NCBI RefSeq assembly: GCF_016892625.1
Contig: NZ_JAFEMW010000001.1
Coordinates: 930,001 to 994,000 of the forward strand
Length of the DNA: 64,000 nucleotides
Direction: 5' to 3'
Source: Brevibacterium sp. RIT 803
Lineage (GTDB): Bacteria > Actinomycetota > Actinomycetes > Actinomycetales > Brevibacteriaceae
This document shows, in pieces, positions 1-64,000 of this stretch. Position numbers and translations under genes: made by a program. The number at the start of each line of letters is the position of its first letter. Within the stretch, counting starts at the first letter, position 1. The notes below the pieces were generated by a model. The model did no database searches. It was not told the origin of the DNA and saw nothing but the letters and a program-made list of their open reading frames with translations.

Positions 1-552
1 GTGCTCTCCCACGGTGACCGTGGCCGGATCCCACACTACGCCGCCAGGTGAGTAGCGGACATTGTGATGGAGCTCGTGGACTGCAATAGCTTCCAATCGT
101 TGAAGTACGCGCGGAGTGGGCCAAAGAGTCAGCACGATGTAGCCGCTGATCCCTCCGAAGCCAGACAGCCCCTGCACCTCGTTCATGAAGTGCTCGTTGC
201 CGGGATCCCCCAGCACCAGCAGGACCTTGAGATCGGGAACCATGGCGCCGGGATCGCCCGTCTCCAGGGCCTCAATTCCACGGGCGAGTGCTGTCTCGAT
301 ACGCTGCCAAGCGTCTGCTTCAATGAGGGCGTCAAGGCCCTCACGAATGAGCTCTGCCGAATCACCTGAATCGACGAAGGGAAATCCGAAGTTCTGTCTG
401 TGCACTTCAGCCATGTCGACGCCTCCTGGGATGAAGTGATACATCCCAGCCATCGGCTCCCACAGCTGACGTACCAAGTCGGCACGATGCTGTGGGTCAG
501 CGATGACGATTCGACGCATTCCTGTGGAACTGTCAATGAGTGAAATGGCCAT
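1..552 (-). CDS. DUF2268-type putative Zn-dependent protease (3' end cut by window)
   Basis: The reading frame enters from the left edge and runs 184 codons from an ATG at 552. Near residue 159 it carries HELHHNVRYS, an HExxH zinc-metalloprotease signature in the form typical of DUF2268 proteins, where a second His-Asn follows the motif. The N-terminal half (residues 1-110) is soluble and no signal peptide is seen, so it should be cytoplasmic. The start is supported by a promoter whose -10 ends 7 nt upstream, making the mRNA leaderless. It is divergent from a MepB-family gene and both appear to share a MerR-type palindrome. The substrate is unknown. The C-terminal part lies outside the window, so any third zinc ligand cannot be judged. 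Confidence 0.8.
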   Translation of the reverse strand, partial: MAISLIDSSTGMRRIVIADPQHRADLVRQLWEPMAGMYHFIPGGVDMAEVHRQNFGFPFVDSGDSAELIREGLDALIEADAWQRIETALARGIEALETGDPGAMVPDLKVLLVLGDPGNEHFMNEVQGLSGFGGISGYIVLTLWPTPRVLQRLEAIAVHELHHNVRYSPGGVVWDPATVTVGEH

Positions 553-559
553 AGGTATG

Positions 560-590
560 ACCGTAGATGTTGACGTCGCGTCAAGGTCAA
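560..590 (-). promoter_or_regulatory. MerR-type promoter/operator between DUF2268 and MepB genes
   Basis: Read on the minus strand: -35 TTGACC (590-585), a 19-bp spacer (584-566) and -10 TACGGT (565-560), followed 7 nt later by the start codon. The spacer contains the perfect inverted repeat TTGACG-CGA-CGTCAA (570-584). An overlong 19-bp spacer with a palindrome between -35 and -10 is the hallmark of promoters activated by MerR/TipA-type regulators. On the plus strand the same palindrome supplies TTGACG as a possible -35 for the MepB gene. No MerR gene is adjacent. Confidence 0.6.
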
Positions 591-614
591 GGTAAACCGC
601 CTAAGCTGATCCGC

Positions 615-1067
615 ATGGGATTCAGGGCTTTGGAGCACTACGCGCAAACAATGGGCCCGACCCCGACAGAGGTGGTCGCTGAGGAGCAGAACAGCGAATA
701 TGAGTCTGGCCGTGCCATGCTCGACGCGACCTGGTGGCGGATCCGGACTGCCCGCGTCACTCCTGCCAAACCGGGCGCTTTCGTTGCCGTTTGGGGTCGC
801 ACATCGGAGGGAGTCACCGCACCGTTCTCCGGCGGGGAGGACAGCGTCGATGGCTGCGCAGGCCTTCTCGTGTTCGTCTCCGAGGAAGAACACTTCGGAG
901 TCTTCACTTTCACCGCCGCCAGCCTGGTCGAACTGGGAATCTACTCTTCCCCACGCTCACCAGGGAAACGAGGATTCCGCCTCTACCCACCGTGGTCCGC
1001 CTCGCTGAATCCCCAAGCGACTCGAACTCAACGCAGACAAGCTCCGTTCTTCGAACGGATCTGTTGA
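615..1067 (+). CDS. MepB family protein
   Basis: A 150-aa soluble protein with the conserved MepB layout: a central segment TARVTPAKPGAFVAVWGR (residues 45-62), then a beta-rich core, and the C-terminal signature GKRGFRLYPPW (117-127) followed by a T-Q-R-rich end. MepB proteins are small and biochemically uncharacterised; the name comes from the third gene of the staphylococcal mepRAB operon and no activity should be assumed. The ATG at 615 starts the conserved part; there is no clear Shine-Dalgarno. It is divergent from the DUF2268 gene and may share its operator. Confidence 0.75.
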   Translation: MGFRALEHYAQTMGPTPTEVVAEEQNSEYESGRAMLDATWWRIRTARVTPAKPGAFVAVWGRTSEGVTAPFSGGEDSVDGCAGLLVFVSEEEHFGVFTFTAASLVELGIYSSPRSPGKRGFRLYPPWSASLNPQATRTQRRQAPFFERIC

Positions 1068-1288
1068 TTCGTTCGGATGACCCGACTGACTCATTCATCG
1101 ACGGCCAGATTGATCGGCTGCAATATTGATCGACTGACTTGTCACTCGACAGTCTTTCGGAGAACTGTGTGGCAGTTTGTCCCCCATAGACTCAACTGGA
1201 TATCCTGGGCATCAGCACCATGGGAAAGAAGCGGTCGGGACGACCCGAACGCATACAGTCACGATGAGGACGGCCTCGAAGAACAGGA

Positions 1289-2455
1289 ATGCCCGTCATG
1301 ACTGCCGCCATTCGCAGCATCCTCACTCCTTCTGCCATCGTTCGCCTGATCCTCGGCTGGGGCGCATTCGCCGCTCTCCTCATCGCAGGCCCACTGCTGA
1401 CTCCGCCCGTTGCCGGACCGCTCCTCGTCAGCGCCCTGATCGTTATCGTCAGCGTCATCCTCATCTGCGCCTTCGGCGTCGTCCACGAGGCCGAGCACCT
1501 GGCCCGCCGCCTCGGCGATCCCTATGGTTCGCTGGTGCTCACGCTCTCGATCGTGCTCATCGAGGTGGTGCTCATCGCCGCCGTCCTCCTCGGCCCCGGA
1601 GACCACGCCACGATCGCTCGTGACTCAGTCATGGCCGTGTCGATGATCATTCTCAATGCTGTCATCGGCCTGTGTCTGCTCGTCGCGGGACTGCGCCACG
1701 GCAGCCTCACCCATAACCGCACAGGCGTCTCGACGTATCTGTCACTCATCATCGTCCTCGCCGCTCTCGCTTTCGCTCTGCCGGCGCTCATCGGCGCGAA
1801 CGGCAGCTACGAGGAATGGCAGGAGATCCCGATCATCGTACTCACGATCGGCATCTATGCCTTCTTCCTCTACCGCCAGATGGGTGCCCAAGCCGCGGAC
1901 TTCCACGAGGTCGATCAGCGACTGCTCCAGATCCCCGCCGAGGTGGGTGCGGGCGACTCCGCGCCGCCGAAACTGAGCATCGGCGAGATCATCTCCACCC
2001 ACCGCACCGAGATCATCGTGCGTCTGGCACTGCTCATCGCCACGGTCACTCCGATCGTGCTGCTCTCCCACGATATGGCGTCGCTGCTCGATGACGGCTT
2101 GGGCCGCCTCGGCGCTCCTGTGGCTCTGTCGGGTGTCGTCATCGCGCTCATCGTCTTCCTCCCGGAGACGATCACCTCGATCAGGGCCGCATGGCAGGGC
2201 GAGATCCAGCGGGTGAGCAACCTGTGCCACGGGGCGCAGGTGTCGACGGTGGGGCTGACGATTCCGACGGTGCTGCTCATCGGGCTGCTCACCGATCAGC
2301 CGATCGTGCTTGCGGAGTCCCCGGCGAACCTGCTTCTGCTCACGGTCACGCTGCTGCTGTCGGTGACGACCTTTGCAGCGAAGAAGGTCACAGCCATCCA
2401 CGGTGCCGCCCACCTCGTCGTGTTCGCGATCTTCGGGATCACGCTCTTCTCCTGA
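1289..2455 (+). CDS. chaA: ChaA-type Ca2+(Na+,K+)/H+ antiporter
   Basis: A 388-aa integral membrane protein with about 11 hydrophobic segments and the two inverted repeats of the CaCA superfamily. The first alpha-repeat motif is near residues 66-93 (HEAEHLARRLGDPYG, then a helix ending IEV). The second is near 288-326 (FLPETITSIRAA, then GAQVSTVGLTIPT). The paired acidic residues in these motifs bind the cation. It should export Ca2+, Na+ or K+ in exchange for protons under high-salt or alkaline conditions. A second in-frame ATG at 1298 is possible. It is convergent with the HxlR gene, and no operon partner is seen. Confidence 0.88.
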   Translation: MPVMTAAIRSILTPSAIVRLILGWGAFAALLIAGPLLTPPVAGPLLVSALIVIVSVILICAFGVVHEAEHLARRLGDPYGSLVLTLSIVLIEVVLIAAVLLGPGDHATIARDSVMAVSMIILNAVIGLCLLVAGLRHGSLTHNRTGVSTYLSLIIVLAALAFALPALIGANGSYEEWQEIPIIVLTIGIYAFFLYRQMGAQAADFHEVDQRLLQIPAEVGAGDSAPPKLSIGEIISTHRTEIIVRLALLIATVTPIVLLSHDMASLLDDGLGRLGAPVALSGVVIALIVFLPETITSIRAAWQGEIQRVSNLCHGAQVSTVGLTIPTVLLIGLLTDQPIVLAESPANLLLLTVTLLLSVTTFAAKKVTAIHGAAHLVVFAIFGITLFS

Positions 2456-2485
2456 GCCGGCCCGCCGCTGGCGATGTGCTCGACC

Positions 2486-2968
2486 TCAGCTCGCACGGGG
2501 CCGTTCGGCGCCGCTCATGCGGGTCACGGATTCCCGGGGTGAGGAGATGGGATGACCCGCGGCGCACTCGACGACAGCTGTCACTGGCTGGCCGCAGTCG
2601 CGATGCAGCACTTCGAGCGGCGGACCGCCCGATCCGACGTCCTGGCCACCGCCGTGCCTATCTCCCCAGCGCAGCAGAGAGATCATCACCGGATAGAGGT
2701 CGAGGCCCTTGTCCGTCAGCAGGTATTCCTTGCGGGCCCGCTGACCGACTTCGCGATAGGCCTTCGCCGTCAGTACTCCGGCGGTGACAAGCTTGCGCAG
2801 CCGGTCGGAGAGCACCGGGTCCGAGACGCCGACATGGTCACGGATCTGGTCGAACCGGCGCACTCCATTGAACGCCTCACGGAGGATGAGCACGGTCCAC
2901 TTCTCCCCGATGACGTCCAAGGTCTTCTGGATCGAGCAGTCTGCAGTATCGAAATCCAGCCAGTCCAT
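2486..2968 (-). CDS. HxlR-family winged-helix transcriptional regulator
   Basis: A 160-aa protein with the HxlR N-terminus: Cys11 before a helix, then GEKWTVLILREAFNGVRRFD and the recognition region VLSDRLRKLVTAGVL. About 60 C-terminal residues beyond the domain are family-variable. It is divergent from two thioesterase genes with a 75-bp gap containing the imperfect inverted repeat GGCT-N15-AGCC (3004-3026), a plausible operator. It probably controls the thioesterase pair and itself. The effector is unknown; some HxlR proteins sense oxidants or aldehydes through the N-terminal Cys. Confidence 0.85.
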   Translation of the reverse strand: MDWLDFDTADCSIQKTLDVIGEKWTVLILREAFNGVRRFDQIRDHVGVSDPVLSDRLRKLVTAGVLTAKAYREVGQRARKEYLLTDKGLDLYPVMISLLRWGDRHGGGQDVGSGGPPLEVLHRDCGQPVTAVVECAAGHPISSPRESVTRMSGAERPRAS

Positions 2969-3043
2969 ATGCGCTCCTTCGTTTGACCGCCTGATCCATT
3001 GTAGGCTAACTTCAAATTATTCAGCCAGCTCGAAGGGGAACTC

Positions 3044-3478
3044 ATGAATCCGCAGTCAGACTCACTTCCAGACGTCTCGCTTGAGACAGCCAGCAACTTC
3101 GTCGCCGCCTCGGGTCTCATCATCGACGAGGTCACGAATACAACTGTCCGCGGCCATGCCGACCTGGGCTCCGACCATCACACGCCCTGGGGTGTCGTCC
3201 ACGGCGGCGTGTACACAACGCTTGTGGAGAGCACGGGAAGCATCGGCGCCAGCCACGCCGTGGGCGAGCGCGGCGAGTTCGCCGTCGGCATCCACAACGC
3301 CACCGACTTCCTGCGCCCGACCACCGGCGCTCGTGTCGAAGTCGAGGGCACTGCCCTGCACCAGGGCCGAACCCAGCAGCTGTGGGAGGTCATCATCACC
3401 GACACCTCCTCGGACAAGGTTCTCGCCCGCGGTCAGCTGCGCCTGCAGAACGTCCCTATGCCGAAGGAAGCCAACTGA
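3044..3478 (+). CDS. PaaI-type hotdog-fold acyl-CoA thioesterase
   Basis: A 144-aa single hotdog domain. The helix motif HTPWGVVHGGVYTTLVEST carries the HGG signature of the PaaI/4HBT family, and the fold ends with a typical beta-strand QLRLQNV. Such enzymes hydrolyse acyl- or aryl-CoA thioesters in the cytoplasm. The start is preceded by AAGGGGAAC. Only one base separates its stop (TGA 3476-3478) from the next start (ATG 3480), so the pair is almost certainly one operon, opposite the HxlR regulator. The specific acyl-CoA cannot be told from sequence. Confidence 0.82.
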   Translation: MNPQSDSLPDVSLETASNFVAASGLIIDEVTNTTVRGHADLGSDHHTPWGVVHGGVYTTLVESTGSIGASHAVGERGEFAVGIHNATDFLRPTTGARVEVEGTALHQGRTQQLWEVIITDTSSDKVLARGQLRLQNVPMPKEAN

Positions 3479-3479
3479 G

Positions 3480-3986
3480 ATGAGCAGGCAATCACACACT
3501 CGCGAAGCCACGGTGACGTGGAACGACCCCTCTGAGGGGCTGGCACTTCTGCCGACGCTGGACGGCATCGACTACCTGCGCAAGATGGCTGCCGGTGAAA
3601 TCCCCGGAGCACCCATCGGTTCCCATATGGGCATGGAGATCGCCGAGGTGGGCGTAGGCAGTGTCACATTCCACTGCCGTCCCGATGAGTCCCATTACAA
3701 CCCGATCGGCATGGTTCACGGAGGATTGGTCTGCACCCTGCTCGACTCGGTACTCGGGTGCGCGGCGCACACCACCTTGCCGAAGGGCACCGGGCACACC
3801 TCGATCGAGATCAAGGTCAACTACCTGCGCCCGGTTACAGCAGGCAGCGGGCCGCTTGTCGCCACAGGTCGAGTCGTCAAGCCCGGTCGCCGAGTGATCT
3901 TCTCCGAAGGCGAAGTCGTCGACAACAAGGGCAAGACCGTCGCCACAGCTTCCGGCAGTCTGCTCGTCTTCCCACTGGAAGCCTAG
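3480..3986 (+). CDS. Second PaaI-type hotdog thioesterase
   Basis: A 168-aa protein, the promoter-distal partner of the thioesterase pair. It has an N-terminal extension of about 35 residues and then a hotdog domain with YNPIGMVHGGLVCTLLDS (HGG) and KVNYLRP, the usual strand after the helix. It is a divergent paralogue of the preceding gene. Two adjacent hotdog genes could form a heteromer or act on different CoA esters. Start chosen at the first ATG after the upstream stop, with one base between the genes; translational coupling is likely. Confidence 0.8.
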   Translation: MSRQSHTREATVTWNDPSEGLALLPTLDGIDYLRKMAAGEIPGAPIGSHMGMEIAEVGVGSVTFHCRPDESHYNPIGMVHGGLVCTLLDSVLGCAAHTTLPKGTGHTSIEIKVNYLRPVTAGSGPLVATGRVVKPGRRVIFSEGEVVDNKGKTVATASGSLLVFPLEA

Positions 3987-4063
3987 TAGCGCGCGGCTCT
4001 GCAGCCGTGGTTGGCTCAGCGGCCGGTTCCCGCCTGGCGACAGCCTCGGCGGCCAATCGCGGT

Positions 4064-5197
4064 CTATTCCTGCGGTGCTGCGGACTCTGTTTCATCGGTC
4101 GAGCCATCCGCGCGTCCGTCGGTCGAGTCCGCGTCGCCGTCATTCGGGTTCGTGTCACCATCGGTCGGACTCGTTGAGGATTCTGTTGAGTTCGCTCCCG
4201 AGGACTCGTCCGAAGACTCCTCCGGGGTCTCCTCGGACGCTGATTCGGCACTGACACTCTCGCCCTCGCCCGGTTCCGGCCAAGCCACTTCCTTGTTGAA
4301 AGCGGGCTGATCCGCGCACGTGTCGAGCACGGCCTCCATCGCGTCCTTCTCAGCAGAGGCCACCCACAGTCCGTACTTGTGCTTGATCGCGATCTGCCGA
4401 GATACGTATTCGCATTGGAAGTCCTCGTTCGGCGGCAGCCATGCGGCCGCATCGCCGCCGCCCTTCTGTCGAATGACATTCGCGCTCACGGTCAGCAGGT
4501 TGAGCGGATCATTTCCGAACTCCCGCAGCTCGTCGACGGACATGCCCGAGGCCCCGGTCTGCCAGGCGTTGGAGCCGGAGACGATGTAGTCGACGTCGAC
4601 ATTGGCAGACCCGCGCTCGAAGGCGTATGACTCACCAAGGTATTTGTCTTCGAGATCACCGGCGATGGCGACACAGCCGTTGGTCTCCGCCTCGATCTTC
4701 AGATCCGTGAGGTCGCGTCTGAGTGCGTCGTTGCGTGTATCGCAGCCGTTGTCATCGACATCCGAGGTCCAGTCGAAGAGTTCCGGGTCGTAGCCGGTCC
4801 TGTGCTCCTTGACCTTGACGTCAAGCTCGTCGAGCATCGAACGCGCCGGACTCAACCCGGTGGTACGTTCGTTATCCTGTGGAGAATCGCTGCCGTCTTC
4901 ACCGTCAGCGGCAGGCTTCGACTCGTTCTGCGCGGAGACATCGGGGCCTGAATCTGCGGGCACTTCCTGGTCATTGTGCGGTCGAATTCCCTGGGCGGGT
5001 GCCGCCGAGGCTGAAGGCCGTGAGGGAACCGGGTCGGAATCCGCTGTGCCGCCCCCGCCGGTCGACCAGGCAACTTCGCTTCCGTTGACCTGGCTTGAGC
5101 CGCTGCTGCCACACCCGGAGAGCAAGGCAAGAACAAATATGGCAAAAAGGGACATTGCCCGAATTCGAGTGCTGCGAGTCGCGACTGCGGAGTTCAT
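4064..5197 (-). CDS. Secreted HNH-nuclease-like lipoprotein, catalytic residues lost
   Basis: A 377-aa lipoprotein. Residues 14-29 form a signal peptide ending in the lipobox LLSGC (Cys29). A low-complexity Ser/Asp/Glu linker follows to about 115, then a DUF1524/GmrSD-C-like HNH nuclease domain (about 120-300), then an acidic Ser/Thr/Asp tail. It is a tandem paralogue of the next gene, sharing GCDTRND, FGNDPLNLL, RQKG and WLPP blocks. Where the paralogue has the catalytic DIDH, this protein has DVDY (Tyr204); where the paralogue has Asn225, this one has Ile242. It lacks the Excalibur tail. It is probably a non-catalytic binding protein, or is decaying. The longer reading frame upstream of 5197 lacks signal-peptide character, so the start at 5197 is preferred. 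Confidence 0.75.
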   Translation of the reverse strand: MNSAVATRSTRIRAMSLFAIFVLALLSGCGSSGSSQVNGSEVAWSTGGGGTADSDPVPSRPSASAAPAQGIRPHNDQEVPADSGPDVSAQNESKPAADGEDGSDSPQDNERTTGLSPARSMLDELDVKVKEHRTGYDPELFDWTSDVDDNGCDTRNDALRRDLTDLKIEAETNGCVAIAGDLEDKYLGESYAFERGSANVDVDYIVSGSNAWQTGASGMSVDELREFGNDPLNLLTVSANVIRQKGGGDAAAWLPPNEDFQCEYVSRQIAIKHKYGLWVASAEKDAMEAVLDTCADQPAFNKEVAWPEPGEGESVSAESASEETPEESSDESSGANSTESSTSPTDGDTNPNDGDADSTDGRADGSTDETESAAPQE

Positions 5198-5328
5198 CGA
5201 ATTGGACACGCTTGAAATGCTAGGGCAGGTTGTCACTATTGGGAACGACCATGAGCATTCGGTAACCGATTCGTTATCTGTTGAAATCGAAACTGTCATA
5301 AAACTCTCATGTTCGGGACCTTCGACGA

Positions 5329-6462
5329 CTATTCGCAGCCGATTCCGTCACCATCACGGTCAAGGTGAGACGCATACCCCGGGTCACCTCGGCGAACAGG
5401 TGCGGCACCGGCGTCACGAACCGCGGTGCAGTTCTTGTAGAAGATCGAACCCGACGATCCGGAGCCGGATGACGTCGATTTCTCACCCGAATCGCTCTTC
5501 GAACCGGAACTCGACTTCGAACCGGACGATGCCGGTCTCTTCGTCGTCGCGGTGCCTTCTGCAGTCTTCGCATTGTCACCCGCGCCGGGTTCTGGCCATG
5601 CGACGTTCTTCGTGAACGCGGGCTGATCATCACACGCGCTGAGGACTCGTTCCATCGCGGACTTCTCGGCTTTGACGACCCACAGCTCGTACTTGTGCTT
5701 GATCGCGATCTGGCGGGAGACGTATTCGCAGCGATAGCTCTTGGCCGGCGGCAGCCATGTTGCGGCGTCCCCGTCGCCCTTCTGCCGGTTGAGGCTCGAG
5801 TCCACGGCCAGCAGGTTGAGCGGGTCGTTGCCGAATTCCTTGAGTGTGCCCTCGTCGAACTTCGCGGCACCGGTCTGCCACGCGTTGGAGCGGGCAACGA
5901 GATGGTCGATGTCGATGTTGTTCGGGTCCCGGTCGAAGGCGTACGTCTCACCCTTGTACTTGTCGTTCACATCGCCGGCGATGACGACGCAGCCCTTCGT
6001 GCCAGCCTTGAGGGTGACGTCGCTCAGGTCCCGGCGCAGCACGTCATTGCGGGTGTCGCAGCCATTGTGGTCGGCATCCGATCGCCACTTGAACAGGTCC
6101 CCGTCGTAGCCGGCCTTCGGAGCCCGGCCCTTGACCTCCAGCTTCTGAAGCATTGCGAGAGCTGTACCGGCAGTCGTTCCGCCGGCTCGGCCCTGCTCTG
6201 TCTCCTCTGGCTTGTTCTGGCCGTCGCCGTCCTCGGCGTCTTCGTTCGGTGCTGCGGTCTCGGGCTCGGCTTCCTGCTCGGTGGCTCCTTCGGTCGCGGG
6301 GTCGGCTTCCGAGGTCCAGGATGCATCATCGGCGCTGGTCTCGACGTCGCCGCCATCGGCACAGGCGGAGATGAGGGTGAGACTGAGGATTGAGATGAAG
6401 GCGACGACCAAGCCGGCGCGCAGACGCGTCGAGGCATGATTGAGGAAGGCGGAGAAGGGCAT
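5329..6462 (-). CDS. Secreted HNH endonuclease lipoprotein with Excalibur domain
   Basis: A 377-aa lipoprotein exported by a signal peptide with lipobox LISAC (Cys34). After a Glu/Asp/Ala-rich linker (35-98) comes a DUF1524-type HNH nuclease domain with DIDHLVARSNAWQTGA (Asp186-His187) and SSLNRQKGDGDAATWLPP (Asn225), the expected metal-binding and catalytic positions. A Lys/Ser/Gly linker leads to an Excalibur Ca2+-binding motif at the C-terminus (NCTAVRDAG, then DRDGDGIGCE). It should be a surface nuclease that degrades extracellular DNA for nutrition or defence. Its degenerate paralogue lies directly downstream, about 130 bp away on the same strand. Confidence 0.82.
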   Translation of the reverse strand: MPFSAFLNHASTRLRAGLVVAFISILSLTLISACADGGDVETSADDASWTSEADPATEGATEQEAEPETAAPNEDAEDGDGQNKPEETEQGRAGGTTAGTALAMLQKLEVKGRAPKAGYDGDLFKWRSDADHNGCDTRNDVLRRDLSDVTLKAGTKGCVVIAGDVNDKYKGETYAFDRDPNNIDIDHLVARSNAWQTGAAKFDEGTLKEFGNDPLNLLAVDSSLNRQKGDGDAATWLPPAKSYRCEYVSRQIAIKHKYELWVVKAEKSAMERVLSACDDQPAFTKNVAWPEPGAGDNAKTAEGTATTKRPASSGSKSSSGSKSDSGEKSTSSGSGSSGSIFYKNCTAVRDAGAAPVRRGDPGYASHLDRDGDGIGCE

Positions 6463-6636
6463 GGGTGTCCAGTCGTGCACAAGGGTGGGAACGTGGTCGT
6501 GGACCGTGACCGGCAATGCTGCCGGCCCCCGATCCACTACAGATATGATATGACTGAACAATGGCCTCTGCACGATCTGCAGGCACATAGAGACGCATTC
6601 GTTATCGACGTCGTGCAGGTCACTCCCCCAGCCCCT

Positions 6637-7434
6637 TCAGTCGCTGAGGTGGATGGCCAGGTCCGTACGTCCGGGGTTCACGCCGTCGACCAGGGCCCGG
6701 GTCCTGCGGTCATAATCTCCGCCCAGCATCGTCCGATACGGGCGGACCCGCTCACGGGGAAGGCCCGCCAACCGGTCCGTCAGTCGCTGTCGTTCCTCTT
6801 CGCGCCCGGCCTCGCCGAGACCGTCCACGTCGTAGACCACGTGGAGGTCAAGCGCTTCGATCCCCACGTACCACAGGGCACCATGCGTCAAAGGGAAGAG
6901 CAGGGATTCCAGGTCGCCACTGATGCCCCGCGGGCTCAGCGTGCGCTGGTCGTCCCCAGCGGTGACAATGATCAGAGCCTTCCTCCCTATCAGCCGACCG
7001 TCGCCATACCGGCGCGGCAGCCCTGTGTCCTCGTCGAGGTCCCCCTGTGCGAATCCGGTCTGCAGCACCCGGTCAAGCCACCCCTTCAGCATCGCGGGAG
7101 GCCCGTACCACCAGAGGGGAAACTGCAGCACCAGCAGCTCAGAGGCCGCCAGGGCCTCCTGTTCTCGCCTGACCTCGGGTTCAACTTCGCCACGTGCATA
7201 CGCCTCACCTGCCAGGTCCGAGACGTTGCCGGGGACCGTGGACAGGCTTCCCAGATCACGCTCACTCAGTGCCGGGTCGAATCCGTCGGCGTAGAGGTCA
7301 GACACAGTCACGTCATAATGTTCGGACAGTGCAGAGCAACCTGCCCTGAACAGGTGCTGGTTGAAGGAGTCTGCCCGTGGGTGCGTGTAGACCCAGTGGG
7401 CGCGGCCTGGCGTAGGTTCATGAAATGAGTTCAT
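6637..7434 (-). CDS. NAD(P)H-dependent flavin oxidoreductase (MdaB/KefF-like quinone reductase)
   Basis: A 265-aa flavodoxin-fold protein. The N-terminus HWVYTHPRADSFNQHLF is the phosphate-binding strand-loop of the NQO1/MdaB family. The core has LVLQFPLWWYGPPAMLKGWLDRVL, the flavin-binding region of two-electron quinone reductases. The C-terminal 50 residues are longer than usual for this family. It should reduce quinones or electrophilic compounds with NAD(P)H in the cytoplasm. It is divergent from an AraC-family gene, and their 80-bp gap holds an inverted repeat, so AraC probably regulates it. Confidence 0.82.
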   Translation of the reverse strand: MNSFHEPTPGRAHWVYTHPRADSFNQHLFRAGCSALSEHYDVTVSDLYADGFDPALSERDLGSLSTVPGNVSDLAGEAYARGEVEPEVRREQEALAASELLVLQFPLWWYGPPAMLKGWLDRVLQTGFAQGDLDEDTGLPRRYGDGRLIGRKALIIVTAGDDQRTLSPRGISGDLESLLFPLTHGALWYVGIEALDLHVVYDVDGLGEAGREEERQRLTDRLAGLPRERVRPYRTMLGGDYDRRTRALVDGVNPGRTDLAIHLSD

Positions 7435-7441
7435 ATGCCAA

Positions 7442-7462
7442 TCTCACCGCACTTGAGTGAGA
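7442..7462. promoter_or_regulatory. Inverted repeat between oxidoreductase and araC-type gene
   Basis: The arms TCTCAC (7442-7447) and GTGAGA (7457-7462) are perfect inverted repeats separated by 9 bp. They lie 8 bp upstream of the oxidoreductase start and about 53 bp upstream of the AraC start. This is a plausible binding site for the divergent regulator. A looser direct-repeat pair (AGTCTCAAA and CGTCTAAAC) follows closer to the AraC gene. Confidence 0.4.
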
Positions 7463-7514
7463 CGCAGAATCGCCCACAGTCTCAAAAAGATCATTCAGCG
7501 TCTAAACTGGGGGT

Positions 7515-8465
7515 GTGGACACGCTCTCCGATGTACTCACGCACATCCGCTCCTCCGGCGCACTGGTGGGCCGGACTCTCGCGAACCCGCCCTGGTGCGC
7601 CACCTTTGCAGAGGATGCTTCTCTGTCCCTGGTCACGATGCTCCGCGGGGAAGCGTGGATCGTCGACGGCGAAGAATCCCATCAGCTCTTCGCCCACGAC
7701 ATCGCCATCGTCGTCGGACCAGCACCCTTCGACGTGACCAGCGACCCCGCAGCGAACCCCATCCCCATGTACGTTCAGACTCAGACCGGAGTCTGCTTCG
7801 CTGATGACGGCGCGCAGTCCGAGAACATTGCTCTGGGCACTCGAACGTGCGGCGTGCAGTTGGATGCAGATGACGCCATGCTGACCGGTTCATTCACCGT
7901 CACGGGGCGCATCGCCGATCGCCTGCTGAACACTCTGCCACGGGTCCTCGTCGTGCCGCGGGCCGTGCAGCGCACAGCGGCGCTGCAGCTGATGGAGGCA
8001 GAGATCCTGCGTGAGGAACCGGGACAGCAGGCTATCCTCGACCGGCTGCTCGATCTGGTGCTCGCAGGTGCCCTACGTGATTGGTTCGCCCTGCCTGAGG
8101 CGAGGGCGCCGGGCTGGTATCGGGCAAGTTCAGATCCGATCGTGGGCACCGCTTTGACAGCCATGCACGAGGCCCCACACCGAGGTTGGACCGTCGAGAC
8201 GCTGGCGCGTCAGGCACTCGTCTCGCGTGCCACCTTGGCGCGCCGCTTCACGGATCTGCTGGGCGAGCCTCCGATGTCGTATCTGAACGGGTGGCGACTG
8301 TGCCTGGCCGCCGACCTCCTCGAGCGCACCGATGCCACAGTTGAGTCCGTGGCCCACGAGGTCGGCTATTCCAGCGGCTACTCTCTGAGCACCGCCTTCC
8401 ACCGCGAATACGGCGTCCGGCCCAGTCAGCACCGTCAGGCGACAGGGAAACAGGCAAAGAGCTGA
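7515..8465 (+). CDS. AraC-family transcriptional regulator with cupin sensor
   Basis: A 316-aa protein. The N-terminal half (about 1-180) matches the AraC cupin sensor domain, with PPWCATF near the start and a beta-rich LRGEAWIVDG segment. The C-terminal 100 residues hold the two helix-turn-helix motifs: WTVETLARQALVSRATLARR and a second ending VGYSSGYSLSTAFHREYG. GTG start at 7515. It is divergent from the flavin oxidoreductase, a frequent pairing in which the regulator senses the toxic compound that the reductase removes. The ligand is unknown. Confidence 0.88.
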   Translation: MDTLSDVLTHIRSSGALVGRTLANPPWCATFAEDASLSLVTMLRGEAWIVDGEESHQLFAHDIAIVVGPAPFDVTSDPAANPIPMYVQTQTGVCFADDGAQSENIALGTRTCGVQLDADDAMLTGSFTVTGRIADRLLNTLPRVLVVPRAVQRTAALQLMEAEILREEPGQQAILDRLLDLVLAGALRDWFALPEARAPGWYRASSDPIVGTALTAMHEAPHRGWTVETLARQALVSRATLARRFTDLLGEPPMSYLNGWRLCLAADLLERTDATVESVAHEVGYSSGYSLSTAFHREYGVRPSQHRQATGKQAKS

Positions 8466-8537
8466 GGCAGGACACCCGCTCGTGCCATGGTGGAGAAGAA
8501 CGCATTCGTCGGCGACGAAGGAAGAAGGGAGGCGATC

Positions 8538-9239
8538 ATGCGACACGATGCAGAGCGACCGCAGACCACTGGCCTGATCACTGACGCCCCGGTCCCCGAG
8601 CACTGGATCCAGGTGTTGGCGACGATGCGTGCGAACCCTTTCACCCGCCTCAGTCTTGCCGAGGTCCGGGCCGAGGCGCCCCACATTCTCATCGTCTCCC
8701 CCACTGCCGAGGTGGCCCGCACCTGCTTCGCCGAGCTTCTCGGCAGCGCTGGTTCAGACACCGACACCCGTGCCACGGACGATTTCATCACGGCCATGAG
8801 CGCGAAGGAGGTTGTGCCCGCCGATATCCCCGCGGGGACGTGGATCTTCCTTCCCCATCGACAGGACGGGTGGACGGAGCTCGAGACCGCCTCGGCGAGG
8901 GTGCGGGCGGCGCTGGTCAAAGAGAACACGGCCCGGGAACAGAGAGAGAAGCTCACCCTCATCGAATACGGCATCAACCTCTGGCTATGGGCCGAACCGC
9001 CCTACGGCGGCGGCGATCCCGTCTGCCACGCCGGTGAACTCATCAGCTGGGAAAGTGCATGGACGCTGAGTGGGGCGAGCGACATAGGATCTGCTGGCGC
9101 GGGATCCGGTGGCACCGGACCCAATAGCACGGGAACTGCTGGCACCGGATTCTCCGCCCGTGCGCCGGAAGTCTCCTTGCGGCCGCCCATCTATTTCGGC
9201 CTGCCCGCCGTGCTGCGTGAGCGCCGCAGGAACGGGTAG
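8538..9239 (+). CDS. Hypothetical protein, unrecognised
   Basis: A 233-aa soluble protein without signal peptide or membrane segment. The ATG at 8538 is chosen because GGGAGG lies 6-11 nt upstream; an earlier in-frame ATG at 8487 lacks this. Visible features are an alpha/beta N-terminal part, a conserved-looking centre WIFLPHRQDGW and LWLWAEPPYGGGDPVCHAGEL, then a Gly/Ser/Ala/Thr low-complexity linker (about residues 178-205) and a short Arg-rich C-terminus. I do not recognise a family. It follows the AraC gene by 72 bp and could be cotranscribed. Confidence 0.6.
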   Translation: MRHDAERPQTTGLITDAPVPEHWIQVLATMRANPFTRLSLAEVRAEAPHILIVSPTAEVARTCFAELLGSAGSDTDTRATDDFITAMSAKEVVPADIPAGTWIFLPHRQDGWTELETASARVRAALVKENTAREQREKLTLIEYGINLWLWAEPPYGGGDPVCHAGELISWESAWTLSGASDIGSAGAGSGGTGPNSTGTAGTGFSARAPEVSLRPPIYFGLPAVLRERRRNG

Positions 9240-9360
9240 AACCCGGAGCCTGCCACCTGGGAACTGACTGTCTCACTGCCTCTTGGTCCAGGCCTCACAC
9301 GACGACGACGCGGCGACCCAGCGTTCAGGCGACGTCGGGACGGATAGGACGAAGGTCCGA

Positions 9361-10215
9361 TCACGACACAGCGACCACGGCTCCGGCTGTGATCAGCAGG
9401 ATGACGTAGCCCCAGGCGTGGATGATCTCCGGGATCTTGGGCACGCGACGACGCAGCAGAACTATCAGCGGAATCGCACCGATGAGGAGAGCAAGTGCCG
9501 AGCGCAGATCCACAGAGCCGACCATTCCCGGGACCTCGGTGGAGGCATGAGTGGTGAGTGTGACAAGCACAGCGGGGAGCATGATGACCAAGGTCAGCGG
9601 GTTGGCCAGCGTCGTGGCCACAGTCATGGTGGCCCCTGATCGGCGCATCATCGGCACGGTCATCACACTGCCGCCGACGCCGAGGAAAGACGCCAAGCCT
9701 CCGATCGGGAACCCGAACAGGGCGGCGATGCCTCGACCACCCTCACCGAGGTTCTCATCGTCTCCGACTCCAGCGGTTCCACCATTCCGGCCATCGCCGC
9801 CCTTTCCACCTTTCGTGCGCGCCTTCGCACCACCTCGGCGGAAGAAGCCGGGGCGGGCCAGGAGGTCGATCGCAGTCACGGCGATATAGATGACGAAGCC
9901 CCACTTCACGAGCGTTTCGGGTGCGAATTTCGCGCAGAAAGCGCCGAACGCCCCACCTGCTGCCAGGAGGATGAACAGCCACCACTCCCCCTTGAGATGA
10001 GTCAAGGTTTCGCGTTTGGTCGAGATCGTGGAGACGACGGCGTTGACGAGCATCACCAGCGCCGAGGTGGCTGCGGCCACCCGTGCCGTGTCACTGCCGA
10101 GGTCGGCGTGGACGAGGGTGATGATGGGGACGGTGACGAAGCCGCCGCCGAATCCGAACAGCACAGTGGTCAGTCCGACCAGAGCGCCGACGAACACCAA
10201 TCCCAGAAGGTCCAC
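9361..10215 (-). CDS. TauE/SafE-family permease (sulfite/organosulfonate exporter type)
   Basis: A 284-aa membrane protein with about 8 hydrophobic segments in two repeats, starting with the GLVFVGALVGLTTVLFGFGG element typical of TauE/SafE (DUF81) proteins; the second repeat has FLGVGGSVMTVPMM. A Gly/Lys-rich cytoplasmic loop (about residues 145-165) separates the halves and is unusually long. The family exports sulfite, sulfoacetate or related anions. GTG start. It stands alone, and no sulfur-metabolism gene is adjacent, so the substrate is open. Confidence 0.8.
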   Translation of the reverse strand: MDLLGLVFVGALVGLTTVLFGFGGGFVTVPIITLVHADLGSDTARVAAATSALVMLVNAVVSTISTKRETLTHLKGEWWLFILLAAGGAFGAFCAKFAPETLVKWGFVIYIAVTAIDLLARPGFFRRGGAKARTKGGKGGDGRNGGTAGVGDDENLGEGGRGIAALFGFPIGGLASFLGVGGSVMTVPMMRRSGATMTVATTLANPLTLVIMLPAVLVTLTTHASTEVPGMVGSVDLRSALALLIGAIPLIVLLRRRVPKIPEIIHAWGYVILLITAGAVVAVS

Positions 10216-10270
10216 TCGCCCATCTCACCCCACGGGCGCCTCGGCGGGCAACCCCTGACAGCTTCTTAAG

Positions 10271-10366
10271 TCAGCCGTCTTTCATCGCCTCGTGCAGATA
10301 TTCCCGTGTTCGATCTTCGACCGCACCGTCCTCGACGAGCGTGCTGAGGAAGCCGCGTCTGCCCAT
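10271..10366 (-). CDS. Possible small ORF or gene remnant (31 aa)
   Basis: A 31-codon frame begins with ATG at 10366, only 15 nt after the LysR stop on the same strand. It encodes a highly charged peptide (start MGRRGFLSTLVED, end EAMKDG) with codon use like the neighbouring genes. A weak purine stretch GCGGGA precedes it. It could be a translated small protein cotranscribed with lysR, or the C-terminal remnant of a lost gene. No family is recognised. Confidence 0.3.
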   Translation of the reverse strand: MGRRGFLSTLVEDGAVEDRTREYLHEAMKDG

Positions 10367-10381
10367 TCCCGCGGAGAACCC

Positions 10382-11263
10382 TCAGTCACCCGCCGAGGTG
10401 GCACGGAGGACGTCGAGGAACGCCAGTGCCGCCGGGCTCGGGTTGAATGCGCTCCAGGCGAGGTATTCGATGCGCGTCGGTCCATCAGCAATCGGCACGA
10501 CATTCAGCCCGCGAGAGTCCGCGACGACTCCCGGTGCCAGCATGGCCACAGCCAGATTCTGGTCCACGAGGTCAAGCATCACGTCGGTCGACATGACGTC
10601 GAAGGCAACCGTTCTTCTCAGCCCTGCTGCGGTGAAGGCTCGATCAGATTGGGACCGACCGGGGCTGCTCGCCGGAAAGTCAACGAAGGTCTCAGCAGCC
10701 AGGTCATTCAGGTGAAGTCTGCGGCGAGAGGCCAGCCGATGCTCCGGCGACATCACTGCACAGAGACGCTCGTGGGCAAGTATTTCAGTGGCCACACCTG
10801 TGGGAGGTGTGGCATCAGGGAGGCCGAGCACAGCGACGTCCATGGCCGATTCCCGGATCGCGGTGACGAAGTCGAGGCTGCCGCCGGTGGTCAGGCCGAT
10901 CTCCACGTTCGGATGGGCTCGGTGGAAGACTCCGAGCGCGGCGGTGATGTCGACGGTCGTCACTGTTGGAATGACACCGATGAGGAGTCGACCGCGCAGG
11001 TCTCCGGAGGTAGAGACCGCCTCGGCGATGGCACGATCAGCAGCATCGAGAGTGGCTCGGGCTGCTGGCAGGAAGGCCGCGCCGGCATCGGTGAGTTCGA
11101 CTCGTCTGCTGGTCCGGGCGAAGAGCTGAACCCCCAGCTCGTGTTCGAGGGCTTTGACCTGATGACTAAGCGCGGACTGCACCACATGAGATTTCACGGC
11201 CGCGCGGGTGAAGTTCCGTTCTTCGGCGACGGCGAGGACATATCGCAGCTGCTGCAATTCCAT
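10382..11263 (-). CDS. LysR-family transcriptional regulator
   Basis: A 293-aa protein with the classic N-terminal winged helix MELQQLRYVLAVAEERNFTR and ALSHQVKALEHELGVQLF, then a LysR substrate-binding domain (about 90-290). It is divergent from an EamA transporter plus NAD(P)-binding oxidoreductase operon, with a TTGG-N9-CCAA box in the 79-bp gap. It probably activates that operon and represses itself. The coinducer is unknown. Confidence 0.9.
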   Translation of the reverse strand: MELQQLRYVLAVAEERNFTRAAVKSHVVQSALSHQVKALEHELGVQLFARTSRRVELTDAGAAFLPAARATLDAADRAIAEAVSTSGDLRGRLLIGVIPTVTTVDITAALGVFHRAHPNVEIGLTTGGSLDFVTAIRESAMDVAVLGLPDATPPTGVATEILAHERLCAVMSPEHRLASRRRLHLNDLAAETFVDFPASSPGRSQSDRAFTAAGLRRTVAFDVMSTDVMLDLVDQNLAVAMLAPGVVADSRGLNVVPIADGPTRIEYLAWSAFNPSPAALAFLDVLRATSAGD

Positions 11264-11305
11264 GGATCTATCGTGTCAGACGATCGGTGGGATGAAAACT
11301 ATGTG

Positions 11306-11322
11306 TTGGACTCATTGACCAA
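11306..11322. promoter_or_regulatory. Candidate LysR box upstream of EamA operon
   Basis: The dyad TTGGACTCATTGACCAA (11306-11322) has arms TTGG and CCAA separated by 9 bp, fitting the T-N11-A pattern of LysR-type sites. It lies 20 bp before the EamA start and 43 bp before the LysR start, in the only intergenic region between the divergent pair. Confidence 0.45.
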
Positions 11323-11342
11323 GAGCCCTCGATGCTGGAGAC

Positions 11343-12314
11343 ATGACAACGACACATGCTGCAGACCAGGTCACCCCCGCCCACGGCACCGGCTCAACGG
11401 AATTGATGACAGCGACCACGGCACTGGCACCGATCGCCTGGGGCACCACCTACCTCGTCACGACTGCACTCTTGCCGGCCGACCATCCGCTGTCTGCAGC
11501 CCTCATGCGTGCGCTTCCGGCCGGAATCCTGGGCCTGCTCATCGCCCGTCGACTGCCCTACGGCGACTGGTGGTGGAAGATCGGTGTGCTGGGAACCTTG
11601 AATATCGGGCTGTTCTTCCCGCTGCTCTTCGTTGCCGCCGAGCGCCTCCCCGGCGGGGTGGCTGCCACATTGGGAGCAACGCAGCCGATCCTCATCACCG
11701 TCCTCGCCGTCACCGTCCTGGGCGAGCGCCTCTCCCGCTGGCGTCTGGCCTGGGGACTCATCGGTGTCATGGGAGTCGGGATGGTGGTGCTGGGTCCGGG
11801 CGCCGGCTTCGATCTGATCGGCGTCCTCGCTGGCATCGGCGGGGCGAGCGCGATGGGCACCGGAGTCATCCTCGTCAAACGCTGGGGGCGCCCGCCCGGA
11901 GTCGGCGCGGTGGGATTCGCCGGCTGGCAGCTCACCGCAGGCGGTCTTGTCCTATTGGCCCCCACCCTGCTGCTTGAAGGCCTCCCCGAGTCCATCGACA
12001 GCGCCGGGGTGATTGGCTACCTGTGGCTGGGCCTCATCGGCGGGCTGCTGGCCTACACTCTGTGGTTCCGTGGCCTGGGCAGACTTCCCGTCACTGCAAC
12101 GGCCCTGCTTGGATTGCTCTCGCCCCTGGTCGCAACCGCGCTCGGTGTCGCCTTCGCCGGGGAATCGCTCAACCTCACCCAGCTCGCCGGTTTCGCTCTT
12201 GCCCTGGCCGCACTGTTCTGCGGACAGCTCTCACCGCCGACCTTCACTCGACGTCGGCCACTGGCCGCCCCGCCACTCACCCGACTCTTCACCCAGAACG
12301 GAGAAAGATCATGA
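11343..12314 (+). CDS. EamA/DMT-family transporter
   Basis: A 323-aa membrane protein with ten hydrophobic helices arranged as two EamA repeats. The first begins APIAWGTTYLVTTALLPADHP, and both repeats end with the A-x-x-G-E-R/S-L motif (LGERLSRWRLAWG; FAGESLNLTQLAG). These drug/metabolite transporters usually export amino acids or small metabolites. Its stop overlaps the next start as ATGA, so the oxidoreductase is translationally coupled. Probably controlled by the divergent LysR protein. Confidence 0.88.
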   Translation: MTTTHAADQVTPAHGTGSTELMTATTALAPIAWGTTYLVTTALLPADHPLSAALMRALPAGILGLLIARRLPYGDWWWKIGVLGTLNIGLFFPLLFVAAERLPGGVAATLGATQPILITVLAVTVLGERLSRWRLAWGLIGVMGVGMVVLGPGAGFDLIGVLAGIGGASAMGTGVILVKRWGRPPGVGAVGFAGWQLTAGGLVLLAPTLLLEGLPESIDSAGVIGYLWLGLIGGLLAYTLWFRGLGRLPVTATALLGLLSPLVATALGVAFAGESLNLTQLAGFALALAALFCGQLSPPTFTRRRPLAAPPLTRLFTQNGERS

Positions 12315-12967
12315 GGATTGCAGTCATCGGAGCCACCGGAATGGTCGGCTCTCGCATTGTCACCGAGGCAGCCGACCGCAGCCATCAAGTCATCGCCGCC
12401 TCACGCGCGGCGCCGCACCACACCCGGAGAGAGGTGACATCGAAACAGGCAGATGCCCGCAGTGCCACCGATATCGACAATGTACTGGACGGCGTCGAGG
12501 CCGCAGTGCTCACCGTCCGAGCGGTTCCCGGCGAAGAAGATGCGTTCGTCACCATTACCAAGGTGGTCCTTGATGCCAGCGCCCGCGCCGGCATTCCCGT
12601 CTTCGTCGTGGGAGGTGCCGGACCGCTGCACTCACCCAAGGAGCACGATCGGCTAGTGGTCGACAGCCCCGCCTTCGTTCCGAAAAGGTGGCGGTCCACC
12701 GCCGCCGCCAGCGTCACCCAACTCGCGACCTGCGCCGAACACACCCATCAGAACTGGACCTATCTCAGCCCACCTGCCGTACTCGAACCCGGAATTCGCA
12801 CCGGCTCCTACCGGCAGGGCACGACGACCCTCCTGACCGATCATGTCGGACGATCACACATCAGCGCCGAGGACCTCGCTGTGGCAGTCATCGACGAACT
12901 CGAGGCACCGGGCACTGAGCAGCACATCACGATCGCCCACAAGTGTCCGAGCACTTACGCCCTGTGA
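12311..12967 (+). CDS. NAD(P)-binding atypical SDR (NmrA/YwnB-like)
   Basis: A 218-aa protein beginning with the Rossmann motif MRIAVIGATGMVGSRI (GxxGxxG at residues 7-13). The layout matches atypical short-chain dehydrogenases such as YwnB that use NAD(P)H, without the Tyr-x-x-x-Lys pair of classical SDRs. Start at 12311 overlaps the EamA stop by 4 nt (ATGA). Function may be reduction of an isomerised or oxidised metabolite handled by the EamA exporter; this is inference from coupling alone. Confidence 0.8.
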   Translation: MRIAVIGATGMVGSRIVTEAADRSHQVIAASRAAPHHTRREVTSKQADARSATDIDNVLDGVEAAVLTVRAVPGEEDAFVTITKVVLDASARAGIPVFVVGGAGPLHSPKEHDRLVVDSPAFVPKRWRSTAAASVTQLATCAEHTHQNWTYLSPPAVLEPGIRTGSYRQGTTTLLTDHVGRSHISAEDLAVAVIDELEAPGTEQHITIAHKCPSTYAL

Positions 12968-13020
12968 AAATGCGCTGAGCACACAACGATGGAGCCACCT
13001 CTCCGGGGGGTGAGATCATC

Positions 13021-13049
13021 TTGTATCCAAGATGGATCCAAGATACATT
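13021..13049 (+). promoter_or_regulatory. Promoter overlapped by tandem 11-bp repeats, upstream of MFS/gntR
   Basis: The box TTGTAT (13021-13026) and TACATT (13044-13049) are 17 bp apart and fit -35 and -10 elements. Inside lie two adjacent 11-bp copies, TGTATCCAAGA (13022-13032) and TGGATCCAAGA (13033-13043), differing at one base, and TGTATC/GATACA also forms an outer dyad. Site placement over the core promoter fits a repressor, most likely the GntR protein encoded downstream. Confidence 0.5.
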
Positions 13050-13084
13050 GTGTGAGTATATTCCACAGAACACGGAAGGCGTCG

Positions 13085-14380
13085 ATGAAGACCCGGACTT
13101 CGGCACAGGCCAAACTGATCACCGCGCAGCTGCTCTCCGGAGCCGGAATCGCCTCCGGCTACGCGGTCGGCGGTCTGCTGGCCGAGGAGATCACCGGCAA
13201 GACCTCCATGGCGGGCATCGCGCAGATGAGCGTCATCCTCGGCGCCGGCCTCATCGCCTACCCCCTGGCCGTGTTGGCGGGCAAAGCCGGTCGGCGAACC
13301 GCACTGACGCTGGGATTCGGCATCGGCGCCCTGGGTGCGACGGTCGTCCTCCTCGGTGTCGCGTTTTCGTTCCTGCCGCTGTTCATGGTGGGCATGATGA
13401 TGTGCGGCTCCGCGACCGCGTCTGGCCTGCAGGCTCGCTATGCGGCCGTCGACCTCGTCGATCCGAAATCCGCTGGGCGGGCCATGTCACTGGTGGTGTG
13501 GGCGACGACCATCGGCTCTGTCCTCGGGCCCAGCTTCACCGAACCCGGCGCCCACCTCGGCGCGGCACTGGGCATGAACGAACTGGCCGGTCCCTACCTG
13601 ATCTCGATGACTGCCTTCGGGCTGGCGACCCTAGTCGCATCAACGCTGACCAAGAAGATCAAACCAGGAGCCACCGAGGCGAGCGCTGAATCCGATGAGC
13701 CGACTGTTGAGACTGCGACGATGAAGCTTGGTCCGGCGCTGCGCTTCGCCGCCGCCCGCCCGGTGCCCCTGTTTGCCATGGTCACGATCATCGCCGGTCA
13801 GATGATGATGACAAACGTCATGGTCATGACGCCCGTGCACATGGACCACCAGGAATTCTCTCTCGGCGCGATCGGCATCGTCGTCAGCGTGCACATCGCC
13901 GGCATGTACGCCCTCTCCCCCGTATTCGGGTGGATGGCCGATCGCTTCGGACCAGGAACGGTGATCGCCGGCGGCGTCCTCGTCTTCACCACCGCCATCA
14001 CCCTCGGCGTCGTCGACGCCGCCTCCGAGGTCTCGTCCATGATTCTGCTCAGCACGGCGCTGATCTTCCTCGGCATCGGCTGGTCGATGTTCCTCATCGG
14101 AGGATCGGCGCTGCTGACAGCCTCGGTGCCGCGTCAGGCGAAGGTCCCCCTGCAGGGGGCGTCGGATTCGGCGATGAACCTCGGCGGCGCTCTCATGGCA
14201 GGTTTGGCCGGCACCGTGCTGCAGGCCGGAGGCTTCCTGTGGATCAACATGATGGCCACCATCGTGCTCCTCATCGCCCTGGCATTCTCAATCCGGGCCG
14301 TTCCTCTGATGCGTTGGCCCGGCCGGACTCAGAGGTCCGGATTGGCGAAGGACGTCGAGGATGCTTCGCATGTAAGTTGA
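13085..14380 (+). CDS. MFS transporter
   Basis: A 431-aa major facilitator protein with 12 hydrophobic helices. Markers are AGKAGRRTALTLGFGIG in loop 2-3 (the G-x-x-x-D/G-R-x-G-R-R signature), and a hydrophilic central loop around residues 185-210. Start at 13085 is chosen over an upstream ATG because the family N-terminus begins here; the upstream extension lies over the promoter. It is followed 61 bp later by a GntR gene that probably regulates it. Substrate unknown; an efflux role is typical for this subfamily. Confidence 0.85.
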   Translation: MKTRTSAQAKLITAQLLSGAGIASGYAVGGLLAEEITGKTSMAGIAQMSVILGAGLIAYPLAVLAGKAGRRTALTLGFGIGALGATVVLLGVAFSFLPLFMVGMMMCGSATASGLQARYAAVDLVDPKSAGRAMSLVVWATTIGSVLGPSFTEPGAHLGAALGMNELAGPYLISMTAFGLATLVASTLTKKIKPGATEASAESDEPTVETATMKLGPALRFAAARPVPLFAMVTIIAGQMMMTNVMVMTPVHMDHQEFSLGAIGIVVSVHIAGMYALSPVFGWMADRFGPGTVIAGGVLVFTTAITLGVVDAASEVSSMILLSTALIFLGIGWSMFLIGGSALLTASVPRQAKVPLQGASDSAMNLGGALMAGLAGTVLQAGGFLWINMMATIVLLIALAFSIRAVPLMRWPGRTQRSGLAKDVEDASHVS

Positions 14381-14441
14381 GAGAGCAGATTGACACAGAC
14401 GCAGGAGGGAATTCGATCCGGCAAATGAGAAGATTGCGGTC

Positions 14442-15134
14442 ATGACCAGCAGCGGCGAGACCCAGAGCGCGGCCGAGCGCGCCTACCAGCTCATCCGCGC
14501 CCAGATCCTCAACGGCACTCACCAGCCTGGGACCATGCTGGGCGAGACCGGCCTGGCATCCGACCTCCAGGTCAGCCGCACACCGGTGCGGGTTGCTCTT
14601 GCTCGCCTCCAGGACGAGGGGTGGATCGTCATCTATCCCAAGCGCGGGGCCATCGTCCAAGGAGTCGATGAGCGCACGGTCGCCGAACTCGCCGACGCCA
14701 GGTTCGTCCTGGAGACGACGGCCGTCGACCGGGCCCCGGATGCCTTGAGACAGAAACTCGCCGAGGCTCTCGAACGCTCGATCACAGCACAGCAGACGGC
14801 CTTCGATGAAGGCGACGTCGCCGCCTTCATCGACCTGACACTTGAGTTCCATCGTGGTTTCGTCGAGGCCGGAGACAACGCCGTGATGCTGGAACTGTAC
14901 TCACGGCTCTCCGACCGGCACCGCTTCATCCTCTTCGCCTCGGGAGACCGCCTTCTCGGCCGATGTGAGGAGATCATCGCTGAGCACGTTTCCCTGGTCG
15001 AACACCTGCGAGAGGGCGACTCCACCGGGTTCGCGGACATCCTGCGCGGACACCTCGCGGAGAACGCACCGCCCACGGCCACCTCGGCGAGGACGTCAGC
15101 GGCATTCGAATCGACGATGCTCCGGCGGCACTGA
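14442..15134 (+). CDS. GntR-family regulator, FCD subgroup
   Basis: A 230-aa protein. The N-terminal winged helix is AERAYQLIRAQILNGTHQPG and LQVSRTPVRVALARLQDEGW. The C-terminal all-helical FCD domain starts near residue 75 with ADARFVLETTAVDRA, and includes FHRGFVEAGDN, which carries a metal-ligand histidine typical of FCD domains. These regulators bind organic acids or sugars. It sits downstream of the MFS gene whose promoter holds tandem repeats, so it likely represses that promoter. Confidence 0.88.
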   Translation: MTSSGETQSAAERAYQLIRAQILNGTHQPGTMLGETGLASDLQVSRTPVRVALARLQDEGWIVIYPKRGAIVQGVDERTVAELADARFVLETTAVDRAPDALRQKLAEALERSITAQQTAFDEGDVAAFIDLTLEFHRGFVEAGDNAVMLELYSRLSDRHRFILFASGDRLLGRCEEIIAEHVSLVEHLREGDSTGFADILRGHLAENAPPTATSARTSAAFESTMLRRH

Positions 15135-15165
15135 CAAGCTTGCCTCCCAGCAGTAGGCTGAGTCC

Positions 15166-16173
15166 ATGGAGCACAGATATCTTGGAAACAGCGGCCTGAA
15201 GATCTCGGAAATCACCTACGGAAACTGGCTCACCCACGGCTCCCAAGTGGAGAACGACACGGCAACGAAGTGCGTTCATGCAGCCTTGGACAACGGCATA
15301 TCCACCTTCGACACCGCGGACGTTTATGCGAACACCGTGGCCGAACAGGTCCTCGGCGATGCCCTCAAGGGCCAGCGTCGCGAATCCTTGGAGATCTTCA
15401 CCAAGGTGTACTTCCCGACCGGCCCCAAAGGTCACAACGACACCGGCCTGTCCCGCAAACACATCATGGAGTCCATCAACGGCTCCCTGTCCCGCCTGGG
15501 CACCGACTACGTCGACCTCTACCAGGCCCACCGCTACGACTATGAGACACCGCTGGAAGAGACGATGCAGGCATTCGCGGATCTCGTCCGCGCGGGCAAG
15601 GCCCTCTACATCGGCGTGAGCGAGTGGAACGCCGATCAGCTGCGTGCCGCGCACTACCTGGCCCGAGACCTGGGCATCCAGCTCGTGTCGAACCAGCCGC
15701 AGTACAACATGCTCTGGCGCGTCATCGAGTCAGAGGTCGTCCCGGCCTCGAAGGAACTCGGGATCTCGCAGGTTGTGTGGTCACCGATCGCCCAGGGTGT
15801 GCTCACAGGCAAGTACAAGCCGGGCCAGCCTGCCCCTGCCGGCTCACGTGCCACCGATGAGAAGGGCGGCAAGGACATGATCACCGACCGCTATCTCGAC
15901 GATGAGACGCTCAATGCTGTGGCCAAGCTGGAGCCGATCGCGGCCGACCTGAACCTGACCATGGCGCAGCTCGCGATCGCCTGGGTGCTCGCCAACGACA
16001 ATGTTGCAACCGCTCTCGTCGGCGCATCACGCCCTGAGCAGGTGGAGTCGAATGTTGCCGCAGCCGGAGTGAAGCTCGACACCGAGGTGCTCGCGCGCAT
16101 CGATGATGCCCTCGGTGATCTGCCTGTCACGGATCCGTCGAAGACGAAATCTCCGCCGACCAGGATCGTGTGA
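15166..16173 (+). CDS. Aldo/keto reductase (Kv-beta/YghZ-like)
   Basis: A 335-aa TIM-barrel AKR. The catalytic tetrad is visible: Asp49 and Tyr54 in FDTADVYANT, Lys80 in IFTKVYFPTG, His122 in DLYQAHRYD. The length and the N-terminus MEHRYLGNSGLKISEITYGNW match the AKR6/12 (Kv-beta-like) group. It reduces aldehydes or ketones with NADPH in the cytoplasm. Its last 16 bases including the stop codon are duplicated just downstream. Confidence 0.9.
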   Translation: MEHRYLGNSGLKISEITYGNWLTHGSQVENDTATKCVHAALDNGISTFDTADVYANTVAEQVLGDALKGQRRESLEIFTKVYFPTGPKGHNDTGLSRKHIMESINGSLSRLGTDYVDLYQAHRYDYETPLEETMQAFADLVRAGKALYIGVSEWNADQLRAAHYLARDLGIQLVSNQPQYNMLWRVIESEVVPASKELGISQVVWSPIAQGVLTGKYKPGQPAPAGSRATDEKGGKDMITDRYLDDETLNAVAKLEPIAADLNLTMAQLAIAWVLANDNVATALVGASRPEQVESNVAAAGVKLDTEVLARIDDALGDLPVTDPSKTKSPPTRIV

Positions 16174-16193
16174 GGCCGATCAGGATCGTGTGA
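16158..16193 (+). repeat. Tandem duplication of the aldo/keto reductase 3' end with stop codon
   Basis: GAYCAGGATCGTGTGA occurs at 16158-16173 and again at 16178-16193 with a single C/T difference, a 20-bp period. The first copy encodes the last residues plus TGA of the reductase; the second is noncoding but retains the stop. The remaining gap to the next gene (to 16459) shows no coding signal beyond this. Confidence 0.7.
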
Positions 16194-16459
16194 TCAGGTA
16201 GTCGCCTGCCGATCGTGCCCAGGTCGCCCCTCAGCCAGGTGACCGGGGCGCCGATCAGCACGGTCAGCTCACAGACATGGTGCCTGATCCTGCGTCCTCT
16301 GTCCTTGACCTCCGCCGACACCCTGTCCCCAGAGGCCGATCCGACGGGGAGTAGACTCGCACGGCGCGGTTGAGCACCGACGCGGAACGGATGGTCGGAT
16401 CTGCACTGCTGCCGACCGTGCCGTCGTAGGCAGATGCTGAGGGGAAAGAGGGAAGTTCA

Positions 16460-17887
16460 GTGACAAAAGAGGACGACAGGCAGTACATAGCAGCCGATGG
16501 CAAGCCGATCAATCGGAATGTGGTCCTGGCAGTCCTTGTCTCCGGTGCCTTCGTCATCATCCTCAACCAGACGCTACTCAACACTGCGCTGCCCGCGTTC
16601 ATGCAGTCCTTCGACATCACGGCCAGCGCCGCGCAGTGGGTGACGACGAGCTTCATGCTGGTCAACGGCATCATGATTCCCATCACGGCCTTCCTGATCC
16701 AGAAATTCACCACCCGCGGGCTCTTCCTCACAGCAATGCTGCTCTTCATCGTCGGCACGCTGGTCTGTGCGCTGGCACCTACCTATCCCATCCTTCTTCT
16801 CGGTCGTGTGATTCAGGCCTCGAGCGGCGGCATCATCATGCCGCTGATGCAGACCATTCTCTTCGCAATCTTCCCGGTGGAGAAGCGCGGTACCGCCATG
16901 GGCACATTCGGCCTCGTCATCGCCTTCGCTCCGGCAATCGGGCCCAGCCTCTCGGGCTGGATCGTTGATCACCTGCCCTGGGAAGTTCTCTTCTACATGA
17001 TGTTGCCGATTGCGATCATCGACATCATCGTCGCCTATTTCATCCTCAAGAACGTCACCGAACGCACCTACCCCAAGCTCGACGTCGCCTCGGTCATCCT
17101 CTCGACCTTCGGCTTCGGCGGGCTGCTCTTCGGCTTCGGAACCGCTGGTGACGCAGGTTGGCTGAGCCTCGAGGTCATCATCCCCCTCGCCATAGGTGTG
17201 ATCTCCTTGGCCATCTTCATTCCTCGCCAGTTCAAGCTGGACCAGCCGATGCTCGAGTTCCGAGTGCTCCGCTACCGCATGTTCACCCTCAACACCGCAC
17301 TGGGTATGTGCGTCTTCATCGTCATGATCGGCGGCATGATGATCCTGCCGCTCTACATGCAGAACATGAACGACTTCTCCGCCATGGAATCAGGCTTGGT
17401 GCTTCTGCCGGGTGCGGCAGTGATGGGGTTGATGTCGCCGGTCACCGGGCGCATCTTCGACGCCATCGGCGCCAGATGGTTGGCCGTGGCCGGGTTCACC
17501 CTGCTCACTGTCACAACATTCCTGTTTGCCGACCTCGAGGCAGACACCTCGTTCATCTTCCTTGCCGTGGTCAACACGATCCGTATGTTCGGCGTCGCCA
17601 TGGTGATGATGCCGGTGACCACTGCAGCACTCAATCAGCTCCCGCAGAGCCTCATCCCACACGGGACGGCGCTGAACAACACCTTCCGCCAGATTGCCGC
17701 CTCGGTGGGTACCGCTGTCCTGGTCACCATCATGGTCTCAAGTACACGCGACCCCGAAGTCTACGGAGTCGAGGGGCTGGTTCACGGCGCGGACGTCGCC
17801 TTCTTCGTTGCCGCTGTCATCGGCATATTCGGGATCGTCGGGTCCTTCTTCATCAAGAACTCGCACGGGCTTAAAGTAGAGGACTGA
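16460..17887 (+). CDS. DHA2-family (EmrB/QacA) 14-TM drug:H+ antiporter
   Basis: A 475-aa membrane protein with about 14 hydrophobic helices. The N-terminal helix motif ILNQTLLNTALPAFMQSFDI and the following AQWVTTSFMLVNGIMIP are motif-D type features of the DHA2 group; GPSLSGWIVDHLPWEVLF is motif C of proton-coupled exporters. GTG start with GAGGGAAG upstream. It should export toxic lipophilic compounds. A small hairpin at 17971-18002 follows the gene. No dedicated regulator is adjacent on its upstream side. Confidence 0.88.
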   Translation: MTKEDDRQYIAADGKPINRNVVLAVLVSGAFVIILNQTLLNTALPAFMQSFDITASAAQWVTTSFMLVNGIMIPITAFLIQKFTTRGLFLTAMLLFIVGTLVCALAPTYPILLLGRVIQASSGGIIMPLMQTILFAIFPVEKRGTAMGTFGLVIAFAPAIGPSLSGWIVDHLPWEVLFYMMLPIAIIDIIVAYFILKNVTERTYPKLDVASVILSTFGFGGLLFGFGTAGDAGWLSLEVIIPLAIGVISLAIFIPRQFKLDQPMLEFRVLRYRMFTLNTALGMCVFIVMIGGMMILPLYMQNMNDFSAMESGLVLLPGAAVMGLMSPVTGRIFDAIGARWLAVAGFTLLTVTTFLFADLEADTSFIFLAVVNTIRMFGVAMVMMPVTTAALNQLPQSLIPHGTALNNTFRQIAASVGTAVLVTIMVSSTRDPEVYGVEGLVHGADVAFFVAAVIGIFGIVGSFFIKNSHGLKVED

Positions 17888-17970
17888 GGGAACTGACACG
17901 TCTCCTATGTCACCGTCGCAGCAACTGAGGCCCTCTCCACCGACTTCGGCACTAGAATAAGCCAAAGCAA

Positions 17971-18002
17971 CAGACTCCCCGCCCCGTTGGAAAGAGAGTC
18001 TG
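17971..18002 (+). terminator. Hairpin downstream of DHA2 exporter
   Basis: Arms CAGACTC (17971-17977) and GAGTCTG (17996-18002) with an 18-nt loop, 84 bp after the exporter stop and 43 bp before the IclR start. It could end exporter transcription or attenuate the iclR leader. No T-run follows. Confidence 0.35.
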
Positions 18003-18044
18003 CTGGCCAGATGATCTTCAGCTTCCAGGATTTCAGGTAAACAC

Positions 18045-18803
18045 ATGTCGAAACCCTCGCAGCCCCACATCAGGGCTGTCGAACGAGCCGTCACAATTTT
18101 GCAGACCCTGGAACGAGCACAACGACCTCTGCGCCTCAAAGAGATCGGCGAAGCGGTCGAGCTGCACAGTGCAACGGTGTCGCGGATTCTGTCCACTCTG
18201 CAGGCGTCGAACTACGTCGTCGAAGAGGATCAGCGCTACCGCCTCGGTGCGGCCGTGCTACGGCTCACGCACGGGTACCTGGTCAATGACCCACTCAGCC
18301 AGTTCGCCCGTCCTGTCATGCAGAGCCTGACTAGGCAGACCGGACTGACGTCGACCCTTCACCTGCTCAGCGGACTGGAGCGACTACTCTCAGTTCGAGT
18401 CGATGGCTTCGAACCGATGCAGTATCAGCAGCCGATCGGACGCTGGTTGCCTCTCTTCATCGGGTCTGGCAAAACGATCGCCGCCTTCATGCCAACCCAA
18501 CAGCAGGAGGAAGTCGCGGCACTCGGCGACGGTCATGAGACCACCTCGCATCATGTACTGACAGCTGCAGAGATCCTCGAGGACTTCAAAGGGATCCGAC
18601 ACGATCGCCACCTCGTCTCCATCGGTGAACGCGATATCAGTATCGCGTCCATCTCAGTGCCACTCTTCACAGACGAGACTGTCGCTGGGTCCCTGTCATT
18701 GACAGGACCCAGCGACAGTACGACGCAGGAACAGCTCGAAAAGGTTCTACCTTCCCTGACCTCAGCAGGACACGAGATCAGCCGAATGAAGAGCTACAGC
18801 TGA
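18045..18803 (+). CDS. IclR-family transcriptional regulator
   Basis: A 252-aa protein with the IclR N-terminal winged helix (AVERAVTILQTLERAQRPLR, then HSATVSRILSTLQASNYV) and a C-terminal effector domain from about residue 80. Its 3' end overlaps the convergent lyase gene by 10 bp. It borders the CoA-transferase/lyase/TRAP/dehydrogenase-RraA island and is the most likely regulator of it. Close to its 3' end the coding sequence contains a 40-bp near-perfect palindrome (18679-18718). Confidence 0.88.
   Translation: MSKPSQPHIRAVERAVTILQTLERAQRPLRLKEIGEAVELHSATVSRILSTLQASNYVVEEDQRYRLGAAVLRLTHGYLVNDPLSQFARPVMQSLTRQTGLTSTLHLLSGLERLLSVRVDGFEPMQYQQPIGRWLPLFIGSGKTIAAFMPTQQQEEVAALGDGHETTSHHVLTAAEILEDFKGIRHDRHLVSIGERDISIASISVPLFTDETVAGSLSLTGPSDSTTQEQLEKVLPSLTSAGHEISRMKSYS
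18679..18718. repeat. 40-bp near-perfect palindrome inside iclR coding region
   Basis: The left arm (18679-18698, starting CTGTCGCTGGGTCC) and right arm (18700-18718, ending GGACCCAGCGACAG) are complementary along 19 bp, with a single extra C in the left arm and a one-base centre. It encodes residues of the last domain strand (around SLSLTG), so it is constrained by coding yet almost perfectly symmetric. It can form a strong mRNA hairpin or be a DNA-binding site. Confidence 0.75.
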
Positions 18804-19669
18804 CGCCTATCAACACCCGCACGACGCAGGATCGTCTCCGCCCGAACCACGAACGGCCGATCGACGAACTGTCCGTCGGACAACATCACCGCTCCGCTCC
18901 CCTGCGCTGAGATTCTGTCAGCAGCCTCGACGACGCTGTGTGCCCAGTCGACCTCTTCACTGTCGGGACGGAATGCATCTCGCACAGTCTCCAGTTGCAT
19001 GGGATGCAGAACGGTCCGGCCGAAGAAGCCCATCCCCCGCAGTTTGACCGAATCAGCTCGCAGACCCTCGAGATCTTTGATTCGCGGATAGACGGAGCCG
19101 GAAGGAGCTTCTTTCCCTGCGGCAGCCAACGCCATGACCAGTCGGATCCGGATCTGGTCAAGAACCACTTCACCTTCAAGATTGAGCACCGCCCGCAGGT
19201 CGTTGTCACCCAAGGAGACACTCGACGATCCATCTGCCCGGCAGAGTTCCTCGAGCGCCGCCAGACCCAGGGGTGATTCCAACAGAATTTGGATCTTCTT
19301 TCCCGCACTGATGATGGATTCGATTCGACTAAGATCGGCCAACGATTCGACCTTGGGGACGCGAATCCCTTCAACAGCGGGCAGCCTAGCGATCGCGTTA
19401 AGATCATCGACTCCCCAGGGCGAATCCAAAGCGTTCGCACGCACGAAGATCCGCGAAATTGCTGCGCTGCTGTCCGGTGACTCGCTCACGGGAAGCACGC
19501 TCACCGACGAAAGGAACTCGACAAGCTCGGCTCTGGCGCTGGTCTTCCGATCGACGTGGACAGCATCTTCGAGGTCGAAGATGACCGCATCGGCACCACG
19601 GTGCAGAGCCTTGTCCAACTTGCCACCACTCGATGCCGGAGTATAGAGCCAGGTGCAAATCTCGCTCAT
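18794..19669 (-). CDS. CitE/HpcH-type acyl-CoA lyase
   Basis: A 291-aa TIM-barrel protein of the HpcH/HpaI aldolase family, CitE-like branch. Motifs: RGADAVIFDLEDAVH near residue 27 (metal-site acids), the substrate Arg in FVRANAL, and the catalytic-site Glu in ILLESPLG. The usual G-x-x-D loop appears as LGDNDL. Such enzymes cleave malyl-CoA, citramalyl-CoA or related 3-hydroxyacyl-CoA to acetyl-CoA or propionyl-CoA plus a 2-oxoacid. Its start overlaps the CoA-transferase stop by 4 bp (ATGA), so the two are translationally coupled, making the transferase the likely supplier of its CoA substrate. Confidence 0.85.
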   Translation of the reverse strand: MSEICTWLYTPASSGGKLDKALHRGADAVIFDLEDAVHVDRKTSARAELVEFLSSVSVLPVSESPDSSAAISRIFVRANALDSPWGVDDLNAIARLPAVEGIRVPKVESLADLSRIESIISAGKKIQILLESPLGLAALEELCRADGSSSVSLGDNDLRAVLNLEGEVVLDQIRIRLVMALAAAGKEAPSGSVYPRIKDLEGLRADSVKLRGMGFFGRTVLHPMQLETVRDAFRPDSEEVDWAHSVVEAADRISAQGSGAVMLSDGQFVDRPFVVRAETILRRAGVDRRQL

Positions 19670-20907
19670 AAGACCACCCCCCGGGAGCGCAGATCAGCAA
19701 TCGTCTCCGCGTCCACGCCGAGTCCGGACAGCACCTCGTCCGTGTCCTGCCCATGGCCCCGGCCTGTCCATTCGACACGGCCGGGCGTGTGTGACATGCG
19801 GAACGGAACGTTGAGCATCTTCATTGAGCCGAGATCCTGGTCGTCGATATCGATGACGGATCCCAACGCCTTGTACTGTTCGTCCTCGATGATGTCCTCA
19901 GCGTTGTAGACCAGCGAGGCTGCGGCGTGCGCCTCCCGGAATGCCGCTAATGCGTCGTGCGATGATTTCGTTCTCACCCAGGTGGCGACGGCATCGTCGA
20001 GTTCATCGGCGTGTTCGACTCGGCCCTTGGCCGACTTGAACCATTTTTGCTCGACATATTCACCGTGCCCGACAAGCTCGATGACTCGTTCGGCGATCGA
20101 CTGAGATGACGTCGATACCGCCAGCCATCGACCGTCGGCCGTTTCGTAGAGATTGCGCGGAGCATTGTTCTCGGATCTATTTCCCAGCCGTTTGGGCACC
20201 AGGCCCAACTGGTCGAAGACGCTCACCTGTGGGCCCAGCGCGGAGAGCATAGGTTCGATGAGTGACATATCGATGTGCTGCCCCTGACCGTCAGACAGGC
20301 GCGAATGCACCGCCGTCACCGCGGCGAAGGCGCCCATGATTCCGGCAATGGAATCGGCCAGTGCCAAGGGCGGCAGGGTGGGCGGACCATCGGGTTGGCC
20401 TGTCATCGACGCGAACCCACTCATCGCCTCCGCGAGAGTACCGAATCCGGGCTCACTGGATTTGGGGCCGAACTGCCCAAACCCGGTCACGCTGACGACG
20501 ATCAGGCCCGGATTGATCTCCGAGAGAGCCTCGTATCCCAGTCCCCATTTAGCCATGACACCGGGGCGAAAGTTCTCCACGATGATGTCGACGTCCGCAA
20601 GTAGACTGCGAATGAGGTCTACTCCGGCTGGTTCTTTGAGGTTGACGGCGACGGTCTTCTTGTTGCGTCCAAGCGTCTTCCACCACAGTCCGGTTCCGTC
20701 CTTCTGAAAACCGTGCCCGCGTGCCGCATCCGGCTGCCTCGGATTCTCGACCTTGATGACCTCGGCCCCGTAGTCGCCCAGGAGCGTCGCACACATCGGA
20801 CCGGCGAACAGAGTCGACATGTCGAGCACCTTGAGGCCGTCCAGCGCACCCCGTGATGAATCGGCACTCGCTGATGAGCTGGTGGGTTCTTGCGTCAAGT
20901 GTGTCAC
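19666..20907 (-). CDS. Class III (CaiB/BaiF) CoA-transferase
   Basis: A 413-aa protein with the family III core: GLKVLDMSTLFAGPMCATLLGDYGAEVIKVE at the N-terminus (quoted in part only as a landmark, residues 24-54) and the catalytic Asp185 in LALADSIAGIMGA. It moves CoA from a donor such as succinyl-CoA to a carboxylic acid, in the cytoplasm. GTG start overlaps the upstream small gene's stop (GTGA). Together with the downstream CitE-type lyase it resembles citramalate or itaconate routes, in which an acid is activated and then cleaved. No hydratase is present, so the substrate should already be hydroxylated. Confidence 0.87.
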   Translation of the reverse strand: MTHLTQEPTSSSASADSSRGALDGLKVLDMSTLFAGPMCATLLGDYGAEVIKVENPRQPDAARGHGFQKDGTGLWWKTLGRNKKTVAVNLKEPAGVDLIRSLLADVDIIVENFRPGVMAKWGLGYEALSEINPGLIVVSVTGFGQFGPKSSEPGFGTLAEAMSGFASMTGQPDGPPTLPPLALADSIAGIMGAFAAVTAVHSRLSDGQGQHIDMSLIEPMLSALGPQVSVFDQLGLVPKRLGNRSENNAPRNLYETADGRWLAVSTSSQSIAERVIELVGHGEYVEQKWFKSAKGRVEHADELDDAVATWVRTKSSHDALAAFREAHAAASLVYNAEDIIEDEQYKALGSVIDIDDQDLGSMKMLNVPFRMSHTPGRVEWTGRGHGQDTDEVLSGLGVDAETIADLRSRGVVL

Positions 20908-21161
20908 TCCTCCTCGTCAGCGGATGCTGCTGACTTGTCCGTGTAGGTATAGATGAAAGCGATGATTCCGCTGACCGAGGCCAGTACCACCGCAGGGGCA
21001 TTGAGCGTGCTCGATGCCCAGGTCACCAGGGTCGGATTCGTCATGATCAGACCGATGATCTGAGCGAACACGAGAACGAACCCGGTGATGAGAAACAAGC
21101 TGAATACGATGACGAACAGCGACCGTATGAGTCGCGAGCTCGCAGTTGTCGGCTGAGTCAT
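20904..21161 (-). CDS. Small two-helix membrane protein, candidate transporter subunit
   Basis: An 85-aa protein with two hydrophobic helices (about 11-37 and 53-71) and an acidic C-terminus (DEEE). It lies 10 bp downstream of the TRAP-type permease and overlaps the CoA-transferase start, with AGGAGAAC as ribosome site. In ordinary TRAP systems a four-helix DctQ subunit occupies this genetic place; this protein is half that size. It may be a minimal DctQ analogue or a regulator of the permease. I do not recognise a named family. Confidence 0.7.
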   Translation of the reverse strand: MTQPTTASSRLIRSLFVIVFSLFLITGFVLVFAQIIGLIMTNPTLVTWASSTLNAPAVVLASVSGIIAFIYTYTDKSAASADEEE

Positions 21162-21171
21162 GAGAGTTCTC

Positions 21172-22521
21172 CTAACCCTGCATCGGCACTGGGAGAATCC
21201 CGATGCCCACCAGAATTGCGATGAGCATTACCGGCAACAGGTAGTAGACGATCAGGGGGACGAATGTCGTTTCGGGTTTTGCCTTGACGATGCCCGAAGC
21301 GATGAAGATCGGTGCTGAGGCAGGCGGTGAGGATCCCTCCGTAGACGCCGCAACCAGGACCACGGTGATCGCGAGGACCGGATCGATTCCCACAGCGATC
21401 ATCGACAACATCGACACCTGGCCGATGGCGGACACTGTGGCCGTCGACGAAAGCGGTCCGGCGATGAGCGCCACCAGAACAACTACGATGGCGACGAGAA
21501 CCCATTTCGGCAGGTCCAAACCACTGAGAGTGCTCTCAATGTCTCGCGCCAAGCCGAGTTCGGTGAGCACCGAACTGGCAGCAATGGCGAAGAAGAGCAG
21601 AACACCGATGGGGGCCAACCGAGGGATCGAACCGGCTATCAGCTCGTAGAGTCCCTGCCTCGTCTTAGGAATCTTCTTCCAACCGATGAGCACCGCAAAG
21701 AGAATGATGAGAATAGGGATCCACGTGATGATCGAGATATCGCCCATGGCGTCACCGACCTCTGTCGCATTCTCCAAGAAGGATGCCAGCGGTCCGATGG
21801 TGACAGCGATCGGAATCAGCGCTCCGAGGTAGATGAGGATCGGAACACGACCCTGTTTCCAGGCTTGACCTTTCGAGAGCACATCGATGCCATTACCGGC
21901 CTTGATGTTGTCCCGCCACACGAAGTAGGTGATCAGCAGAAGACGGTAGAAGACCTGGTAGAGACCGCTGACCAGCAGGGCGAGATAGACCGAGCCTGTC
22001 GATGCCAGTCCCCCGGCGAAGCCGAGCATGATGACCATGGACGTGCTCGGAGGAAGGGCGGCACCCATCGCCGAGTTGCCTGCGACAACTGTCGCAGCCC
22101 GGGACGGTTTCCACCCCTCCTTGACCATCCACGGCCCGGTGATCGCGCCGGTTGAGGCGGCATTGCCCGAATTCGATCCGGACAGAGCTCCCATGACGCT
22201 GGAAGCGAGGGTATCGACAAAGGCGGGTCCACCACGAACCTTGCCGAACACCGAGTTCAGTAGGTCGAGGATCTTCTGCATGATTCCGAGTTGGTCGATC
22301 AGATACGTCATGAAGACGAATCCGAGTGCCGCGTAGACGACTTCGTTCTCCGTAGTCGAGGCGATGCCGTCCCACGCGACGGTGAGCGCTTGTGGGCCGG
22401 CGAACAGGCAGGTGGCGATAAAGCCGATGATCATGGCTTCACTCATAGAGCGCTTGAAGGCAACGTTCCACACGATCAAAACCGCGATGAACACCAGCAG
22501 CGCAATCAACGCAATGGGCAT
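21172..22521 (-). CDS. TRAP-type (DctM-like) large permease
   Basis: A 449-aa protein with about 12 hydrophobic segments. The region SGSNSGNAASTGAITGPWMV (residues 115-134) and the following GNSAMGAALPPSTSMVIMLG correspond to the first substrate-binding hairpin of DctM proteins; GSSPPASAPIFIASGI is the matching second hairpin. It should take up a carboxylate using a Na+ or H+ gradient. AGGAGACAT precedes the start. No periplasmic DctP binding protein is nearby, which is unusual for a TRAP system. It heads the operon permease, small protein, CoA-transferase, lyase. Confidence 0.75.
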   Translation of the reverse strand: MPIALIALLVFIAVLIVWNVAFKRSMSEAMIIGFIATCLFAGPQALTVAWDGIASTTENEVVYAALGFVFMTYLIDQLGIMQKILDLLNSVFGKVRGGPAFVDTLASSVMGALSGSNSGNAASTGAITGPWMVKEGWKPSRAATVVAGNSAMGAALPPSTSMVIMLGFAGGLASTGSVYLALLVSGLYQVFYRLLLITYFVWRDNIKAGNGIDVLSKGQAWKQGRVPILIYLGALIPIAVTIGPLASFLENATEVGDAMGDISIITWIPILIILFAVLIGWKKIPKTRQGLYELIAGSIPRLAPIGVLLFFAIAASSVLTELGLARDIESTLSGLDLPKWVLVAIVVVLVALIAGPLSSTATVSAIGQVSMLSMIAVGIDPVLAITVVLVAASTEGSSPPASAPIFIASGIVKAKPETTFVPLIVYYLLPVMLIAILVGIGILPVPMQG

Positions 22522-22547
22522 ATGTCTCCTTCGTCAAGCCCGATGGT

Positions 22548-22562
22548 TTGCATCTGGTGCAA
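22548..22562. promoter_or_regulatory. Inverted repeat in divergent promoter of the catabolic island
   Basis: The dyad TTGCATCTGGTGCAA (arms TTGCA/TGCAA, 5-bp spacer) lies between the permease operon and the dehydrogenase-RraA gene. A related palindrome TTGCAA occurs at 22583-22588 and a TTGACA -35-like box at 22563-22568. The 166-bp gap is the only divergent promoter region of the island and is where the neighbouring IclR protein would be expected to act. Confidence 0.4.
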
Positions 22563-22687
22563 TTGACATTCGCAGTATGCGATTGCAATGCACTCGATGT
22601 ACAGTACGTGGCAACGGTCACAAGCGCAAGAGCGAGTGCCGCACAGTAAGTTCCCAACAGCTTTCGCATCACTTCAATGGAGGAATA

Positions 22688-24043
22688 ATGCGCGTATCCA
22701 TTCTGGGTCTCGGAGAAGCAGGCCGAGTCTTCTCATCAGCGTTCGCGACAGCCGGGTGGGGTGTCTCTGCCTTTGATCCGGCGGACACCCCGACCCCGAA
22801 AAATGTCGCCCGATTCGACTCCGTCGGCCCGGCAGTCGCTGATGCCGACCTCATCCTCAGCCTCACAACTGCACGCTTCGCGGTAGGCGCCGCAGCGGAT
22901 GCGGGTTCGCACCTGAAGGACGATGCGGTCTTCATTGACCTCAACGCCGCATCGCCTGGGTGTAAGCGCGAGGTCGCCACGGCCCTGGGCAACGAGACTC
23001 AGCTAGTCGACGGTGCCGTCCTCGGCTCTGTGATGAAGTTCGGCCCGAACGTCACAGTGCTCCTCGCCGGCCCGCGGGCACAGTCGGGCGCATCCCTCCT
23101 GTCTCAGATCGGCGCTAAGACAGTTGTGATCAGTGAGGAGATCGGCTCAGCATCGCAGCGGAAGCTGGTCCGCAGCGTCTTCGTCAAGAGCCTCGCCGCA
23201 TTGATCGCAGAGTCAATGGATGCTGCACGGGCCTTCGACGGCGAGCAGTGGATGAAGGAACAGATCGCGGAATGGCTCAACGACGGTGATTCCACCATCA
23301 ATCGCCTCGACCACACGACACGGTTGCACGCTGGCAGGCGCAGCCATGAACTCGAGGACAGTCTCGGCGTACTCGCAGAGCTCGGCGTCTCCTCCACCGT
23401 TACAGAAGGTGCCTTGGCTACTCACCTGCGGTACGCGCGGTCGAAGGCAGACGATCTTGCGGCCGCCCTGGCCGAGGTTCCGACTCCAGCATTGGGCGAT
23501 GCTAATGAACGTCGCGGACTCATGCACTCCGCGATCAAACCAGTCTGGGCATCTCCGCGGATCGCCGGACGCGCGTTCACAATTGAAACGAGAGCTGGCG
23601 ACAACAAGGCGATCCATGACGCGATTGCCGACATCCGTCCGGGCGCTGTCGTCGTCATCGACGGTCGTGCAGAGACGGAACGTGCTCTGATCGGTGACCT
23701 GATCGCCGAGCGCCTTCGTGACGCCGGCGCCGTCGGAGTCGTACTCGACGCCGCAGTTCGCGATGTCAGCGGAATTGCCGAACTCGACTTTCCGACATTC
23801 GCTCGGGCAGTGACACCGGCGGGGCCATATCGTCATGGCCCCGGACGCCATCAGGTCCCGATCTCCATTGGAGAAGTGGTGTGCCACCCGGGTGATTACA
23901 TCGTCGCCGATGAGGACGGGGTCATGGTTCTACCAGGATTGCAGGCCGAGTCGATCCTCAAAGGAGGTCTGGCCAAACTCGAGGCAGAGGCCAAGCAGAG
24001 CGCTGCCCACCGACGCGCTGTTCGCGCTAAGGCCGCCGACTGA
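22688..24043 (+). CDS. Dehydrogenase-RraA fusion (6PGDH-like + HMG aldolase-like)
   Basis: A 451-aa two-domain protein. Residues 1-255 are a beta-hydroxyacid/6-phosphogluconate-type dehydrogenase: Rossmann motif ILGLGEAGRVF (5-15), then a DUF1932-like helical domain (about 160-250). Residues 265-420 are an RraA/HMG-aldolase fold: GDLIAERLRDAGAVGVVLDA (336-355) with Arg358-Asp359 and the end motif CHPGDYIVADEDGVMVLP. The usual DG before the RD is DA here. RraA-type enzymes cleave 4-hydroxy-4-methyl-2-oxoglutarate-like acids or decarboxylate oxaloacetate; the fusion suggests oxidation of a hydroxy-acid channelled to C-C cleavage. Start has GGAGG 5-9 nt upstream. Divergent from the permease/CoA-transferase/lyase operon. 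Confidence 0.85.
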   Translation: MRVSILGLGEAGRVFSSAFATAGWGVSAFDPADTPTPKNVARFDSVGPAVADADLILSLTTARFAVGAAADAGSHLKDDAVFIDLNAASPGCKREVATALGNETQLVDGAVLGSVMKFGPNVTVLLAGPRAQSGASLLSQIGAKTVVISEEIGSASQRKLVRSVFVKSLAALIAESMDAARAFDGEQWMKEQIAEWLNDGDSTINRLDHTTRLHAGRRSHELEDSLGVLAELGVSSTVTEGALATHLRYARSKADDLAAALAEVPTPALGDANERRGLMHSAIKPVWASPRIAGRAFTIETRAGDNKAIHDAIADIRPGAVVVIDGRAETERALIGDLIAERLRDAGAVGVVLDAAVRDVSGIAELDFPTFARAVTPAGPYRHGPGRHQVPISIGEVVCHPGDYIVADEDGVMVLPGLQAESILKGGLAKLEAEAKQSAAHRRAVRAKAAD

Positions 24044-24153
24044 AAAACCCGGTGCACGCGATCTTCTTGGCAGCAACCTCGTTGATTCTCATCTAGCATT
24101 TTCAGGCGAGACGTGGAGTGAAGCTGACCATGGCCCCGCCTCATTCCCCAGGG

Positions 24154-24191
24154 TCCGCAGGTCGAATCACCTCAAACTGACCACCTGCGGA
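24154..24191. terminator. Bidirectional terminator-like hairpin between convergent genes
   Basis: Arms TCCGCAGGT (24154-24162) and ACCTGCGGA (24183-24191) pair perfectly with a 20-nt loop. They lie between the dehydrogenase-RraA gene and the convergent SRPBCC gene, so the hairpin can serve both strands. No T-run. Confidence 0.5.
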
Positions 24192-24203
24192 AGATCGGAC
24201 TGA

Positions 24204-24692
24204 CTACTTGTAGAAGCCTTCGCGCAGGTCGATGCCGTATTCGACCCAGGCTTTCAAAGCGGCGAGCATGCCGGTCCAGCCCATGCAGTTGCCGAAGGCA
24301 CCCTCTGCGCCCCCGATGGTCGTCTGCCACGACTTCTCGGTCACCGTGACAAGAGTCCGCGCTCCGTCATCGACAGGAGAGAACTCGAAGGTCGTCGTCG
24401 TGGACTTCGCCGTGGCATGCTCCGTACCTTCCCACGCGATGACGATCTTCTCGTCCTGAACGGATTCGAGGACCTCAACCGGGAACCGACCGGGGAAATC
24501 GGCGAAGTCCCAGGTCACCTCGGCGCCGGACTCCAAACGTCCGCGCGCACCGCCTGTGGTGAAGTACTTCGAGAGCTGCGCTGGATCAGCCACTGCCTCG
24601 AAGGTCTCGTGCGGGGTCTTCGAGATGTAGCCCATGACGGTGAAAGACAGTTCTTCCAGCTGTGCATCTTTGGTGCTCTGCTCATCATTCAT
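24204..24692 (-). CDS. SRPBCC/AHSA1-domain protein
   Basis: A 162-aa single-domain protein of the START/SRPBCC superfamily, AHSA1 type. The N-terminal YISKTPHETFEAVADPAQLSK and the C-terminal helix GWTGMLAALKAWVEYG are the usual markers. Such small proteins bind hydrophobic ligands; those paired with ArsR genes have no fixed activity assigned. Its start codon lies inside a 20-bp palindrome shared with the divergent ArsR gene, so transcription is probably leaderless and directly repressed. Confidence 0.85.
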   Translation of the reverse strand: MNDEQSTKDAQLEELSFTVMGYISKTPHETFEAVADPAQLSKYFTTGGARGRLESGAEVTWDFADFPGRFPVEVLESVQDEKIVIAWEGTEHATAKSTTTTFEFSPVDDGARTLVTVTEKSWQTTIGGAEGAFGNCMGWTGMLAALKAWVEYGIDLREGFYK

Positions 24693-24710
24693 GTGATATT
24701 TTTATCACAT
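24691..24710. promoter_or_regulatory. Perfect operator covering both start codons of SRPBCC and arsR-type genes
   Basis: ATGTGATATTTTTATCACAT (24691-24710) is a perfect inverted repeat (8-bp arms, TTTT centre). Its left end overlaps the minus-strand start codon (24690-24692) and its right end overlaps the plus-strand start (24709-24711). A repressor bound here blocks both divergent genes at once; the ArsR-family protein encoded to the right is the natural candidate. Confidence 0.8.
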
Positions 24711-25077
24711 GTCGCCTGCAAATGGAATGGCTTCCCCTGTTGATGAGGACGAACGCGATGATGCGGTGTTCAAAGCGCTGGCCAATTCCACCCGTCGCAG
24801 GATCCTCGACATGCTGCGCGACGAGCCCCGCACCACAGGAGAGGTCTGCGCCGCCTTCTCCGATCTCGATCGCACGACGGTCCTCCAACACATCCGTGTC
24901 CTGGAGCGAGCGGAGCTGATCGGAGGGCGTCGCGTCGGCAGGACCCGCCAGCTGGCGCTGGCTCCCTTACCGATCAAGCGCATCCACGATCGCTGGATCG
25001 GCGAATACACGCGGGCCGCTGTGGGGCTGCTGGCTGATCTGGATACCCAAGCTGGCTCCACAATGGAGTCACAGTGA
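24709..25077 (+). CDS. ArsR-family winged-helix regulator
   Basis: A 122-aa protein with the ArsR/SmtB core: FKALANSTRRRILDMLRDEP (residues 20-39), TTGEVCAAFSDLDRTTVLQH as recognition region and a wing at GRRVGRTRQLALAP. The single Cys in the recognition region is not the ELCVCDL metal site, so metal sensing is unlikely. These non-metal ArsR proteins are regularly paired with SRPBCC genes. An internal ATG at 24727 is an alternative start and would free the palindrome from the coding region. Confidence 0.88.
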   Translation: MSPANGMASPVDEDERDDAVFKALANSTRRRILDMLRDEPRTTGEVCAAFSDLDRTTVLQHIRVLERAELIGGRRVGRTRQLALAPLPIKRIHDRWIGEYTRAAVGLLADLDTQAGSTMESQ

Positions 25078-25090
25078 GCGGCTCCGGCAG

Positions 25091-26296
25091 CTAGCCTGAG
25101 CGGCGCAGCGTTCGCAGAATCCAGGACACCACACCGCTGAGAAGCAGCAGCAATGCGCAGAGTAGGAATGTCGCTGTATCGCCGAGGTAGGTGAAGCCGA
25201 GACCTCCGAGAACTCCGGCAATGGCCAATCCGATATCGAAATTCATGTTCCAGGCGACGCTGGCCTTCGCCGGGGTGCTGACGTTGGAAAACGCCATCAC
25301 CAGGCTCGCCGATTGCAGTGTGCCCAAACCCAGGCCGATGATCATCATCGCCAGGAAGAGCATCCCGCCGAACACCATGACGGCGACGACCAGTCCGATG
25401 ACAGCCATGGCAAGGCCCAGCAGATTGAGCGCAAACGGGGAGAATCGGTCTGCGATGGCACCGGCGGCGAACCGTCCGACCACGGCCGACACCTGCATTG
25501 CGCCGATGTACAGAGCAGCTCCAGCGACGTCCTCGCCCGGTCCGAATCCGATGATCAGACCGAAGACGACCATACCGATGAGGAACGGGCAGAGCATGAT
25601 GACCAGGTACAGGATTTCACCGAGGCTTCGACCTGCCCTGCGCCGTGACCTGCGCTCTCTCGTTCCGCTGCGAACTGTCGCCCCGGAATCGTTCGTCGAA
25701 GTCTTCGCCGGTCTGGGTTCTCGGCCCGGCAGGAATCTCACGACGGTCGGCACCGCCAGGAGCAGCGAAAAGCACACAATCATTCTGAAGGTCCAGACGG
25801 GGATCGTGCCGACCAGCCACAGTCCGAATGGGGCTCCGACGGCAGAGGCCAATGAAGTGATTCCGCCGAAGAAGCCAAGGGCCTTGCCGATGCGGCCAGG
25901 AGACGTCGTGGACGGCACCGCGGCATTGGCCAGAACCACGAAGAGTCCGAAGCCCACTCCCCCGCACAGTCCGGCCAACACCAGGCCGAGCAGCGGTGCG
26001 GGTACGGTCAGACCGAGGACCTGTCCCAGCAGCTGCAGACCCAGCGCAAAGAACAATGCGCCCTTGAGACCAAGTTCTCTGCCTACCCACGGCGCGAAGG
26101 GCTGAGCGACGATGACGCCGACCATCATCGTCGTCAGAACCGAACCGCCGGTGACCGTCGAAAGTCCGTTGACGGCCGCGATCGATACCATCGTCGAATA
26201 GCTGAAGAAGAACGCCGAAAATCCGAACATCGCAGTCCACACAAGGCCCAGCAGCGCTGGGGTGAACGTCGAACCGTCAGACTTCTCGGAGCTCAT
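25091..26296 (-). CDS. MFS transporter
   Basis: A 401-aa protein with 12 hydrophobic helices. Residues 15-45 open with LLGLVWTAMFGFSAFFFSYS; a basic central loop (about 190-220, including RERRSRRRAGR) divides the halves. The start at 26296 precedes the first helix; a longer frame upstream is unlikely because it lacks membrane or coding character. It lies alone, convergent with the ArsR gene. Substrate not predictable. Confidence 0.82.
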   Translation of the reverse strand: MSSEKSDGSTFTPALLGLVWTAMFGFSAFFFSYSTMVSIAAVNGLSTVTGGSVLTTMMVGVIVAQPFAPWVGRELGLKGALFFALGLQLLGQVLGLTVPAPLLGLVLAGLCGGVGFGLFVVLANAAVPSTTSPGRIGKALGFFGGITSLASAVGAPFGLWLVGTIPVWTFRMIVCFSLLLAVPTVVRFLPGREPRPAKTSTNDSGATVRSGTRERRSRRRAGRSLGEILYLVIMLCPFLIGMVVFGLIIGFGPGEDVAGAALYIGAMQVSAVVGRFAAGAIADRFSPFALNLLGLAMAVIGLVVAVMVFGGMLFLAMMIIGLGLGTLQSASLVMAFSNVSTPAKASVAWNMNFDIGLAIAGVLGGLGFTYLGDTATFLLCALLLLLSGVVSWILRTLRRSG

Positions 26297-26373
26297 GATT
26301 TGACCATACGGCACCGGGTGGCCGGGGCCGAAGTCCGGGCGCCTCCGGCCCAAGCCCCGGTGCCGCGTTCCGG

Positions 26374-26409
26374 AATCAGGTGCCAGGTATCCAATCAGGT
26401 GTCAGGTAT
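26374..26409. repeat. Two 17-bp direct repeats
   Basis: AATCAGGTGCCAGGTAT (26374-26390) and AATCAGGTGTCAGGTAT (26393-26409) differ at one base and are offset by 19 bp. They fill the gap between the start of the MFS gene and the end of the BrkB gene. Within each copy CAGGT recurs, so the unit itself is quasi-repetitive. Could be a tandem regulator site for the MFS gene. Confidence 0.55.
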
Positions 26410-26417
26410 AAGGTGTC

Positions 26418-27398
26418 TCAATCCGAGGTGTGCGGCCTTTCGATCTCAGCATCGAGTTCCGCGCCGAAGATCAGAGCCAGATTCACCATCCACAGCCACG
26501 CGAACCCGACGATCACACCACCGATGGCACCGTAGGCGGCGTTGTAGTTGTCGAAATTGTTGATGTAGAGGACGAATCCCAGTGAGACCACGATCAGGGT
26601 GATCAGCGCGATGAATGCCCCGATGCTCGACCAGCGGAACTTCGACTTCTTCACGTTCGGAGTCGCATAGTAGAGAAGAGCAATTGCGAGCATGACGAAG
26701 AAGATCACCACCGGCCACCTGGCGATGTTCCAGATCATCACCGCCACCGGGCCCAAACCGACAAGCCTGCCGATGGATTCCGCGATGGGTCCCGAGACTA
26801 CAAGCAGCAGGCCGAGCCCGGCCATGAGCAGCAACAGAACCAATGTGATGAGCAGCATCATCGGTTTGAGCTTCCAGAGCGGCCGCGTCTCCTCAACCGC
26901 ATAGGCTCTGTTCGCCGCGCGGCCGAAGGCACCGACGTATTTCGATGATGACCAGATCGCGACGCCGACGCTGACGATAAGGGTGAGACCGGCAGCCGGT
27001 GTCGACGCCAGCTCGGTGACGATCGGACGGATCGCCTCGGCTGCCTCGGTCGACAGATCAGAGGCCAGGCCCAGAACCGCCTCGGTGGTGGACTTCGCCT
27101 CACCGAAGACGCCGAGCATCGACACGAGCGCCAGCGTGGCTGGGGCCATCGACAGCAGTGCGTAGAACGCCAAGCCCGCCGCCAGATCAAGTCCCTGATC
27201 ACTGAACATGTGCCGGATCGTATTGGTGAAGATCCCGTTCCTGCCTCGCGCCAGCGTGTGCGCTCGACCTCTCACTCGATCTCTCAATGCTCGTTCCTCG
27301 CCGGCTGAGACATCCGTTTCAGTCAACGGCGGCCTCACCGCGGGTGTCTCGACGCGAGTTACGGGTGGCTCGGCAAGAGAGGGAATCTTTTCGGCCAT
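26418..27398 (-). CDS. YihY/BrkB-family membrane protein
   Basis: A 326-aa protein with six hydrophobic helices. The N-terminal cytoplasmic part is followed by DQGLDLAAGLAFYALLSMAPATLAL, whose LAFYALLSMAP stretch is the family signature; the last loop has YNAAYGAIGGVIVGFAWLW. Once called RNase BN, this family is now regarded as membrane proteins of unclear, possibly transport, function. AGGAGAAAGTC precedes the ATG at 27398. Confidence 0.87.
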   Translation of the reverse strand: MAEKIPSLAEPPVTRVETPAVRPPLTETDVSAGEERALRDRVRGRAHTLARGRNGIFTNTIRHMFSDQGLDLAAGLAFYALLSMAPATLALVSMLGVFGEAKSTTEAVLGLASDLSTEAAEAIRPIVTELASTPAAGLTLIVSVGVAIWSSSKYVGAFGRAANRAYAVEETRPLWKLKPMMLLITLVLLLLMAGLGLLLVVSGPIAESIGRLVGLGPVAVMIWNIARWPVVIFFVMLAIALLYYATPNVKKSKFRWSSIGAFIALITLIVVSLGFVLYINNFDNYNAAYGAIGGVIVGFAWLWMVNLALIFGAELDAEIERPHTSD

Positions 27399-27639
27399 GA
27401 CTTTCTCCTGCCGCGGGGACGGACTGCTGGATGCTCTGCAATACGTTGACATCGTAGTCGTTCTCAGCGTCTGCTCAGCCCCGCCATGCCGTCCCAAATG
27501 TCCCCCTCACCACCGACTCCCCCGCCAGGTCGATGACTTCAGAACCGTGGACGAGGACGCGGCGAGGTCCGCGAGCTCGGGTGAAGATACATCGTCAGAA
27601 GTTCATCTTCCGTCTAGTGCCCCTCTGTACAATCACGGA

Positions 27640-28185
27640 ATGAACTCCTCTACCGAAACCCATTCCAGCGGCGTCATTGACACGGCCTTCGTACTGCGGT
27701 TCGAGCCTCAGTACATGGTCACGGATGCCGAGGCGGAGATCTTCGATTCCATTGGGCCCAAGGTCGTCAAGCGCGAGTCGTACAAGCGCAAGCATTTCCT
27801 CAAGGTCGCCGAGTGGAAGGCCGTCGCCGCTCAGGCGACATTTGAGGGTCTCGACTCCGATGACATCGAGTATGTGACCGCAGTGGCCCTCGACGAGGAC
27901 ACACCCAACCACCTGCGGCTGCCGTTCCTCAAGGTTCTGCCGGGTGTCGGCGGACCGCTCGCGAGCACTCTGCTCACCGTGTATGACCCGAAGAAATTCA
28001 CCATCATGGACTCGCGCGCCACGGGTGTCCTCCACGAATACGGTCTGCTTGAATCGCCCAACCCCAATCACACTGACTACCAGACCTATCGGAAACTGGT
28101 GAAGTCACTGGCCAAGGGCGCCAACTGCGCACCGCTCGATCTGTACCGGGCGCTCATCGCTTACTCGCGACAGCCCAACGACTGA
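27640..28185 (+). CDS. Helix-hairpin-helix (HhH-GPD-like) protein, putative DNA glycosylase relative
   Basis: A 181-aa soluble protein. Residues 100-125 read LPGVGGPLASTLLTVYDPKK then FTIMDSRA, which aligns with the HhH motif plus the catalytic Asp (here Asp124) of HhH-GPD base-excision glycosylases. There is no [4Fe-4S] Cys cluster at the C-terminus. The protein is shorter than MutY or Nth, so it is either a minimal glycosylase or a DNA-binding relative. It stands divergent from BrkB and is followed by three 15-bp tandem repeats. Substrate lesion unknown. Confidence 0.6.
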   Translation: MNSSTETHSSGVIDTAFVLRFEPQYMVTDAEAEIFDSIGPKVVKRESYKRKHFLKVAEWKAVAAQATFEGLDSDDIEYVTAVALDEDTPNHLRLPFLKVLPGVGGPLASTLLTVYDPKKFTIMDSRATGVLHEYGLLESPNPNHTDYQTYRKLVKSLAKGANCAPLDLYRALIAYSRQPND

Positions 28186-28212
28186 GTCCAGGCAACGGCT
28201 GGCACAAGGTGC

Positions 28213-28257
28213 GCTGCTGTCAGTCACGCTGCAGTCAGTCACGCCGCTGTCAGCGCC
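28213..28257 (+). repeat. Three 15-bp tandem repeats
   Basis: GCTGCTGTCAGTCAC (28213-28227), GCTGCAGTCAGTCAC (28228-28242) and the more diverged GCCGCTGTCAGCGCC (28243-28257) follow each other directly. They lie 27 bp after the HhH-type gene stop. Function unknown; a short minisatellite. Confidence 0.6.
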
Positions 28258-28280
28258 CCGGACAATCAGAGTCACCGCCG

Positions 28281-28505
28281 TCAGCGCGCCTGACCCCAAT
28301 CGGCCATGTGCCACATGCGCGATACCGCGCGGAAAATCAGGTACCCCACCAACAGCGGCCAGACAGGGACGAAGAACCCCATCCGCGCCGCATCTCGGCG
28401 ATCGCGCCATGATCGTCCATAGTCAGCTTTGGACAACAGCAGGATGATGATGAACACGGCCACTCCCGCATAGGCGATCATGGCGATGGCGAGGGCTTGG
28501 ATCAT
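28281..28505 (-). CDS. Small membrane protein
   Basis: A 74-aa protein with an N-terminal hydrophobic helix (residues 2-25, IQALAIAMIAYAGVAVFIII) and a second, weaker hydrophobic stretch (44-60). A basic loop DYGRSWRDRRDAAR lies between. GGGAGAAC precedes the start. No family recognised; the positive loop predicts a cytoplasmic hairpin. It may be the intact last gene of a partly decayed unit upstream. Confidence 0.6.
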   Translation of the reverse strand: MIQALAIAMIAYAGVAVFIIILLLSKADYGRSWRDRRDAARMGFFVPVWPLLVGYLIFRAVSRMWHMADWGQAR

Positions 28506-28834
28506 GAGTTCTCCCGTATGCTGCGCCGCGCCAGGCTCCCGCTCGCCCTCACCAGTCGTCCTCTTCCATCAGTGCACGCAACTCCATAGCCATCTCCCAA
28601 GACGCTCTCCTGACAACCGGCTCGCCCGGTGCTTGAGGATGGCCGGGCTGCACACCGACATCCTCAGCGAAGGTGGTCCGTCTCCACCCTCGGTCAGTCC
28701 CTTCTGAAAGACCGCATCCCAGTCGATCGGGTGCGATTCAGACTCGGGTCGGCACGTAACATTGTGCCGAGTTTCGAAGGTTGGTCAGATCACAATCGAT
28801 CTTTACTGTACCCGGAAGTTACGCGATTGTAATC
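28506..28834 (-). other. Gene-poor stretch with minus-strand coding remnants
   Basis: No intact gene fits. On the minus strand two overlapping frames have protein-like composition. One reads through DWDAVFQKGLTEGGDG near 28715-28670. The other ends at 28550 with MELRALMEEDDW followed by a stop. They overlap and would join by a frameshift, as expected for a decayed gene upstream of the small membrane protein. The evidence is composition only. Confidence 0.3.
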
Positions 28835-28870
28835 CCCCAAAATCGACTTGCCCCAAAGTCGCTTTCGGGG
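28835..28870. repeat. Long imperfect hairpin downstream of the integrase-like gene
   Basis: Inner stem CGACTT (28844-28849) / AAGTCG (28856-28861), then AAA (28840-28842) / TTT (28863-28865) and CCCC (28835-28838) / GGGG (28867-28870). Just outside, at 28828, is TGTAATCC, a TG-ended sequence reminiscent of transposon termini. No matching end was found beyond the gene start near 30162-30290. It may be a surviving transposon end or a terminator. Confidence 0.4.
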
Positions 28871-28944
28871 TGGCTTCCTGGCAGGGTTGCCTGCTAAGAT
28901 TGAAGTTTTGATTACCGGAGCGCCCGCCACGAGCGACAGCCCAC

Positions 28945-30162
28945 TCACCCCGCCAGATCGGCGATCTCACTGAGTTCGTGCTGCCACTGGCTGATATCTG
29001 CAGCGAGCTTCGCGGGGTTGAGGCTGTTGCGGTAGGTGATCAGCTCGGCCTCCTGAACAGGTGACATGATGCCCGCGACGCTCAAACGGTGCAGCGGCGT
29101 CGCAGGGTCGTCGTAGATCCGCTTGCGGTGACCGGCCGAGTCCCTGACCCAGGCGACGGGTTTCCGGATCGGCGTGAAGAAATTCAACCGATCATTGACT
29201 GCCCTCCACAGTTGATTGAGCGCCCACCTGGCCTCCTCGGTGTCATAGCGATTGACGAACCCGTACTCGTGGACCAGGTGCTGATGCTTCGAAGCCTCCG
29301 GCAGTCGGTCTCGCCGATGATCCTTCGACACGGGGCTGTAGTGGATATCAAGTGCCTGCGCCCACGAGGCGACCGCTTCATGGACCCTCTCACATGCGTT
29401 GCTCAATTCGACGGCGTTGACCCAGAAGGGAATGCCCGTGATTTCGTCGAGCGACCACTGCAGAGTGTCGGCGACGAGGTCAGGAGCGTTGTCTGCAAGG
29501 CTTCGAGTGAACACCCACCCAGTGTGCAGGCACGTAGCGTTGAGGGTGAATACGGAACCCTTGCTGAGGGCTGGACCCGTGTGGGCAACGGTATCGGCCA
29601 TGAAGAAGCCAGGTTCATTCTCATTCTCCCCGCCGGCGAAGTCGAGGAATTCGGCACTGGGCGCGTGAGAGCGCCTCGTTGACACATTGCGAGTCGCAAA
29701 GTCACAGGTTCGGGCACACTGCAGGTAACGGTCGATCGAGGCCGGGCTGACGGACAGCAGCTCTTCTCGCACTCCCCGGCTGTATCCATCCACACCGTCT
29801 GTCAGCGAACCGTGACGCTCCAAAGCATCGAGCAGCACAGGCATGGCGGCGGCCAGATACTTTCCACTCTGCCGACCGGACCAATCCCAGACTTGCTCCA
29901 ATGCAGCCCTGGCCTCGTCGGAATATTTGCCCTCTCTGCGACGCGGCCTGTCAGCTTCGTCCAGCAACGGCTTCTGCCCTCGTGCCAACTGCGCCAGGAG
30001 CCTGCGGACATGGTCCCGTGACCACCCAGTCATGACGACGATCTCGTCGAGAATCCAGCCTTTGTCCTGTTTCCGAGCTGATCTGTAGCGATCCAGATAA
30101 TCGTTGACAATCATTCCGCGCTGTCTCCTCGAACCAGAATGAGGAGCGAATTGCGTATGCAT
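28945..30162 (-). CDS. Integrase/transposase-like protein with incomplete DDE triad
   Basis: A 405-aa protein in the style of IS481/ISNCY-type rve integrases: an N-terminal HTH (WILDEIVVMTGWSRDHVRRL, 36-55), a long linker, then the core with Asp190 in MADTVAHTG, LNFFTP and YDDPATPLHRL near the end. Where active relatives have D-S-D-N-G-x-E-F after IPF, this one has NAVELSN (249-255), so the second catalytic acid is gone; Glu289 may stand for the third. The frame is open with a good ribosome site (AGAGG). No flanking inverted repeats were found. It is a candidate domesticated DNA-binding protein, or an IS relic. Confidence 0.6.
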   Translation of the reverse strand: MHTQFAPHSGSRRQRGMIVNDYLDRYRSARKQDKGWILDEIVVMTGWSRDHVRRLLAQLARGQKPLLDEADRPRRREGKYSDEARAALEQVWDWSGRQSGKYLAAAMPVLLDALERHGSLTDGVDGYSRGVREELLSVSPASIDRYLQCARTCDFATRNVSTRRSHAPSAEFLDFAGGENENEPGFFMADTVAHTGPALSKGSVFTLNATCLHTGWVFTRSLADNAPDLVADTLQWSLDEITGIPFWVNAVELSNACERVHEAVASWAQALDIHYSPVSKDHRRDRLPEASKHQHLVHEYGFVNRYDTEEARWALNQLWRAVNDRLNFFTPIRKPVAWVRDSAGHRKRIYDDPATPLHRLSVAGIMSPVQEAELITYRNSLNPAKLAADISQWQHELSEIADLAG

Positions 30163-30248
30163 GAATTCCTCTGTTCCTCCATTTTCGTCACGGCTTCGCT
30201 GCCGCGTTCAGCTCATTACGTATTCAGACCTCCGATGCTATTGTTTGA

Positions 30249-30269
30249 TTAGGCAGGAGGTCTTCCTAA
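30249..30269 (+). promoter_or_regulatory. Dyad upstream of WYL regulator gene
   Basis: TTAGGCAG (30249-30256) and CTTCCTAA (30262-30269) form an imperfect inverted repeat (TTAGGnAG/CTnCCTAA) 21 bp before the start of the WYL regulator. Probable autoregulatory operator. It could also affect the divergent integrase-like gene. Confidence 0.4.
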
Positions 30270-30289
30270 ATCCAGGGAGACAACAGAAA

Positions 30290-31330
30290 ATGTCACAAAC
30301 AGCAGCGCGGCTACTCGGATTACTGTCATTGCTGATGGTTCCTCGCACTTGGTCCGGCACAGAGTTGGCGGAGCGCCTCAACGTCAGCTCACGCACGGTC
30401 CGCAACGACATCGGCACATTGCGCGACCTCGGCTATCCTGTCGAGGGCACCCGCGGCGGGGAGGGCGGATACCGTCTGGGATCCGGCGGATCGGCTGTGC
30501 CGCCGCTGTTGCTCAACCCTGACGAGGCCGTCGCCGTTGCTGTGGGCCTGCACTCCGGCCTGAGCTGCATCATCGGCGGAATGGAAGAGACTTCGGCGCA
30601 GGCTCTGGCGAAGCTCGAGCAGATACTGCCCGCCAGCGTGCGCAACCGTGTGAAGAACCTAGCCCATTTCACAGTCCCGCTGGCCGGCAACCATCCGATG
30701 CCGATCGTCGACCCGAATCTGCTGACCCTGATCATCGAGCACTGCCACAGTCACGAGAGGTTCAGATTCACCTACACCTCCGAGACCGGCGCCTCTTCGG
30801 ATCCAGGAGGCACACCATCGAATAGGGAGCGCGGCGGGGAGTTCGAGGTGGAGCCCTACCGGCTAGTGAACCATCAGCATCGCTGGTTTCTCCTGACGTT
30901 CGACCCGGGGGAAGAAGCATGGACGATCTTCCGGGTCGAACACATCGTGCCCAAACTGCCCGGAGGTCGACGCTTCGAGCCCCGGGCCCTCCCGGCCGAA
31001 GACATCGGCGCCTACGTCGAGCGCAACGTCTCGGCCAGCAGGTGGAAACACGCGGCCACAGTCACCGTCGACGCTGCGGCATCCGAGGTCATGACAATGC
31101 TGATGCCGGCCGAAGGCACAGTCAAAGCCCTCGACGAACAACGCTCGTCGGTGAAGATCGGGGCGGAGACTGTCAGCACCATGGCGCTGACTCTGGCCAG
31201 GCTCGACGTCGAGTTCGTCGTCGAGGACTCACCGGAGCTCATTGCGGAGCTCCGTGCACTCTCGAATCGACTGCTGCGTGCGACGACGCAGGCAGGACCA
31301 GGTGCTGAGCACCGTCCCACCTCGATATAA
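30290..31330 (+). CDS. WYL-domain (YafY-type) transcriptional regulator
   Basis: A 346-aa protein. The HTH_11 domain is at residues 1-60 (RLLGLLSLLMVPRTWSGTEL and LNVSSRTVRNDIGTLRDLGY). A WYL domain spans about 145-235 with EVEPYRLVNHQHRWFLLTFD, and a C-terminal WCX extension follows to about 330. Such regulators bind nucleic-acid-like or nucleotide ligands and are frequent near defence and repair genes. Ribosome site GGGAGA precedes the ATG at 30290. Divergent from the integrase-like gene. Confidence 0.87.
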   Translation: MSQTAARLLGLLSLLMVPRTWSGTELAERLNVSSRTVRNDIGTLRDLGYPVEGTRGGEGGYRLGSGGSAVPPLLLNPDEAVAVAVGLHSGLSCIIGGMEETSAQALAKLEQILPASVRNRVKNLAHFTVPLAGNHPMPIVDPNLLTLIIEHCHSHERFRFTYTSETGASSDPGGTPSNRERGGEFEVEPYRLVNHQHRWFLLTFDPGEEAWTIFRVEHIVPKLPGGRRFEPRALPAEDIGAYVERNVSASRWKHAATVTVDAAASEVMTMLMPAEGTVKALDEQRSSVKIGAETVSTMALTLARLDVEFVVEDSPELIAELRALSNRLLRATTQAGPGAEHRPTSI

Positions 31331-31645
31331 CCTGCCGCTGGCGGCTGAGTCCAACACAGAACGGTCCTCACCCGACATGGCCGTGAAATCCATATTGTCA
31401 CGCGGCCTTTCGCGGGCATGACTGGTGAGTCTTGTCCTTTCCTTGTCTCCTGCAATCGTCGAACTGTAGCTTTCTTAGCAATCGCCGAAGCAGCACCGCG
31501 ACTATTCCGAGAAATCATTGTGGTCACATTCCACCACGGTTCTCTTTTCCCGAGGCATAGATCCATTTAAATGTCTGCGGACGAATTCAATCAGAACCCA
31601 ATCACATCTGAACAATCGCATTCGACATTCGTTTGGAGAATACAC
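31331..31645 (+). other. Intergenic leader before secreted protein gene
   Basis: A 315-bp gap noticeably richer in A+T than its surroundings, as expected for a promoter and leader of the downstream secreted protein. An in-frame upstream ATG at 31571 exists but the extension lacks signal-peptide character. No further gene, RNA or repeat recognised. Confidence 0.35.
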
Positions 31646-32287
31646 ATGCGCTCACCGAATTGGCGGACCCCCTCGGCCGTCATGGCCGCCGCCTGCATTC
31701 TGGGAACCACCCTGCACCCTGGCTCTGCCGCTGCTGCCGACTACGCAGACGGAGTACCGACGATCGTCGACGTCAGTCCGCGGGCACTCGCCACCACCGA
31801 CTTCATCACCGACAACGAAGCGGTGACCATCACTGCCACCGGCTTCCTTCCAGGTGAGGAAGTGCGGCTCAACATCGCATCCACGCCGAGGGGCATCGAA
31901 GCTATCCACGACAGAAGACGAGCCCGAGCCGATGGAACGGTGACGTTTCCAATCGGCGGCCCGCCCGGCCGACCGCTCAACACCTACGCGGGCGGCTACC
32001 AGGCTGAGATCACGTCGGAGCAGAGCATGGACGAAGAGCAGTTGAGCGAGTCGTTCTCGGTCCTGCCGGTCATTCCCGCCGGCGATACAGACGCCGGTAC
32101 CGGCACCGGCGGGGCCACGACCCCGGCGGGAAGCATCGGATCTCAGGCGAGGAACGGTCTTCAGGTCCCACCGAGCCCGGGATTCTCGGTCTTCGGCATC
32201 GGCCTGAGCATGCTCACCCTCGTCTTCGCTTCAGCGGCGACCGTCGTCGTGGCACGAAGGTCACCGAATTCGACGAGCGATGACTGA
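31646..32287 (+). CDS. Secreted membrane-anchored Ig-like protein
   Basis: A 213-aa exported protein. Residues 1-33 are a signal peptide with cleavage likely after SAAAA. A beta-sandwich domain (about 40-135) contains VTITATGFLPGEEVRLNI, the strand pattern of actinobacterial neocarzinostatin-like/Ig-like surface domains. A Gly/Thr/Ala linker and a C-terminal helix ending VVVARRS anchor it; no LPxTG motif is seen. GGAGAATAC precedes the start. Its stop overlaps the next start by 8 bp. Confidence 0.75.
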   Translation: MRSPNWRTPSAVMAAACILGTTLHPGSAAAADYADGVPTIVDVSPRALATTDFITDNEAVTITATGFLPGEEVRLNIASTPRGIEAIHDRRRARADGTVTFPIGGPPGRPLNTYAGGYQAEITSEQSMDEEQLSESFSVLPVIPAGDTDAGTGTGGATTPAGSIGSQARNGLQVPPSPGFSVFGIGLSMLTLVFASAATVVVARRSPNSTSDD

Positions 32288-32786
32288 CAGTGAGGACAGA
32301 CAGCACATGACTCTGCCCGAGCAGATGATCCGAGCCGAACTCTTCAATTCACGGATCACGCGAACCAACGCCATCTACGCCCGCTACTACGGCCCGCTGT
32401 GCCTGCTGGTCATCGCGCTGACGTTCTTCCCCTACTACGAGTCGGAACCAGACAGCTCGATCATCTACGGAAACCTGTGGCAGGAGGTGGTGCGACTCGG
32501 ACCTGGCTACGACCTGATGGCGCTGCTGGTCCTCCTCCTGACAGCGCTGCTGCTGGTCTTCGCGGCAATGGGAAAACTGTCGACGAGCGGTCTGATCGCA
32601 ATCCTGGTGGGCTCAACCGTCATCGGTTCCACCTTGCTGCAGTCCCCTGGCTATGTTGACCCTCCGACTTACACGGCTTTCGGTGTCGTCGACATCGTCG
32701 TCAGCTTCCTCACCGCCGGCCTGGTGCTGGGGCACGCCGTCCACCTGTTCGTCCTCGAACTGGCGTTCCAACGCGGGGGCGTCTGA
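32280..32786 (+). CDS. Four-helix membrane protein coupled to the secreted Ig-like gene
   Basis: A 168-aa protein with four hydrophobic helices (about 37-51, 78-98, 103-120, 133-160) and a charged N-terminus. It starts inside the previous gene (8-bp overlap), so the two are coupled and probably act at the same membrane. A second ATG at 32307 is possible. No family recognised. Confidence 0.7.
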   Translation: MTDSEDRQHMTLPEQMIRAELFNSRITRTNAIYARYYGPLCLLVIALTFFPYYESEPDSSIIYGNLWQEVVRLGPGYDLMALLVLLLTALLLVFAAMGKLSTSGLIAILVGSTVIGSTLLQSPGYVDPPTYTAFGVVDIVVSFLTAGLVLGHAVHLFVLELAFQRGGV

Positions 32787-32817
32787 GCCTCACCGCGTGG
32801 GCGTCATCGCATCAGCC

Positions 32818-33261
32818 TCACTGCGTGAGCAGGCCCCGTGCTTCCAACGCGGGAATGACCTGCAGACGGGTCAGTGGAGCGAACTGACGCTCAGCAGTGT
32901 CGACTGGCATCGGGGCGTAGGAAAACCACGCGGCCTCAGCGATTTCGGCCTGATGGTTGATGCGATCGACATCGAGTTCTGCAGGCAGTCCCTGATAGCA
33001 GAACACGTCCCCGATCACTCGGTGGTCGGCTTCATTGGCCGCGTCCGCGGCGAAGGTGCCCAGCGGGGAGAGGCGGCCGGCCTCCAGCGCCAGGCCCAGT
33101 TCTTCGCTGATCTCCCTGATAATCGTCGCCTCGGCGCTCTCACCGGCTTCGGGTTTGCCGCCGGGGAGCATGAACGACGTCGTGCCTTCTTTGCGAACCA
33201 TGAGCAGAAGAGGTTCGAGCGGGTGCAGCAGGACGAGCGCGCTGACTCGGATATCGTTCAT
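32818..33261 (-). CDS. NUDIX hydrolase
   Basis: A 147-aa protein with a complete NUDIX box GGKPEAGESAEATIIREISE followed by ELGL (residues 35-58), with the catalytic REISEE. N-terminal strands RVSALVLLHPLEPLLLMVRK are typical. It hydrolyses nucleoside diphosphate-linked compounds, possibly oxidised nucleotides. It is downstream of tag on the same strand (29-bp gap); a shared role in nucleotide/DNA repair is possible. Confidence 0.85.
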   Translation of the reverse strand: MNDIRVSALVLLHPLEPLLLMVRKEGTTSFMLPGGKPEAGESAEATIIREISEELGLALEAGRLSPLGTFAADAANEADHRVIGDVFCYQGLPAELDVDRINHQAEIAEAAWFSYAPMPVDTAERQFAPLTRLQVIPALEARGLLTQ

Positions 33262-33290
33262 TCCAGCCTTTCGCCAATCATTCGTCAGCC

Positions 33291-33923
33291 TTACAGCCAG
33301 TCATTCCAAACTCCGGAGACCCCTCGGCGATGGGATCCGAGGACGTGCGTGTCAACCATACCGACCGCCTCCATGAGCGCAAACATGGTGGTCGGTCCCA
33401 CGAACCGGAACCCCTTCTTCTTCAGCGCCTTCGACAGCGCCAGAGACTCGGGGCTCGTGGTGGGGACCTCGCTCAGCGCGCGGGGACGCGGGGTGGTCTC
33501 CGGCTGGAAGCTCCAGATGAAGTCGCCGAGGCCACCTTCCTCGCGCAGCGCCAATGTTGCTTTGGCGTTTCCGATGCAGGCTTCGATCTTGCCGCGATGG
33601 CGGATGATTCCTGCATCGGCGAGCAGGGATTCGATCTCGGGCTCACCGAACTTCGCGACCACCTCGGCGTCGAAGTCTTTGAATACCTGTCGGAAGCGTT
33701 CACGCTTCTTCAGAATCGTCAGCCACGACAATCCGGCTTGGAATCCTTCGAGGCTCATTCGTTCGAACATCCCGGATTCCTCCCGAACGGGCATACCCCA
33801 TTCGGTGTCGTAGTACCTGCGCAGCAGCGGGTCACCATAGGCCCACGGCGTTCGGGCGAGCCCGTCCTCGCCTACCACCGCACCATCGGCGGCTGTTCCA
33901 TCGCCGGCATTCGTCTGCGTCAT
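33291..33923 (-). CDS. tag: DNA-3-methyladenine glycosylase I
   Basis: A 210-aa protein. After an unstructured 25-residue N-terminus comes WAYGDPLLRRYYDTEWGMPV, the Tag signature, then FERMSLEGFQAGLSWLTILKKR and KKGFRFVGPTTMFALMEAVG. It removes 3-methyladenine from alkylated DNA by HhH-type base excision. The start at 33923 follows a stop-free but unrelated upstream stretch; the first family residue is at 27. One Zn-site His of the family lies at the N-terminus in enterobacterial Tag and is not obvious here. Confidence 0.9.
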   Translation of the reverse strand: MTQTNAGDGTAADGAVVGEDGLARTPWAYGDPLLRRYYDTEWGMPVREESGMFERMSLEGFQAGLSWLTILKKRERFRQVFKDFDAEVVAKFGEPEIESLLADAGIIRHRGKIEACIGNAKATLALREEGGLGDFIWSFQPETTPRPRALSEVPTTSPESLALSKALKKKGFRFVGPTTMFALMEAVGMVDTHVLGSHRRGVSGVWNDWL

Positions 33924-34014
33924 CGGTTCCTCTCCACTGCCTCGCCCATCCACACCGTTACGGTACCCCGGCGCACTGACATTGCGTGTCAGTGCCGATG
34001 TGTACCCTGATCTC

Positions 34015-34899
34015 ATGAGTCCAGAGCGGGAAGCGGCAATGGTGACGATGATCGGGTTCGGGGCTATCGGGCGACATGTCGCCCGGCTGCTGCATCCGGA
34101 GATTTCGAGTGGGCGGCTGAGGCTGACAGCCCTGGTTCGCGACCTCGACAAGCACGTCGAGCATCGTGGCCTGGGAGCCGATCTCATTGAGGTCGAGCAT
34201 CCTGCGGAACCGCGCTGGGCCGAGCTCACATCCGATGCCGTGGTCGAATGCGCGGGGGTTCCAGCTGCCAAAGCCTATGGTCCGGCCGTGGTGGCCGCTG
34301 GCACTCCGATCGTTCTCACCAGCGTCGGAGCCCTCGCGCATCGGCCGACCAGGCAGGCACTTCTGGCCGGTCCGGGCGAGCTGCATGTGACGAATGGGGC
34401 GATCGGCGGGCTCGACGTCCTCGAGGCCGCTGCTCAGGCACAGGCCCTCGACGACGTGTCGATCAGGACGGCCAAGGCCCCGGCCGGCCTCATCCAACCG
34501 TGGATGGACGCTGAGGAGGTTCGCCGGCTCAATGAGCTGACCCCGGCAGATGGAGCGCAGACCATCTTCACCGGCTCCCCTGCCGAGGCGATCGTGAGGT
34601 TCCCGGCCAATGTCAACATCACCGTCGCGCTTGCCTGGGCGACGCGTGGGCTCGGATTCGACGCAGCCGACGATGACGAGCTGATGGAGGAGGCCCTGCA
34701 CCGGACACAGGTGGAGATCCGGGCTGATCCCAGTCAGGTGGACTCACACCACGAGATCACCGCGAGCGGATCGGCAGGTGACTTCGCTTTCTCGATCTCG
34801 TCGACACCGAGCCCGGAGAATCCGGCAACCAGCGGTCTCACCGCGCTCTCGGTCGCTCGGACCCTGCGGACATGTATGGAGGGCCTCGGCCGTCGCTGA
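34015..34899 (+). CDS. L-aspartate dehydrogenase (NadX-like)
   Basis: A 294-aa protein with a Rossmann motif IGFGAIGRHVA near residue 12 and the aspartate-dehydrogenase core: VTNGAIGGLDVLEAA and the C-terminal HHEITASGSAGDFAFSISST then NPATSGLTALSV. The catalytic His is in the DSHHEI stretch. It converts aspartate to iminoaspartate with NAD(P)+, the entry to NAD synthesis where NadB is absent, or serves aspartate catabolism. No nadA or nadC neighbours are present, so a catabolic role is as likely. Confidence 0.82.
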   Translation: MSPEREAAMVTMIGFGAIGRHVARLLHPEISSGRLRLTALVRDLDKHVEHRGLGADLIEVEHPAEPRWAELTSDAVVECAGVPAAKAYGPAVVAAGTPIVLTSVGALAHRPTRQALLAGPGELHVTNGAIGGLDVLEAAAQAQALDDVSIRTAKAPAGLIQPWMDAEEVRRLNELTPADGAQTIFTGSPAEAIVRFPANVNITVALAWATRGLGFDAADDDELMEEALHRTQVEIRADPSQVDSHHEITASGSAGDFAFSISSTPSPENPATSGLTALSVARTLRTCMEGLGRR

Positions 34900-34941
34900 C
34901 CGTGTTTGCCAGGTCACAAGACAACTGCCCCGAGACAGACA

Positions 34942-34996
34942 GCTGTCCCCGGCACGGCCGTCAACCTCGAGGGCAGACGGCTGGACCGGGGACAGC
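34942..34996. terminator. Nested hairpin between convergent aspartate dehydrogenase and BCCT genes
   Basis: Outer arms GCTGTCCCCGG (34942-34952) and CCGGGGACAGC (34986-34996), 11 bp perfect, enclose an inner stem GCCGTC (34957-34962) / GACGGC (34976-34981). It sits between convergent genes and can terminate both strands. Confidence 0.65.
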
Positions 34997-35008
34997 GTGC
35001 AGACGATG

Positions 35009-37078
35009 TCAGTCGTCGGGGTGAGCGATGTTCTCCTGCATCTGCAGGAACTCCACGTGACGACCGTACTTATCGAGGATGTCGTCGATGAGCTGTTCCT
35101 TCGAGTAGCCCATGACGTCGTATCCCTGACCGGTCCCACCGTCGAGGTAGACCTCCATCCGGAAGTAGTCTTCGGTTCCGCGCGGGATGTGTCCGCCGAA
35201 CGAAGGAACACTGACCTTGTGCGGCCAGATCTGGTAGCGGAACGGGTATTCGCCCTTGCCGTCGACTTCGAGTTGGATGAGCTCACCGTCTTCGACGAAC
35301 ACCCCTTCTGTGTCGACTCGACCGCAGTGGGCGTCGACTCCGCGCTCGACCATCTCTGCCACGACTTCTTCGAAGGTGGGCAGCAGGACGTCGCGTTCGA
35401 AATCGCGTGCCTTGCTCCCGCTGGGGAAGGACAGGACTCGACCGAGCTGACGTTGCCAAGGCTCATGACCGTCGACTGTGCGCGAGCGTCTTGCCAGGGA
35501 ACCGGGCAGACTCTGAGAGACGCTGTCGACCCGGTGTGCCTCGACCCGCAGCGCCTTGTACAGACCGACCATCACGAGGATGACGACGAAGGCGAACGGC
35601 AGACCCATCACGACGGTTGCGTTCTGCAATGCCCCGACACCGCCGACGATGAGCATAGCAATCGTCAGCGCACCGGTGGCCAGAGCCCAGAAGATGCGCA
35701 ATCCCGGCCGGCCGTCGTCCTGCGGGGTCGGCAGGCGCGATGAGAGGTTGGCCATGACGAGTGCAGCGGAGTCGGCCGTGGTGACGTAGAACAGCAGCGC
35801 GGTGATCGTCGCAAGTGCGGCGACGACGAAGAATCCCGGGTAGTTCGAGAGCAGCTCGTAGAACCCGCCCTCGGGGTTGACCATCGTCTTCTCACCGAAC
35901 TCCTTGTCGCCGTTGCGGATGAGGTCGAGGGCGGAATTTCCGTAGATCGAGATCCACATGAAGATGTAGATGAACGGGATCGTCAGGGTGCCGAGGACGA
36001 ACTGACGGATCGTGCGGCCGCGCGAGATACGGGCAAGGAACAGACCGACGAATGACGCGAAGGCGATCCACCAAGCCCAGAAGAACAGCGTCCAGTCGGT
36101 CATCCACGTTCCGGTGTCTTCGAAGGCGAACGTCTGTCCCGCCATGTTCGGGAACATCCGCACGAAGTCGAAGACGTTGAGGACGAAGGCGTTGAGCAGG
36201 AATTTTGTGTTGCCTGCGACCAGGACCCAGAGGCTGAGTGCCACCGCCAGGAAGACATTGAGGATCGAGAGGAACTTGATGCCTTTGTCGACGCCGGAGA
36301 CGGCCGAGAGCGTTGCAACAGCGACACCGACGACGACGATGCCGATCTGAGAGCCCACACCGATGGGGAGGCCGAAGACCGTGTTGAGACCGACGTTGAC
36401 CATGACCACGCCGATACCCAAGGAGGTGGCCACACCGAAGACGGTGCCCAGAAGCGCTGCGAAGTCAACGGTGTCGCCCAGTCCGCCGTGGACGCGTTTG
36501 CCGAAGAGCGGGGCGAGCGCGGAGCGGATCGCCAAAGGCATATTCATCCGGTAGGCGAAGTAGGCCAGCGCGATGCCCATGAGGGCATAGAGCCCCCAGC
36601 CGCTGATGCCGTAGTGGAACAGGGTCCAGACGGTGGCCTCACGGGCAGCCTCGACTGTTTCGGGTTCCGTGCTCGGTGGTGCCAGATATTGGGTGACTGG
36701 TTCAGCCACGGCGAAGAACATGAGGTCGGTGCTGATGCCTGCGGCGAAGAGCATCGAGGCCCAGGCCAGCAGCCCGTATTCGGGTTTCGAGTGCTCGGGG
36801 CCCAGCTTCGTGTTTCCGTATTTGGACGCGGCGAGGTAGATGACGAAGACGAGGACGGCGGCCACGAGAAGGACGTAGAACCAACCGAACCAGTCCGAAG
36901 TCCAGCCGACGACGGCACCGAGAACAGCCTCGGCGTTGGCCGGAGCGAAGAAGGCCCAGAGTGTGATGGCCAGAGTGCCGAGGGCCGCAGCGATGAAGAC
37001 CGGCTTGTTCACCGGTGGCAGAGCCTTCTTCACACCGCCCTTCGGCGATTTGGCGGGTTTGTCCACTGTGGCTGTCAT
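35009..37078 (-). CDS. BCCT-family betaine/choline/carnitine transporter, BetT-like
   Basis: A 689-aa protein with 12 hydrophobic helices in about 30-510 and a hydrophilic C-terminal domain of about 170 residues, as in BetT rather than in short osmoregulated carriers. Family motifs: HYGISGWGLYALMGIALAYF and WWIAFASFVGLFLARISRG. It takes up choline, betaine or carnitine with Na+ or H+; the long C-terminus is a regulatory osmosensing tail in relatives. Two GTAACCG boxes lie about 100 bp upstream. No choline dehydrogenase is adjacent. Confidence 0.87.
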   Translation of the reverse strand: MTATVDKPAKSPKGGVKKALPPVNKPVFIAAALGTLAITLWAFFAPANAEAVLGAVVGWTSDWFGWFYVLLVAAVLVFVIYLAASKYGNTKLGPEHSKPEYGLLAWASMLFAAGISTDLMFFAVAEPVTQYLAPPSTEPETVEAAREATVWTLFHYGISGWGLYALMGIALAYFAYRMNMPLAIRSALAPLFGKRVHGGLGDTVDFAALLGTVFGVATSLGIGVVMVNVGLNTVFGLPIGVGSQIGIVVVGVAVATLSAVSGVDKGIKFLSILNVFLAVALSLWVLVAGNTKFLLNAFVLNVFDFVRMFPNMAGQTFAFEDTGTWMTDWTLFFWAWWIAFASFVGLFLARISRGRTIRQFVLGTLTIPFIYIFMWISIYGNSALDLIRNGDKEFGEKTMVNPEGGFYELLSNYPGFFVVAALATITALLFYVTTADSAALVMANLSSRLPTPQDDGRPGLRIFWALATGALTIAMLIVGGVGALQNATVVMGLPFAFVVILVMVGLYKALRVEAHRVDSVSQSLPGSLARRSRTVDGHEPWQRQLGRVLSFPSGSKARDFERDVLLPTFEEVVAEMVERGVDAHCGRVDTEGVFVEDGELIQLEVDGKGEYPFRYQIWPHKVSVPSFGGHIPRGTEDYFRMEVYLDGGTGQGYDVMGYSKEQLIDDILDKYGRHVEFLQMQENIAHPDD

Positions 37079-37176
37079 CGGCTCACTCCTTCAGCGGACG
37101 ACTTCGCGTCCACATCGATTTCCCTGTTTCTGCACACCGGACTCCCGGTGAAGACCAACCATGCAGGCTACCATAT

Positions 37177-37194
37177 CGTAACCGTCGGTAACCG
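37177..37194 (-). promoter_or_regulatory. Direct repeat upstream of the BCCT gene
   Basis: CGTAACCG (37177-37184) and GGTAACCG (37187-37194) are spaced 10 bp start to start, i.e. one helical turn, about 100 bp upstream of the BCCT start. A regulator binding two adjacent major grooves on one face is plausible. Confidence 0.3.
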
Positions 37195-37287
37195 GATAGA
37201 GGGCAAACTGTGACCTCACCAGGCACCTTGTGGCCATCACAGCGTCGGGTCGCCTCTTCGCTCATTCCCCTTCGAATCCGCCTCGGC

Positions 37288-38667
37288 TCACAGGGAGACG
37301 AGGAACAGAGCCAGAGCCATAACGACCCCGGATCCGAGGAAGGTCACCGAGGTATAGCCGAGGATGTCACGCATCTTCAGCCCCGCGATGGCCAGCACCG
37401 GCAGAGCCCAGAATGGCTGCAGCATGTTCGTCCACTGATCACCGTAGGACACCGCCATGATCGCGATCGACGGGTCGACTCCCAACTGGTTGGCGGCGTC
37501 GAGCATGATCGGCCCCTGGACTGCGAACTGTCCGCCGCCCGAGGGGACGAAGAAGTTGACCAGTCCTGCCGAGAGCAGTGCGAGGACGCCGAATGTCGAA
37601 GGGTTCGCGATCGAGACCAGAGCGTCGGAGAACACGGCGATGAGGCCAGTGCCGGACATGATGCCCAGGATTCCCGCGTAGAGGGGGAACTGGAGCAGGA
37701 TCTCGCCGACGTTCGAGGCTGCTTCCTTTGTCAGATGGATGAGTTCGAAGGGGTTCTTCACGAGCAGGAAGATGAGCGCGAGGAAGGACCAGTTGACGAT
37801 GTCGAGGGTCAGTCCCCCGCCCTGGGCGAAGTGGATGATCAGGTAGATCACGAGCGCCAGGCCGACGATGAGAGTGAGGATCCGCGAGGCATCGATGCGG
37901 TCGGCTGGTGTGACGACCTTTTCGTCGAAGACCGCCCGCGATTCGGAAGTGATCGACTCGGGCAGTTCGTAGACCGGGGCATCCTTCTTCGGTGCGATGA
38001 GGTAGAAGAGGACGGCGCAGACGATGATGACGCCGAGGATGGCGAGCAGATTCCAGGTGGAGAAGATGGTCTCGCTGACGGGCACGACTTCACCGCCCAG
38101 CGACTTCGCCAGGAAGGAATCGGGTGTCGCTGCGGTCAGCGGGCCCGATCCCGAGTAGCCCATGTGCCAGACCACGAAGCCCGAGTACCCAGCAGCGACG
38201 AGCAGCGGGAAGTGGACCTTGAGGCCGCGGCTGCGCGCCTGAACGGCGATTTCACGCGCCAGCAGGGCACCGACGACGAGGCCGAGGCCCCACGTGATGA
38301 GGCTGGCGATCGCGGCGACGAGGAAGACGAAGACATAGGCGAAGGCCGGGCTGCCGGGAACTCGTGCCAGCCATGTCAGCAGCTTCTGCACCGGTCCGGT
38401 ATTCGCGAGAATGTGGCCCAGCAGCAGGATGAGGCACATCTGGGTCATGAACTCGAGGAGTCCTGCCAGTCCCTCACCCCAGCCGGTGACGACATCGACT
38501 GGACTGGCCCCGGTGAGGATGAACGCCAGGACGGCGACGATGAGGGTGAGAACGATGGCGAACGTCAGCGCTGACGGAATCCACTGCTCGAGGAAGCGGT
38601 TGATCGGACGCATGAACCCTCGTGAGGCCGCGGCGTTGACCTGGGGCGACGGCTTCGATGCCGACAT
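37288..38667 (-). CDS. atoE: AtoE-type short-chain fatty acid transporter
   Basis: A 459-aa membrane protein with about 11-12 hydrophobic helices. Family markers are MRPINRFLEQWIPSALTFAI at the N-terminus, LVVAAGYSGFVVWHMGYSGS-type segment (residues 157-176 region) and PSGGGQFAVQGPIM. It imports short-chain fatty acids such as butyrate or acetoacetate with H+. It follows the aldehyde dehydrogenase on the same strand but a strong terminator separates them, so it has its own promoter. Confidence 0.88.
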   Translation of the reverse strand: MSASKPSPQVNAAASRGFMRPINRFLEQWIPSALTFAIVLTLIVAVLAFILTGASPVDVVTGWGEGLAGLLEFMTQMCLILLLGHILANTGPVQKLLTWLARVPGSPAFAYVFVFLVAAIASLITWGLGLVVGALLAREIAVQARSRGLKVHFPLLVAAGYSGFVVWHMGYSGSGPLTAATPDSFLAKSLGGEVVPVSETIFSTWNLLAILGVIIVCAVLFYLIAPKKDAPVYELPESITSESRAVFDEKVVTPADRIDASRILTLIVGLALVIYLIIHFAQGGGLTLDIVNWSFLALIFLLVKNPFELIHLTKEAASNVGEILLQFPLYAGILGIMSGTGLIAVFSDALVSIANPSTFGVLALLSAGLVNFFVPSGGGQFAVQGPIMLDAANQLGVDPSIAIMAVSYGDQWTNMLQPFWALPVLAIAGLKMRDILGYTSVTFLGSGVVMALALFLVSL

Positions 38668-38713
38668 GAGATCCTCCTGCTGAGAAAAGTATGTGTGTGT
38701 CCTCAGCTTACAA

Positions 38714-38749
38714 TCAGAGCGCTGATCGACGATGCGATCAGCGCTCTGA
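38714..38749 (-). terminator. Intrinsic-type terminator after the aldehyde dehydrogenase gene
   Basis: Arms TCAGAGCGCTGATCG (38714-38728) and CGATCAGCGCTCTGA (38735-38749) are perfect over 15 bp with a 6-nt loop, 45 bp beyond the dehydrogenase stop on the minus strand. The exit side reads TTGTAAG. Strong GC-rich stem. Confidence 0.75.
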
Positions 38750-38794
38750 GAGTGGCAGGCGGGTCAGACGACGTGGTGCGTCAGGAATTCAGCC

Positions 38795-40174
38795 TCAGCT
38801 CTTCTTGAACACCAGCTGCTTGTTGACGAACTCGTCCATGGCCAGCGGGCCCAGCTCGCGTCCGACGCCGGAGCGCTTCACACCACCGAAGGGCAGGTAT
38901 TCACGGCTGCCCTCTGGTGTGTTGAGGAAGATCATGCCGGAGTCGATCTGGGAACCGACTCGCTCTGCCCGCTCCAGGTCGTTGGAGAACACAGCGGCGC
39001 CAAGTCCGAACGGGGTGTCATTGGCCATCTCGACAGCCTCTTCCTCGCTGCTGACTCGGTAGACGATGACGGCGGGACCGAAGAGCTCTTCGTAATAGCC
39101 GCGCATGCCTTTCTCCACATCGGTAAGGACGACGGGCTCGACGAAGGCGCCGCCACCCTCGTAGCGCTTGCCCCCGGCGAGCAGAGTTGCGCCGTCCTTG
39201 ACCGTGTCCTGAACCTGCTCGATGAAGCGATCGGCAGCCGCAGTCGACGACAGCGGGGACAGGCGGGAACCTTCAGCACCGGGGGTTTCGGGGGTGAACT
39301 TCTTGGCGGCCTCGGTGATCGATGACAGGAACTCGTCGTAGACGTCATCCATGACGATCATGCGCTTGGGCGAATTGCAGGCCTGCCCGGTGTTGCCCAT
39401 GCGGGTCTTGAAGAAGGTGTTCGCGCTCTTCTCCACATCGGCGGTGTCGAGGAGGATGTAGGGGTCGGATCCGCCGAGCTCGAGGACGACCTTCTTGAGG
39501 TTCTTACCGGCTTCGGCGGCCACGGCCGAACCTGCGCGCTCGGAACCGGTCAGGGACACTCCGTGGTTGCGTGGGTCGGGCAGGATGATGTCTGCGACCT
39601 GTTCGTTGCTCGCGTAGATGTTGATATAGGCGCCCTCTGGCAGCCCGGCTTCGATGAAGATCTCTTCCATGATCTGAGCCGAACGGGGGCACTGCGGGGC
39701 GTGCTTGAGCAGGATCGTGTTGCCCAGGGCGAGGTTGGGCGCTGCGAAGCGTGCGACCTGGTAGTAGGGGAAGTTCCAGGGCATAATGCCCAAGAGGGAT
39801 CCGACCGGCTTGCGGCGGATCATCGCGGTTCCGTCATCGGGCCCGCGCAGGGGCTCGTCGGCCATGAAGGCTTCGGCGTTATCGGCGAAGTAGCGGTAGA
39901 TGGCGGAGCTCAGTCCAACCTCGCCCTTGCCTTCGGGGACCGCTTTGCCCATCTCCAACTGGATGACCTTCGCCAGCTCTTCGGCTCGCTCCGCGTAGAT
40001 TTCGGAGACGCGGACGAGGATCGCGGCGCGGTCGGCCACGGACGTCTGACTCCATTCGGTGAAGGTGGTCGCGGATCGATCGAGTGCGGCCAGGATCTCC
40101 GAGTCGGTCGCTGTGGCGAATTCTTCGGCCACTTCACCGGTTGCCGGGTTGGTCACGCGATACATGGTGGACAT
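38795..40174 (-). CDS. NAD(P)-dependent succinate-semialdehyde-type aldehyde dehydrogenase
   Basis: A 459-aa ALDH of the short GabD/Sad type. Catalytic set: Asn134 in [10 protein letters not shown], Glu232 in [10 protein letters not shown] and Cys266 in [12 protein letters not shown]. The ATG at 40174 is chosen because GAGG lies 6-9 nt upstream; longer frames begin in noncoding sequence. It oxidises succinate semialdehyde or related aldehydes to acids. A second, longer semialdehyde dehydrogenase occurs at 59 kb. Ends in a strong terminator. Confidence 0.87.
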
Positions 40175-40351
40175 GTCGAGCCTCATTTCTGCGGGGGTTG
40201 TTGACCTCGATCCAGCGGCGTGGAACCGAGTCTCCGGCACCGATCGACGAATGGATCCATCTCCCACGCTATGGCCCAATCACCTCGGCGGCAATTCCCC
40301 GTCCCACCCTGTGAGCGCAGGCTCGAGTGTGATCGCTGTTACTGTGTTGCC

Positions 40352-40705
40352 ATGGACAGTGTGACTGAACTCGTAAAGCGCTATTACTCCACCGTCGATG
40401 CCGGGGACGCGGGTGCCACCTCGGCGCTCTTCGCGGCCGAAGGTCACTACGATCGGCCCGGATATCCGACCATGATCGGAACACAGATCACCGAGTTCTA
40501 CCACGGTGAGCGCGTCATCGAATCGGGTGCGCATTCGCTGACTGAGATCCTCATCGACGGCGACCGTGCGTCCAGCCGCGGGGTCTTCACCGGCCGACTC
40601 AAGGACGGCACGGAAACCTCCGTGGGCTTCGCTGACTTCTTCCTCTTCGACACCGAAGGCCTCATCGCCGAACGCACCACCTACTTCTACCAAGCCGCGG
40701 TCTGA
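40352..40705 (+). CDS. SnoaL/NTF2-like small protein
   Basis: A 117-aa single-domain protein with the cone-shaped NTF2-like pattern: N-terminal helix VTELVKRYYSTVDAGDA, then RPGYPTMIG and beta-strands ending FADFFLFDTEGLIAERTTYF. Such proteins are often isomerases or small-ligand-binding domains; no catalytic residues can be assigned. Divergent from the aldehyde dehydrogenase. Its last 22 bp including the stop codon are repeated twice more downstream. Confidence 0.75.
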   Translation: MDSVTELVKRYYSTVDAGDAGATSALFAAEGHYDRPGYPTMIGTQITEFYHGERVIESGAHSLTEILIDGDRASSRGVFTGRLKDGTETSVGFADFFLFDTEGLIAERTTYFYQAAV

Positions 40706-40750
40706 GTTCTTCCAAGCCGCGGTCTGAGTTCTTCCAAGCCGCGGTCAGAG
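40685..40750 (+). repeat. 22-bp unit in three tandem copies, first copy coding with stop codon
   Basis: Copies at 40685-40706, 40707-40728 and 40729-40750 share the core CCAAGCCGCGGTC and differ at one base each. Copy 1 encodes the last residues and TGA of the SnoaL-like gene, so the stop region has been duplicated into the noncoding side. Confidence 0.85.
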
Positions 40751-41079
40751 CGTCCCGGCGCAAGCGGACGGACTGTCCGGCCCCAGCCTCGTCCAAACCG
40801 GCTAAACCTGAGGCCTGTTCGGCGCCCGGACTTCCTACCGACGGCCCATTACCCTTGGAAAAGCTGCGGCGCAGTCAAATATTCAGGGCAGCCGTGAACC
40901 CACCAGGAAAAGAATCGGGTCGCGACATCTCATTGATGGCGAGATGACTTTTACCTGCTGGTCTCGACTCCAGCGTTGGGGTCGTCCGGTGGAATCTCCT
41001 CGACTGCCTCGGCTCAAAGACTCGAAGAAGTGTCCTGACTTCCCGCCTATGGCGTCATCTGCCTGATTGGTCAATATGC
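40751..41079. other. Gene-free stretch between SnoaL-like and TetR genes
   Basis: A 329-bp gap between convergent genes. Reading frames here lack coding composition and I see no strong hairpin, RNA gene or promoter. Confidence 0.3.
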
Positions 41080-41658
41080 CTAGCCGCGCACTACGGCCGT
41101 GACGACGGCATGCAACTCTTCGAAGGCGGCATTGACTCTCTCCTCGTCTCCCGTGGCGAGAAGATCGACGAGCAGCCCGCGCAGGGAGCCCAGCACCAGG
41201 GTCGCCAGAGAAATCGCCCTGGACGTCGGGCATCCGGCGCGGATCAACCCCGTTGCCAAGAGGTCGATCCGGTCGTCCACTGATTGGCGAACAGCCCGAC
41301 TCACGGCTGTGCCTTCCCTGTACCCGAAGAACGTGATCTCAAGGAACGTGGCCGCGTGCCGCAGGCCGCCGGTTGAACGCGCCCGCTCCCATAGGGAGCG
41401 CAGAGGGTCGGGATCGTCACTTGGGATATCCGGGTCGGCAAGTGCGACTCCGAGGATCGTCTCGAGGACTTCGGTGACGAGCTTCTCCTTCGTCCCGAAG
41501 TGGTGCAGGAGCGTGGCATGGCTGATACCGGCGACTTCCGCAGCCCGCCTTAGGGAAAGGTCTGCGATTCCGTGGTCGAGGACGTACTTCGTGACTGCCT
41601 GCAGCACCTCGCTGCGTCGGTGCTCGAATCGTCGCTTCCGTCCATCTGTTTCTGCCAT
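41080..41658 (-). CDS. TetR-family transcriptional repressor
   Basis: A 192-aa all-helical protein. N-terminal HTH: VLQAVTKYVLDHGIADLSLR and VAGISHATLLHHFGTKEKLV (the Y/LLHHFGTKEKL element of TetR HTHs). The C-terminal ligand domain is unspecific. It is divergent from the secreted polyester hydrolase and a perfect dyad at 41701-41716 lies between them. It probably represses the hydrolase until a product, perhaps a fatty or hydroxy-fatty acid, is bound. Confidence 0.9.
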   Translation of the reverse strand: MAETDGRKRRFEHRRSEVLQAVTKYVLDHGIADLSLRRAAEVAGISHATLLHHFGTKEKLVTEVLETILGVALADPDIPSDDPDPLRSLWERARSTGGLRHAATFLEITFFGYREGTAVSRAVRQSVDDRIDLLATGLIRAGCPTSRAISLATLVLGSLRGLLVDLLATGDEERVNAAFEELHAVVTAVVRG

Positions 41659-41700
41659 ACCTCAAAGACTAGACACTGACGGAGCCAACAGCTAGATTGA

Positions 41701-41716
41701 TCTACCGTGTGGTAGA
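41701..41716. promoter_or_regulatory. Perfect TetR-type operator between tetR and polyester hydrolase
   Basis: TCTACCGTGTGGTAGA (41701-41716): 6-bp arms TCTACC/GGTAGA with a GTGT centre, 42 bp from the TetR start and 34 bp before the hydrolase start. Length and symmetry fit TetR operators. Confidence 0.7.
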
Positions 41717-41750
41717 GAAACATGACTTGTCGTTTGCCGAAGGAGAACTC

Positions 41751-42626
41751 GTGAAATCACTACCCAGTCGGACCACATCCACACTGCCGCTGCTAGTGGC
41801 GCTGACCCTCAGCATCATACTCACGGGTGCACCCGCTGGCGCAGCAGAGACGTCCTACGAGAATGGGCCGGACCCCACTTCCAGCAGCATCGAAGCAGTG
41901 AAAGGTCCATTCGATGTGTCAACGCAGACTGTTTCCTCCTATTCGGTGAGGGATTTCGGCGGGGGCACGATCTACCATCCGGCCAGCAGTGTCGAGGGCG
42001 GCTACGGCGCAGTGGCGATCTCGCCCGGGTACACGGCGCGGAAGTCCAGTATCGCCTGGCTCGGATCGCGGCTAGCGTCCCAGGGCTTCGTGGTCTTCAC
42101 GATCGACACCAAAACCACCAGCGACAGGCCCGCTTCCCGCGGAGATCAGCTGCTCGCATCCCTCGATTACCTCACCGAGAACAGCAGAATCAAGGACCAG
42201 GTGGATCCGAACCGTCTCGCAGTCATGGGGCACTCCATGGGTGGCGGCGGCGTCTTCGAAGCAGCAAAAGACCGACCCGAGCTCCAGGGAGCCATCGCCA
42301 TGACCCCGTGGAACACGAATAAGACTTTCTCAGAGGTCAGCACCCCGACGCTCATCTTCGGGGCACAGGACGACACCGTCGCTCCAGTTTCCAGGCATTC
42401 GATTCCTCTTTACAGCGGACTGCCCAGCACCACTCCGCGTACCTACCTCGAGCTGCGCGGCGCCAACCATTTCGCCCCGAACAGATCCAACACCACCATC
42501 GCTGCGCAGTCGATCGCCTGGCTCAAGGCATTCCTCGACGAGGATCGGCGCTATGACCAGTTCCTCTGCCCGGGTCCGACGACCGGCATCGACCTGAGTG
42601 ATGTCCGTACCAGCTGCCCGTTCTGA
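41751..42626 (+). CDS. Secreted polyester hydrolase (cutinase/PET hydrolase family)
   Basis: A 291-aa protein with a signal peptide (1-33, cleavage after GAAA) and an alpha/beta hydrolase fold very like actinobacterial cutinases and PET hydrolases. Shared blocks: GPDPTSSSIEA, VAISPGYTARKSSIAWLG, GFVVFTIDTKTT and MGHSMGGGG. Catalytic triad Ser162, Asp208 (GAQDDTVAPV) and His240 (GANHFAPN); Tyr94 and Met163 form the oxyanion hole; Trp187 is the flexible aromatic of the site; Cys273-Cys289 the C-terminal disulfide. His161 and Phe241 occur where Ideonella PETase has Trp and Ser, so it is of the type I group. GTG start after AAGGAGAAC. Divergent from TetR. Confidence 0.9.
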   Translation: MKSLPSRTTSTLPLLVALTLSIILTGAPAGAAETSYENGPDPTSSSIEAVKGPFDVSTQTVSSYSVRDFGGGTIYHPASSVEGGYGAVAISPGYTARKSSIAWLGSRLASQGFVVFTIDTKTTSDRPASRGDQLLASLDYLTENSRIKDQVDPNRLAVMGHSMGGGGVFEAAKDRPELQGAIAMTPWNTNKTFSEVSTPTLIFGAQDDTVAPVSRHSIPLYSGLPSTTPRTYLELRGANHFAPNRSNTTIAAQSIAWLKAFLDEDRRYDQFLCPGPTTGIDLSDVRTSCPF

Positions 42627-42653
42627 TCGCGCAAAGGCCAGGTGACGATGCAC

Positions 42654-42683
42654 CGATGGCGGCGAATTTCCCCACCGCCATCG
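42654..42683. terminator. Hairpin between polyester hydrolase and convergent dehydrogenase
   Basis: Arms CGATGGCGG (42654-42662) and CCGCCATCG (42675-42683), 9 bp perfect, 12-nt loop, between convergent genes. Confidence 0.55.
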
Positions 42684-42728
42684 CCGGCGCACCGACGGAT
42701 CCAGTATGCAGTCGACGGACAGGGTGTC

Positions 42729-43664
42729 TCATTCCTCTTCGTGCGTTCCGCCCTTGTCGCGAGCATCGAGCACCGCACGCTGAGCACGATCACGCGCCTC
42801 GGCGCCGGCCGGACTCGGAGTCTGCCCGTAGGCCTGCTCCACTTGGGTATAGACCTCGGTCATCCCCTCATCGCTGAGGTCGAGCGGAAGCTGCCCGATC
42901 TCAGCGAACGAGGTCCCGATGTGGTCCATGAACCCGCGGATGCCCTTCTCTCCCCCGCCAAGGTGCATCGCCTCGAACTGCCCCACCGCGGACCAGCGCA
43001 GGCCCAATGAATTCTTCATCACCGCGTCGAGGTCGGGCGCCGAGATGACCCCGTTGGACACCAGTGCGATCGCTTCCTTCATCAGCGCGTTCTGCAGGCG
43101 GTTGCCGACGAAGCCGCGAACTTCCCGGTTCAGTGCCACGGGTTCACGCCCGCAGCTGCGGTAGAACTCGAGGGCTCGCTCGACAGTCTCGGAGCTGGTC
43201 GCCGGGGCCGGTACCACCTCGACGAGCGGCATCAGGTGAGGTGGGTTAAACGGATGACCGACAATGACGCGGGCCGCGACTTCCGGCGGCAGGTGTCGAG
43301 CGATCAAAGATGCCGGGATGGTTGATGAAGAGGTCGCAAGGATCGCATCGGTCGGCGCCGCGGCCGCGATCTGGGCGAACAGCTTCGGCTTGGCCCAGGG
43401 ATCCTCTGGCCCCGATTCCTGCACGAACGAGGCCTGGGCCACCGCAGCCTCGACGGATTCAGCGAGGCTGATCGACCCAAGTTCGGGGGCGAGCATTTCG
43501 TGGGCGGCAGCATCGGCACTGACGTCGGCCTGCAACTTCGCGACCACCTCCGCGAGGTCGGGCCTGGGGTCGAAGACCTGGACCTGATAACCCGATCGGG
43601 CGAACAGCCAAGCGAATGAACGGCCGATCGTCCCGGCCCCGATGACAGCTGCGCAGAAGCTCAT
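42729..43664 (-). CDS. 3-hydroxyacyl-CoA dehydrogenase-family protein
   Basis: A 311-aa protein: Rossmann motif AVIGAGTIGRSFAWLFARSG (6-25), the HCDH signature with IVGHPFNPPHLMPLVEVVP (catalytic His in GHPFNPP), and the C-terminal helical domain. The size and lack of a crotonase half match stand-alone L-3-hydroxyacyl-CoA, carnitine or gulonate 3-dehydrogenases. Given neighbouring acyl-CoA synthetase and enoyl-CoA hydratase, a role in hydroxy-acid oxidation is likely but substrate is not proven. Confidence 0.82.
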   Translation of the reverse strand: MSFCAAVIGAGTIGRSFAWLFARSGYQVQVFDPRPDLAEVVAKLQADVSADAAAHEMLAPELGSISLAESVEAAVAQASFVQESGPEDPWAKPKLFAQIAAAAPTDAILATSSSTIPASLIARHLPPEVAARVIVGHPFNPPHLMPLVEVVPAPATSSETVERALEFYRSCGREPVALNREVRGFVGNRLQNALMKEAIALVSNGVISAPDLDAVMKNSLGLRWSAVGQFEAMHLGGGEKGIRGFMDHIGTSFAEIGQLPLDLSDEGMTEVYTQVEQAYGQTPSPAGAEARDRAQRAVLDARDKGGTHEEE

Positions 43665-43783
43665 ATTGTCAAGGCTATACCTGCCGATTGCTCTTCGACA
43701 CCACCCGCCGGCACCAGCGCAGACGCGTCAGATATCGATGTTCGGGCGCGTCAAGACGGGTGGTTCGGTGGCACAATGTCACC

Positions 43784-44647
43784 ATGACACCGCGCGAAGG
43801 ATTGACCACAGTTGACTCGGAGATCATCGCCCTGGCCGAGGATGAGTATGCGGCCGCAGCTGACGCCGCCCGGATCGAGGTTCGCGAGATCCATACCGCT
43901 GCCGAGGCCGCCGAAGCCGCCCTCCTGCTCGACGAGGTGTGGAGCGTCGACGAGACGGGCACAAATGTGCTTGAGCCCGGACTCATCGTCGCCTTCGCCC
44001 ATGCAGGAAACTATGTCTCGGCCGCCTACAGCCTCGACGAACCCGACGAGATGATCGGGGTGACGATCGGCTTCTTCGGCCAGCCGCTGGGAACTCTCAT
44101 GCACTCACACATCGCTGGGGTGCGGCATCAGATCATCGGCCGCGGCGCCGGTTCGGCGATGAAGCTGCATCAGCGCCTGTGGTGCCTCAACCTCGGCATC
44201 ACGGAGATGACCTGGACCTTCGATCCGCTGGTGGCACGCAACGCCTACTTCAACTTCCAGCGCCTTGGAGTGGGAATGGTCGAATACCTCGAGGACTTCT
44301 ACGGGCAGATGCGCGACGGCGTCAATGCCGGTCAGGCCAGCGACCGCATGGTCGTATCGTGGCCGCTCGACAAGCCAGCCAGGGCTACCCTCGCCGAGGC
44401 GGACGACGCCTTCGAATGTCTGCGCAGTGATGACAACGGTGAACCGCTGGTTGCCGAAGTGCCTAAGGAAGCCAGTCTGGTCTCCCTCGACATTCCCTCT
44501 GACATCGAGACGCTGCGCGGCCAGGATGCCGAGCTCGCCTCACGGTGGCGGAAGGCCCTGCGCGATTCGCTGACCGCGCTCGTCGCCGACGGTTGGGTCC
44601 TCGACACCTGCCTCAAGGGCGGAACCTACCTGCTCCACCACCCGTAG
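43784..44647 (+). CDS. Predicted GNAT-fold protein (COG3375-like)
   Basis: A 287-aa protein of the larger GNAT-type group: MHSHIAGVRHQIIGRGAGSA (acetyl-CoA P-loop region) and ITEMTWTFDPLVARNAYFNF followed by a Lys/Arg-poor tail. Length is well above standard acetyltransferases, as expected for this group. Activity unknown. Divergent from the hydroxyacyl-CoA dehydrogenase. The start at 43784 has no strong ribosome site. Confidence 0.7.
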   Translation: MTPREGLTTVDSEIIALAEDEYAAAADAARIEVREIHTAAEAAEAALLLDEVWSVDETGTNVLEPGLIVAFAHAGNYVSAAYSLDEPDEMIGVTIGFFGQPLGTLMHSHIAGVRHQIIGRGAGSAMKLHQRLWCLNLGITEMTWTFDPLVARNAYFNFQRLGVGMVEYLEDFYGQMRDGVNAGQASDRMVVSWPLDKPARATLAEADDAFECLRSDDNGEPLVAEVPKEASLVSLDIPSDIETLRGQDAELASRWRKALRDSLTALVADGWVLDTCLKGGTYLLHHP

Positions 44648-44669
44648 AACCGCTCGTACTTCGACAGCC

Positions 44670-46301
44670 TTACTTCTCTTCCCAATTCTTGCGCAGCAGC
44701 TTCTTGTCGAGTTTGCCGACCGAGGTGCGAGGCATCTCCGCAACGACGTTGACCTCGTCTGGCATCTGCCACTTGGCGAAGCGCTCGCTCAGCGTTTCGA
44801 TGATGGACTCACGGGTCACCTCGGCGCCGTCAGCGGCCACGACATAGGCCACAGGACGCTCATCCCACTTCTCATCGGGGACGCCGATGACGGCGGCTTC
44901 CTTGACGTCGGGGCTGTCGAGGATCGCGTTCTCCATATCGATCGAGGAGATCCACTCGCCGCCGGACTTGATGACGTCTTTGAGCCGGTCGGTGATCTTG
45001 AGGTAGCCGTGGGCATCGATGACGCCGACGTCACCCGAGCGCCACCAGCCGTCGATGAAGCGGTCGGCATTGTCGGGCAGCTGGAAGTAGGACTCAGTGA
45101 TCCATGGGCCGCGCATGACGATCTCGCCCACGGATTTCCCGTCGCGGGGCATCTCCTGGCCGGTCGGGTCGACGATCTTGAGATCGACGCCGATGATCGG
45201 CAGACCCTGGTAGCGCTTGAGGTCCCACTTCTCCTCTTCGCTTAGGTTCATACCGGACTTGATGCGCCAGTTCGTCGTGGCCAGCGGAGTGGTTTCGGTG
45301 GCACCGTACCCGTGGATCACCTCGGCGCCGGTGATCTCCTTGAACCCGCGCATCATCGACAGCGGCGGTTCGGAGGATCCGGAGACGAGGCGGACTCCGC
45401 TCAGGTCAGGCGGCTGAGGCATGTTCTTCATCATCGCCAGCATCGGGGTGAAGATCGCAGGCGCACCATTGGCCAGCGTCACCTTCTCTTCGATGAAGGC
45501 CTGGCCGATGGCGCCGAACTCTTCGGCCGCGAACTTGCCAGGCAGGACGAGCTTGGCGCCTGCCGCCACCGCATTCTGCGGGAAGCCCCAGGAGAGGACG
45601 TGGAACATGGGGGTGATCGGCATGACGCAGTCGTCGAAGGTTGCCTGCAGTGCAGCCAGTCCGCCCATCGTGTGCAGGTAGATCGAGCGGTGGGAGTAGT
45701 AGACGCCCTTGGGTCGACCTGTGGTTCCGGTCGTGTAGCCGGCATAGGCGGCGGTCTTCTCGTCGACGACGGGCCAGTCGTAGGTCTCAGGTTTGTCGGC
45801 GATGAGGTCTTCGTAGAAGACGACGTTGTCCAGGGATGTCTCGATCTCTGATGCCGGCTTGTCGGTCATGACGACCCAGCCCTTGACGTCGAGCTTCGGG
45901 GCGAGTGCCTCGGCGACGTGGAGAAGTGATTCGTCAACGAAGATCCAGTCGGACTTCGAATGGCTGACCACGTAGGCGAGGTCTTCGGGGGCCAGACGCA
46001 GGTTGAGCTGGAGCATGGTTGCGGCCACGCCGGGGACCGAGAAGTACAGCTCGAGGTGACGGCGGGAGTTCCAGTCGATGACGCCGACCATGGAGCCTGC
46101 GCCCACGCCGAGTTCATCCAGACCGTGTGCCAGCTGGGCCATCCGCTTGTACTCATCGGCGTAGTCGGAGCGGCCCCAGGATCCGTCCGATCGGCGGTAG
46201 ACGACCTCTGATTCGCCGAAGAAGGTCGCTGCATGGCGGATCAGGGTGGTGGTGTTGAGCTGGTAGCTGTCACCGAGAGTGGATGGAATGCCTGTAAGCA
46301 T
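44670..46301 (-). CDS. Fatty acid-CoA ligase (AMP-forming)
   Basis: A 543-aa acyl-CoA synthetase. P-loop motif [20 protein letters not shown] near residues 190-209; [10 protein letters not shown] (A5 core), [11 protein letters not shown] (A7) and [18 protein letters not shown] (A8) all present; catalytic Lys in SVGKLDKK (A10). It activates medium- or long-chain fatty acids for beta-oxidation, or hydroxy-fatty acids from polyester breakdown. It precedes no gene in its direction for 22 bp of intergenic DNA before the convergent GNAT gene, and follows the enoyl-CoA hydratase on the same strand. Confidence 0.88.
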
Positions 46302-46461
46302 GAGACTCCTTTGGTCATGGTGGTCGTGCTGAGGTGGAGGTGCCGTGCAGATATCCGGACCATTTTCATCGTCAGACTATCCCGGCAAGTGATTCCGCTC
46401 ACAACTTTCGCCGCAACGTTACCAATTAGAAACGTGTGGGCGTCGAGTTCCGGGCCGTCGG

Positions 46462-47220
46462 CTATTCGCCGCTGAAGTTCGCTCCGCGCTTCTCAATGAA
46501 TGCGGCGACTCCTTCGGCGAAGTCCTGACTCGCCCGCAGGTCCGTCTGTCCTTTGAGTTCCCGATCGAATGAATCGTCGAGTTCGGTCAGTGTCGCCGCG
46601 TTGATGGCTTCTTTCGAGGCCGCGAAGGCCAGAGGTGCGCCCTGAGCCCACTGTGCCGCAATCTCCTGTGCCTGGCTCAGGTGCTCACCTGCCGGAGTGA
46701 CCAGACTGGCCAGGCCCCAATCCGCGGCTTCCTTCGCCCACACCTTCTGTGCTGTCAGTGCCATCTTCATGGCCCGATGCCGGCCCGCCGAGGCTGCCAC
46801 GAGTGCTGTCGCCCCGCCGTCGGGCATGAGCCCGATTTTGGTGAAGGCGAGCATCAGATAGGACTCTTCGCTCATCACGGTGTAATCGCAGGCCAGGGCC
46901 AGGGAGCAGCCGATACCCGCAGCCGGGCCGGAGACCGCGGCGATGGTCGGAATCGGCAGATCGATGAGCGATCGGATGATGGCATTGGCCCGATCAAGCC
47001 CGAGCCCTCCCCCTTGCACGGACCCCTGCAGGTCGGCGCCTGAGCTGAAGGACCGGTCATTTCCGGTGATGATGAGCGCACGGGCCGTGGTGGCCGCCTC
47101 GGCGACGGATTCCCCGACTCCTTCAAGAGTCTCCCTGGTCAGCGCGTTGAGGCTTTCGGGGCGATTGATCGTGACAGTCACGACCCCATCTCGCAGGTCG
47201 GTGAGAACACTCGAGGTCAA
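46462..47220 (-). CDS. Enoyl-CoA hydratase/isomerase
   Basis: A 252-aa crotonase-fold protein: TVTINRPESLNALTRETLEG at the N-terminus, GNDRSFSSGADLQG oxyanion loop and GPAAGIGCSLALACDYTVMS. It hydrates enoyl-CoA in beta-oxidation; the second catalytic Glu position is not certain, so isomerase or related activity is possible. Its promoter region has a CAACTT-N11-AAGTTG dyad. Upstream of the acyl-CoA ligase by about 160 bp on the same strand. Confidence 0.87.
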   Translation of the reverse strand: MTSSVLTDLRDGVVTVTINRPESLNALTRETLEGVGESVAEAATTARALIITGNDRSFSSGADLQGSVQGGGLGLDRANAIIRSLIDLPIPTIAAVSGPAAGIGCSLALACDYTVMSEESYLMLAFTKIGLMPDGGATALVAASAGRHRAMKMALTAQKVWAKEAADWGLASLVTPAGEHLSQAQEIAAQWAQGAPLAFAASKEAINAATLTELDDSFDRELKGQTDLRASQDFAEGVAAFIEKRGANFSGE

Positions 47221-47263
47221 AGCGACTCCTCTTAGTTGGCGCTGGGTGACTGATCTTTCACCC

Positions 47264-47286
47264 CAACTTTAACGCACGATAAGTTG
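47264..47286 (-). promoter_or_regulatory. Dyad upstream of enoyl-CoA hydratase
   Basis: Arms CAACTT (47264-47269) and AAGTTG (47281-47286) with 11-bp spacer, 44 bp upstream of the hydratase start. May bind a TetR-type fatty-acid regulator. A weaker ACGTT-N10-AACGT dyad (46416-46435) lies before the acyl-CoA ligase. Confidence 0.35.
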
Positions 47287-47349
47287 ATCTGGGTCACACG
47301 TCTCTGCCGCCGACCTCGAGGTGATCAGCCCCCTCGAGCCACGGCCCTC

Positions 47350-47919
47350 TCAGATCAGCGCAGCCGCCAGCTGGGTCCCGGTCAGGGGCCGGTCGGCGTA
47401 GACCAGGCGCATCGCATGCGGATCGGGATTGCCGACATCGGGAGCTCGATGCTGCAGGCTCAGACCGACCTTCTCGACCACTTTCTGTGAGGCCGCATTG
47501 TGCTCGAGGAGGTAGGCGATGACAGGCAGTTCAGGTTTGAGTTCCTGGGCCCGAGCCACGGCCAAACGGGAGATCTCACTGGCATAGCCGCGGCCCTGGG
47601 CCTCGGGGCGGAAGCGGTAGCCAAGGTTCCAATAGGCCTCGATCCGATCCGGGTTCCATTCATCAGCCAAGGGCATGCGCCTGACACCGCAGCCGCACAT
47701 CCCCAACACCGGGCCGTCCTCCGACTCACGGACGATCCATGATCCGAGCCCGTCGATCTCCCAATCAGCGATGCGGGTCAGCAGGTACGCCTCGGCCTCC
47801 TCCCGCTTGATCATCCGGCCGCTGGGAAAATGTGCCCACACGCGGGGGTCGCTGTATATCTCGAACACATCGTCCAGGTCCTGGAGCCCCGGGCGGTCAA
47901 GCACGAATGGCTCTGCCAT
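47350..47919 (-). CDS. GNAT N-acetyltransferase, RimJ-like
   Basis: A 189-aa protein of the RimJ/RimL-type GNAT group: YWNLGYRFRPEAQGRGYASE is the acetyl-CoA-binding stretch (RPEAQGRGYA), followed by NAASQKVVEKVGL, the C-terminal signature. It starts inside the stop of the upstream PLP-enzyme gene (TGATG, 1-bp overlap), so is coupled to it. Acceptor unknown. Confidence 0.85.
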   Translation of the reverse strand: MAEPFVLDRPGLQDLDDVFEIYSDPRVWAHFPSGRMIKREEAEAYLLTRIADWEIDGLGSWIVRESEDGPVLGMCGCGVRRMPLADEWNPDRIEAYWNLGYRFRPEAQGRGYASEISRLAVARAQELKPELPVIAYLLEHNAASQKVVEKVGLSLQHRAPDVGNPDPHAMRLVYADRPLTGTQLAAALI

Positions 47920-49079
47920 CAGGCGCCGTGGGCAGCCCGGATGGCCGCGTCGAGGTCGTTCCACAAATCGTCGGCGTGCTCAATGCCCACGCTCAGACGC
48001 AGCAGCCCCTCGGGGACCGACTCCGGTTCCGAGGCATTGCGCCGACGCCGTTCGATGAGGGACTCCACTCCTCCCAGGGAAGTGGCCGGCGTCCACACCC
48101 GGACCGCCTCGGCGACGGCGGTGGCCTGCTGCGCGGTCTCCGTGCAGAAGGCGACCACCGCACCGAATCCCGACATCTGCGCTGCCGCGCGCTCATGCCC
48201 GGGGTCGCCGGGCAGACCTGGGTAACGGGTCTCGACGACATTGGGATGCGAACTCAGCCGTTCGGCGATCAGCGCGGCATTGGCCTGAGCTCGTTCCATT
48301 CGCACTGACAGTGTCCGCAGGCCCCGCAGCGCCAACCAGACCTCGAATGGTCCGGCGATGGCTCCGCGCAGTGAGCGTTCACTATGAAGCCGATTGTGAA
48401 GGTCTTCGTTGCTGGTCAGCGCCGCACCGAGGACGACATCCGAGTGCCCGGCGAGGTATTTTGTGACGGAGTGGACGACGACGTCCGCGCCCAGATCGAG
48501 TGGCGTCTGCAGGAGCGGAGTCGCGAATGTGTTGTCGACGACGGTCAGGATGCCGCGATCACGCGCGGCGGAGATGAGTGCGGGTGTGTCAGCGACTTCG
48601 AGCATCGGGTTGGTCGGAGATTCGATCCACAGCACCGCCGAGGCGGCACCAACGTCATCGAGTGCTCTGACGACGGCCGCAGTGTCGGCGATGTCGACGG
48701 TGACGAAGCCGAATCCGCTGCGCTCGGCGACCTCGCCCGCGGACTCAAGTGACCCCTGGTAGCAGTGCTGGGGCATGATCAGAGTGCCGCCGCGTGGAAC
48801 CAGGCTGAGCGCGGCGGCGATCGCTGCCAGACCCGATCCGAAGACCAGTCCGGGCAGTTCGGCATGTTCGAGTTCGGCCAGTGCCTCTTCGAACGGGGTC
48901 CAGGCCGGAGTCGAGAATCGCCCGTAGACATGGTCGGAATGGTCGATCTCTCCGCTGCCGACGAAGGTCGAGGACAGTTCGATGGGAGGGTTCACCGACG
49001 AACCGTTCGAGCGTTTCGGACGACCCGCTTCGACGAGGACGGTTTCAGGTGCGTGGGAGAAATCTCGTGAGGTCATCAT
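47919..49079 (-). CDS. Cystathionine gamma-synthase/lyase-family PLP enzyme
   Basis: A 386-aa Cys/Met-metabolism enzyme: AELEHAELPGLVFGSGLAAI (PLP phosphate region), LTVVDNTFATPLLQTPLDLG with the PLP Asp, and Schiff-base Lys in HSVTKYLAGHSDV. Synthase and lyase forms cannot be separated by sequence alone. Two adjacent ATGs (49079, 49076) follow a TATATT -10-like box by 3-7 nt, suggesting a leaderless mRNA. Cotranscribed with the GNAT gene. Confidence 0.85.
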   Translation of the reverse strand: MMTSRDFSHAPETVLVEAGRPKRSNGSSVNPPIELSSTFVGSGEIDHSDHVYGRFSTPAWTPFEEALAELEHAELPGLVFGSGLAAIAAALSLVPRGGTLIMPQHCYQGSLESAGEVAERSGFGFVTVDIADTAAVVRALDDVGAASAVLWIESPTNPMLEVADTPALISAARDRGILTVVDNTFATPLLQTPLDLGADVVVHSVTKYLAGHSDVVLGAALTSNEDLHNRLHSERSLRGAIAGPFEVWLALRGLRTLSVRMERAQANAALIAERLSSHPNVVETRYPGLPGDPGHERAAAQMSGFGAVVAFCTETAQQATAVAEAVRVWTPATSLGGVESLIERRRRNASEPESVPEGLLRLSVGIEHADDLWNDLDAAIRAAHGA

Positions 49080-49139
49080 CCCAATATATGCCGAGTGCCG
49101 ACCGCTCCGCACCGATGTCTCAGCCGAGGCAGTGACGTC

Positions 49140-50057
49140 TCAGTCGTGCACGCGCATCATGTGCTCGAGCAGCGCCCTGGCTCCGGCTGAGAGTCGTCGC
49201 CTGGGTGACCATACCGCGTGCAGCTCGCGTTCGAGGGCGACCTCGGCCTGCACCGGCAGCGGCACTAATCGTTGGGCCCGGAAGTCATCACGCAGCGCCA
49301 GCTCAGAGAGCACGACCGGTGCGATGCCGGTGGCCGCTGCGATCTTCAGCGCCGAATTCGACCCGTACTCCCCCGCCACATGTGCCCCACCGAAATGCGC
49401 CAACGCGGCGTCGAGAACTTCTCTCGTTCCCGAACCGACCTCCCTGACCAGCAGCGGAACTTCGGCCAGCGCCTCGGCGCTGATCGGGGCAGACCAGGCA
49501 TCGGCGAAGGCGGGTGCGGCGGCGATCATGAGCCGGTCATGGCCGACCACCTCGGCGGGGAAATCCTGGGGCAAGGATACGGACTCGATGAGGCCGAGGT
49601 CGCAGCGCTGCTCACGCACTGCGGCGATGACTGTGGAGGAGTTTTCGACCGCCAGGCCCACATCGATGTCGGGGTGCGTCGCGGTGAACGTCGTCAAGTA
49701 CCGGGGCAGCAGGTATTCGGCCACGGTCAGCGAGGCGGACACCCGTACAGTGCCGGCCCGCGCGTCTTGGATGGCTCGAGTGCCAGTGTTGAGATCGGCA
49801 TAGGCGTCGATGACCTTCGTGGCCCACTGGGCAACGGCGTGACCTTCGGCGGTGAGCTGGGTGCCCTGCGGCGAGCGCCTCAGCAGCGGCACCTTGAGGT
49901 TCCGTTCGAGGTTGCGCAGACTGCGCGAGGCATTCGGCTGGGCAAGGCCCATCGCCTCGGCGGCCTGACCGATGGACTGGGCGCTCGCGCTCAGCGTCAC
50001 CAGCAGCCCCAGAGCCGGGAGTTCGGGCCAGTCCTGCATTCTGCTGAGGTCTCGCAT
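49140..50057 (-). CDS. LysR-family regulator, YeiE-like
   Basis: A 305-aa protein (starting MRDLSRMQDW) with a LysR HTH AEAMGLAQPNASRSLRNLER and a ligand domain to the end. It is divergent from a YeiH-family gene, the same pairing as YeiE/YeiH in enterobacteria where YeiE activates yeiH and senses sulfite. Two CCATAT boxes 5 bp apart lie near 50070-50085 in the gap. The leading 9 codons before the 50057 ATG seem non-conserved. Confidence 0.85.
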   Translation of the reverse strand: MRDLSRMQDWPELPALGLLVTLSASAQSIGQAAEAMGLAQPNASRSLRNLERNLKVPLLRRSPQGTQLTAEGHAVAQWATKVIDAYADLNTGTRAIQDARAGTVRVSASLTVAEYLLPRYLTTFTATHPDIDVGLAVENSSTVIAAVREQRCDLGLIESVSLPQDFPAEVVGHDRLMIAAAPAFADAWSAPISAEALAEVPLLVREVGSGTREVLDAALAHFGGAHVAGEYGSNSALKIAAATGIAPVVLSELALRDDFRAQRLVPLPVQAEVALERELHAVWSPRRRLSAGARALLEHMMRVHD

Positions 50058-50143
50058 GCCCCGATTCTGCCATATCAGCGCCATATGGGTCGGTCGAACA
50101 ATGCCGTCTACCGAAAACCCAGACCGATTGACAGACTGAACCC

Positions 50144-51280
50144 ATGAACCGCATCGTCCGCCTCCTCCCAGGCTTGGGAGTCGCCGCAGCAGCCACAGCC
50201 ATCGCGTGGCCCGTCTCGATGGTGGCTCCCATCCTCTCCCCGCTGCTCATCGCCATCGTCCTGGGAATCATCGTCGGAAATGTGCTCCCCGAATTGCCGC
50301 AGATCTTCCGTCCCGGTCTCGACTTCGCAGCCAAACCCCTCCTTCGTCTGGGCATTGTGGCCCTCGGCGCGCAGGTCGTGCTCGGCGATATCCTCGACCT
50401 CGGCTGGCTGGTCCTCGTTCTCGCCGCGGTCGTCGTCGCAGTCGGCATCGTCTCCGGTCTGCTGTTGGCGCGTCCATTCCGCGTCGATTCGAATCTCGCG
50501 CTGCTCATCGGCTGCGGGTTCGGCATCTGCGGAGCCGCCGCGGTCGCCGGGATCGAGTCGACGCTGAAGGCGAAGAAGGAGGATGTGGCCGCGGCGATCG
50601 GTCTCGTGGTCCTCTTCGGCACGCTGATGATCGCCGTGATCCCCTCGCTGAGCGTCGCCTTCGGGCTGGCCCAGGACACAGCCGGCATGTGGGGTGGAGC
50701 GTCCACGCACGAGGTCGCGCAGGTCGTCGCGATCGGCGGCATCATCGGTCCCGCAGCCCTGCAGGTTGCCGTCCTCGTCAAGCTCTCCCGTGTCATCATG
50801 CTCGCCCCGACCGTCGCCGTGCTCAGCATGGTGATGCGCCGCAAGGAGAGCCGCGAGCGGGCAGCGATGGCGTCCTCCGCCGCGATGTCACGGGACGAGG
50901 CATCGTCTCATTCCCCCGCCGAGGCGGCCCCTCAGTCGTCGTCGACATCTTCGCCGACAGCCGGGTCGTCGTCGACTCGGGTGCAGTCGACTGCAGGGTC
51001 CTCGGCACCTGCGACGAAGCGTCCACCCATCGTGCCGCTGTTCGTCCTCGGCTTCCTCCTCATGGCGGGACTGCGCACCTTCGGCCTGTTGCCGGACTTC
51101 GCGGTCTCCGGTCTGGGCTGGATCCAGACCGTGTGCCTGGCCATGGCGATGTTCGCCCTCGGCCGCGGGGTCCAATGGCGGTCCCTGCGCAACCTCGGCG
51201 CCGGTCCCATCGGCCTGGCAGCGACGACGACTCTCATCGTCGCCGTGATCGGGCTCGGCGGTGCCCTGCTGCTGACCTGA
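50144..51280 (+). CDS. YeiH/UPF0324-family membrane protein (putative sulfate/sulfite exporter)
   Basis: A 378-aa membrane protein with about 10 helices: LPQIFRPGLDFAAKPLLRLG and GCGFGICGAAAVAGIES are typical of YeiH proteins. A 70-residue Ser/Ala/Pro-rich cytoplasmic linker (about 226-300) interrupts the last helices, unusual for the family (about 340 aa). Function in relatives is proposed as sulfur-anion export. Regulated presumably by the divergent LysR/YeiE-like protein. Confidence 0.85.
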   Translation: MNRIVRLLPGLGVAAAATAIAWPVSMVAPILSPLLIAIVLGIIVGNVLPELPQIFRPGLDFAAKPLLRLGIVALGAQVVLGDILDLGWLVLVLAAVVVAVGIVSGLLLARPFRVDSNLALLIGCGFGICGAAAVAGIESTLKAKKEDVAAAIGLVVLFGTLMIAVIPSLSVAFGLAQDTAGMWGGASTHEVAQVVAIGGIIGPAALQVAVLVKLSRVIMLAPTVAVLSMVMRRKESRERAAMASSAAMSRDEASSHSPAEAAPQSSSTSSPTAGSSSTRVQSTAGSSAPATKRPPIVPLFVLGFLLMAGLRTFGLLPDFAVSGLGWIQTVCLAMAMFALGRGVQWRSLRNLGAGPIGLAATTTLIVAVIGLGGALLLT

Positions 51281-51450
51281 GCTCAGGGCTGTTCACTGAG
51301 CTGATCCGAGCTCTCGATGCTGATCTGAACACCGAACGCCGTCGTGAACGCCGGCTCGGTGCACACATGCTGGAAGCTCCCTCTGCAGACAATCCGTTCT
51401 GGTTACGATGATTGCGAAATTGAACCATGATTCAGGCAAAGGGTGCTGCA

Positions 51451-52791
51451 ATGAGAGTGAACGCGATAGTCGTCGGCAGCGGCGTGATGGGGGCGTCGAT
51501 CGCGTTCTCCTTGGCCAAACGCGGATACGCGGTCACCGTCGTCGACAAGAAATCCGGCCCAGCGCAGGGCTCGACCGGTGCCACCAGCGCGATCGTTCGC
51601 TTCACCTATTCTCTGCGGGACTCCATTGCCATGGCCTGGGAGTCGAAGCACCTTTGGGAGAACCTGCGCGACCAAGTTCAGGCACCGGAATCAGAGCCAG
51701 TCGCGGACTTCATCCGCACCGGCATGGCCGTCATCGACATACCAGGGCTGCTCCCGAGCACCATCCGCACAGACTTCGTGGATCTCTCGATCCCCTACGC
51801 CGACTGGGACGCGGCCGACCTCGCCCGGGAGCTGCCCGGCGTCGATACCTCGAACCACTATCCACCCGTGCGCCCCGATGATCCTGCGTTTCTCGACGAC
51901 AGCGACGAGCCCGCGACGGCACTGTACACACCAGACGGCGGGTACATCTCCGATCCCGTCCTGGCCACGGAGAACTTCGCTCGCGCCGCGAAGCGACACG
52001 GTGCCCAGTTCCTCTACAACGCCGAAGTCATCGGCGTACACCGCAGTGACTCCGACATCCGCCCCGAAGAAGGCATCACCGCACAGCCAAGCGCGGCGTG
52101 GACGCTCAACCTCTCCGACGGTCGGGGTCTCGATGCCGACGTCGTGGTCAATGCAGCCGGACCCTGGTCATCGCGATTCAACGAGCTCGCCGGTGTCGGA
52201 TCCGACCACGGAGTCTCCCTGACTCCCCTGCGCCAAGAAGTCCATACTCTGCCGGCGGAATCGACCGTCATCCGCAGCGACGACACTCCGATTCCTGCGC
52301 TCCTCGATGCCGGCATCGGCACCTATATGCGCGCCGAGGTGGGCGGTCAGCTGCTCATCGGAGGCTCGGAACCCGAATGCGATGAGCTGGAGTGGGTCGA
52401 GGACCCCGACACCGTATCGATGAGTGTTCGTCCCGAGCAGTTCGAGACGCAGGCTCTGAGAGCTGCGAAACGCTTCAACGACATCACGATTCCGAACCGA
52501 GCCCGCGGAGTCGTCGGCGTCTACGATGCCTCCACCGATTGGACTCCTATCTACGATCGCTCCGAGGCGGATGGCTTCTATCAGGCGATCGGGACCAGCG
52601 GCAACCAGTTCAAGAATGCTCCGATGGTCGGCGAGGCCATGGCAGAACTCATCGACGCCGTCGAGCGCGGTCATGACCATGACCGCGAACCGGTCCGGAT
52701 TGCGCTTCAGCACACAGGAGGGGAGCTGAACCTGGGAACCTTCTCTCGCCTGAGGTCTCCGGCTGGAACAAGCGGAAACGTCATGGGCTGA
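51451..52791 (+). CDS. FAD-dependent oxidoreductase, DAO/sarcosine-oxidase-like
   Basis: A 446-aa protein with an N-terminal dinucleotide fold AIVVGSGVMGASIAFSLAKR (GxGxxG), followed by GSTGATSAIVRFTYS as in sarcosine-oxidase/DAO enzymes, and AAGPWSSRFNELAG. It oxidises an amino or N-methyl acid and passes electrons to O2 or an acceptor. Start at 51451 chosen for RBS AAAGGG; a frame 8 codons longer exists. The next gene is a MatC-type carrier that may import its substrate. Confidence 0.82.
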   Translation: MRVNAIVVGSGVMGASIAFSLAKRGYAVTVVDKKSGPAQGSTGATSAIVRFTYSLRDSIAMAWESKHLWENLRDQVQAPESEPVADFIRTGMAVIDIPGLLPSTIRTDFVDLSIPYADWDAADLARELPGVDTSNHYPPVRPDDPAFLDDSDEPATALYTPDGGYISDPVLATENFARAAKRHGAQFLYNAEVIGVHRSDSDIRPEEGITAQPSAAWTLNLSDGRGLDADVVVNAAGPWSSRFNELAGVGSDHGVSLTPLRQEVHTLPAESTVIRSDDTPIPALLDAGIGTYMRAEVGGQLLIGGSEPECDELEWVEDPDTVSMSVRPEQFETQALRAAKRFNDITIPNRARGVVGVYDASTDWTPIYDRSEADGFYQAIGTSGNQFKNAPMVGEAMAELIDAVERGHDHDREPVRIALQHTGGELNLGTFSRLRSPAGTSGNVMG

Positions 52792-52939
52792 TCTCAGCGC
52801 TCCACATTCACGTGCCGATATTTGGGAAATTGCGGCCTTCCCCCTGGTGGTAACCGCGCCCGTCGCGACTGAGCTGGTAGTGTCGCTCAGCGAGTCATTC
52901 AGTTTCATTCAGCGAAATTTCAGCCTAAATGGGGAAATC

Positions 52940-54307
52940 ATGCTCCTTCAAATCATTGCGTTGTCGATCTTCATCGCTCTGTTCGCAATCGGCGCGATCC
53001 GCGGTGTGCAGATCGGCGTGCTCATGCTCGTCGGCGCCGCCGGAACCGGCCTGTTCCTAGCAGACATGGCCGTCGACGACATCATCGCCGAGTTCCCGCT
53101 CTCCATCATGATCCTGCTGGCCGGGGTCACCTACTTCTTCGCCATTGCGCAGGAGAACGGGACTGTCGACAAGATCATCGACTGGGCACTGGAGAAGGTC
53201 GGGTCCTCTGCCGTCCTCCTCCCGATCGTCTTCTTCGTCATCACAGCCGGCATCGCTTCCATGGGTGCACCCCTGGCCGGTCTCGTGATGATGCCGGTGG
53301 GTATGCAGGTGGCCCGCAAGTACGGGGTCGACTATGCACTGATGGGCTTGGCGATCTGCTTCGCCATCGGCGCCGGCGGATTCGCCCCGACCAGCCTCTA
53401 TGGCATCGTCACCTACAGCACCGCCCATGATGCGGGAATCGATCTGTCGCCGTTCCTGCTCTTCGGCATCGCCGTCGTCGTCTACCTCGTGATGCTCGCC
53501 GTCGCCTACTTCATGTTCGGTCGCACGCTCTTCGGGCGTCAGTCCGCCATGACCGCAGCCGGTTCGGCGCACTCCGGTTCGACGATCTCCCGCGGATCCG
53601 CCTCCGCGACGAAGGTGGCTTTCGGTGAGGACGAGGACGACGAAGCGCTCTTCGACTCATCCAGCACCTCGGCGAGTTCCGAATCGGGTCCCTTCTCCGC
53701 CGTGCAGATCCTCACCGTCGTCCTCATGGTCGGACTCATCGGTTCGGTCGTCGCTCTGGCCGCCTTCGGCAAGGAACCCGATATCGGCCTGCTGTGCTTC
53801 TTCTTCGGTGCGATCCTCTCGCTCGCGGATCCCAAGACCGGAAGGGCCGCGCTGCCCAAGATCGACTGGTCGACCGTTCTCCTCGTCGGCGGCATCATCA
53901 CCTTCGTCGGCGTGCTGCAGACGATGGGTGCCGTGGACCTGCTCGGCGAGGGCGCCGAGGCCATCGGTTCGCCGCTCATCGCGGCCTTCGTGCTCTGCAT
54001 CGTCGGCGGTCTGGTCTCTGCGTTCGCATCGACGACCGGCATCCTCGCAGCACTCGTGCCGCTGGCGCTGCCCCTCATCGCCGCCGGCGGAGTCCCCGGC
54101 TGGGCGCTCATCGCAGCCCTGGGCGTATGCTCGGCCGTCGTCGACGTCTCACCGTTCTCGACGCTGGGTGCCACGGTCGTGGCCACGGCTCCGCAGGATC
54201 ACAAGGCTCGACTCACGCGCATCCTCGTGAAGTTCGGCATGTCGATGGTCATCATCGGACCCATCGTCCTCGTCGGCGGTCTCGTCGTCCCGGCAATGTT
54301 CTTCTGA
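52940..54307 (+). CDS. MatC/SLC13-like dicarboxylate carrier
   Basis: A 455-aa membrane protein with about 11-12 hydrophobic helices in two halves separated by an acidic Ser-rich loop (residues 198-248, includes EDEDDEALFDSSS). The N-terminal half has the MatC_N pattern LLAGVTYFFAIAQENGTVDK and FAIGAGGFAPTSLYGIVTYS. MatC-type carriers import malonate or other dicarboxylates. Start with GGGGAAAT upstream. TCATTCAG is repeated with 10-bp period (52895-52912) just ahead of the gene. Confidence 0.78.
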   Translation: MLLQIIALSIFIALFAIGAIRGVQIGVLMLVGAAGTGLFLADMAVDDIIAEFPLSIMILLAGVTYFFAIAQENGTVDKIIDWALEKVGSSAVLLPIVFFVITAGIASMGAPLAGLVMMPVGMQVARKYGVDYALMGLAICFAIGAGGFAPTSLYGIVTYSTAHDAGIDLSPFLLFGIAVVVYLVMLAVAYFMFGRTLFGRQSAMTAAGSAHSGSTISRGSASATKVAFGEDEDDEALFDSSSTSASSESGPFSAVQILTVVLMVGLIGSVVALAAFGKEPDIGLLCFFFGAILSLADPKTGRAALPKIDWSTVLLVGGIITFVGVLQTMGAVDLLGEGAEAIGSPLIAAFVLCIVGGLVSAFASTTGILAALVPLALPLIAAGGVPGWALIAALGVCSAVVDVSPFSTLGATVVATAPQDHKARLTRILVKFGMSMVIIGPIVLVGGLVVPAMFF

Positions 54308-54369
54308 GACTGTGGTCCGGGCCACTGAGTCACCCGGACCACAGTGACTGTTCTCAGCACGGTTCCCAC

Positions 54370-54414
54370 GATGCAGATGGTGCCCAGCGAAATTCGCTGG
54401 GCACCATCTGCATC
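54370..54414. terminator. 45-bp perfect palindrome between convergent carrier and GNAT genes
   Basis: Arms of 22 bp (54370-54391 and 54393-54414, each beginning or ending GATGCAGATGGTGCCC / GGGCACCATCTGCATC) flank a single central A. It lies between convergent genes and can fold from either strand. It is longer and more perfect than usual terminators; there is no T-run. Confidence 0.75.
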
Positions 54415-54434
54415 TGTCGCTGCGTCGATGTCTC

Positions 54435-55022
54435 TCAGCTCAGCGGCTTGACCAGAACGACGAATTCGAGGTCATCGACGAGCGGCACACCGAAGCGGTC
54501 GTCACCGTAGGGGAAGGGTTCGACCTCTCCGGTTCTTTCGTAGCCTCGGCGCTCGTAGTAGGCGATGAGCTCGGCGCGCTTGTTGATGACGCTCATTCGC
54601 AGCGAGTGAGCGTTCCAGCGTTCGATCACCCAAGCCTCGGCGAGGTTCATCAGTGCCGATCCCACGCCTTGCCCCTGCCCCAGCGGGGAGACCGCGAGCA
54701 CGCCGAGGTAGGCGATTCCGTCGACGGGTTCGCGCAGGTAGACGCTGCCGACGGCCTGCCCTTCGGCAGACCGGACGAGGATCATCGACGCATCAGGCTC
54801 GGCGAGCATCTCGCGGGCCATATCGGCGTCGAGTCGCTGACCGCTGATCAGATCCGCTTCGGTCGTCCACCCCTGCTTCGAGGGTTCTCCACGGTAGGCG
54901 GAGGCGACGAGTTCAACGTAGTCGTCGATGTCGTCGAGGCTGAGTTCGCTGACTTCGAAACCTGTTTCGTGCAGGATCAGCTTGTGAGCATCGACCATGG
55001 TAGCGGGTGCGTAAGAGGACAT
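54435..55022 (-). CDS. GNAT N-acetyltransferase
   Basis: A 195-aa protein: YLGVLAVSPLGQGQGVGSAL is the acetyl-CoA motif A, and LRMSVINKRAELIAYYERRG the following helix. The N-terminal part (10-60) looks like a coupled second strand set. Acceptor unknown. The 3' neighbour across a perfect palindrome is the MatC carrier. Confidence 0.85.
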   Translation of the reverse strand: MSSYAPATMVDAHKLILHETGFEVSELSLDDIDDYVELVASAYRGEPSKQGWTTEADLISGQRLDADMAREMLAEPDASMILVRSAEGQAVGSVYLREPVDGIAYLGVLAVSPLGQGQGVGSALMNLAEAWVIERWNAHSLRMSVINKRAELIAYYERRGYERTGEVEPFPYGDDRFGVPLVDDLEFVVLVKPLS

Positions 55023-55191
55023 AGGTCGGCTCCTTGAGGATGTCTGACCGTCGCCGTGTACGGCCGAAAGAACGGGTTGCTCAATAGGTTAGTCGCTCGA
55101 GGGGGAACCCAACTATAGTTTCATTTATCAGGACTGACTCATCCACGTATTGGCATAGGGATGACCGACACCTTCACCTTCAGGAGCGTTC

Positions 55192-55518
55192 ATGGACCTC
55201 GAGATCTCGGACGAGACGTACACCTTTGCCCAGGACATCGCGGCGTCTCGCTTCACGGTGAGCCACGATGACAAGGTCATCGGACACGTCGACTACATCG
55301 ACCGCGCAGCCAGCCCCGATGACACGTCCGAATCCGCAGTGCGCACATTCACCCACACCGAGGTGTCCCCCGCTTATGGTGGTCGCGGCATCGCCGCACA
55401 TCTGGTGCGCTTCGCCCTCGAGACCAGCGCCGAGGCGGACCTGAAATTCCGTACAACATGCTCCTATGTCATGGAGTTCTTCCGCAAGAACCCCGAATTC
55501 GACGAGCTGCGTGCCTGA
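55192..55518 (+). CDS. Small GNAT-fold protein (YjdJ/COG2388-like)
   Basis: A 108-aa minimal GNAT domain: EVSPAYGGRGIAAHLVRFAL (motif A) and CSYVMEFFRKNPEFDEL (conserved C-terminal end, with NPEF), as in COG2388 proteins. Acts on unknown small metabolites or protein Lys. Preceded by CAGGAGCG ribosome site. An ATAGTTTCA motif at 55115-55123 lies in its promoter and recurs at 55980. Its 3' 55 bp overlap the convergent DUF2306 gene. Confidence 0.82.
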   Translation: MDLEISDETYTFAQDIAASRFTVSHDDKVIGHVDYIDRAASPDDTSESAVRTFTHTEVSPAYGGRGIAAHLVRFALETSAEADLKFRTTCSYVMEFFRKNPEFDELRA

Positions 55519-55970
55519 GCCGGCACAAATGTGAGAACGTAGCCGACCCAGACCGTAGCTGCGATGACGATTGCTGAAGCGGCGCCCCACAGCAGAACGG
55601 GATCGGCCACCGCCAGCTGCGGAATCTCCCTGCCTGGAACGATCGCGGCGAAGGCGCCCGCCGTCAGCGCGCCGAGCCATGATCCGACCATCATCCCGAT
55701 GTGCCTGTGGATGTTTCCTCTCCGGATCGCGACGACTCCGACGGTGGTGGTGCCGAAGGTGAAGATCGCGAGCGCGTGGAAGATCGTGAAGCTTCCGCTG
55801 AGGGTGTAGATGAACATTCCGCTCACGCAGACGAGGTACATGAGGATGACCCATGATCGCCCGATCCATCTGTGCCGACGGTCCTTGGTCCGCCGGATGA
55901 TCTGGACAGGGGCCAAGAGCACAACGCCAGAGGCGGCAAGAGCGTGGATTGCTATGAACATCGTCGTCAT
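55464..55970 (-). CDS. DUF2306 membrane protein
   Basis: A 168-aa protein with four hydrophobic helices: HALAASGVVLLAPVQIIR, WVILMYLVCVSGMFIYT, FHALAIFTFGTTTVGVVAIR and VIAATVWVGYVLTFV. The R/H-R-x-I-G-R-S/W pattern (RHRWIGRSWVILMY) marks DUF2306. Function unknown. It overlaps the small GNAT gene at their 3' ends and is divergent from the MerR gene. Confidence 0.8.
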   Translation of the reverse strand: MTTMFIAIHALAASGVVLLAPVQIIRRTKDRRHRWIGRSWVILMYLVCVSGMFIYTLSGSFTIFHALAIFTFGTTTVGVVAIRRGNIHRHIGMMVGSWLGALTAGAFAAIVPGREIPQLAVADPVLLWGAASAIVIAATVWVGYVLTFVPAQARSSSNSGFLRKNSMT

Positions 55971-56080
55971 AGACCTAAGATAGTTTCACTAACCAAGGGT
56001 GGCAACGTAGATAGCAGAACCCGAATTGCTCACCAAGCCAGTTGCCTCCAGGCTCCTGCCTCCACCGATTGGGGATCCGC

Positions 56081-56800
56081 ATGAAGCTCAGCGCCCTGGC
56101 CCGAGAATCCGGAGTCTCGACCGCCAGCATCAAGTACTACATCCACGTCGGCATCCTTCCTCCCGGCCCCAAGCGCAACGCGACCACGGCCGACTACTCC
56201 CAAGCTCACGTCGACCGCCTCAGCCTCATCACCTGCCTGCGCCGGGAGATCGGCTCCCCCATCGAGTCCATCACCGCACTCATTCGGGCCATCGATGACG
56301 AGTCATTGGAGAACATCGAACTGATGGGCATCTGCCAGAGGCTTGCGCTGGAGGCGAGCACTGTCCTGAAGTCCACAGTCGGCTCATCCTCGCATTCCGA
56401 GCCTGAATCTGAACCTCAACCTGCAACGACAGCGGAACTGGCACCGGCACCGGCACCGAAGACTATCGAGAGCGATATCCGTGACGTTCTGCAAGAGCTG
56501 GGCTGGCCGGACATCTCACCTACCGCCGTGGCATCGATGGCAGGCGCGCTCGAGGAGTTGAGGGCCTCAGGTTATCCCGTCGGGCGCGGCACGATCCTCC
56601 GCCACATTCAGGCATTGGCCGAGATCGCGGCCAGGAACACCACTCCGATCACCGACAGTCTGAGTAGAGATCGGATCTGCGTCGAGGTTGTTCGCGGGAT
56701 CACGATGCACAACAGACTCCTGGTGGCGACCAGTGCTCTCGTCCATGCTTCACTGTCGGCCATGCCTCGAAACTCGAATTCAACCCCGCCCGGCGACTGA
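56081..56800 (+). CDS. MerR-family regulator
   Basis: A 239-aa protein beginning with MKLSALARESGVSTASIKYY, the MerR HTH, then ILPPGPKRNATTADYSQAHV. An Ala/Pro/Glu-rich linker (about 115-140) leads to a helical C-terminal ligand domain. It is divergent from DUF2306 over an ATAGTTTCACTAA dyad at 55980. Could be the missing partner for the MerR-type promoter at 560, but they are 55 kb apart. Confidence 0.85.
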   Translation: MKLSALARESGVSTASIKYYIHVGILPPGPKRNATTADYSQAHVDRLSLITCLRREIGSPIESITALIRAIDDESLENIELMGICQRLALEASTVLKSTVGSSSHSEPESEPQPATTAELAPAPAPKTIESDIRDVLQELGWPDISPTAVASMAGALEELRASGYPVGRGTILRHIQALAEIAARNTTPITDSLSRDRICVEVVRGITMHNRLLVATSALVHASLSAMPRNSNSTPPGD

Positions 56801-56886
56801 GGCGACCTGGCGGCTGACAACCTGTAGGTGCGGGGTGTTTCCAGCGATGCCGACGCACCTCAAAGTGCCTTTTGTAAGCCCTCCTT

Positions 56887-56924
56887 ACCTCACTGATAAT
56901 GATGTTACGAACTAATAGTGAGGT
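56887..56924 (+). promoter_or_regulatory. Inverted repeat that can hide the ribosome site of the FrnE-like gene
   Basis: Arms ACCTCACT (56887-56894) and AGTGAGGT (56917-56924) flank 22 nt. The right arm contains the purine-rich ribosome site (GTGAGG) directly before the ATG at 56926. In mRNA, the left arm could mask it. A DNA-binding role for the nearby HxlR protein is an alternative. Confidence 0.5.
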
Positions 56925-56925
56925 G

Positions 56926-57351
56926 ATGAATGTGATTGATCAACCAACCCCGTCAGAGGGGACGCAGATTGTGATCGAAGTGTGGTCCGACCCGGGATGC
57001 CCAAGGTGGTATGTCGGAATGCACCGTCGCCAGGCCGAGCGCCAGATGCAGGCGATCGCACGCAAGGAAGGACCCGAGTTCTCCCTCAACCCACACGACC
57101 CGACAGCCCGCTCGGATATCGGACAGCCAGTGGGGCTGGACGCACTGCGAATCCGTGAGGTCCTCGCCAACGACGAATTCACCGAACGCGTGCGTGCGGA
57201 CCGCAGCGAAGGACTCAAGCTGGGCGCGACCGGTGTCCCGTTCGTCGTCTTCGACCGCAAGGTGGCCGCCCCAGGTGCACAGAAGATCGGCGTCAATGCT
57301 CAGCTGTTGGACCAGATCGCCGGGTCGGTGTCGAATGAGCGCGCATCATGA
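56926..57351 (+). CDS. FrnE/DsbA-family thioredoxin-fold protein with internal deletion
   Basis: A 141-aa protein, about 60 percent of normal FrnE length. It keeps the first strand and CPRWYVGMHRRQAERQM and the C-terminal half (LRIREVLANDEF, GATGVPFVVFDRKV, GAQ). The active site CPWC has become CPRW (Cys25 only), and the helical insert between them is gone. Redox activity is therefore unlikely. It overlaps the next 54-aa ORF by 4 bp (ATGA). It may be a decayed gene kept in an operon, or a repurposed fold. Confidence 0.7.
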   Translation: MNVIDQPTPSEGTQIVIEVWSDPGCPRWYVGMHRRQAERQMQAIARKEGPEFSLNPHDPTARSDIGQPVGLDALRIREVLANDEFTERVRADRSEGLKLGATGVPFVVFDRKVAAPGAQKIGVNAQLLDQIAGSVSNERAS

Positions 57352-57512
57352 ACGGAACGACAGATGAGCTCCAGCTGGTGGCGACGCCCGCCCGCGGATG
57401 GTGCGACCCAGATACCGGCCTGTGCCACTTCAACGACACCGACGAGGCAGAAGCGGCAGCATCCAGGAGTGAAACAGCCACAGGTGACGCTTCTGAAGCG
57501 GCAGAACGATGA
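57348..57512 (+). CDS. 54-aa small protein coupled to the FrnE-like gene
   Basis: A 54-codon ORF starts in the stop of the FrnE-like gene (ATGA, 57348-57351) and ends at TGA 57510-57512. The peptide has a Cys pair in GWCDPDTGLCHF and an Ala/Glu-rich C-terminus. No signal peptide and no known family. Its coupling to a thioredoxin-fold protein suggests a joint role. The convergent HxlR gene ends 15 bp away. Confidence 0.5.
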   Translation: MNGTTDELQLVATPARGWCDPDTGLCHFNDTDEAEAAASRSETATGDASEAAER

Positions 57513-57526
57513 GCGACCCTGAGAAG

Positions 57527-57949
57527 TCAGGTCGTCGCGGCGTCGCCGGCAGCTCTGAGTCGGCCAACTCCAGTCAGTTCGCTGGAGGCCCGATTGCTGG
57601 CAATCTCACCGTGATGTTCTGCCGCCCAGCTCGCCATCGCCATCACAGCATCCTGCAAAGACCGGCCCAGGTCGGTCAGCTCATACTCCACACGGGGCGG
57701 GACTTCGGCGTAAGCGGTCCGTGTGATCAGCCCGTCGGCTTCCAAGTGCTTGAGTGTCTGGGTCAGCATCCGCTGGGAGATGCCGGGAATACTCGCCTGC
57801 AGATCTGAATACCGCAGCGAACCCGGGCTCAAGGTGCTGATGGTCAGCATCGTCCACTTGTCGCCGATCCGGTCGAGGACGTCACGAATGAAGGCGTTGT
57901 CCTCTGGCCATAACCGGCACGGACCGCTGATCTGCCGTACTGCCGCCAT
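57527..57949 (-). CDS. HxlR-family regulator
   Basis: A 140-aa protein: the N-terminal Cys (GPCRLWPEDN) then IGDKWTMLTISTLSPGSLRY and GISQRMLTQTLKHLEADGLI as recognition part. Divergent from an FMN azoreductase, a common pairing with quinone- or diamide-sensing HxlR proteins of the YodB type. The Cys near the N-terminus is where YodB-like sensors are modified. Confidence 0.88.
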   Translation of the reverse strand: MAAVRQISGPCRLWPEDNAFIRDVLDRIGDKWTMLTISTLSPGSLRYSDLQASIPGISQRMLTQTLKHLEADGLITRTAYAEVPPRVEYELTDLGRSLQDAVMAMASWAAEHHGEIASNRASSELTGVGRLRAAGDAATT

Positions 57950-58089
57950 TTCGCTCTCCTCTCGTTAGGCCTGTAACCGCACTATCAGTATGCAACATCG
58001 AAACTACCGCCACCAACCACATCACGGTTCTGGCTCACACTTCGCTCATTCGAGCACACGTCAGAAACACTCCGAAAGGAAAGCCAACC

Positions 58090-58728
58090 ATGTCCTACCT
58101 ACTCCACATCGACTCATCTTCGCTTGGTGAGGCCTCAGTTTCCCGTCAGGTCGCCGAATCATTCCTTCACGGCTGGACCGGCAAGGTCGTACACCGTGAC
58201 CTCGCTGCTGATCCTGTACCTCACCTCAGTGCAGCCGGGATCACCGCACGCGACACCGATCCTGCCCAGCACACCGAGCAGCAGGCTGCTGCCAGCGAAC
58301 TGCAGGACGAACTCATCGACGAATACCTGGGTGCCAGCGCCTACCTGTTCACGGTGCCGATGTACAACCTGACCATGCCGTCCGTGTTCAAGGCCTGGCT
58401 GGATCAGATCATCGTCGTCGGTCGAACCGCAAAGTCCTCCCCCGCCGCCGGCCGCTCAGCTGTCTTGATCTCTGCCAGGGGCGGTGGCTATGGACCGGGA
58501 GCCCCCAACCATGGCTTTGACTTCGTGGTGCCCACCCTTGAAGCGGTGCTCGGTCGAGAAGAACTCCTGGGCCTCGATGTCTCCACCGTGATCCCCGAGC
58601 TGACTATGGCAGATCACGTATCTGCCATGGCGGAACTGAAACCTCTGTACGAGACGTCCTTGGCAAACGCCCACCACCGCGCCCGCGATCTCTCCGTGAT
58701 CATCGCATCCGACGCAATGGCGGCCTGA
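58090..58728 (+). CDS. FMN-dependent NADH azoreductase (AzoR-like)
   Basis: A 212-aa flavodoxin-fold enzyme: LLHIDSSSLGEASVSRQVAE at the N-terminus, VPMYNLTMPSVFKAWLDQII and a last ARGGGYGPG loop that binds FMN phosphate. It reduces azo and quinone compounds with NADH. Regulated by the divergent HxlR gene. Followed by a 17-bp hairpin. Confidence 0.85.
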   Translation: MSYLLHIDSSSLGEASVSRQVAESFLHGWTGKVVHRDLAADPVPHLSAAGITARDTDPAQHTEQQAAASELQDELIDEYLGASAYLFTVPMYNLTMPSVFKAWLDQIIVVGRTAKSSPAAGRSAVLISARGGGYGPGAPNHGFDFVVPTLEAVLGREELLGLDVSTVIPELTMADHVSAMAELKPLYETSLANAHHRARDLSVIIASDAMAA

Positions 58729-58740
58729 AGGCCAACGGCT

Positions 58741-58792
58741 CAGTCGTCCACGGTGTTCAGGCGCTTCAGAACCTCAACACCGTGGACGACTG
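58741..58792 (+). terminator. 17-bp stem hairpin after azoreductase
   Basis: Arms CAGTCGTCCACGGTGTT (58741-58757) and AACACCGTGGACGACTG (58776-58792) are perfect with an 18-nt loop, 12 bp after the azoreductase stop. A diverged partial copy of the right arm occurs near 58829-58844. Confidence 0.65.
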
Positions 58793-59065
58793 CATGTCCA
58801 GTCGATTCGGGCTCCCGCGCGTCCGGAGGCCGTGGATGACTGCGGTCCCGACCGACGAGTCCGAGTACACGTCCGCGCTCTCAGGTGAGCTCACGCATCC
58901 CGCAACTGGGTTCCCCAGCAGTGAAACGGCCAGTAGGGCACACGTATCCGTACCTCAGGCAACGAAATTCGTATAGTGACAGCGGCGTGATCCCCCTACA
59001 CTGAACGTGATGCTGATCCAGACGCGCTCAGCCATGTCGTTCATACAACCAAAGGAGGATCTGTC
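58793..59065 (+). other. Promoter-proximal stretch before gabD
   Basis: The remainder of the 337-bp gap contains no coding frame of protein-like composition. A TATAGT box (58972-58977) and a TACACT box (58997-59002) could be -10 elements for the dehydrogenase; -35 partners are weak. AAAGGAGGATCT precedes the gene. Confidence 0.35.
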
Positions 59066-60523
59066 GTGGACATCAACCCAATCATCGACAAGCTCAACAC
59101 CGGACTGTTCATCAATGGCCAGTGGCGCGAGGCAGAGGGCGGAAAGACCATCGAGGTCGCGAACCCCGCGACCGGTGACCTCATCACCACGGTCGCAGAC
59201 GGCTCGGCGGCCGATGCCGAGGAAGCCATCAAGGTCGCCGGTGACACCCAGGAATCATGGGCCGCCACCCCGCCGCGCGAACGCGCTGAGATCCTCCGCC
59301 GTGCCTTCGAGCTCCTCATCGACCGTGCCGACGACATCGCGGCAGTCATGACCGCCGAGATGGGCAAGCCCTTCGCCGAGTCCAAGGGCGAGGTCACCTA
59401 TGGAGCAGAATTCTTCCGCTGGTTCTCCGAGGAAGCCGTGCGCGTCGGCGGCCAATACACTCAGTCCACCGATGGCAAGACCCGCGTCATGGTCTCCCGT
59501 GAGCCCGTCGGGCCCTGCATCCTCATCACCCCGTGGAACTTCCCTCTGGCCATGGGCACCCGCAAGATCGGCCCGGCCATCGCCGCTGGCTGCACCATGG
59601 TGTTCAAACCTGCGAAGCTGACCCCGCTGACCTCCCTCATGCTCGTCGACGTGCTTATCGAGGCCGGCCTGCCCGCCGGTGTCCTCAACGTCGTCACCTC
59701 CGAATCCGCTCGGCGCGTGGTCACCCCGTGGATGGAGTCCGGAATCGCCCGCAAGGTGACTTTCACCGGCTCCACCGAGGTGGGCGTGGGCCTGCTCAAG
59801 CAGGCTGCCGACAATGTCATGAAGACTTCGATGGAGCTCGGCGGCAACGCTCCGTTCGTCGTCTGCGAGGATGCCGACATCGACAAGGCCGTCACAGGTG
59901 CGGTCCAGGCGAAGATGCGCAACGGCGGCGAGGCCTGCACCTCGGCGAACCGACTGTTCGTCCACTCCTCCGTCGCTGAGGAGTTCTCGACGAAGCTGAC
60001 CGAGCGCATCGGTTCGATGAAGGTCGGCAACGGCCTCGACGAGGGCACCGAGGTGGGCCCGCTTGTCGATCAGGATTCCCTGGACAAGGTCGCCGGCCTC
60101 GTCGATGATGCTGTGTCCAAGGGCGCGAAGGTCCTCACCGGCGGGTCGAAGATCGAAGGCAAGGGCTTCTTCTACAGCCCGACCGTCATGACCGAAGTGC
60201 CGATGGACTCCGAGATCCGCACCACCGAGATCTTCGGACCCGTCGCACCCATCGTCACCTTCGACACCGATGAGGAGGGCATCGCTTTGGCCAACGAGAC
60301 CGAGTTCGGTCTGGCTGGCTACCTGTTCAGTGAGAACGTCGAGCGCGCCCTGAACCTGGCCGACAAGATGCAGGTCGGCATGGTCGGTCTCAACACCGGC
60401 TTGGTCTCCAACCCGGCCGCGCCCTTCGGCGGCGTGAAGAAGTCGGGCCTCGGCCGTGAGGGCGGAAGCGTGGGCATCGAGGAGTTCCTCGAGGTCAAGT
60501 ACGTGGCCCTGCCTCGCGCCTGA
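59066..60523 (+). CDS. gabD: NAD(P)-dependent succinate-semialdehyde dehydrogenase
   Basis: A 485-aa ALDH with the full set: Asn158 in TPWNFPLAMG, Lys181 in FKPAKLTPL, Glu257 in MELGGNAPFV and Cys291 in GGEACTSANR, plus the C-terminal FGGVKKSGLGREGGSVG. Length and sequence fit GabD I-type. GTG start with RBS AAAGGAGG. It oxidises succinate semialdehyde to succinate and may supply the TCA cycle from 4-aminobutyrate or polyamines. The convergent ADH lies beyond a hairpin. Confidence 0.9.
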   Translation: MDINPIIDKLNTGLFINGQWREAEGGKTIEVANPATGDLITTVADGSAADAEEAIKVAGDTQESWAATPPRERAEILRRAFELLIDRADDIAAVMTAEMGKPFAESKGEVTYGAEFFRWFSEEAVRVGGQYTQSTDGKTRVMVSREPVGPCILITPWNFPLAMGTRKIGPAIAAGCTMVFKPAKLTPLTSLMLVDVLIEAGLPAGVLNVVTSESARRVVTPWMESGIARKVTFTGSTEVGVGLLKQAADNVMKTSMELGGNAPFVVCEDADIDKAVTGAVQAKMRNGGEACTSANRLFVHSSVAEEFSTKLTERIGSMKVGNGLDEGTEVGPLVDQDSLDKVAGLVDDAVSKGAKVLTGGSKIEGKGFFYSPTVMTEVPMDSEIRTTEIFGPVAPIVTFDTDEEGIALANETEFGLAGYLFSENVERALNLADKMQVGMVGLNTGLVSNPAAPFGGVKKSGLGREGGSVGIEEFLEVKYVALPRA

Positions 60524-60546
60524 TCCCGCGCAATACCCGCGCACAG

Positions 60547-60588
60547 ACAATGCGCATGTCGTGCATCAGTGCATGGCATGCGCATTGT
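60547..60588. terminator. 12-bp stem hairpin between gabD and convergent ADH
   Basis: Arms ACAATGCGCATG (60547-60558) and CATGCGCATTGT (60577-60588), 18-nt loop that includes the ADH stop codon. The last ADH codons thus lie in the stem. Serves as terminator for gabD and forms a coding-end hairpin in ADH mRNA. Confidence 0.6.
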
Positions 60589-61666
60589 GTGTGCGCAAGC
60601 GCATGTCCACCCACTGCTTGACCTCGGGTCTCGAGGTGACCTCGAGCAGTGGGGTGATCTCGAGCTGCGAGGTGACCTCGGACTGCGGGGAGGCACCCGG
60701 CTGGGAGTTCTCGCCCCGGTGCGACCCCTTCCCGGCGAACACCGCAGGCACATCGTCGAGAGCCAGCGCCGGACCCATGATCTTCTCTGTGGGCATCTCG
60801 TCGAGCAGCTCCACGGCCTCTGCCATGTCCCGAGGATGTTCGTAGATGAAAGACCCTTTGATGCGCAGCTGCTTCTGCACGATGCTGAAGCTGGAGGCGC
60901 CGAGGTGGTGGTGGTCTTCTCCGACCAGTGTGATCGCTGCGAACGGTGCAAGGTGGTCTACGACGGCTCCGAGTGCCTCAGGCACTCCGGCGGCGTCAAT
61001 GACGACGTCTGGAGCGGGGCACTGTCGCGGTGTGAATACCCGGGCTCCGAGTTCGACCGCCAGCGCGCGACGTCCGCCGTCGGGCTCACTGACATATGGG
61101 CGATACCCCTGCGCGACGAGGGAGAAGATCGAGAGCAGCCCCTGGGCACCGGCACCGAGCACGAGGACGGTCTCCGTCCCGTCGAGTCCCGTTCGCCGGA
61201 TCGCCGAGGCAGCGACGGCGAGAGGCTCGACGCACACTGCTCGTTCGAGCGCCATCCCCGGGGGCAGTCGATGACAGAACTCGCTGGGATGGTCGACCAC
61301 CTCGGCGAGGAAGCCCGGCTGGGTGAGGACTCCCGCGCTCAGCCGCGAGGTGCAGGCGGAGGTCATACCGAGGCTGCAGTATTCGCACCGGCCGCAGGTG
61401 ATGTTCGGCTCGAGAGCAACCCGATCCCCGACGGCGAATCCGTGAGTATCAGAACCAACCTCGGCGACTTCACCGATGCCTTCGTGGCCCAGCCGCCACG
61501 GAAGCTCGGGTGGTGTGCGCAGGCCGGTGGCCAGGCTCAGGTCGGTTCCGCAGATTCCGACGGCGAGCATCCGGACTCGGAGATCACTGCTGCCCACAGG
61601 CCCCTTGGGCAGCGGGCGGTCGAGGACCTCGACGCGGTCCGGTGCTGTGATCTCCGCTGTGAGCAT
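60566..61666 (-). CDS. Zn-dependent medium-chain alcohol dehydrogenase with repeat-extended C-terminus
   Basis: A 366-aa MDR dehydrogenase. Catalytic Zn Cys39 (GICGTD), His61-Glu62 (GHEGIGEV); structural Zn Cys91, 94, 97, 105; Rossmann LVLGAGAQGLLSI. About the last 48 residues (from GKGSHRG) are a Ser/Glu/Val/Thr repeat region with EVTSQ, EITPL, EVTSR and palindromic DNA. Start overlaps the MFS stop by 1 bp (TGATG), so it is coupled to the MHS carrier and should oxidise the imported alcohol or sugar. Substrate unknown. Confidence 0.85.
   Translation of the reverse strand: MLTAEITAPDRVEVLDRPLPKGPVGSSDLRVRMLAVGICGTDLSLATGLRTPPELPWRLGHEGIGEVAEVGSDTHGFAVGDRVALEPNITCGRCEYCSLGMTSACTSRLSAGVLTQPGFLAEVVDHPSEFCHRLPPGMALERAVCVEPLAVAASAIRRTGLDGTETVLVLGAGAQGLLSIFSLVAQGYRPYVSEPDGGRRALAVELGARVFTPRQCPAPDVVIDAAGVPEALGAVVDHLAPFAAITLVGEDHHHLGASSFSIVQKQLRIKGSFIYEHPRDMAEAVELLDEMPTEKIMGPALALDDVPAVFAGKGSHRGENSQPGASPQSEVTSQLEITPLLEVTSRPEVKQWVDMRLRTHNAHAMH
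60630..60680. repeat. Palindromic GAGGTGACCTC repeats in the ADH 3' coding region
   Basis: CTCGAGGTGACCTCGAG (60630-60646, odd palindrome, 8-bp arms) and CGAGGTGACCTCG (60668-60680) are nearly the same 13-bp core spaced 36 bp. They encode the repetitive Glu-Val-Thr-Ser tail of the dehydrogenase. Looks like an expanded element inserted in the gene end. Confidence 0.6.
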
Positions 61667-63030
61667 CAGAGCTGGATTGCCTTCGCGTCAGACGTCGAGG
61701 TGCGCTCGTCGTTGCGTTCAACGCGCCACTGGTGAACGAGGTACATCGCGATGGCGATCGAGATGAGGCATCCGCCTGCCAGGTACGCGGCGACGAGATA
61801 CCACGAGCCGTTGCCGACGCCGACGAGGAAGGTCGCGATGAACGGGGTGAAGCCACCGGCGATCGCGCTGGCCAGCTGGTAGCCGACGCCGGCTCCGCTG
61901 TAGCGGAATTCCGGGCTGAACATTTCGGCGAACAGGGGCTGCTGGACGCTGACGACGGCGTCGTGGGCAAAGTTGATCAGCAGCACGGCGAAGATGACGA
62001 TCGCAACGATGTTGCCGCTCTCGAGGGCGAAGAAGAATGGGATCGCGCAGACGAGGCCGACGATGCCGCCGGTGAGGTAGACACGGAGTCGGCCGTACTT
62101 GTCGGAGAGATAGGCGAATGCGGGGATCGTGATGATACCGAGTCCGCCGACCAGCAGGGTGATGTTGAGCATCACAGACCTGTCGAGTCCGAGTTCATCC
62201 GTCGAATACGACAGGGCGAATGTGGTCACGATGTACATGGTCAGCAACTCGATGAAGCGCAGGCCGATGATCTGGAAGATCTGGGCCGGGTAGCGTTTGA
62301 AGGCCTCGAAGATCGGCAGCTTCGCGACCTTGTCCTCTTTGGCGTTCTTCACACGCTCGATATATTCTTCGGACTCCTGGACGCCGGAGCGGATCCAGAG
62401 GCCGATGAGGACGAGCACGGCACTGAAGTAGAAGGGAATGCGCCAGCCCCAGGCGAGGAAGGCTTCCTGCGAGAAGCTGGCACTCAAGAGCGCGACAAGA
62501 CCAGTGGCCATCAGGAGCCCGAAGGAGTATCCGATCTGGACGCCGCTGGAGAAGAAGGCGCGCAGCTTCGAAGGAGCGCTTTCGACGGCCATGAGTGCCG
62601 CGCCGCCCCACTCTCCGCCGACCGCGACGCCCTGGACGCAGCGCAGCAGAACGAGCAGCGCCGGTGCCAACCAGCCGACGGTGTCGTAGGTGGGGAGAAA
62701 TCCGATGAGAGCCGTGGCGATGCCCATGATCGTCATCGTCCAGATGAGCATGGATTTGCGGCCGAGCTTGTCACCGAAGTGGCCGAAGATGATGCCGCCG
62801 AGAGGACGGAAGATGAAGCCGACGCCGAAGGTCGCGAATGCTGCCAAGGTTCCCGCATGGGCACTGTAGCCGGGGAAGAAGAGTTCACCGAAGACCAGTG
62901 CTGCAACGATGCCGTAGAGGAGGAAGTCGTACCACTCGACCACTGCGCCGATGAAGGAGCCGGCAGCTGCGCGTCTGGCGCGCTTGAGCTCCTCGGTGTT
63001 CGCAGCAGTCTGATTCTGTGCTGTGGACAT
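61666..63030 (-). CDS. MFS transporter, metabolite:H+ symporter (MHS) type
   Basis: A 454-aa 12-helix protein with MHS markers: GIIFGHFGDKLGRKSMLIWT-type loop 2-3 (FRPLGGIIFGHFGDKLGRK), SAPSKLRAFFSSGVQIGYSF and SFIGAVVEWYDFLLYG at the N-terminus. It takes up shikimate-, benzoate- or betaine-type organic acids. It leads the MHS-ADH operon and faces an IclR gene across a region with two 17-bp operator boxes. Confidence 0.87.
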   Translation of the reverse strand: MSTAQNQTAANTEELKRARRAAAGSFIGAVVEWYDFLLYGIVAALVFGELFFPGYSAHAGTLAAFATFGVGFIFRPLGGIIFGHFGDKLGRKSMLIWTMTIMGIATALIGFLPTYDTVGWLAPALLVLLRCVQGVAVGGEWGGAALMAVESAPSKLRAFFSSGVQIGYSFGLLMATGLVALLSASFSQEAFLAWGWRIPFYFSAVLVLIGLWIRSGVQESEEYIERVKNAKEDKVAKLPIFEAFKRYPAQIFQIIGLRFIELLTMYIVTTFALSYSTDELGLDRSVMLNITLLVGGLGIITIPAFAYLSDKYGRLRVYLTGGIVGLVCAIPFFFALESGNIVAIVIFAVLLINFAHDAVVSVQQPLFAEMFSPEFRYSGAGVGYQLASAIAGGFTPFIATFLVGVGNGSWYLVAAYLAGGCLISIAIAMYLVHQWRVERNDERTSTSDAKAIQL

Positions 63031-63110
63031 GGCATTCTCCTTCGAATGGTGGAGCCGGAGGTCGATGGCAGTACTGTCGGTTCACGTTAACGCAGATCAC
63101 ATTATCACGA

Positions 63111-63146
63111 TGTACGCTTTACGTACAAATGTGCACTATGCGCACA
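63111..63146. promoter_or_regulatory. Twin 17-bp operator boxes between the MHS-ADH operon and iclR
   Basis: TGTACGCTTTACGTACA (63111-63127, perfect 6-5-6 dyad) and TGTGCACTATGCGCACA (63130-63146, 6-5-6 with one mismatch) are 19 bp apart centre to centre. Both fit TGTRCRCTWTRCGYACA. Two same-face dyads suit cooperative binding of IclR dimers controlling both divergent transcripts. Confidence 0.75.
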
Positions 63147-63230
63147 CTCATGAGTCCGTGTGACCACAGCCCGGGTCGTTGCTCCCGTCATCTGCGGACG
63201 ACGCGTCGCTGCGACCGATACCCTGGAGAG

Positions 63231-64000
63231 GTGAAGTCAGAGTTGAGTCCCACCGAAGAGCCCTCGCAGAGCCCCCACTACGTCAAGTCCGCCGAGAAGA
63301 CCTTGGCCGTACTCCTCGCCTTCAACGCCGATACCCCCTATCGCACCGTTACCGAGGTGGCCGCCGCCACCCATCTGACGCGGGCCGCAGCCCGGCGCTT
63401 CCTCCTCACGCTCGTCGACCTCGGCTATCTGTCGACGGAGGGCTCGCACTTCGCACTCACTCCTCGAGTCCTCGACGTCGGAGCCGGCTTCCTCGCCGGC
63501 TTGGATCTGCCGAAGATCGCCCAGCCGCATCTCAATGAGCTGGCCCTCGACCTCGACGAGTCCGCGACGTTGAGCATCCTCGACGCCGATGACGTCGTCT
63601 ACATCGCCCGGGCTGCAGCCCCGCGACTCCATGCAGTCACCGTCAACCTGGGCAACAGGCTTCCTGCCTGGGCCACATCCATGGGCCGGATGCTCATCGC
63701 CGAACTGCCAGAATCGTTCCAGGAGGAGTTGCTCGAACGCGTTGAGATCTCACCGTTCACCGATCGCACCGTGTCATCGTCCGCCGAGCTCGGTGACGAA
63801 CTCAGCCGGATTCGCAGACAGGGCTGGTGCTTGGTGTCGCAGGAGCTCGATGACGGTCTCCGCGGTCTGGCTGTTCCGATTCGCCGAGGCGACAACACGC
63901 TCGCTGCGCTCAACGTGTCCCTGCATACGTCTCATCTGCGTGGGCTCTCCGTCGAAGACGACCTCGTACCCCGCCTGCAGCAGGTGGCGACATCGATTGC
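63231..64000 (+). CDS. IclR-family regulator (3' end cut by window)
   Basis: 256 codons are visible from a GTG at 63231. HTH: YVKSAEKTLAVLLAFNADTP and LTRAAARRFLLTLVDLGYLS; effector domain with IARAAAPRLHAVTVNLGNRLPAWATSMGRML (shown only in part; residues about 123-153), typical of PcaR/PobR-type regulators of aromatic-acid catabolism. GGAGAG abuts the GTG, so TTG at 63243 is an alternative start. It faces the MHS-ADH operon and should regulate it. Confidence 0.87.
   Translation, partial: MKSELSPTEEPSQSPHYVKSAEKTLAVLLAFNADTPYRTVTEVAAATHLTRAAARRFLLTLVDLGYLSTEGSHFALTPRVLDVGAGFLAGLDLPKIAQPHLNELALDLDESATLSILDADDVVYIARAAAPRLHAVTVNLGNRLPAWATSMGRMLIAELPESFQEELLERVEISPFTDRTVSSSAELGDELSRIRRQGWCLVSQELDDGLRGLAVPIRRGDNTLAALNVSLHTSHLRGLSVEDDLVPRLQQVATSI

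Follow-up and report, generated by a model that had tools for sequence, protein, structure and literature searches.

An IclR-type regulator, a DctM-like permease and a dehydrogenase-RraA aldolase fusion as a conserved module in Brevibacterium and other genera, with a possible role in the import and cleavage of hydroxy acids

An IclR-type regulator, a fusion of a DUF1932-type dehydrogenase with an RraA-type aldolase, and a DctM-like permease form a conserved unit, which nearly always includes a small membrane protein and sometimes a cyclase-family hydrolase. This unit is narrower than the one proposed in a preliminary description of the locus in Brevibacterium sp. RIT 803 that is analyzed here within a window of 64,000 nucleotides. 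With a probability just short of even, the module may serve the import and cleavage of a reduced relative of 4-hydroxy-4-methyl-2-oxoglutarate (HMG) or 4-carboxy-4-hydroxy-2-oxoadipate (CHA), that is, a 2,4-dihydroxy di- or tricarboxylate or a lactone, which would be oxidized and then split. The preliminary interpretation is upheld in part: the fusion is real, the permease is shared by all module loci compared and the residues are intact, but the CoA-transferase and lyase genes lie outside the conserved unit.

The gene inventory of that description (iclR, an overlapping operon and a divergent two-domain protein) was borne out, as all six genes lie where it had placed them and belong to the Pfam families that it had named (Table 1). 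In the minus-strand operon, the transferase gene overlaps both the lyase gene and the gene of the 85-aa protein by 4 nt, and 10 nt separate the latter from the permease gene. The iclR gene is convergent with the lyase gene, with a 10-nt overlap. The permease and fusion genes are divergent, and the 166 bp between them have a mean column identity of 91% in an alignment of four genomes; an operator search in this region yielded only one 7-nt inverted repeat and no clear palindrome. An open reading frame of 559 aa beginning at 22364 was rejected as the fusion gene; it is overlong, and a GGAGG motif located 4 nt upstream of 22688 favors the later start, which is most likely the correct one and gives a protein of 451 aa.

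Table 1. Features of the Brevibacterium locus (positions in the window)
Feature	Position	Strand	Basis
IclR-family regulator, 252 aa	18045..18803	+	Pfam HTH_IclR and IclR_C
CitE/HpcH-type acyl-CoA lyase, 291 aa	18794..19669	-	PF03328 (HpcH/HpaI-CitE)
Class III CoA-transferase, 413 aa, GTG start	19666..20907	-	PF02515 (CoA_transf_3), 389 bits
85-aa membrane protein, two predicted helices	20904..21161	-	Hydropathy and alignment of 11 homologues
DctM-like permease, 449 aa	21172..22521	-	PF06808, 168 bits versus cut-off of 23.8
Divergent promoter region common to permease operon and fusion gene	22522..22687	.	Four-genome alignment
DUF1932-dehydrogenase/RraA-aldolase fusion, 451 aa	22688..24043	+	RraA-like and NAD_binding_2/DUF1932
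Dehydrogenase half of fusion, residues 1-249	22688..23434	+	GxGxxG, Asp30, Lys159
RraA aldolase half of fusion, residues 251-451	23438..24040	+	Asn306, Gly336, Asp337, Arg358, Asp359, Glu434

Near-full-length fusions were found in 21 copies from six genera, two of them in the window's genome. Within Brevibacterium, 10 of 57 genomes contain such a fusion (13 copies), and two further genomes match the dehydrogenase half only; a survey of 396 genomes of the order added 7 more genomes with a fusion, and a survey of 396 genomes of the phylum added 1. A frame error, which the preliminary description had named as the possible undoing of its proposal, or an assembly artefact is ruled out as the source of the fusion by these 21 copies, all of which join the two domains in a single reading frame. 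The two-domain protein is thus genuine, with both sets of active-site residues intact. Unfused neighboring versions exist in two genomes of one genus (L172 and L180) and on an Arthrobacter plasmid, which was counted as a split version though the RraA gene there is disrupted by changes of frame, and they speak for a working partnership of the two enzymes. A single origin of the fusion was not demonstrated by the gene tree. A full-text search of the literature outside subscription journals revealed no mention of this fusion and no paper on the function of DUF1932.

The RraA half is recognized by PF03737 with 149 bits (cut-off 24.5), and the dehydrogenase half of the window's fusion scores just under the cut-offs of PF09130 (DUF1932; 24.7 versus 25) and NAD_binding_2 (20.9 versus 21); the DUF1932 model is passed by single, unfused relatives and by other fusions. 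In an alignment of 20 fusions, which, like the trees, left out one near-copy of another locus, the NAD motif residues G7, G9 and G12 as well as D30 and K159 are invariant. Lys159, which we take to be catalytic from the dehydrogenase superfamily, is part of an invariant Arg-Lys pair (158/159). The aldolase positions were mapped onto the HMG/CHA aldolase 3noj; Asn306, Gly336, Arg358, Asp359 and Glu434 are invariant in 20/20 fusions, and position 337 is Asp in the window's fusion and Glu in the 19 others. The window's fusion contains D337-X20-R358-D359, an acidic residue-X20-Arg-Asp motif, along with E434. In a study of the Pseudomonas putida enzyme, Arg-123, Asp-124 and Glu-199 are essential or metal-binding (PMC5065237), E434 being equated with Glu-199 by counting four residues beyond the end of the printed alignment. 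Thr145 of the reference aldolase corresponds to Pro380 in every one of the 20 fusions, and Lys147 corresponds to Arg or Lys, and therefore the substrate preference may have moved. The aldolase half is also under the cut-offs of the NCBIfam equivalogs (NF006731, 141 versus 179; TIGR02798, 129 versus 304.5). Structure prediction gave no usable models (mean pLDDT 35.3 for the fusion and 33.7 for the permease).

Each of the 21 module loci compared has the permease and an IclR-type gene, the latter within the same stretch but not at every locus adjacent, and the permease adjoins all 13 fusion copies of Brevibacterium; relatives of the permease match PF06808 at 159 and 143 bits. Of the genes that the preliminary description had proposed to look for in other genomes, the regulator, fusion and permease thus recur, whereas the CoA-transferase and lyase do so in only 4 of 21 loci. 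A homologue of the 85-aa protein was found in 19 of the 21 loci, with one further homologue at L097, and such homologues also adjoin permeases without a fusion. Among 11 homologues, two have only one helix above the threshold, and one Gln in helix 1 is invariant. The 85-aa protein has no family at E 0.001, only sub-cut-off matches. A Pfam scan of this protein and five homologues at a maximum E of 10, with filters that drop most matches above about 0.1, found no DctQ; the best sub-cut-off match was to DUF4153, in one homologue (E 0.0026). A tblastn search of 22 module sequences (E 1e-3) detected no DctP; its four queries were much alike and of a single DctP type, so that a very divergent binding protein could have escaped it. 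The window's genome has six DctP matches, and among the matches listed, all are on contigs other than that of the window. The TRAP-like permease of the preliminary description is DctM-like, but with neither DctP nor DctQ found in these searches, a genuine TRAP system is unsupported.

A view on the substrate is opened by the unfused relatives. Among 27 DUF1932 loci in 297 genomes, an RraA aldolase is fused to DUF1932 or shares a stretch of about 16 kb with it in 21, which span 8 of 12 genera, and 13 of these 21 are oxalomesaconate (OMA)/CHA gene clusters, although 7 of the 13 come from one genus; 6 of the 27 loci have none of these neighbors. Within 1.5 kb, an RraA gene is present at 10 of the 27 loci, 6 of these being the fusions. 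The control set was small (8 other loci), and in it the families were seen only at one locus that had been chosen for its permease. The trees point in the same direction in part: of the two nearest unfused RraA genes, one (49-51%) is located in a LigAB cluster and the other (52%) has no Lig or OMA neighbor, and the unfused DUF1932 genes at L045 and L153, near the fusion in the tree, are at most 5 kb from an OMA tautomerase gene that passes the cut-off. Unfused counterparts of the module itself are found at L187, with the order RraA-DUF1932-permease-small protein-cyclase (the cyclase confirmed by Pfam), and at L191, with the order RraA-DUF1932-permease-cyclase, each along with an IclR gene. Other dehydrogenases or oxidases of hydroxy acids are repeatedly found next to such pairs: an Ldh_2 in L039, an alpha-hydroxy acid oxidase in Nitratireductor, and a FAD/Fe-S protein with an SMP-30 lactonase-type gene in Methylobacterium.

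The window contains no dioxygenase, OMA tautomerase or hydratase gene, and none turned up at eight module loci that were searched with the same references. In the whole genome, no clear OMA hydratase was seen: LigJ had no match and PIG-L only weak matches (E about 6e-4), each with one query and no positive control by the same method. The OMA tautomerase scores (267 and 244 of 440 bits) are under the cut-off. Formation of CHA from OMA inside the cell is therefore unlikely, which favors an imported precursor. The genome has three RraA-domain matches besides that of the fusion, and one of these genes, on another contig, lies near extradiol-dioxygenase-like (27%) and aldehyde-dehydrogenase-like genes, so that the genome probably encodes other enzymes of aromatic ring cleavage.

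From these features the following pathway can be proposed. The permease and its two-helix partner would import a short hydroxy di- or tricarboxylate, or a lactone, and the IclR protein would sense the acid. Judging from its domain and residues, the DUF1932 half would oxidize the 2-hydroxyl group with NAD+, yielding a 4-hydroxy-2-oxo acid of the HMG/CHA type. The residues strongly suggest that the RraA half is a divalent-metal pyruvate aldolase, which would split this acid into pyruvate and a second oxo acid, either pyruvate or oxaloacetate. Where present, the cyclase-family hydrolase might open a gamma-lactone that can form from a 2,4-dihydroxy acid. More generally, it is possible, if doubtful, that DUF1932 proteins supply the dehydrogenase missing from the OMA/CHA branch of aromatic breakdown, recovering for the aldolase the 2-hydroxy forms to which HMG or CHA is reduced, and with a lactonase also the gamma-lactones; the Brevibacterium-type module would then be a stand-alone scavenger with a two-part DctM importer free of a binding protein, and the fusion would hand the labile 2-oxo acid directly to the aldolase.

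Other reactions must be weighed against this proposal. The two halves might catalyze an oxidative decarboxylation like a convergent malic enzyme, in which a malate-like 2-hydroxy acid (hydroxycitrate, methylmalate or a tartrate-like acid) is oxidized to a beta-oxo acid that the RraA half decarboxylates. HMG/CHA aldolases also decarboxylate oxaloacetate, and both reactions have the pyruvate enolate in common (PMC5065237). The enolate and metal residues that were mapped persist in the fusions, and DUF1932 belongs to the 6PGDH/beta-hydroxyacid dehydrogenase type, but the unfused pairs are often partnered by OMA/CHA enzymes, whose product is a genuine aldol substrate, and this reading is unlikely. 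It is quite improbable that the dehydrogenase follows the aldolase and uses NADH to convert its product, oxaloacetate or pyruvate, to malate or lactate, or that it detoxifies oxo acids reductively. Either redox direction fits the data, oxo acids are the products of the aldolase, and DUF1932 genes accompany CHA-aldolase-type genes in the 13 aromatic clusters. However, cells normally already possess malate and lactate dehydrogenases, and hydroxy-acid enzymes, among them an alpha-hydroxy acid oxidase, are repeatedly found near the pairs, although Ldh_2 enzymes can work in both directions. DUF1932 proteins in aromatic clusters could also act otherwise, as dehydrogenases of the ring-cleavage semialdehyde (CHMS). 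At six loci (L182-L185, L192 and L194) the DUF1932 gene lies between extradiol dioxygenase-like and OMA hydratase genes, and BLAST with one reference each gave no LigC or LigI best hit near DUF1932 in the aromatic clusters. It is very unlikely, however, that DUF1932 replaces LigC and that the fusion survives as a remnant of an aromatic operon, with no coupling of its two reactions: the ring-cleavage and OMA genes are lacking in the window and at the eight module loci searched, Diaphorobacter carries a Gfo/Idh/MocA gene alongside DUF1932, and the retention of both active sites in all 20 aligned fusions argues against a relic.

The preliminary description had assumed a single imported hydroxy acid, such as citramalate or an itaconate-derived acid, that is cleaved by CoA-transferase and CitE-type lyase in parallel to the fusion. 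The two families were correctly named, the nearest solved chains of the lyase are acyl-CoA lyase beta chains (8khl/9nzb, E about 1e-35), and all genes, with overlapping frames in the window, occur together in four Brevibacterium genomes. However, these closest kin of the window are the only module loci with the CoA pair, which is missing from the other 17 of 21. The pair (CoA-transferase 53-57%, lyase 36-42%) also occurs elsewhere, within an unrelated gene cluster, and at 14 of 18 loci the CoA-transferase gene is found alongside the lyase gene. Genome comparison thus gives no backing to the cleavage of one substrate by both a CoA-dependent and a CoA-independent route, and the parallel scheme is distinctly unlikely; the pair looks grafted onto the module. 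Citramalate or itaconate is not established as the substrate because neither CoA gene reaches any NCBIfam equivalog cut-off, and assignments as itaconate RipC (NF038242, 119 versus 375 bits) and as citrate lyase (citE, 121 versus 443 bits) were rejected. The import-and-cleavage model leaves this CoA branch unexplained; in the window's clade, the pair might have been acquired to handle another beta-hydroxy acid, e.g., citramalate, or a by-product.

What is new here is that DUF1932 loci outside the module are mostly located in OMA/CHA clusters (13 of 19 sampled, with 7 of the 13 from one genus). The proposed pathway offers this dehydrogenase family a first function that can be tested and, if true, would add a salvage entry to the pathway for lignin aromatics. 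In comparison with TRAP transporters, the module shares the large DctM permease family; it differs by the lack of a DctP gene nearby and by a small partner that is predicted to have two helices and does not match DctQ, so that a DctM-type permease is seemingly paired with a two-helix partner in place of a binding protein. The itaconate/citramalate CoA route (RipC, Ccl) has both protein families in common with the window, where the genes are adjacent and overlap, but these are far under the equivalog cut-offs and outside the conserved module. The DUF1932/6PGDH-like dehydrogenases of known structure (1i36, 3qsg and 4ezb) share the GxGxxG motif, an acidic residue 30 and the Arg-Lys pair; their names call them conserved or NAD-binding proteins and give no substrate, whereas the dehydrogenase of the fusion is joined to an aldolase. 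With the HMG/CHA aldolases (LigK, GalC, PmdF; 3noj), the fusion shares PF03737 and the positions Asn71, Gly101, Asp102 (Asp or Glu), Arg123, Asp124 and Glu199, but it has a dehydrogenase in front, Pro for Thr145, and scores under the equivalog cut-offs. Several close unfused relatives of both halves belong to clusters of the lower pathway of protocatechuate 4,5-cleavage and gallate degradation, whereas the module, devoid of the dioxygenase, OMA tautomerase and hydratase of that pathway, carries a permease of its own.

All six genes of the locus are present with the families that had been named for them, as indicated by gene calls and Pfam, and the four minus-strand genes are nearly contiguous in the window (two 4-nt overlaps and one 10-nt gap). 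The most likely start of the fusion gene is 22688 rather than the first ATG of its frame; the product then has 451 aa, with the nearest named relatives in Brevibacterium sp. UCMA 11754 (96% identity), CCUG 69071 (94%) and S22 (88%). The joining of a DUF1932-type dehydrogenase to an RraA-type aldolase, proposed in the preliminary description, is real: searches of Brevibacterium, the order and the phylum recovered 21 distinct copies. Matches were found in 12 of 57 Brevibacterium genomes (E 1e-40), ten of which carry near-full-length fusions (13 copies) and two of which match only in the dehydrogenase half. In the order (E 1e-55), 13 of 396 genomes and five of 109 genera were matched (six Brevibacterium and seven other genomes), and in the phylum two of 396 genomes, that of the window and one of a sixth genus. 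The window's genome encodes two fusions, the second being a full-length paralogue with 50% identity.

An alignment of 20 of the 21 copies (the near-copy L040 was omitted) revealed that GxGxxG, Asp30, Arg158-Lys159, Asn306, Gly336, Arg358, Asp359 and Glu434 are invariant. Arg358 and Asp359 align with Arg-123 and Asp-124 of the Pseudomonas putida aldolase for 4-hydroxy-4-methyl-2-oxoglutarate (HMG) and 4-carboxy-4-hydroxy-2-oxoadipate (CHA) (3noj), and Glu434 corresponds to Glu-199, reached by counting four residues beyond the printed alignment. Arg-123 of that aldolase is reported to be essential to stabilise the enolate, and the metal to be bound by Asp-124/Glu-199 (PMC5065237). One change is needed on the tree of the dehydrogenase half (64% of bootstrap trees) and two on that of the aldolase half (one change in 52% of bootstrap trees); judged from both trees, a single origin of the fusion is possible.

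The fusion belongs to a conserved module. The comparison covered 21 loci: the window, 19 fusion-bearing relatives and one Arthrobacter plasmid in which the halves are separate genes, one of them broken. All 21 have a DctM-like permease, the fusion (or its separate halves) and an IclR gene. A homologue of the 85-aa membrane protein occurs in 19 (a separate scan gave a twentieth, in L097), a cyclase-family hydrolase in six, and the CoA-transferase and CitE-like lyase in four, all of them the window's closest kin. PF04199 was confirmed on four cyclases (L093, L092, L099, L187), and the remaining cyclase-family calls rest on BLAST relatedness; L099, a further fusion locus, also has the small protein. 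The IclR gene adjoins the fusion divergently in 11 loci (L036-L044, L091, L092) and lies at the far end in L093, L095-L097 and L099. Gene order, where read, places the permease after the fusion in the same orientation, with one exception: in the clade of the window they are divergent and the CoA pair is added. The permease was matched in 11 of 57 Brevibacterium genomes (E 1e-40), including all ten with a full fusion, and adjoins each of the 13 Brevibacterium copies; G056 has the permease and the small protein without the fusion. Further features at or near these and related loci are listed in the table.

Coordinates of additional features observed in the window and in related loci
Location	Feature	Remark
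Window 16460-17887	DHA2-family MFS efflux gene	TIGR00711, 372 bits, cut-off 230; immediately precedes the IclR gene; a link to the module is unlikely
L036:2000-2645 (G000 C7, window's genome)	Ldh_2-like dehydrogenase remnant	Numerous stop codons; adjacent to the second module of this genome
L039:6667-7851 (relative)	Long Ldh_2 match	Same place as the L036 remnant
L029:9001-9580 (Arthrobacter StoSoilB13 plasmid)	RraA gene broken across frames	Unbroken in a related genome (L172)
L042:13688-14566; L030:6347-7267; L186:7616-8605	DUF6282 genes	Recur near DUF1932/RraA/PIG-L genes
L206:4909-9750 (G000:C8)	Another RraA-domain gene	
L121:1194-8874 (example from L120-L127)	Actinomycete cluster: ADP-ribosylglycohydrolase-like genes, PfkB kinase, FGE-domain protein, CoA pair	Most members assigned by eye

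The nearest unfused RraA proteins are from Pseudarthrobacter (L009, 49-51%), encoded between a PIG-L gene and ligA/ligB, and from an actinomycete MAG (L010, 52%), where no Lig or oxalomesaconate (OMA) neighbour was found. In the tree, four unfused DUF1932 genes lie close to the fusion (L029, L030, L045, L153), and two of them have an OMA tautomerase within 5 kb (445.5 and 453.6 bits; NCBIfam cut-off 440). An independent family search (PF09130, E 1e-6, 297 genomes of the order) yielded 27 loci in 12 genera, not including the window's own fusion, which falls under the cut-off. Ten have an RraA gene within 1.5-kb flanks, six of these being fusions. When wider stretches were read for all 27 (seven via previously retrieved stretches), eight were module loci (six fused, two unfused), 13 contained an RraA aldolase together with an OMA-hydratase-type gene (LigJ in nine, PIG-L in four), and six had neither module nor OMA/CHA families. 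The 13 OMA/CHA loci, seven from one genus (g9) and six from five others, include 11 with an OMA tautomerase and eight with a relative of VOC-type extradiol dioxygenases. At the genus level, eight of the 12 show RraA at one or more of their DUF1932 loci. The wider stretches gave no LigC-type or LigI-type best hit, and a small control of eight loci had none of these families, except one picked for its permease. DUF6282, to our knowledge an uncharacterised family and a term found in no paper of the searched literature, is possibly a lactonase.

The pair also occurs outside Actinomycetota. Of 72,556 plasmids, 714 gave a match, and in 18 at least 80% of the query is covered in one place. In the ten records examined among the 20 listed (the Arthrobacter plasmid is one), the DUF1932-type gene and the RraA gene are unfused and lie close together (the Arthrobacter and Sinorhizobium records lack annotation and were interpreted via gene calls). 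The pair is accompanied by a tripartite tricarboxylate transporter in R. daejeonense (with OMA enzymes) and Nitratireductor (with an alpha-hydroxy acid oxidase), by a permease that the window's permease does not match in Rhizobium Pop5, by a CitMHS transporter close by in Priestia, by an FAD/Fe-S protein and an SMP-30 gene in Methylobacterium, by aromatic genes in Thermus and by a protocatechuate 4,5-dioxygenase cluster in Diaphorobacter; the Shinella plasmid has several RraA genes.

The aldolase substrate could be supplied internally, as CHA made from OMA, or derive from an imported compound. An internal route is unlikely in the window's genome, because one LigJ query found no match there (in blastp comparisons with other actinomycete loci, the same protein has matches at about 60%), a GalB-like query for PIG-L gave only E ~6e-4, the two OMA tautomerase matches score 267 and 244 bits against a cut-off of 440, and no OMA hydratase was found around these two or around two of the three other RraA-domain genes. 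The RraA-domain gene on contig C8 has an extradiol-dioxygenase-like gene and an aldehyde-dehydrogenase-like gene in its vicinity. These may form a separate ring-cleavage cluster for aromatics, and thus another ring-cleavage route probably exists. The substrate of the module would be imported. With no hydratase between dehydrogenase and aldolase, the dehydrogenase product should itself be the aldolase substrate, a 4-hydroxy-2-oxo acid, and its precursor would be a 2,4-dihydroxy acid. Such acids can lactonise, which would explain the recurrent cyclase-family hydrolase.

The lyase and the CoA-transferase belong to the expected families, yet neither matched an equivalog at its cut-off. The lyase was matched in 30 of 248 genomes of the order, the window's included (E 1e-25), and 14 of 18 further loci (L102-L119) have a CoA-transferase with 53-57% identity within the same 3-4 kb, the lyase frame being masked by an overlapping gene call in some. 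All eight wider stretches carry ADP-ribosylglycohydrolase-like and companion genes of one cluster (gene calls, by eye), and Pfam identified ADP-ribosylglycohydrolase, PfkB and FGE-sulfatase domains on three L121 members; the cluster looks like one for breakdown of a glycosylated acid. We read the CoA pair as a transferable two-gene unit that would have joined the module in the window's clade.

The permease had been described as TRAP-like. Nine of 11 homologues of the small protein have two predicted helices; a glutamine in the first helix is invariant, and no DctQ match was obtained. No DctP relative was found in 22 module sequences with four closely alike queries of one DctP type, some stretches being limited by contig ends; a divergent binding protein may lie near the permease. 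The window's genome has six DctP and 14 DctM matches. The unfused or split loci L029 (by eye), L187 and L191 have upstream genes for a tripartite tricarboxylate transporter, either the set or its TctA component. In G046, extra, identical-looking permease and small-protein pairs lie on several separate contigs (L152 and L153, on C18 and C26). Their neighbours include an MFS gene and genes that resemble transposases (by eye), and one copy also lies near an unfused DUF1932 gene, an OMA tautomerase and a LigJ-like end; the pair looks mobile.

Searches of open-licence papers found no mention of the fusion, of the module or of an association between DUF1932 and OMA/CHA clusters. DUF1932 proteins, with structures deposited without a stated substrate, are of a known kind, as are HMG/CHA aldolases, CoA-transferase/CitE pairs and DctM permeases. 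With no DctP relative found nearby by the queries used and no DctQ match for its small protein, the importer is not identified as a TRAP system and looks like a DctM-type secondary transporter.
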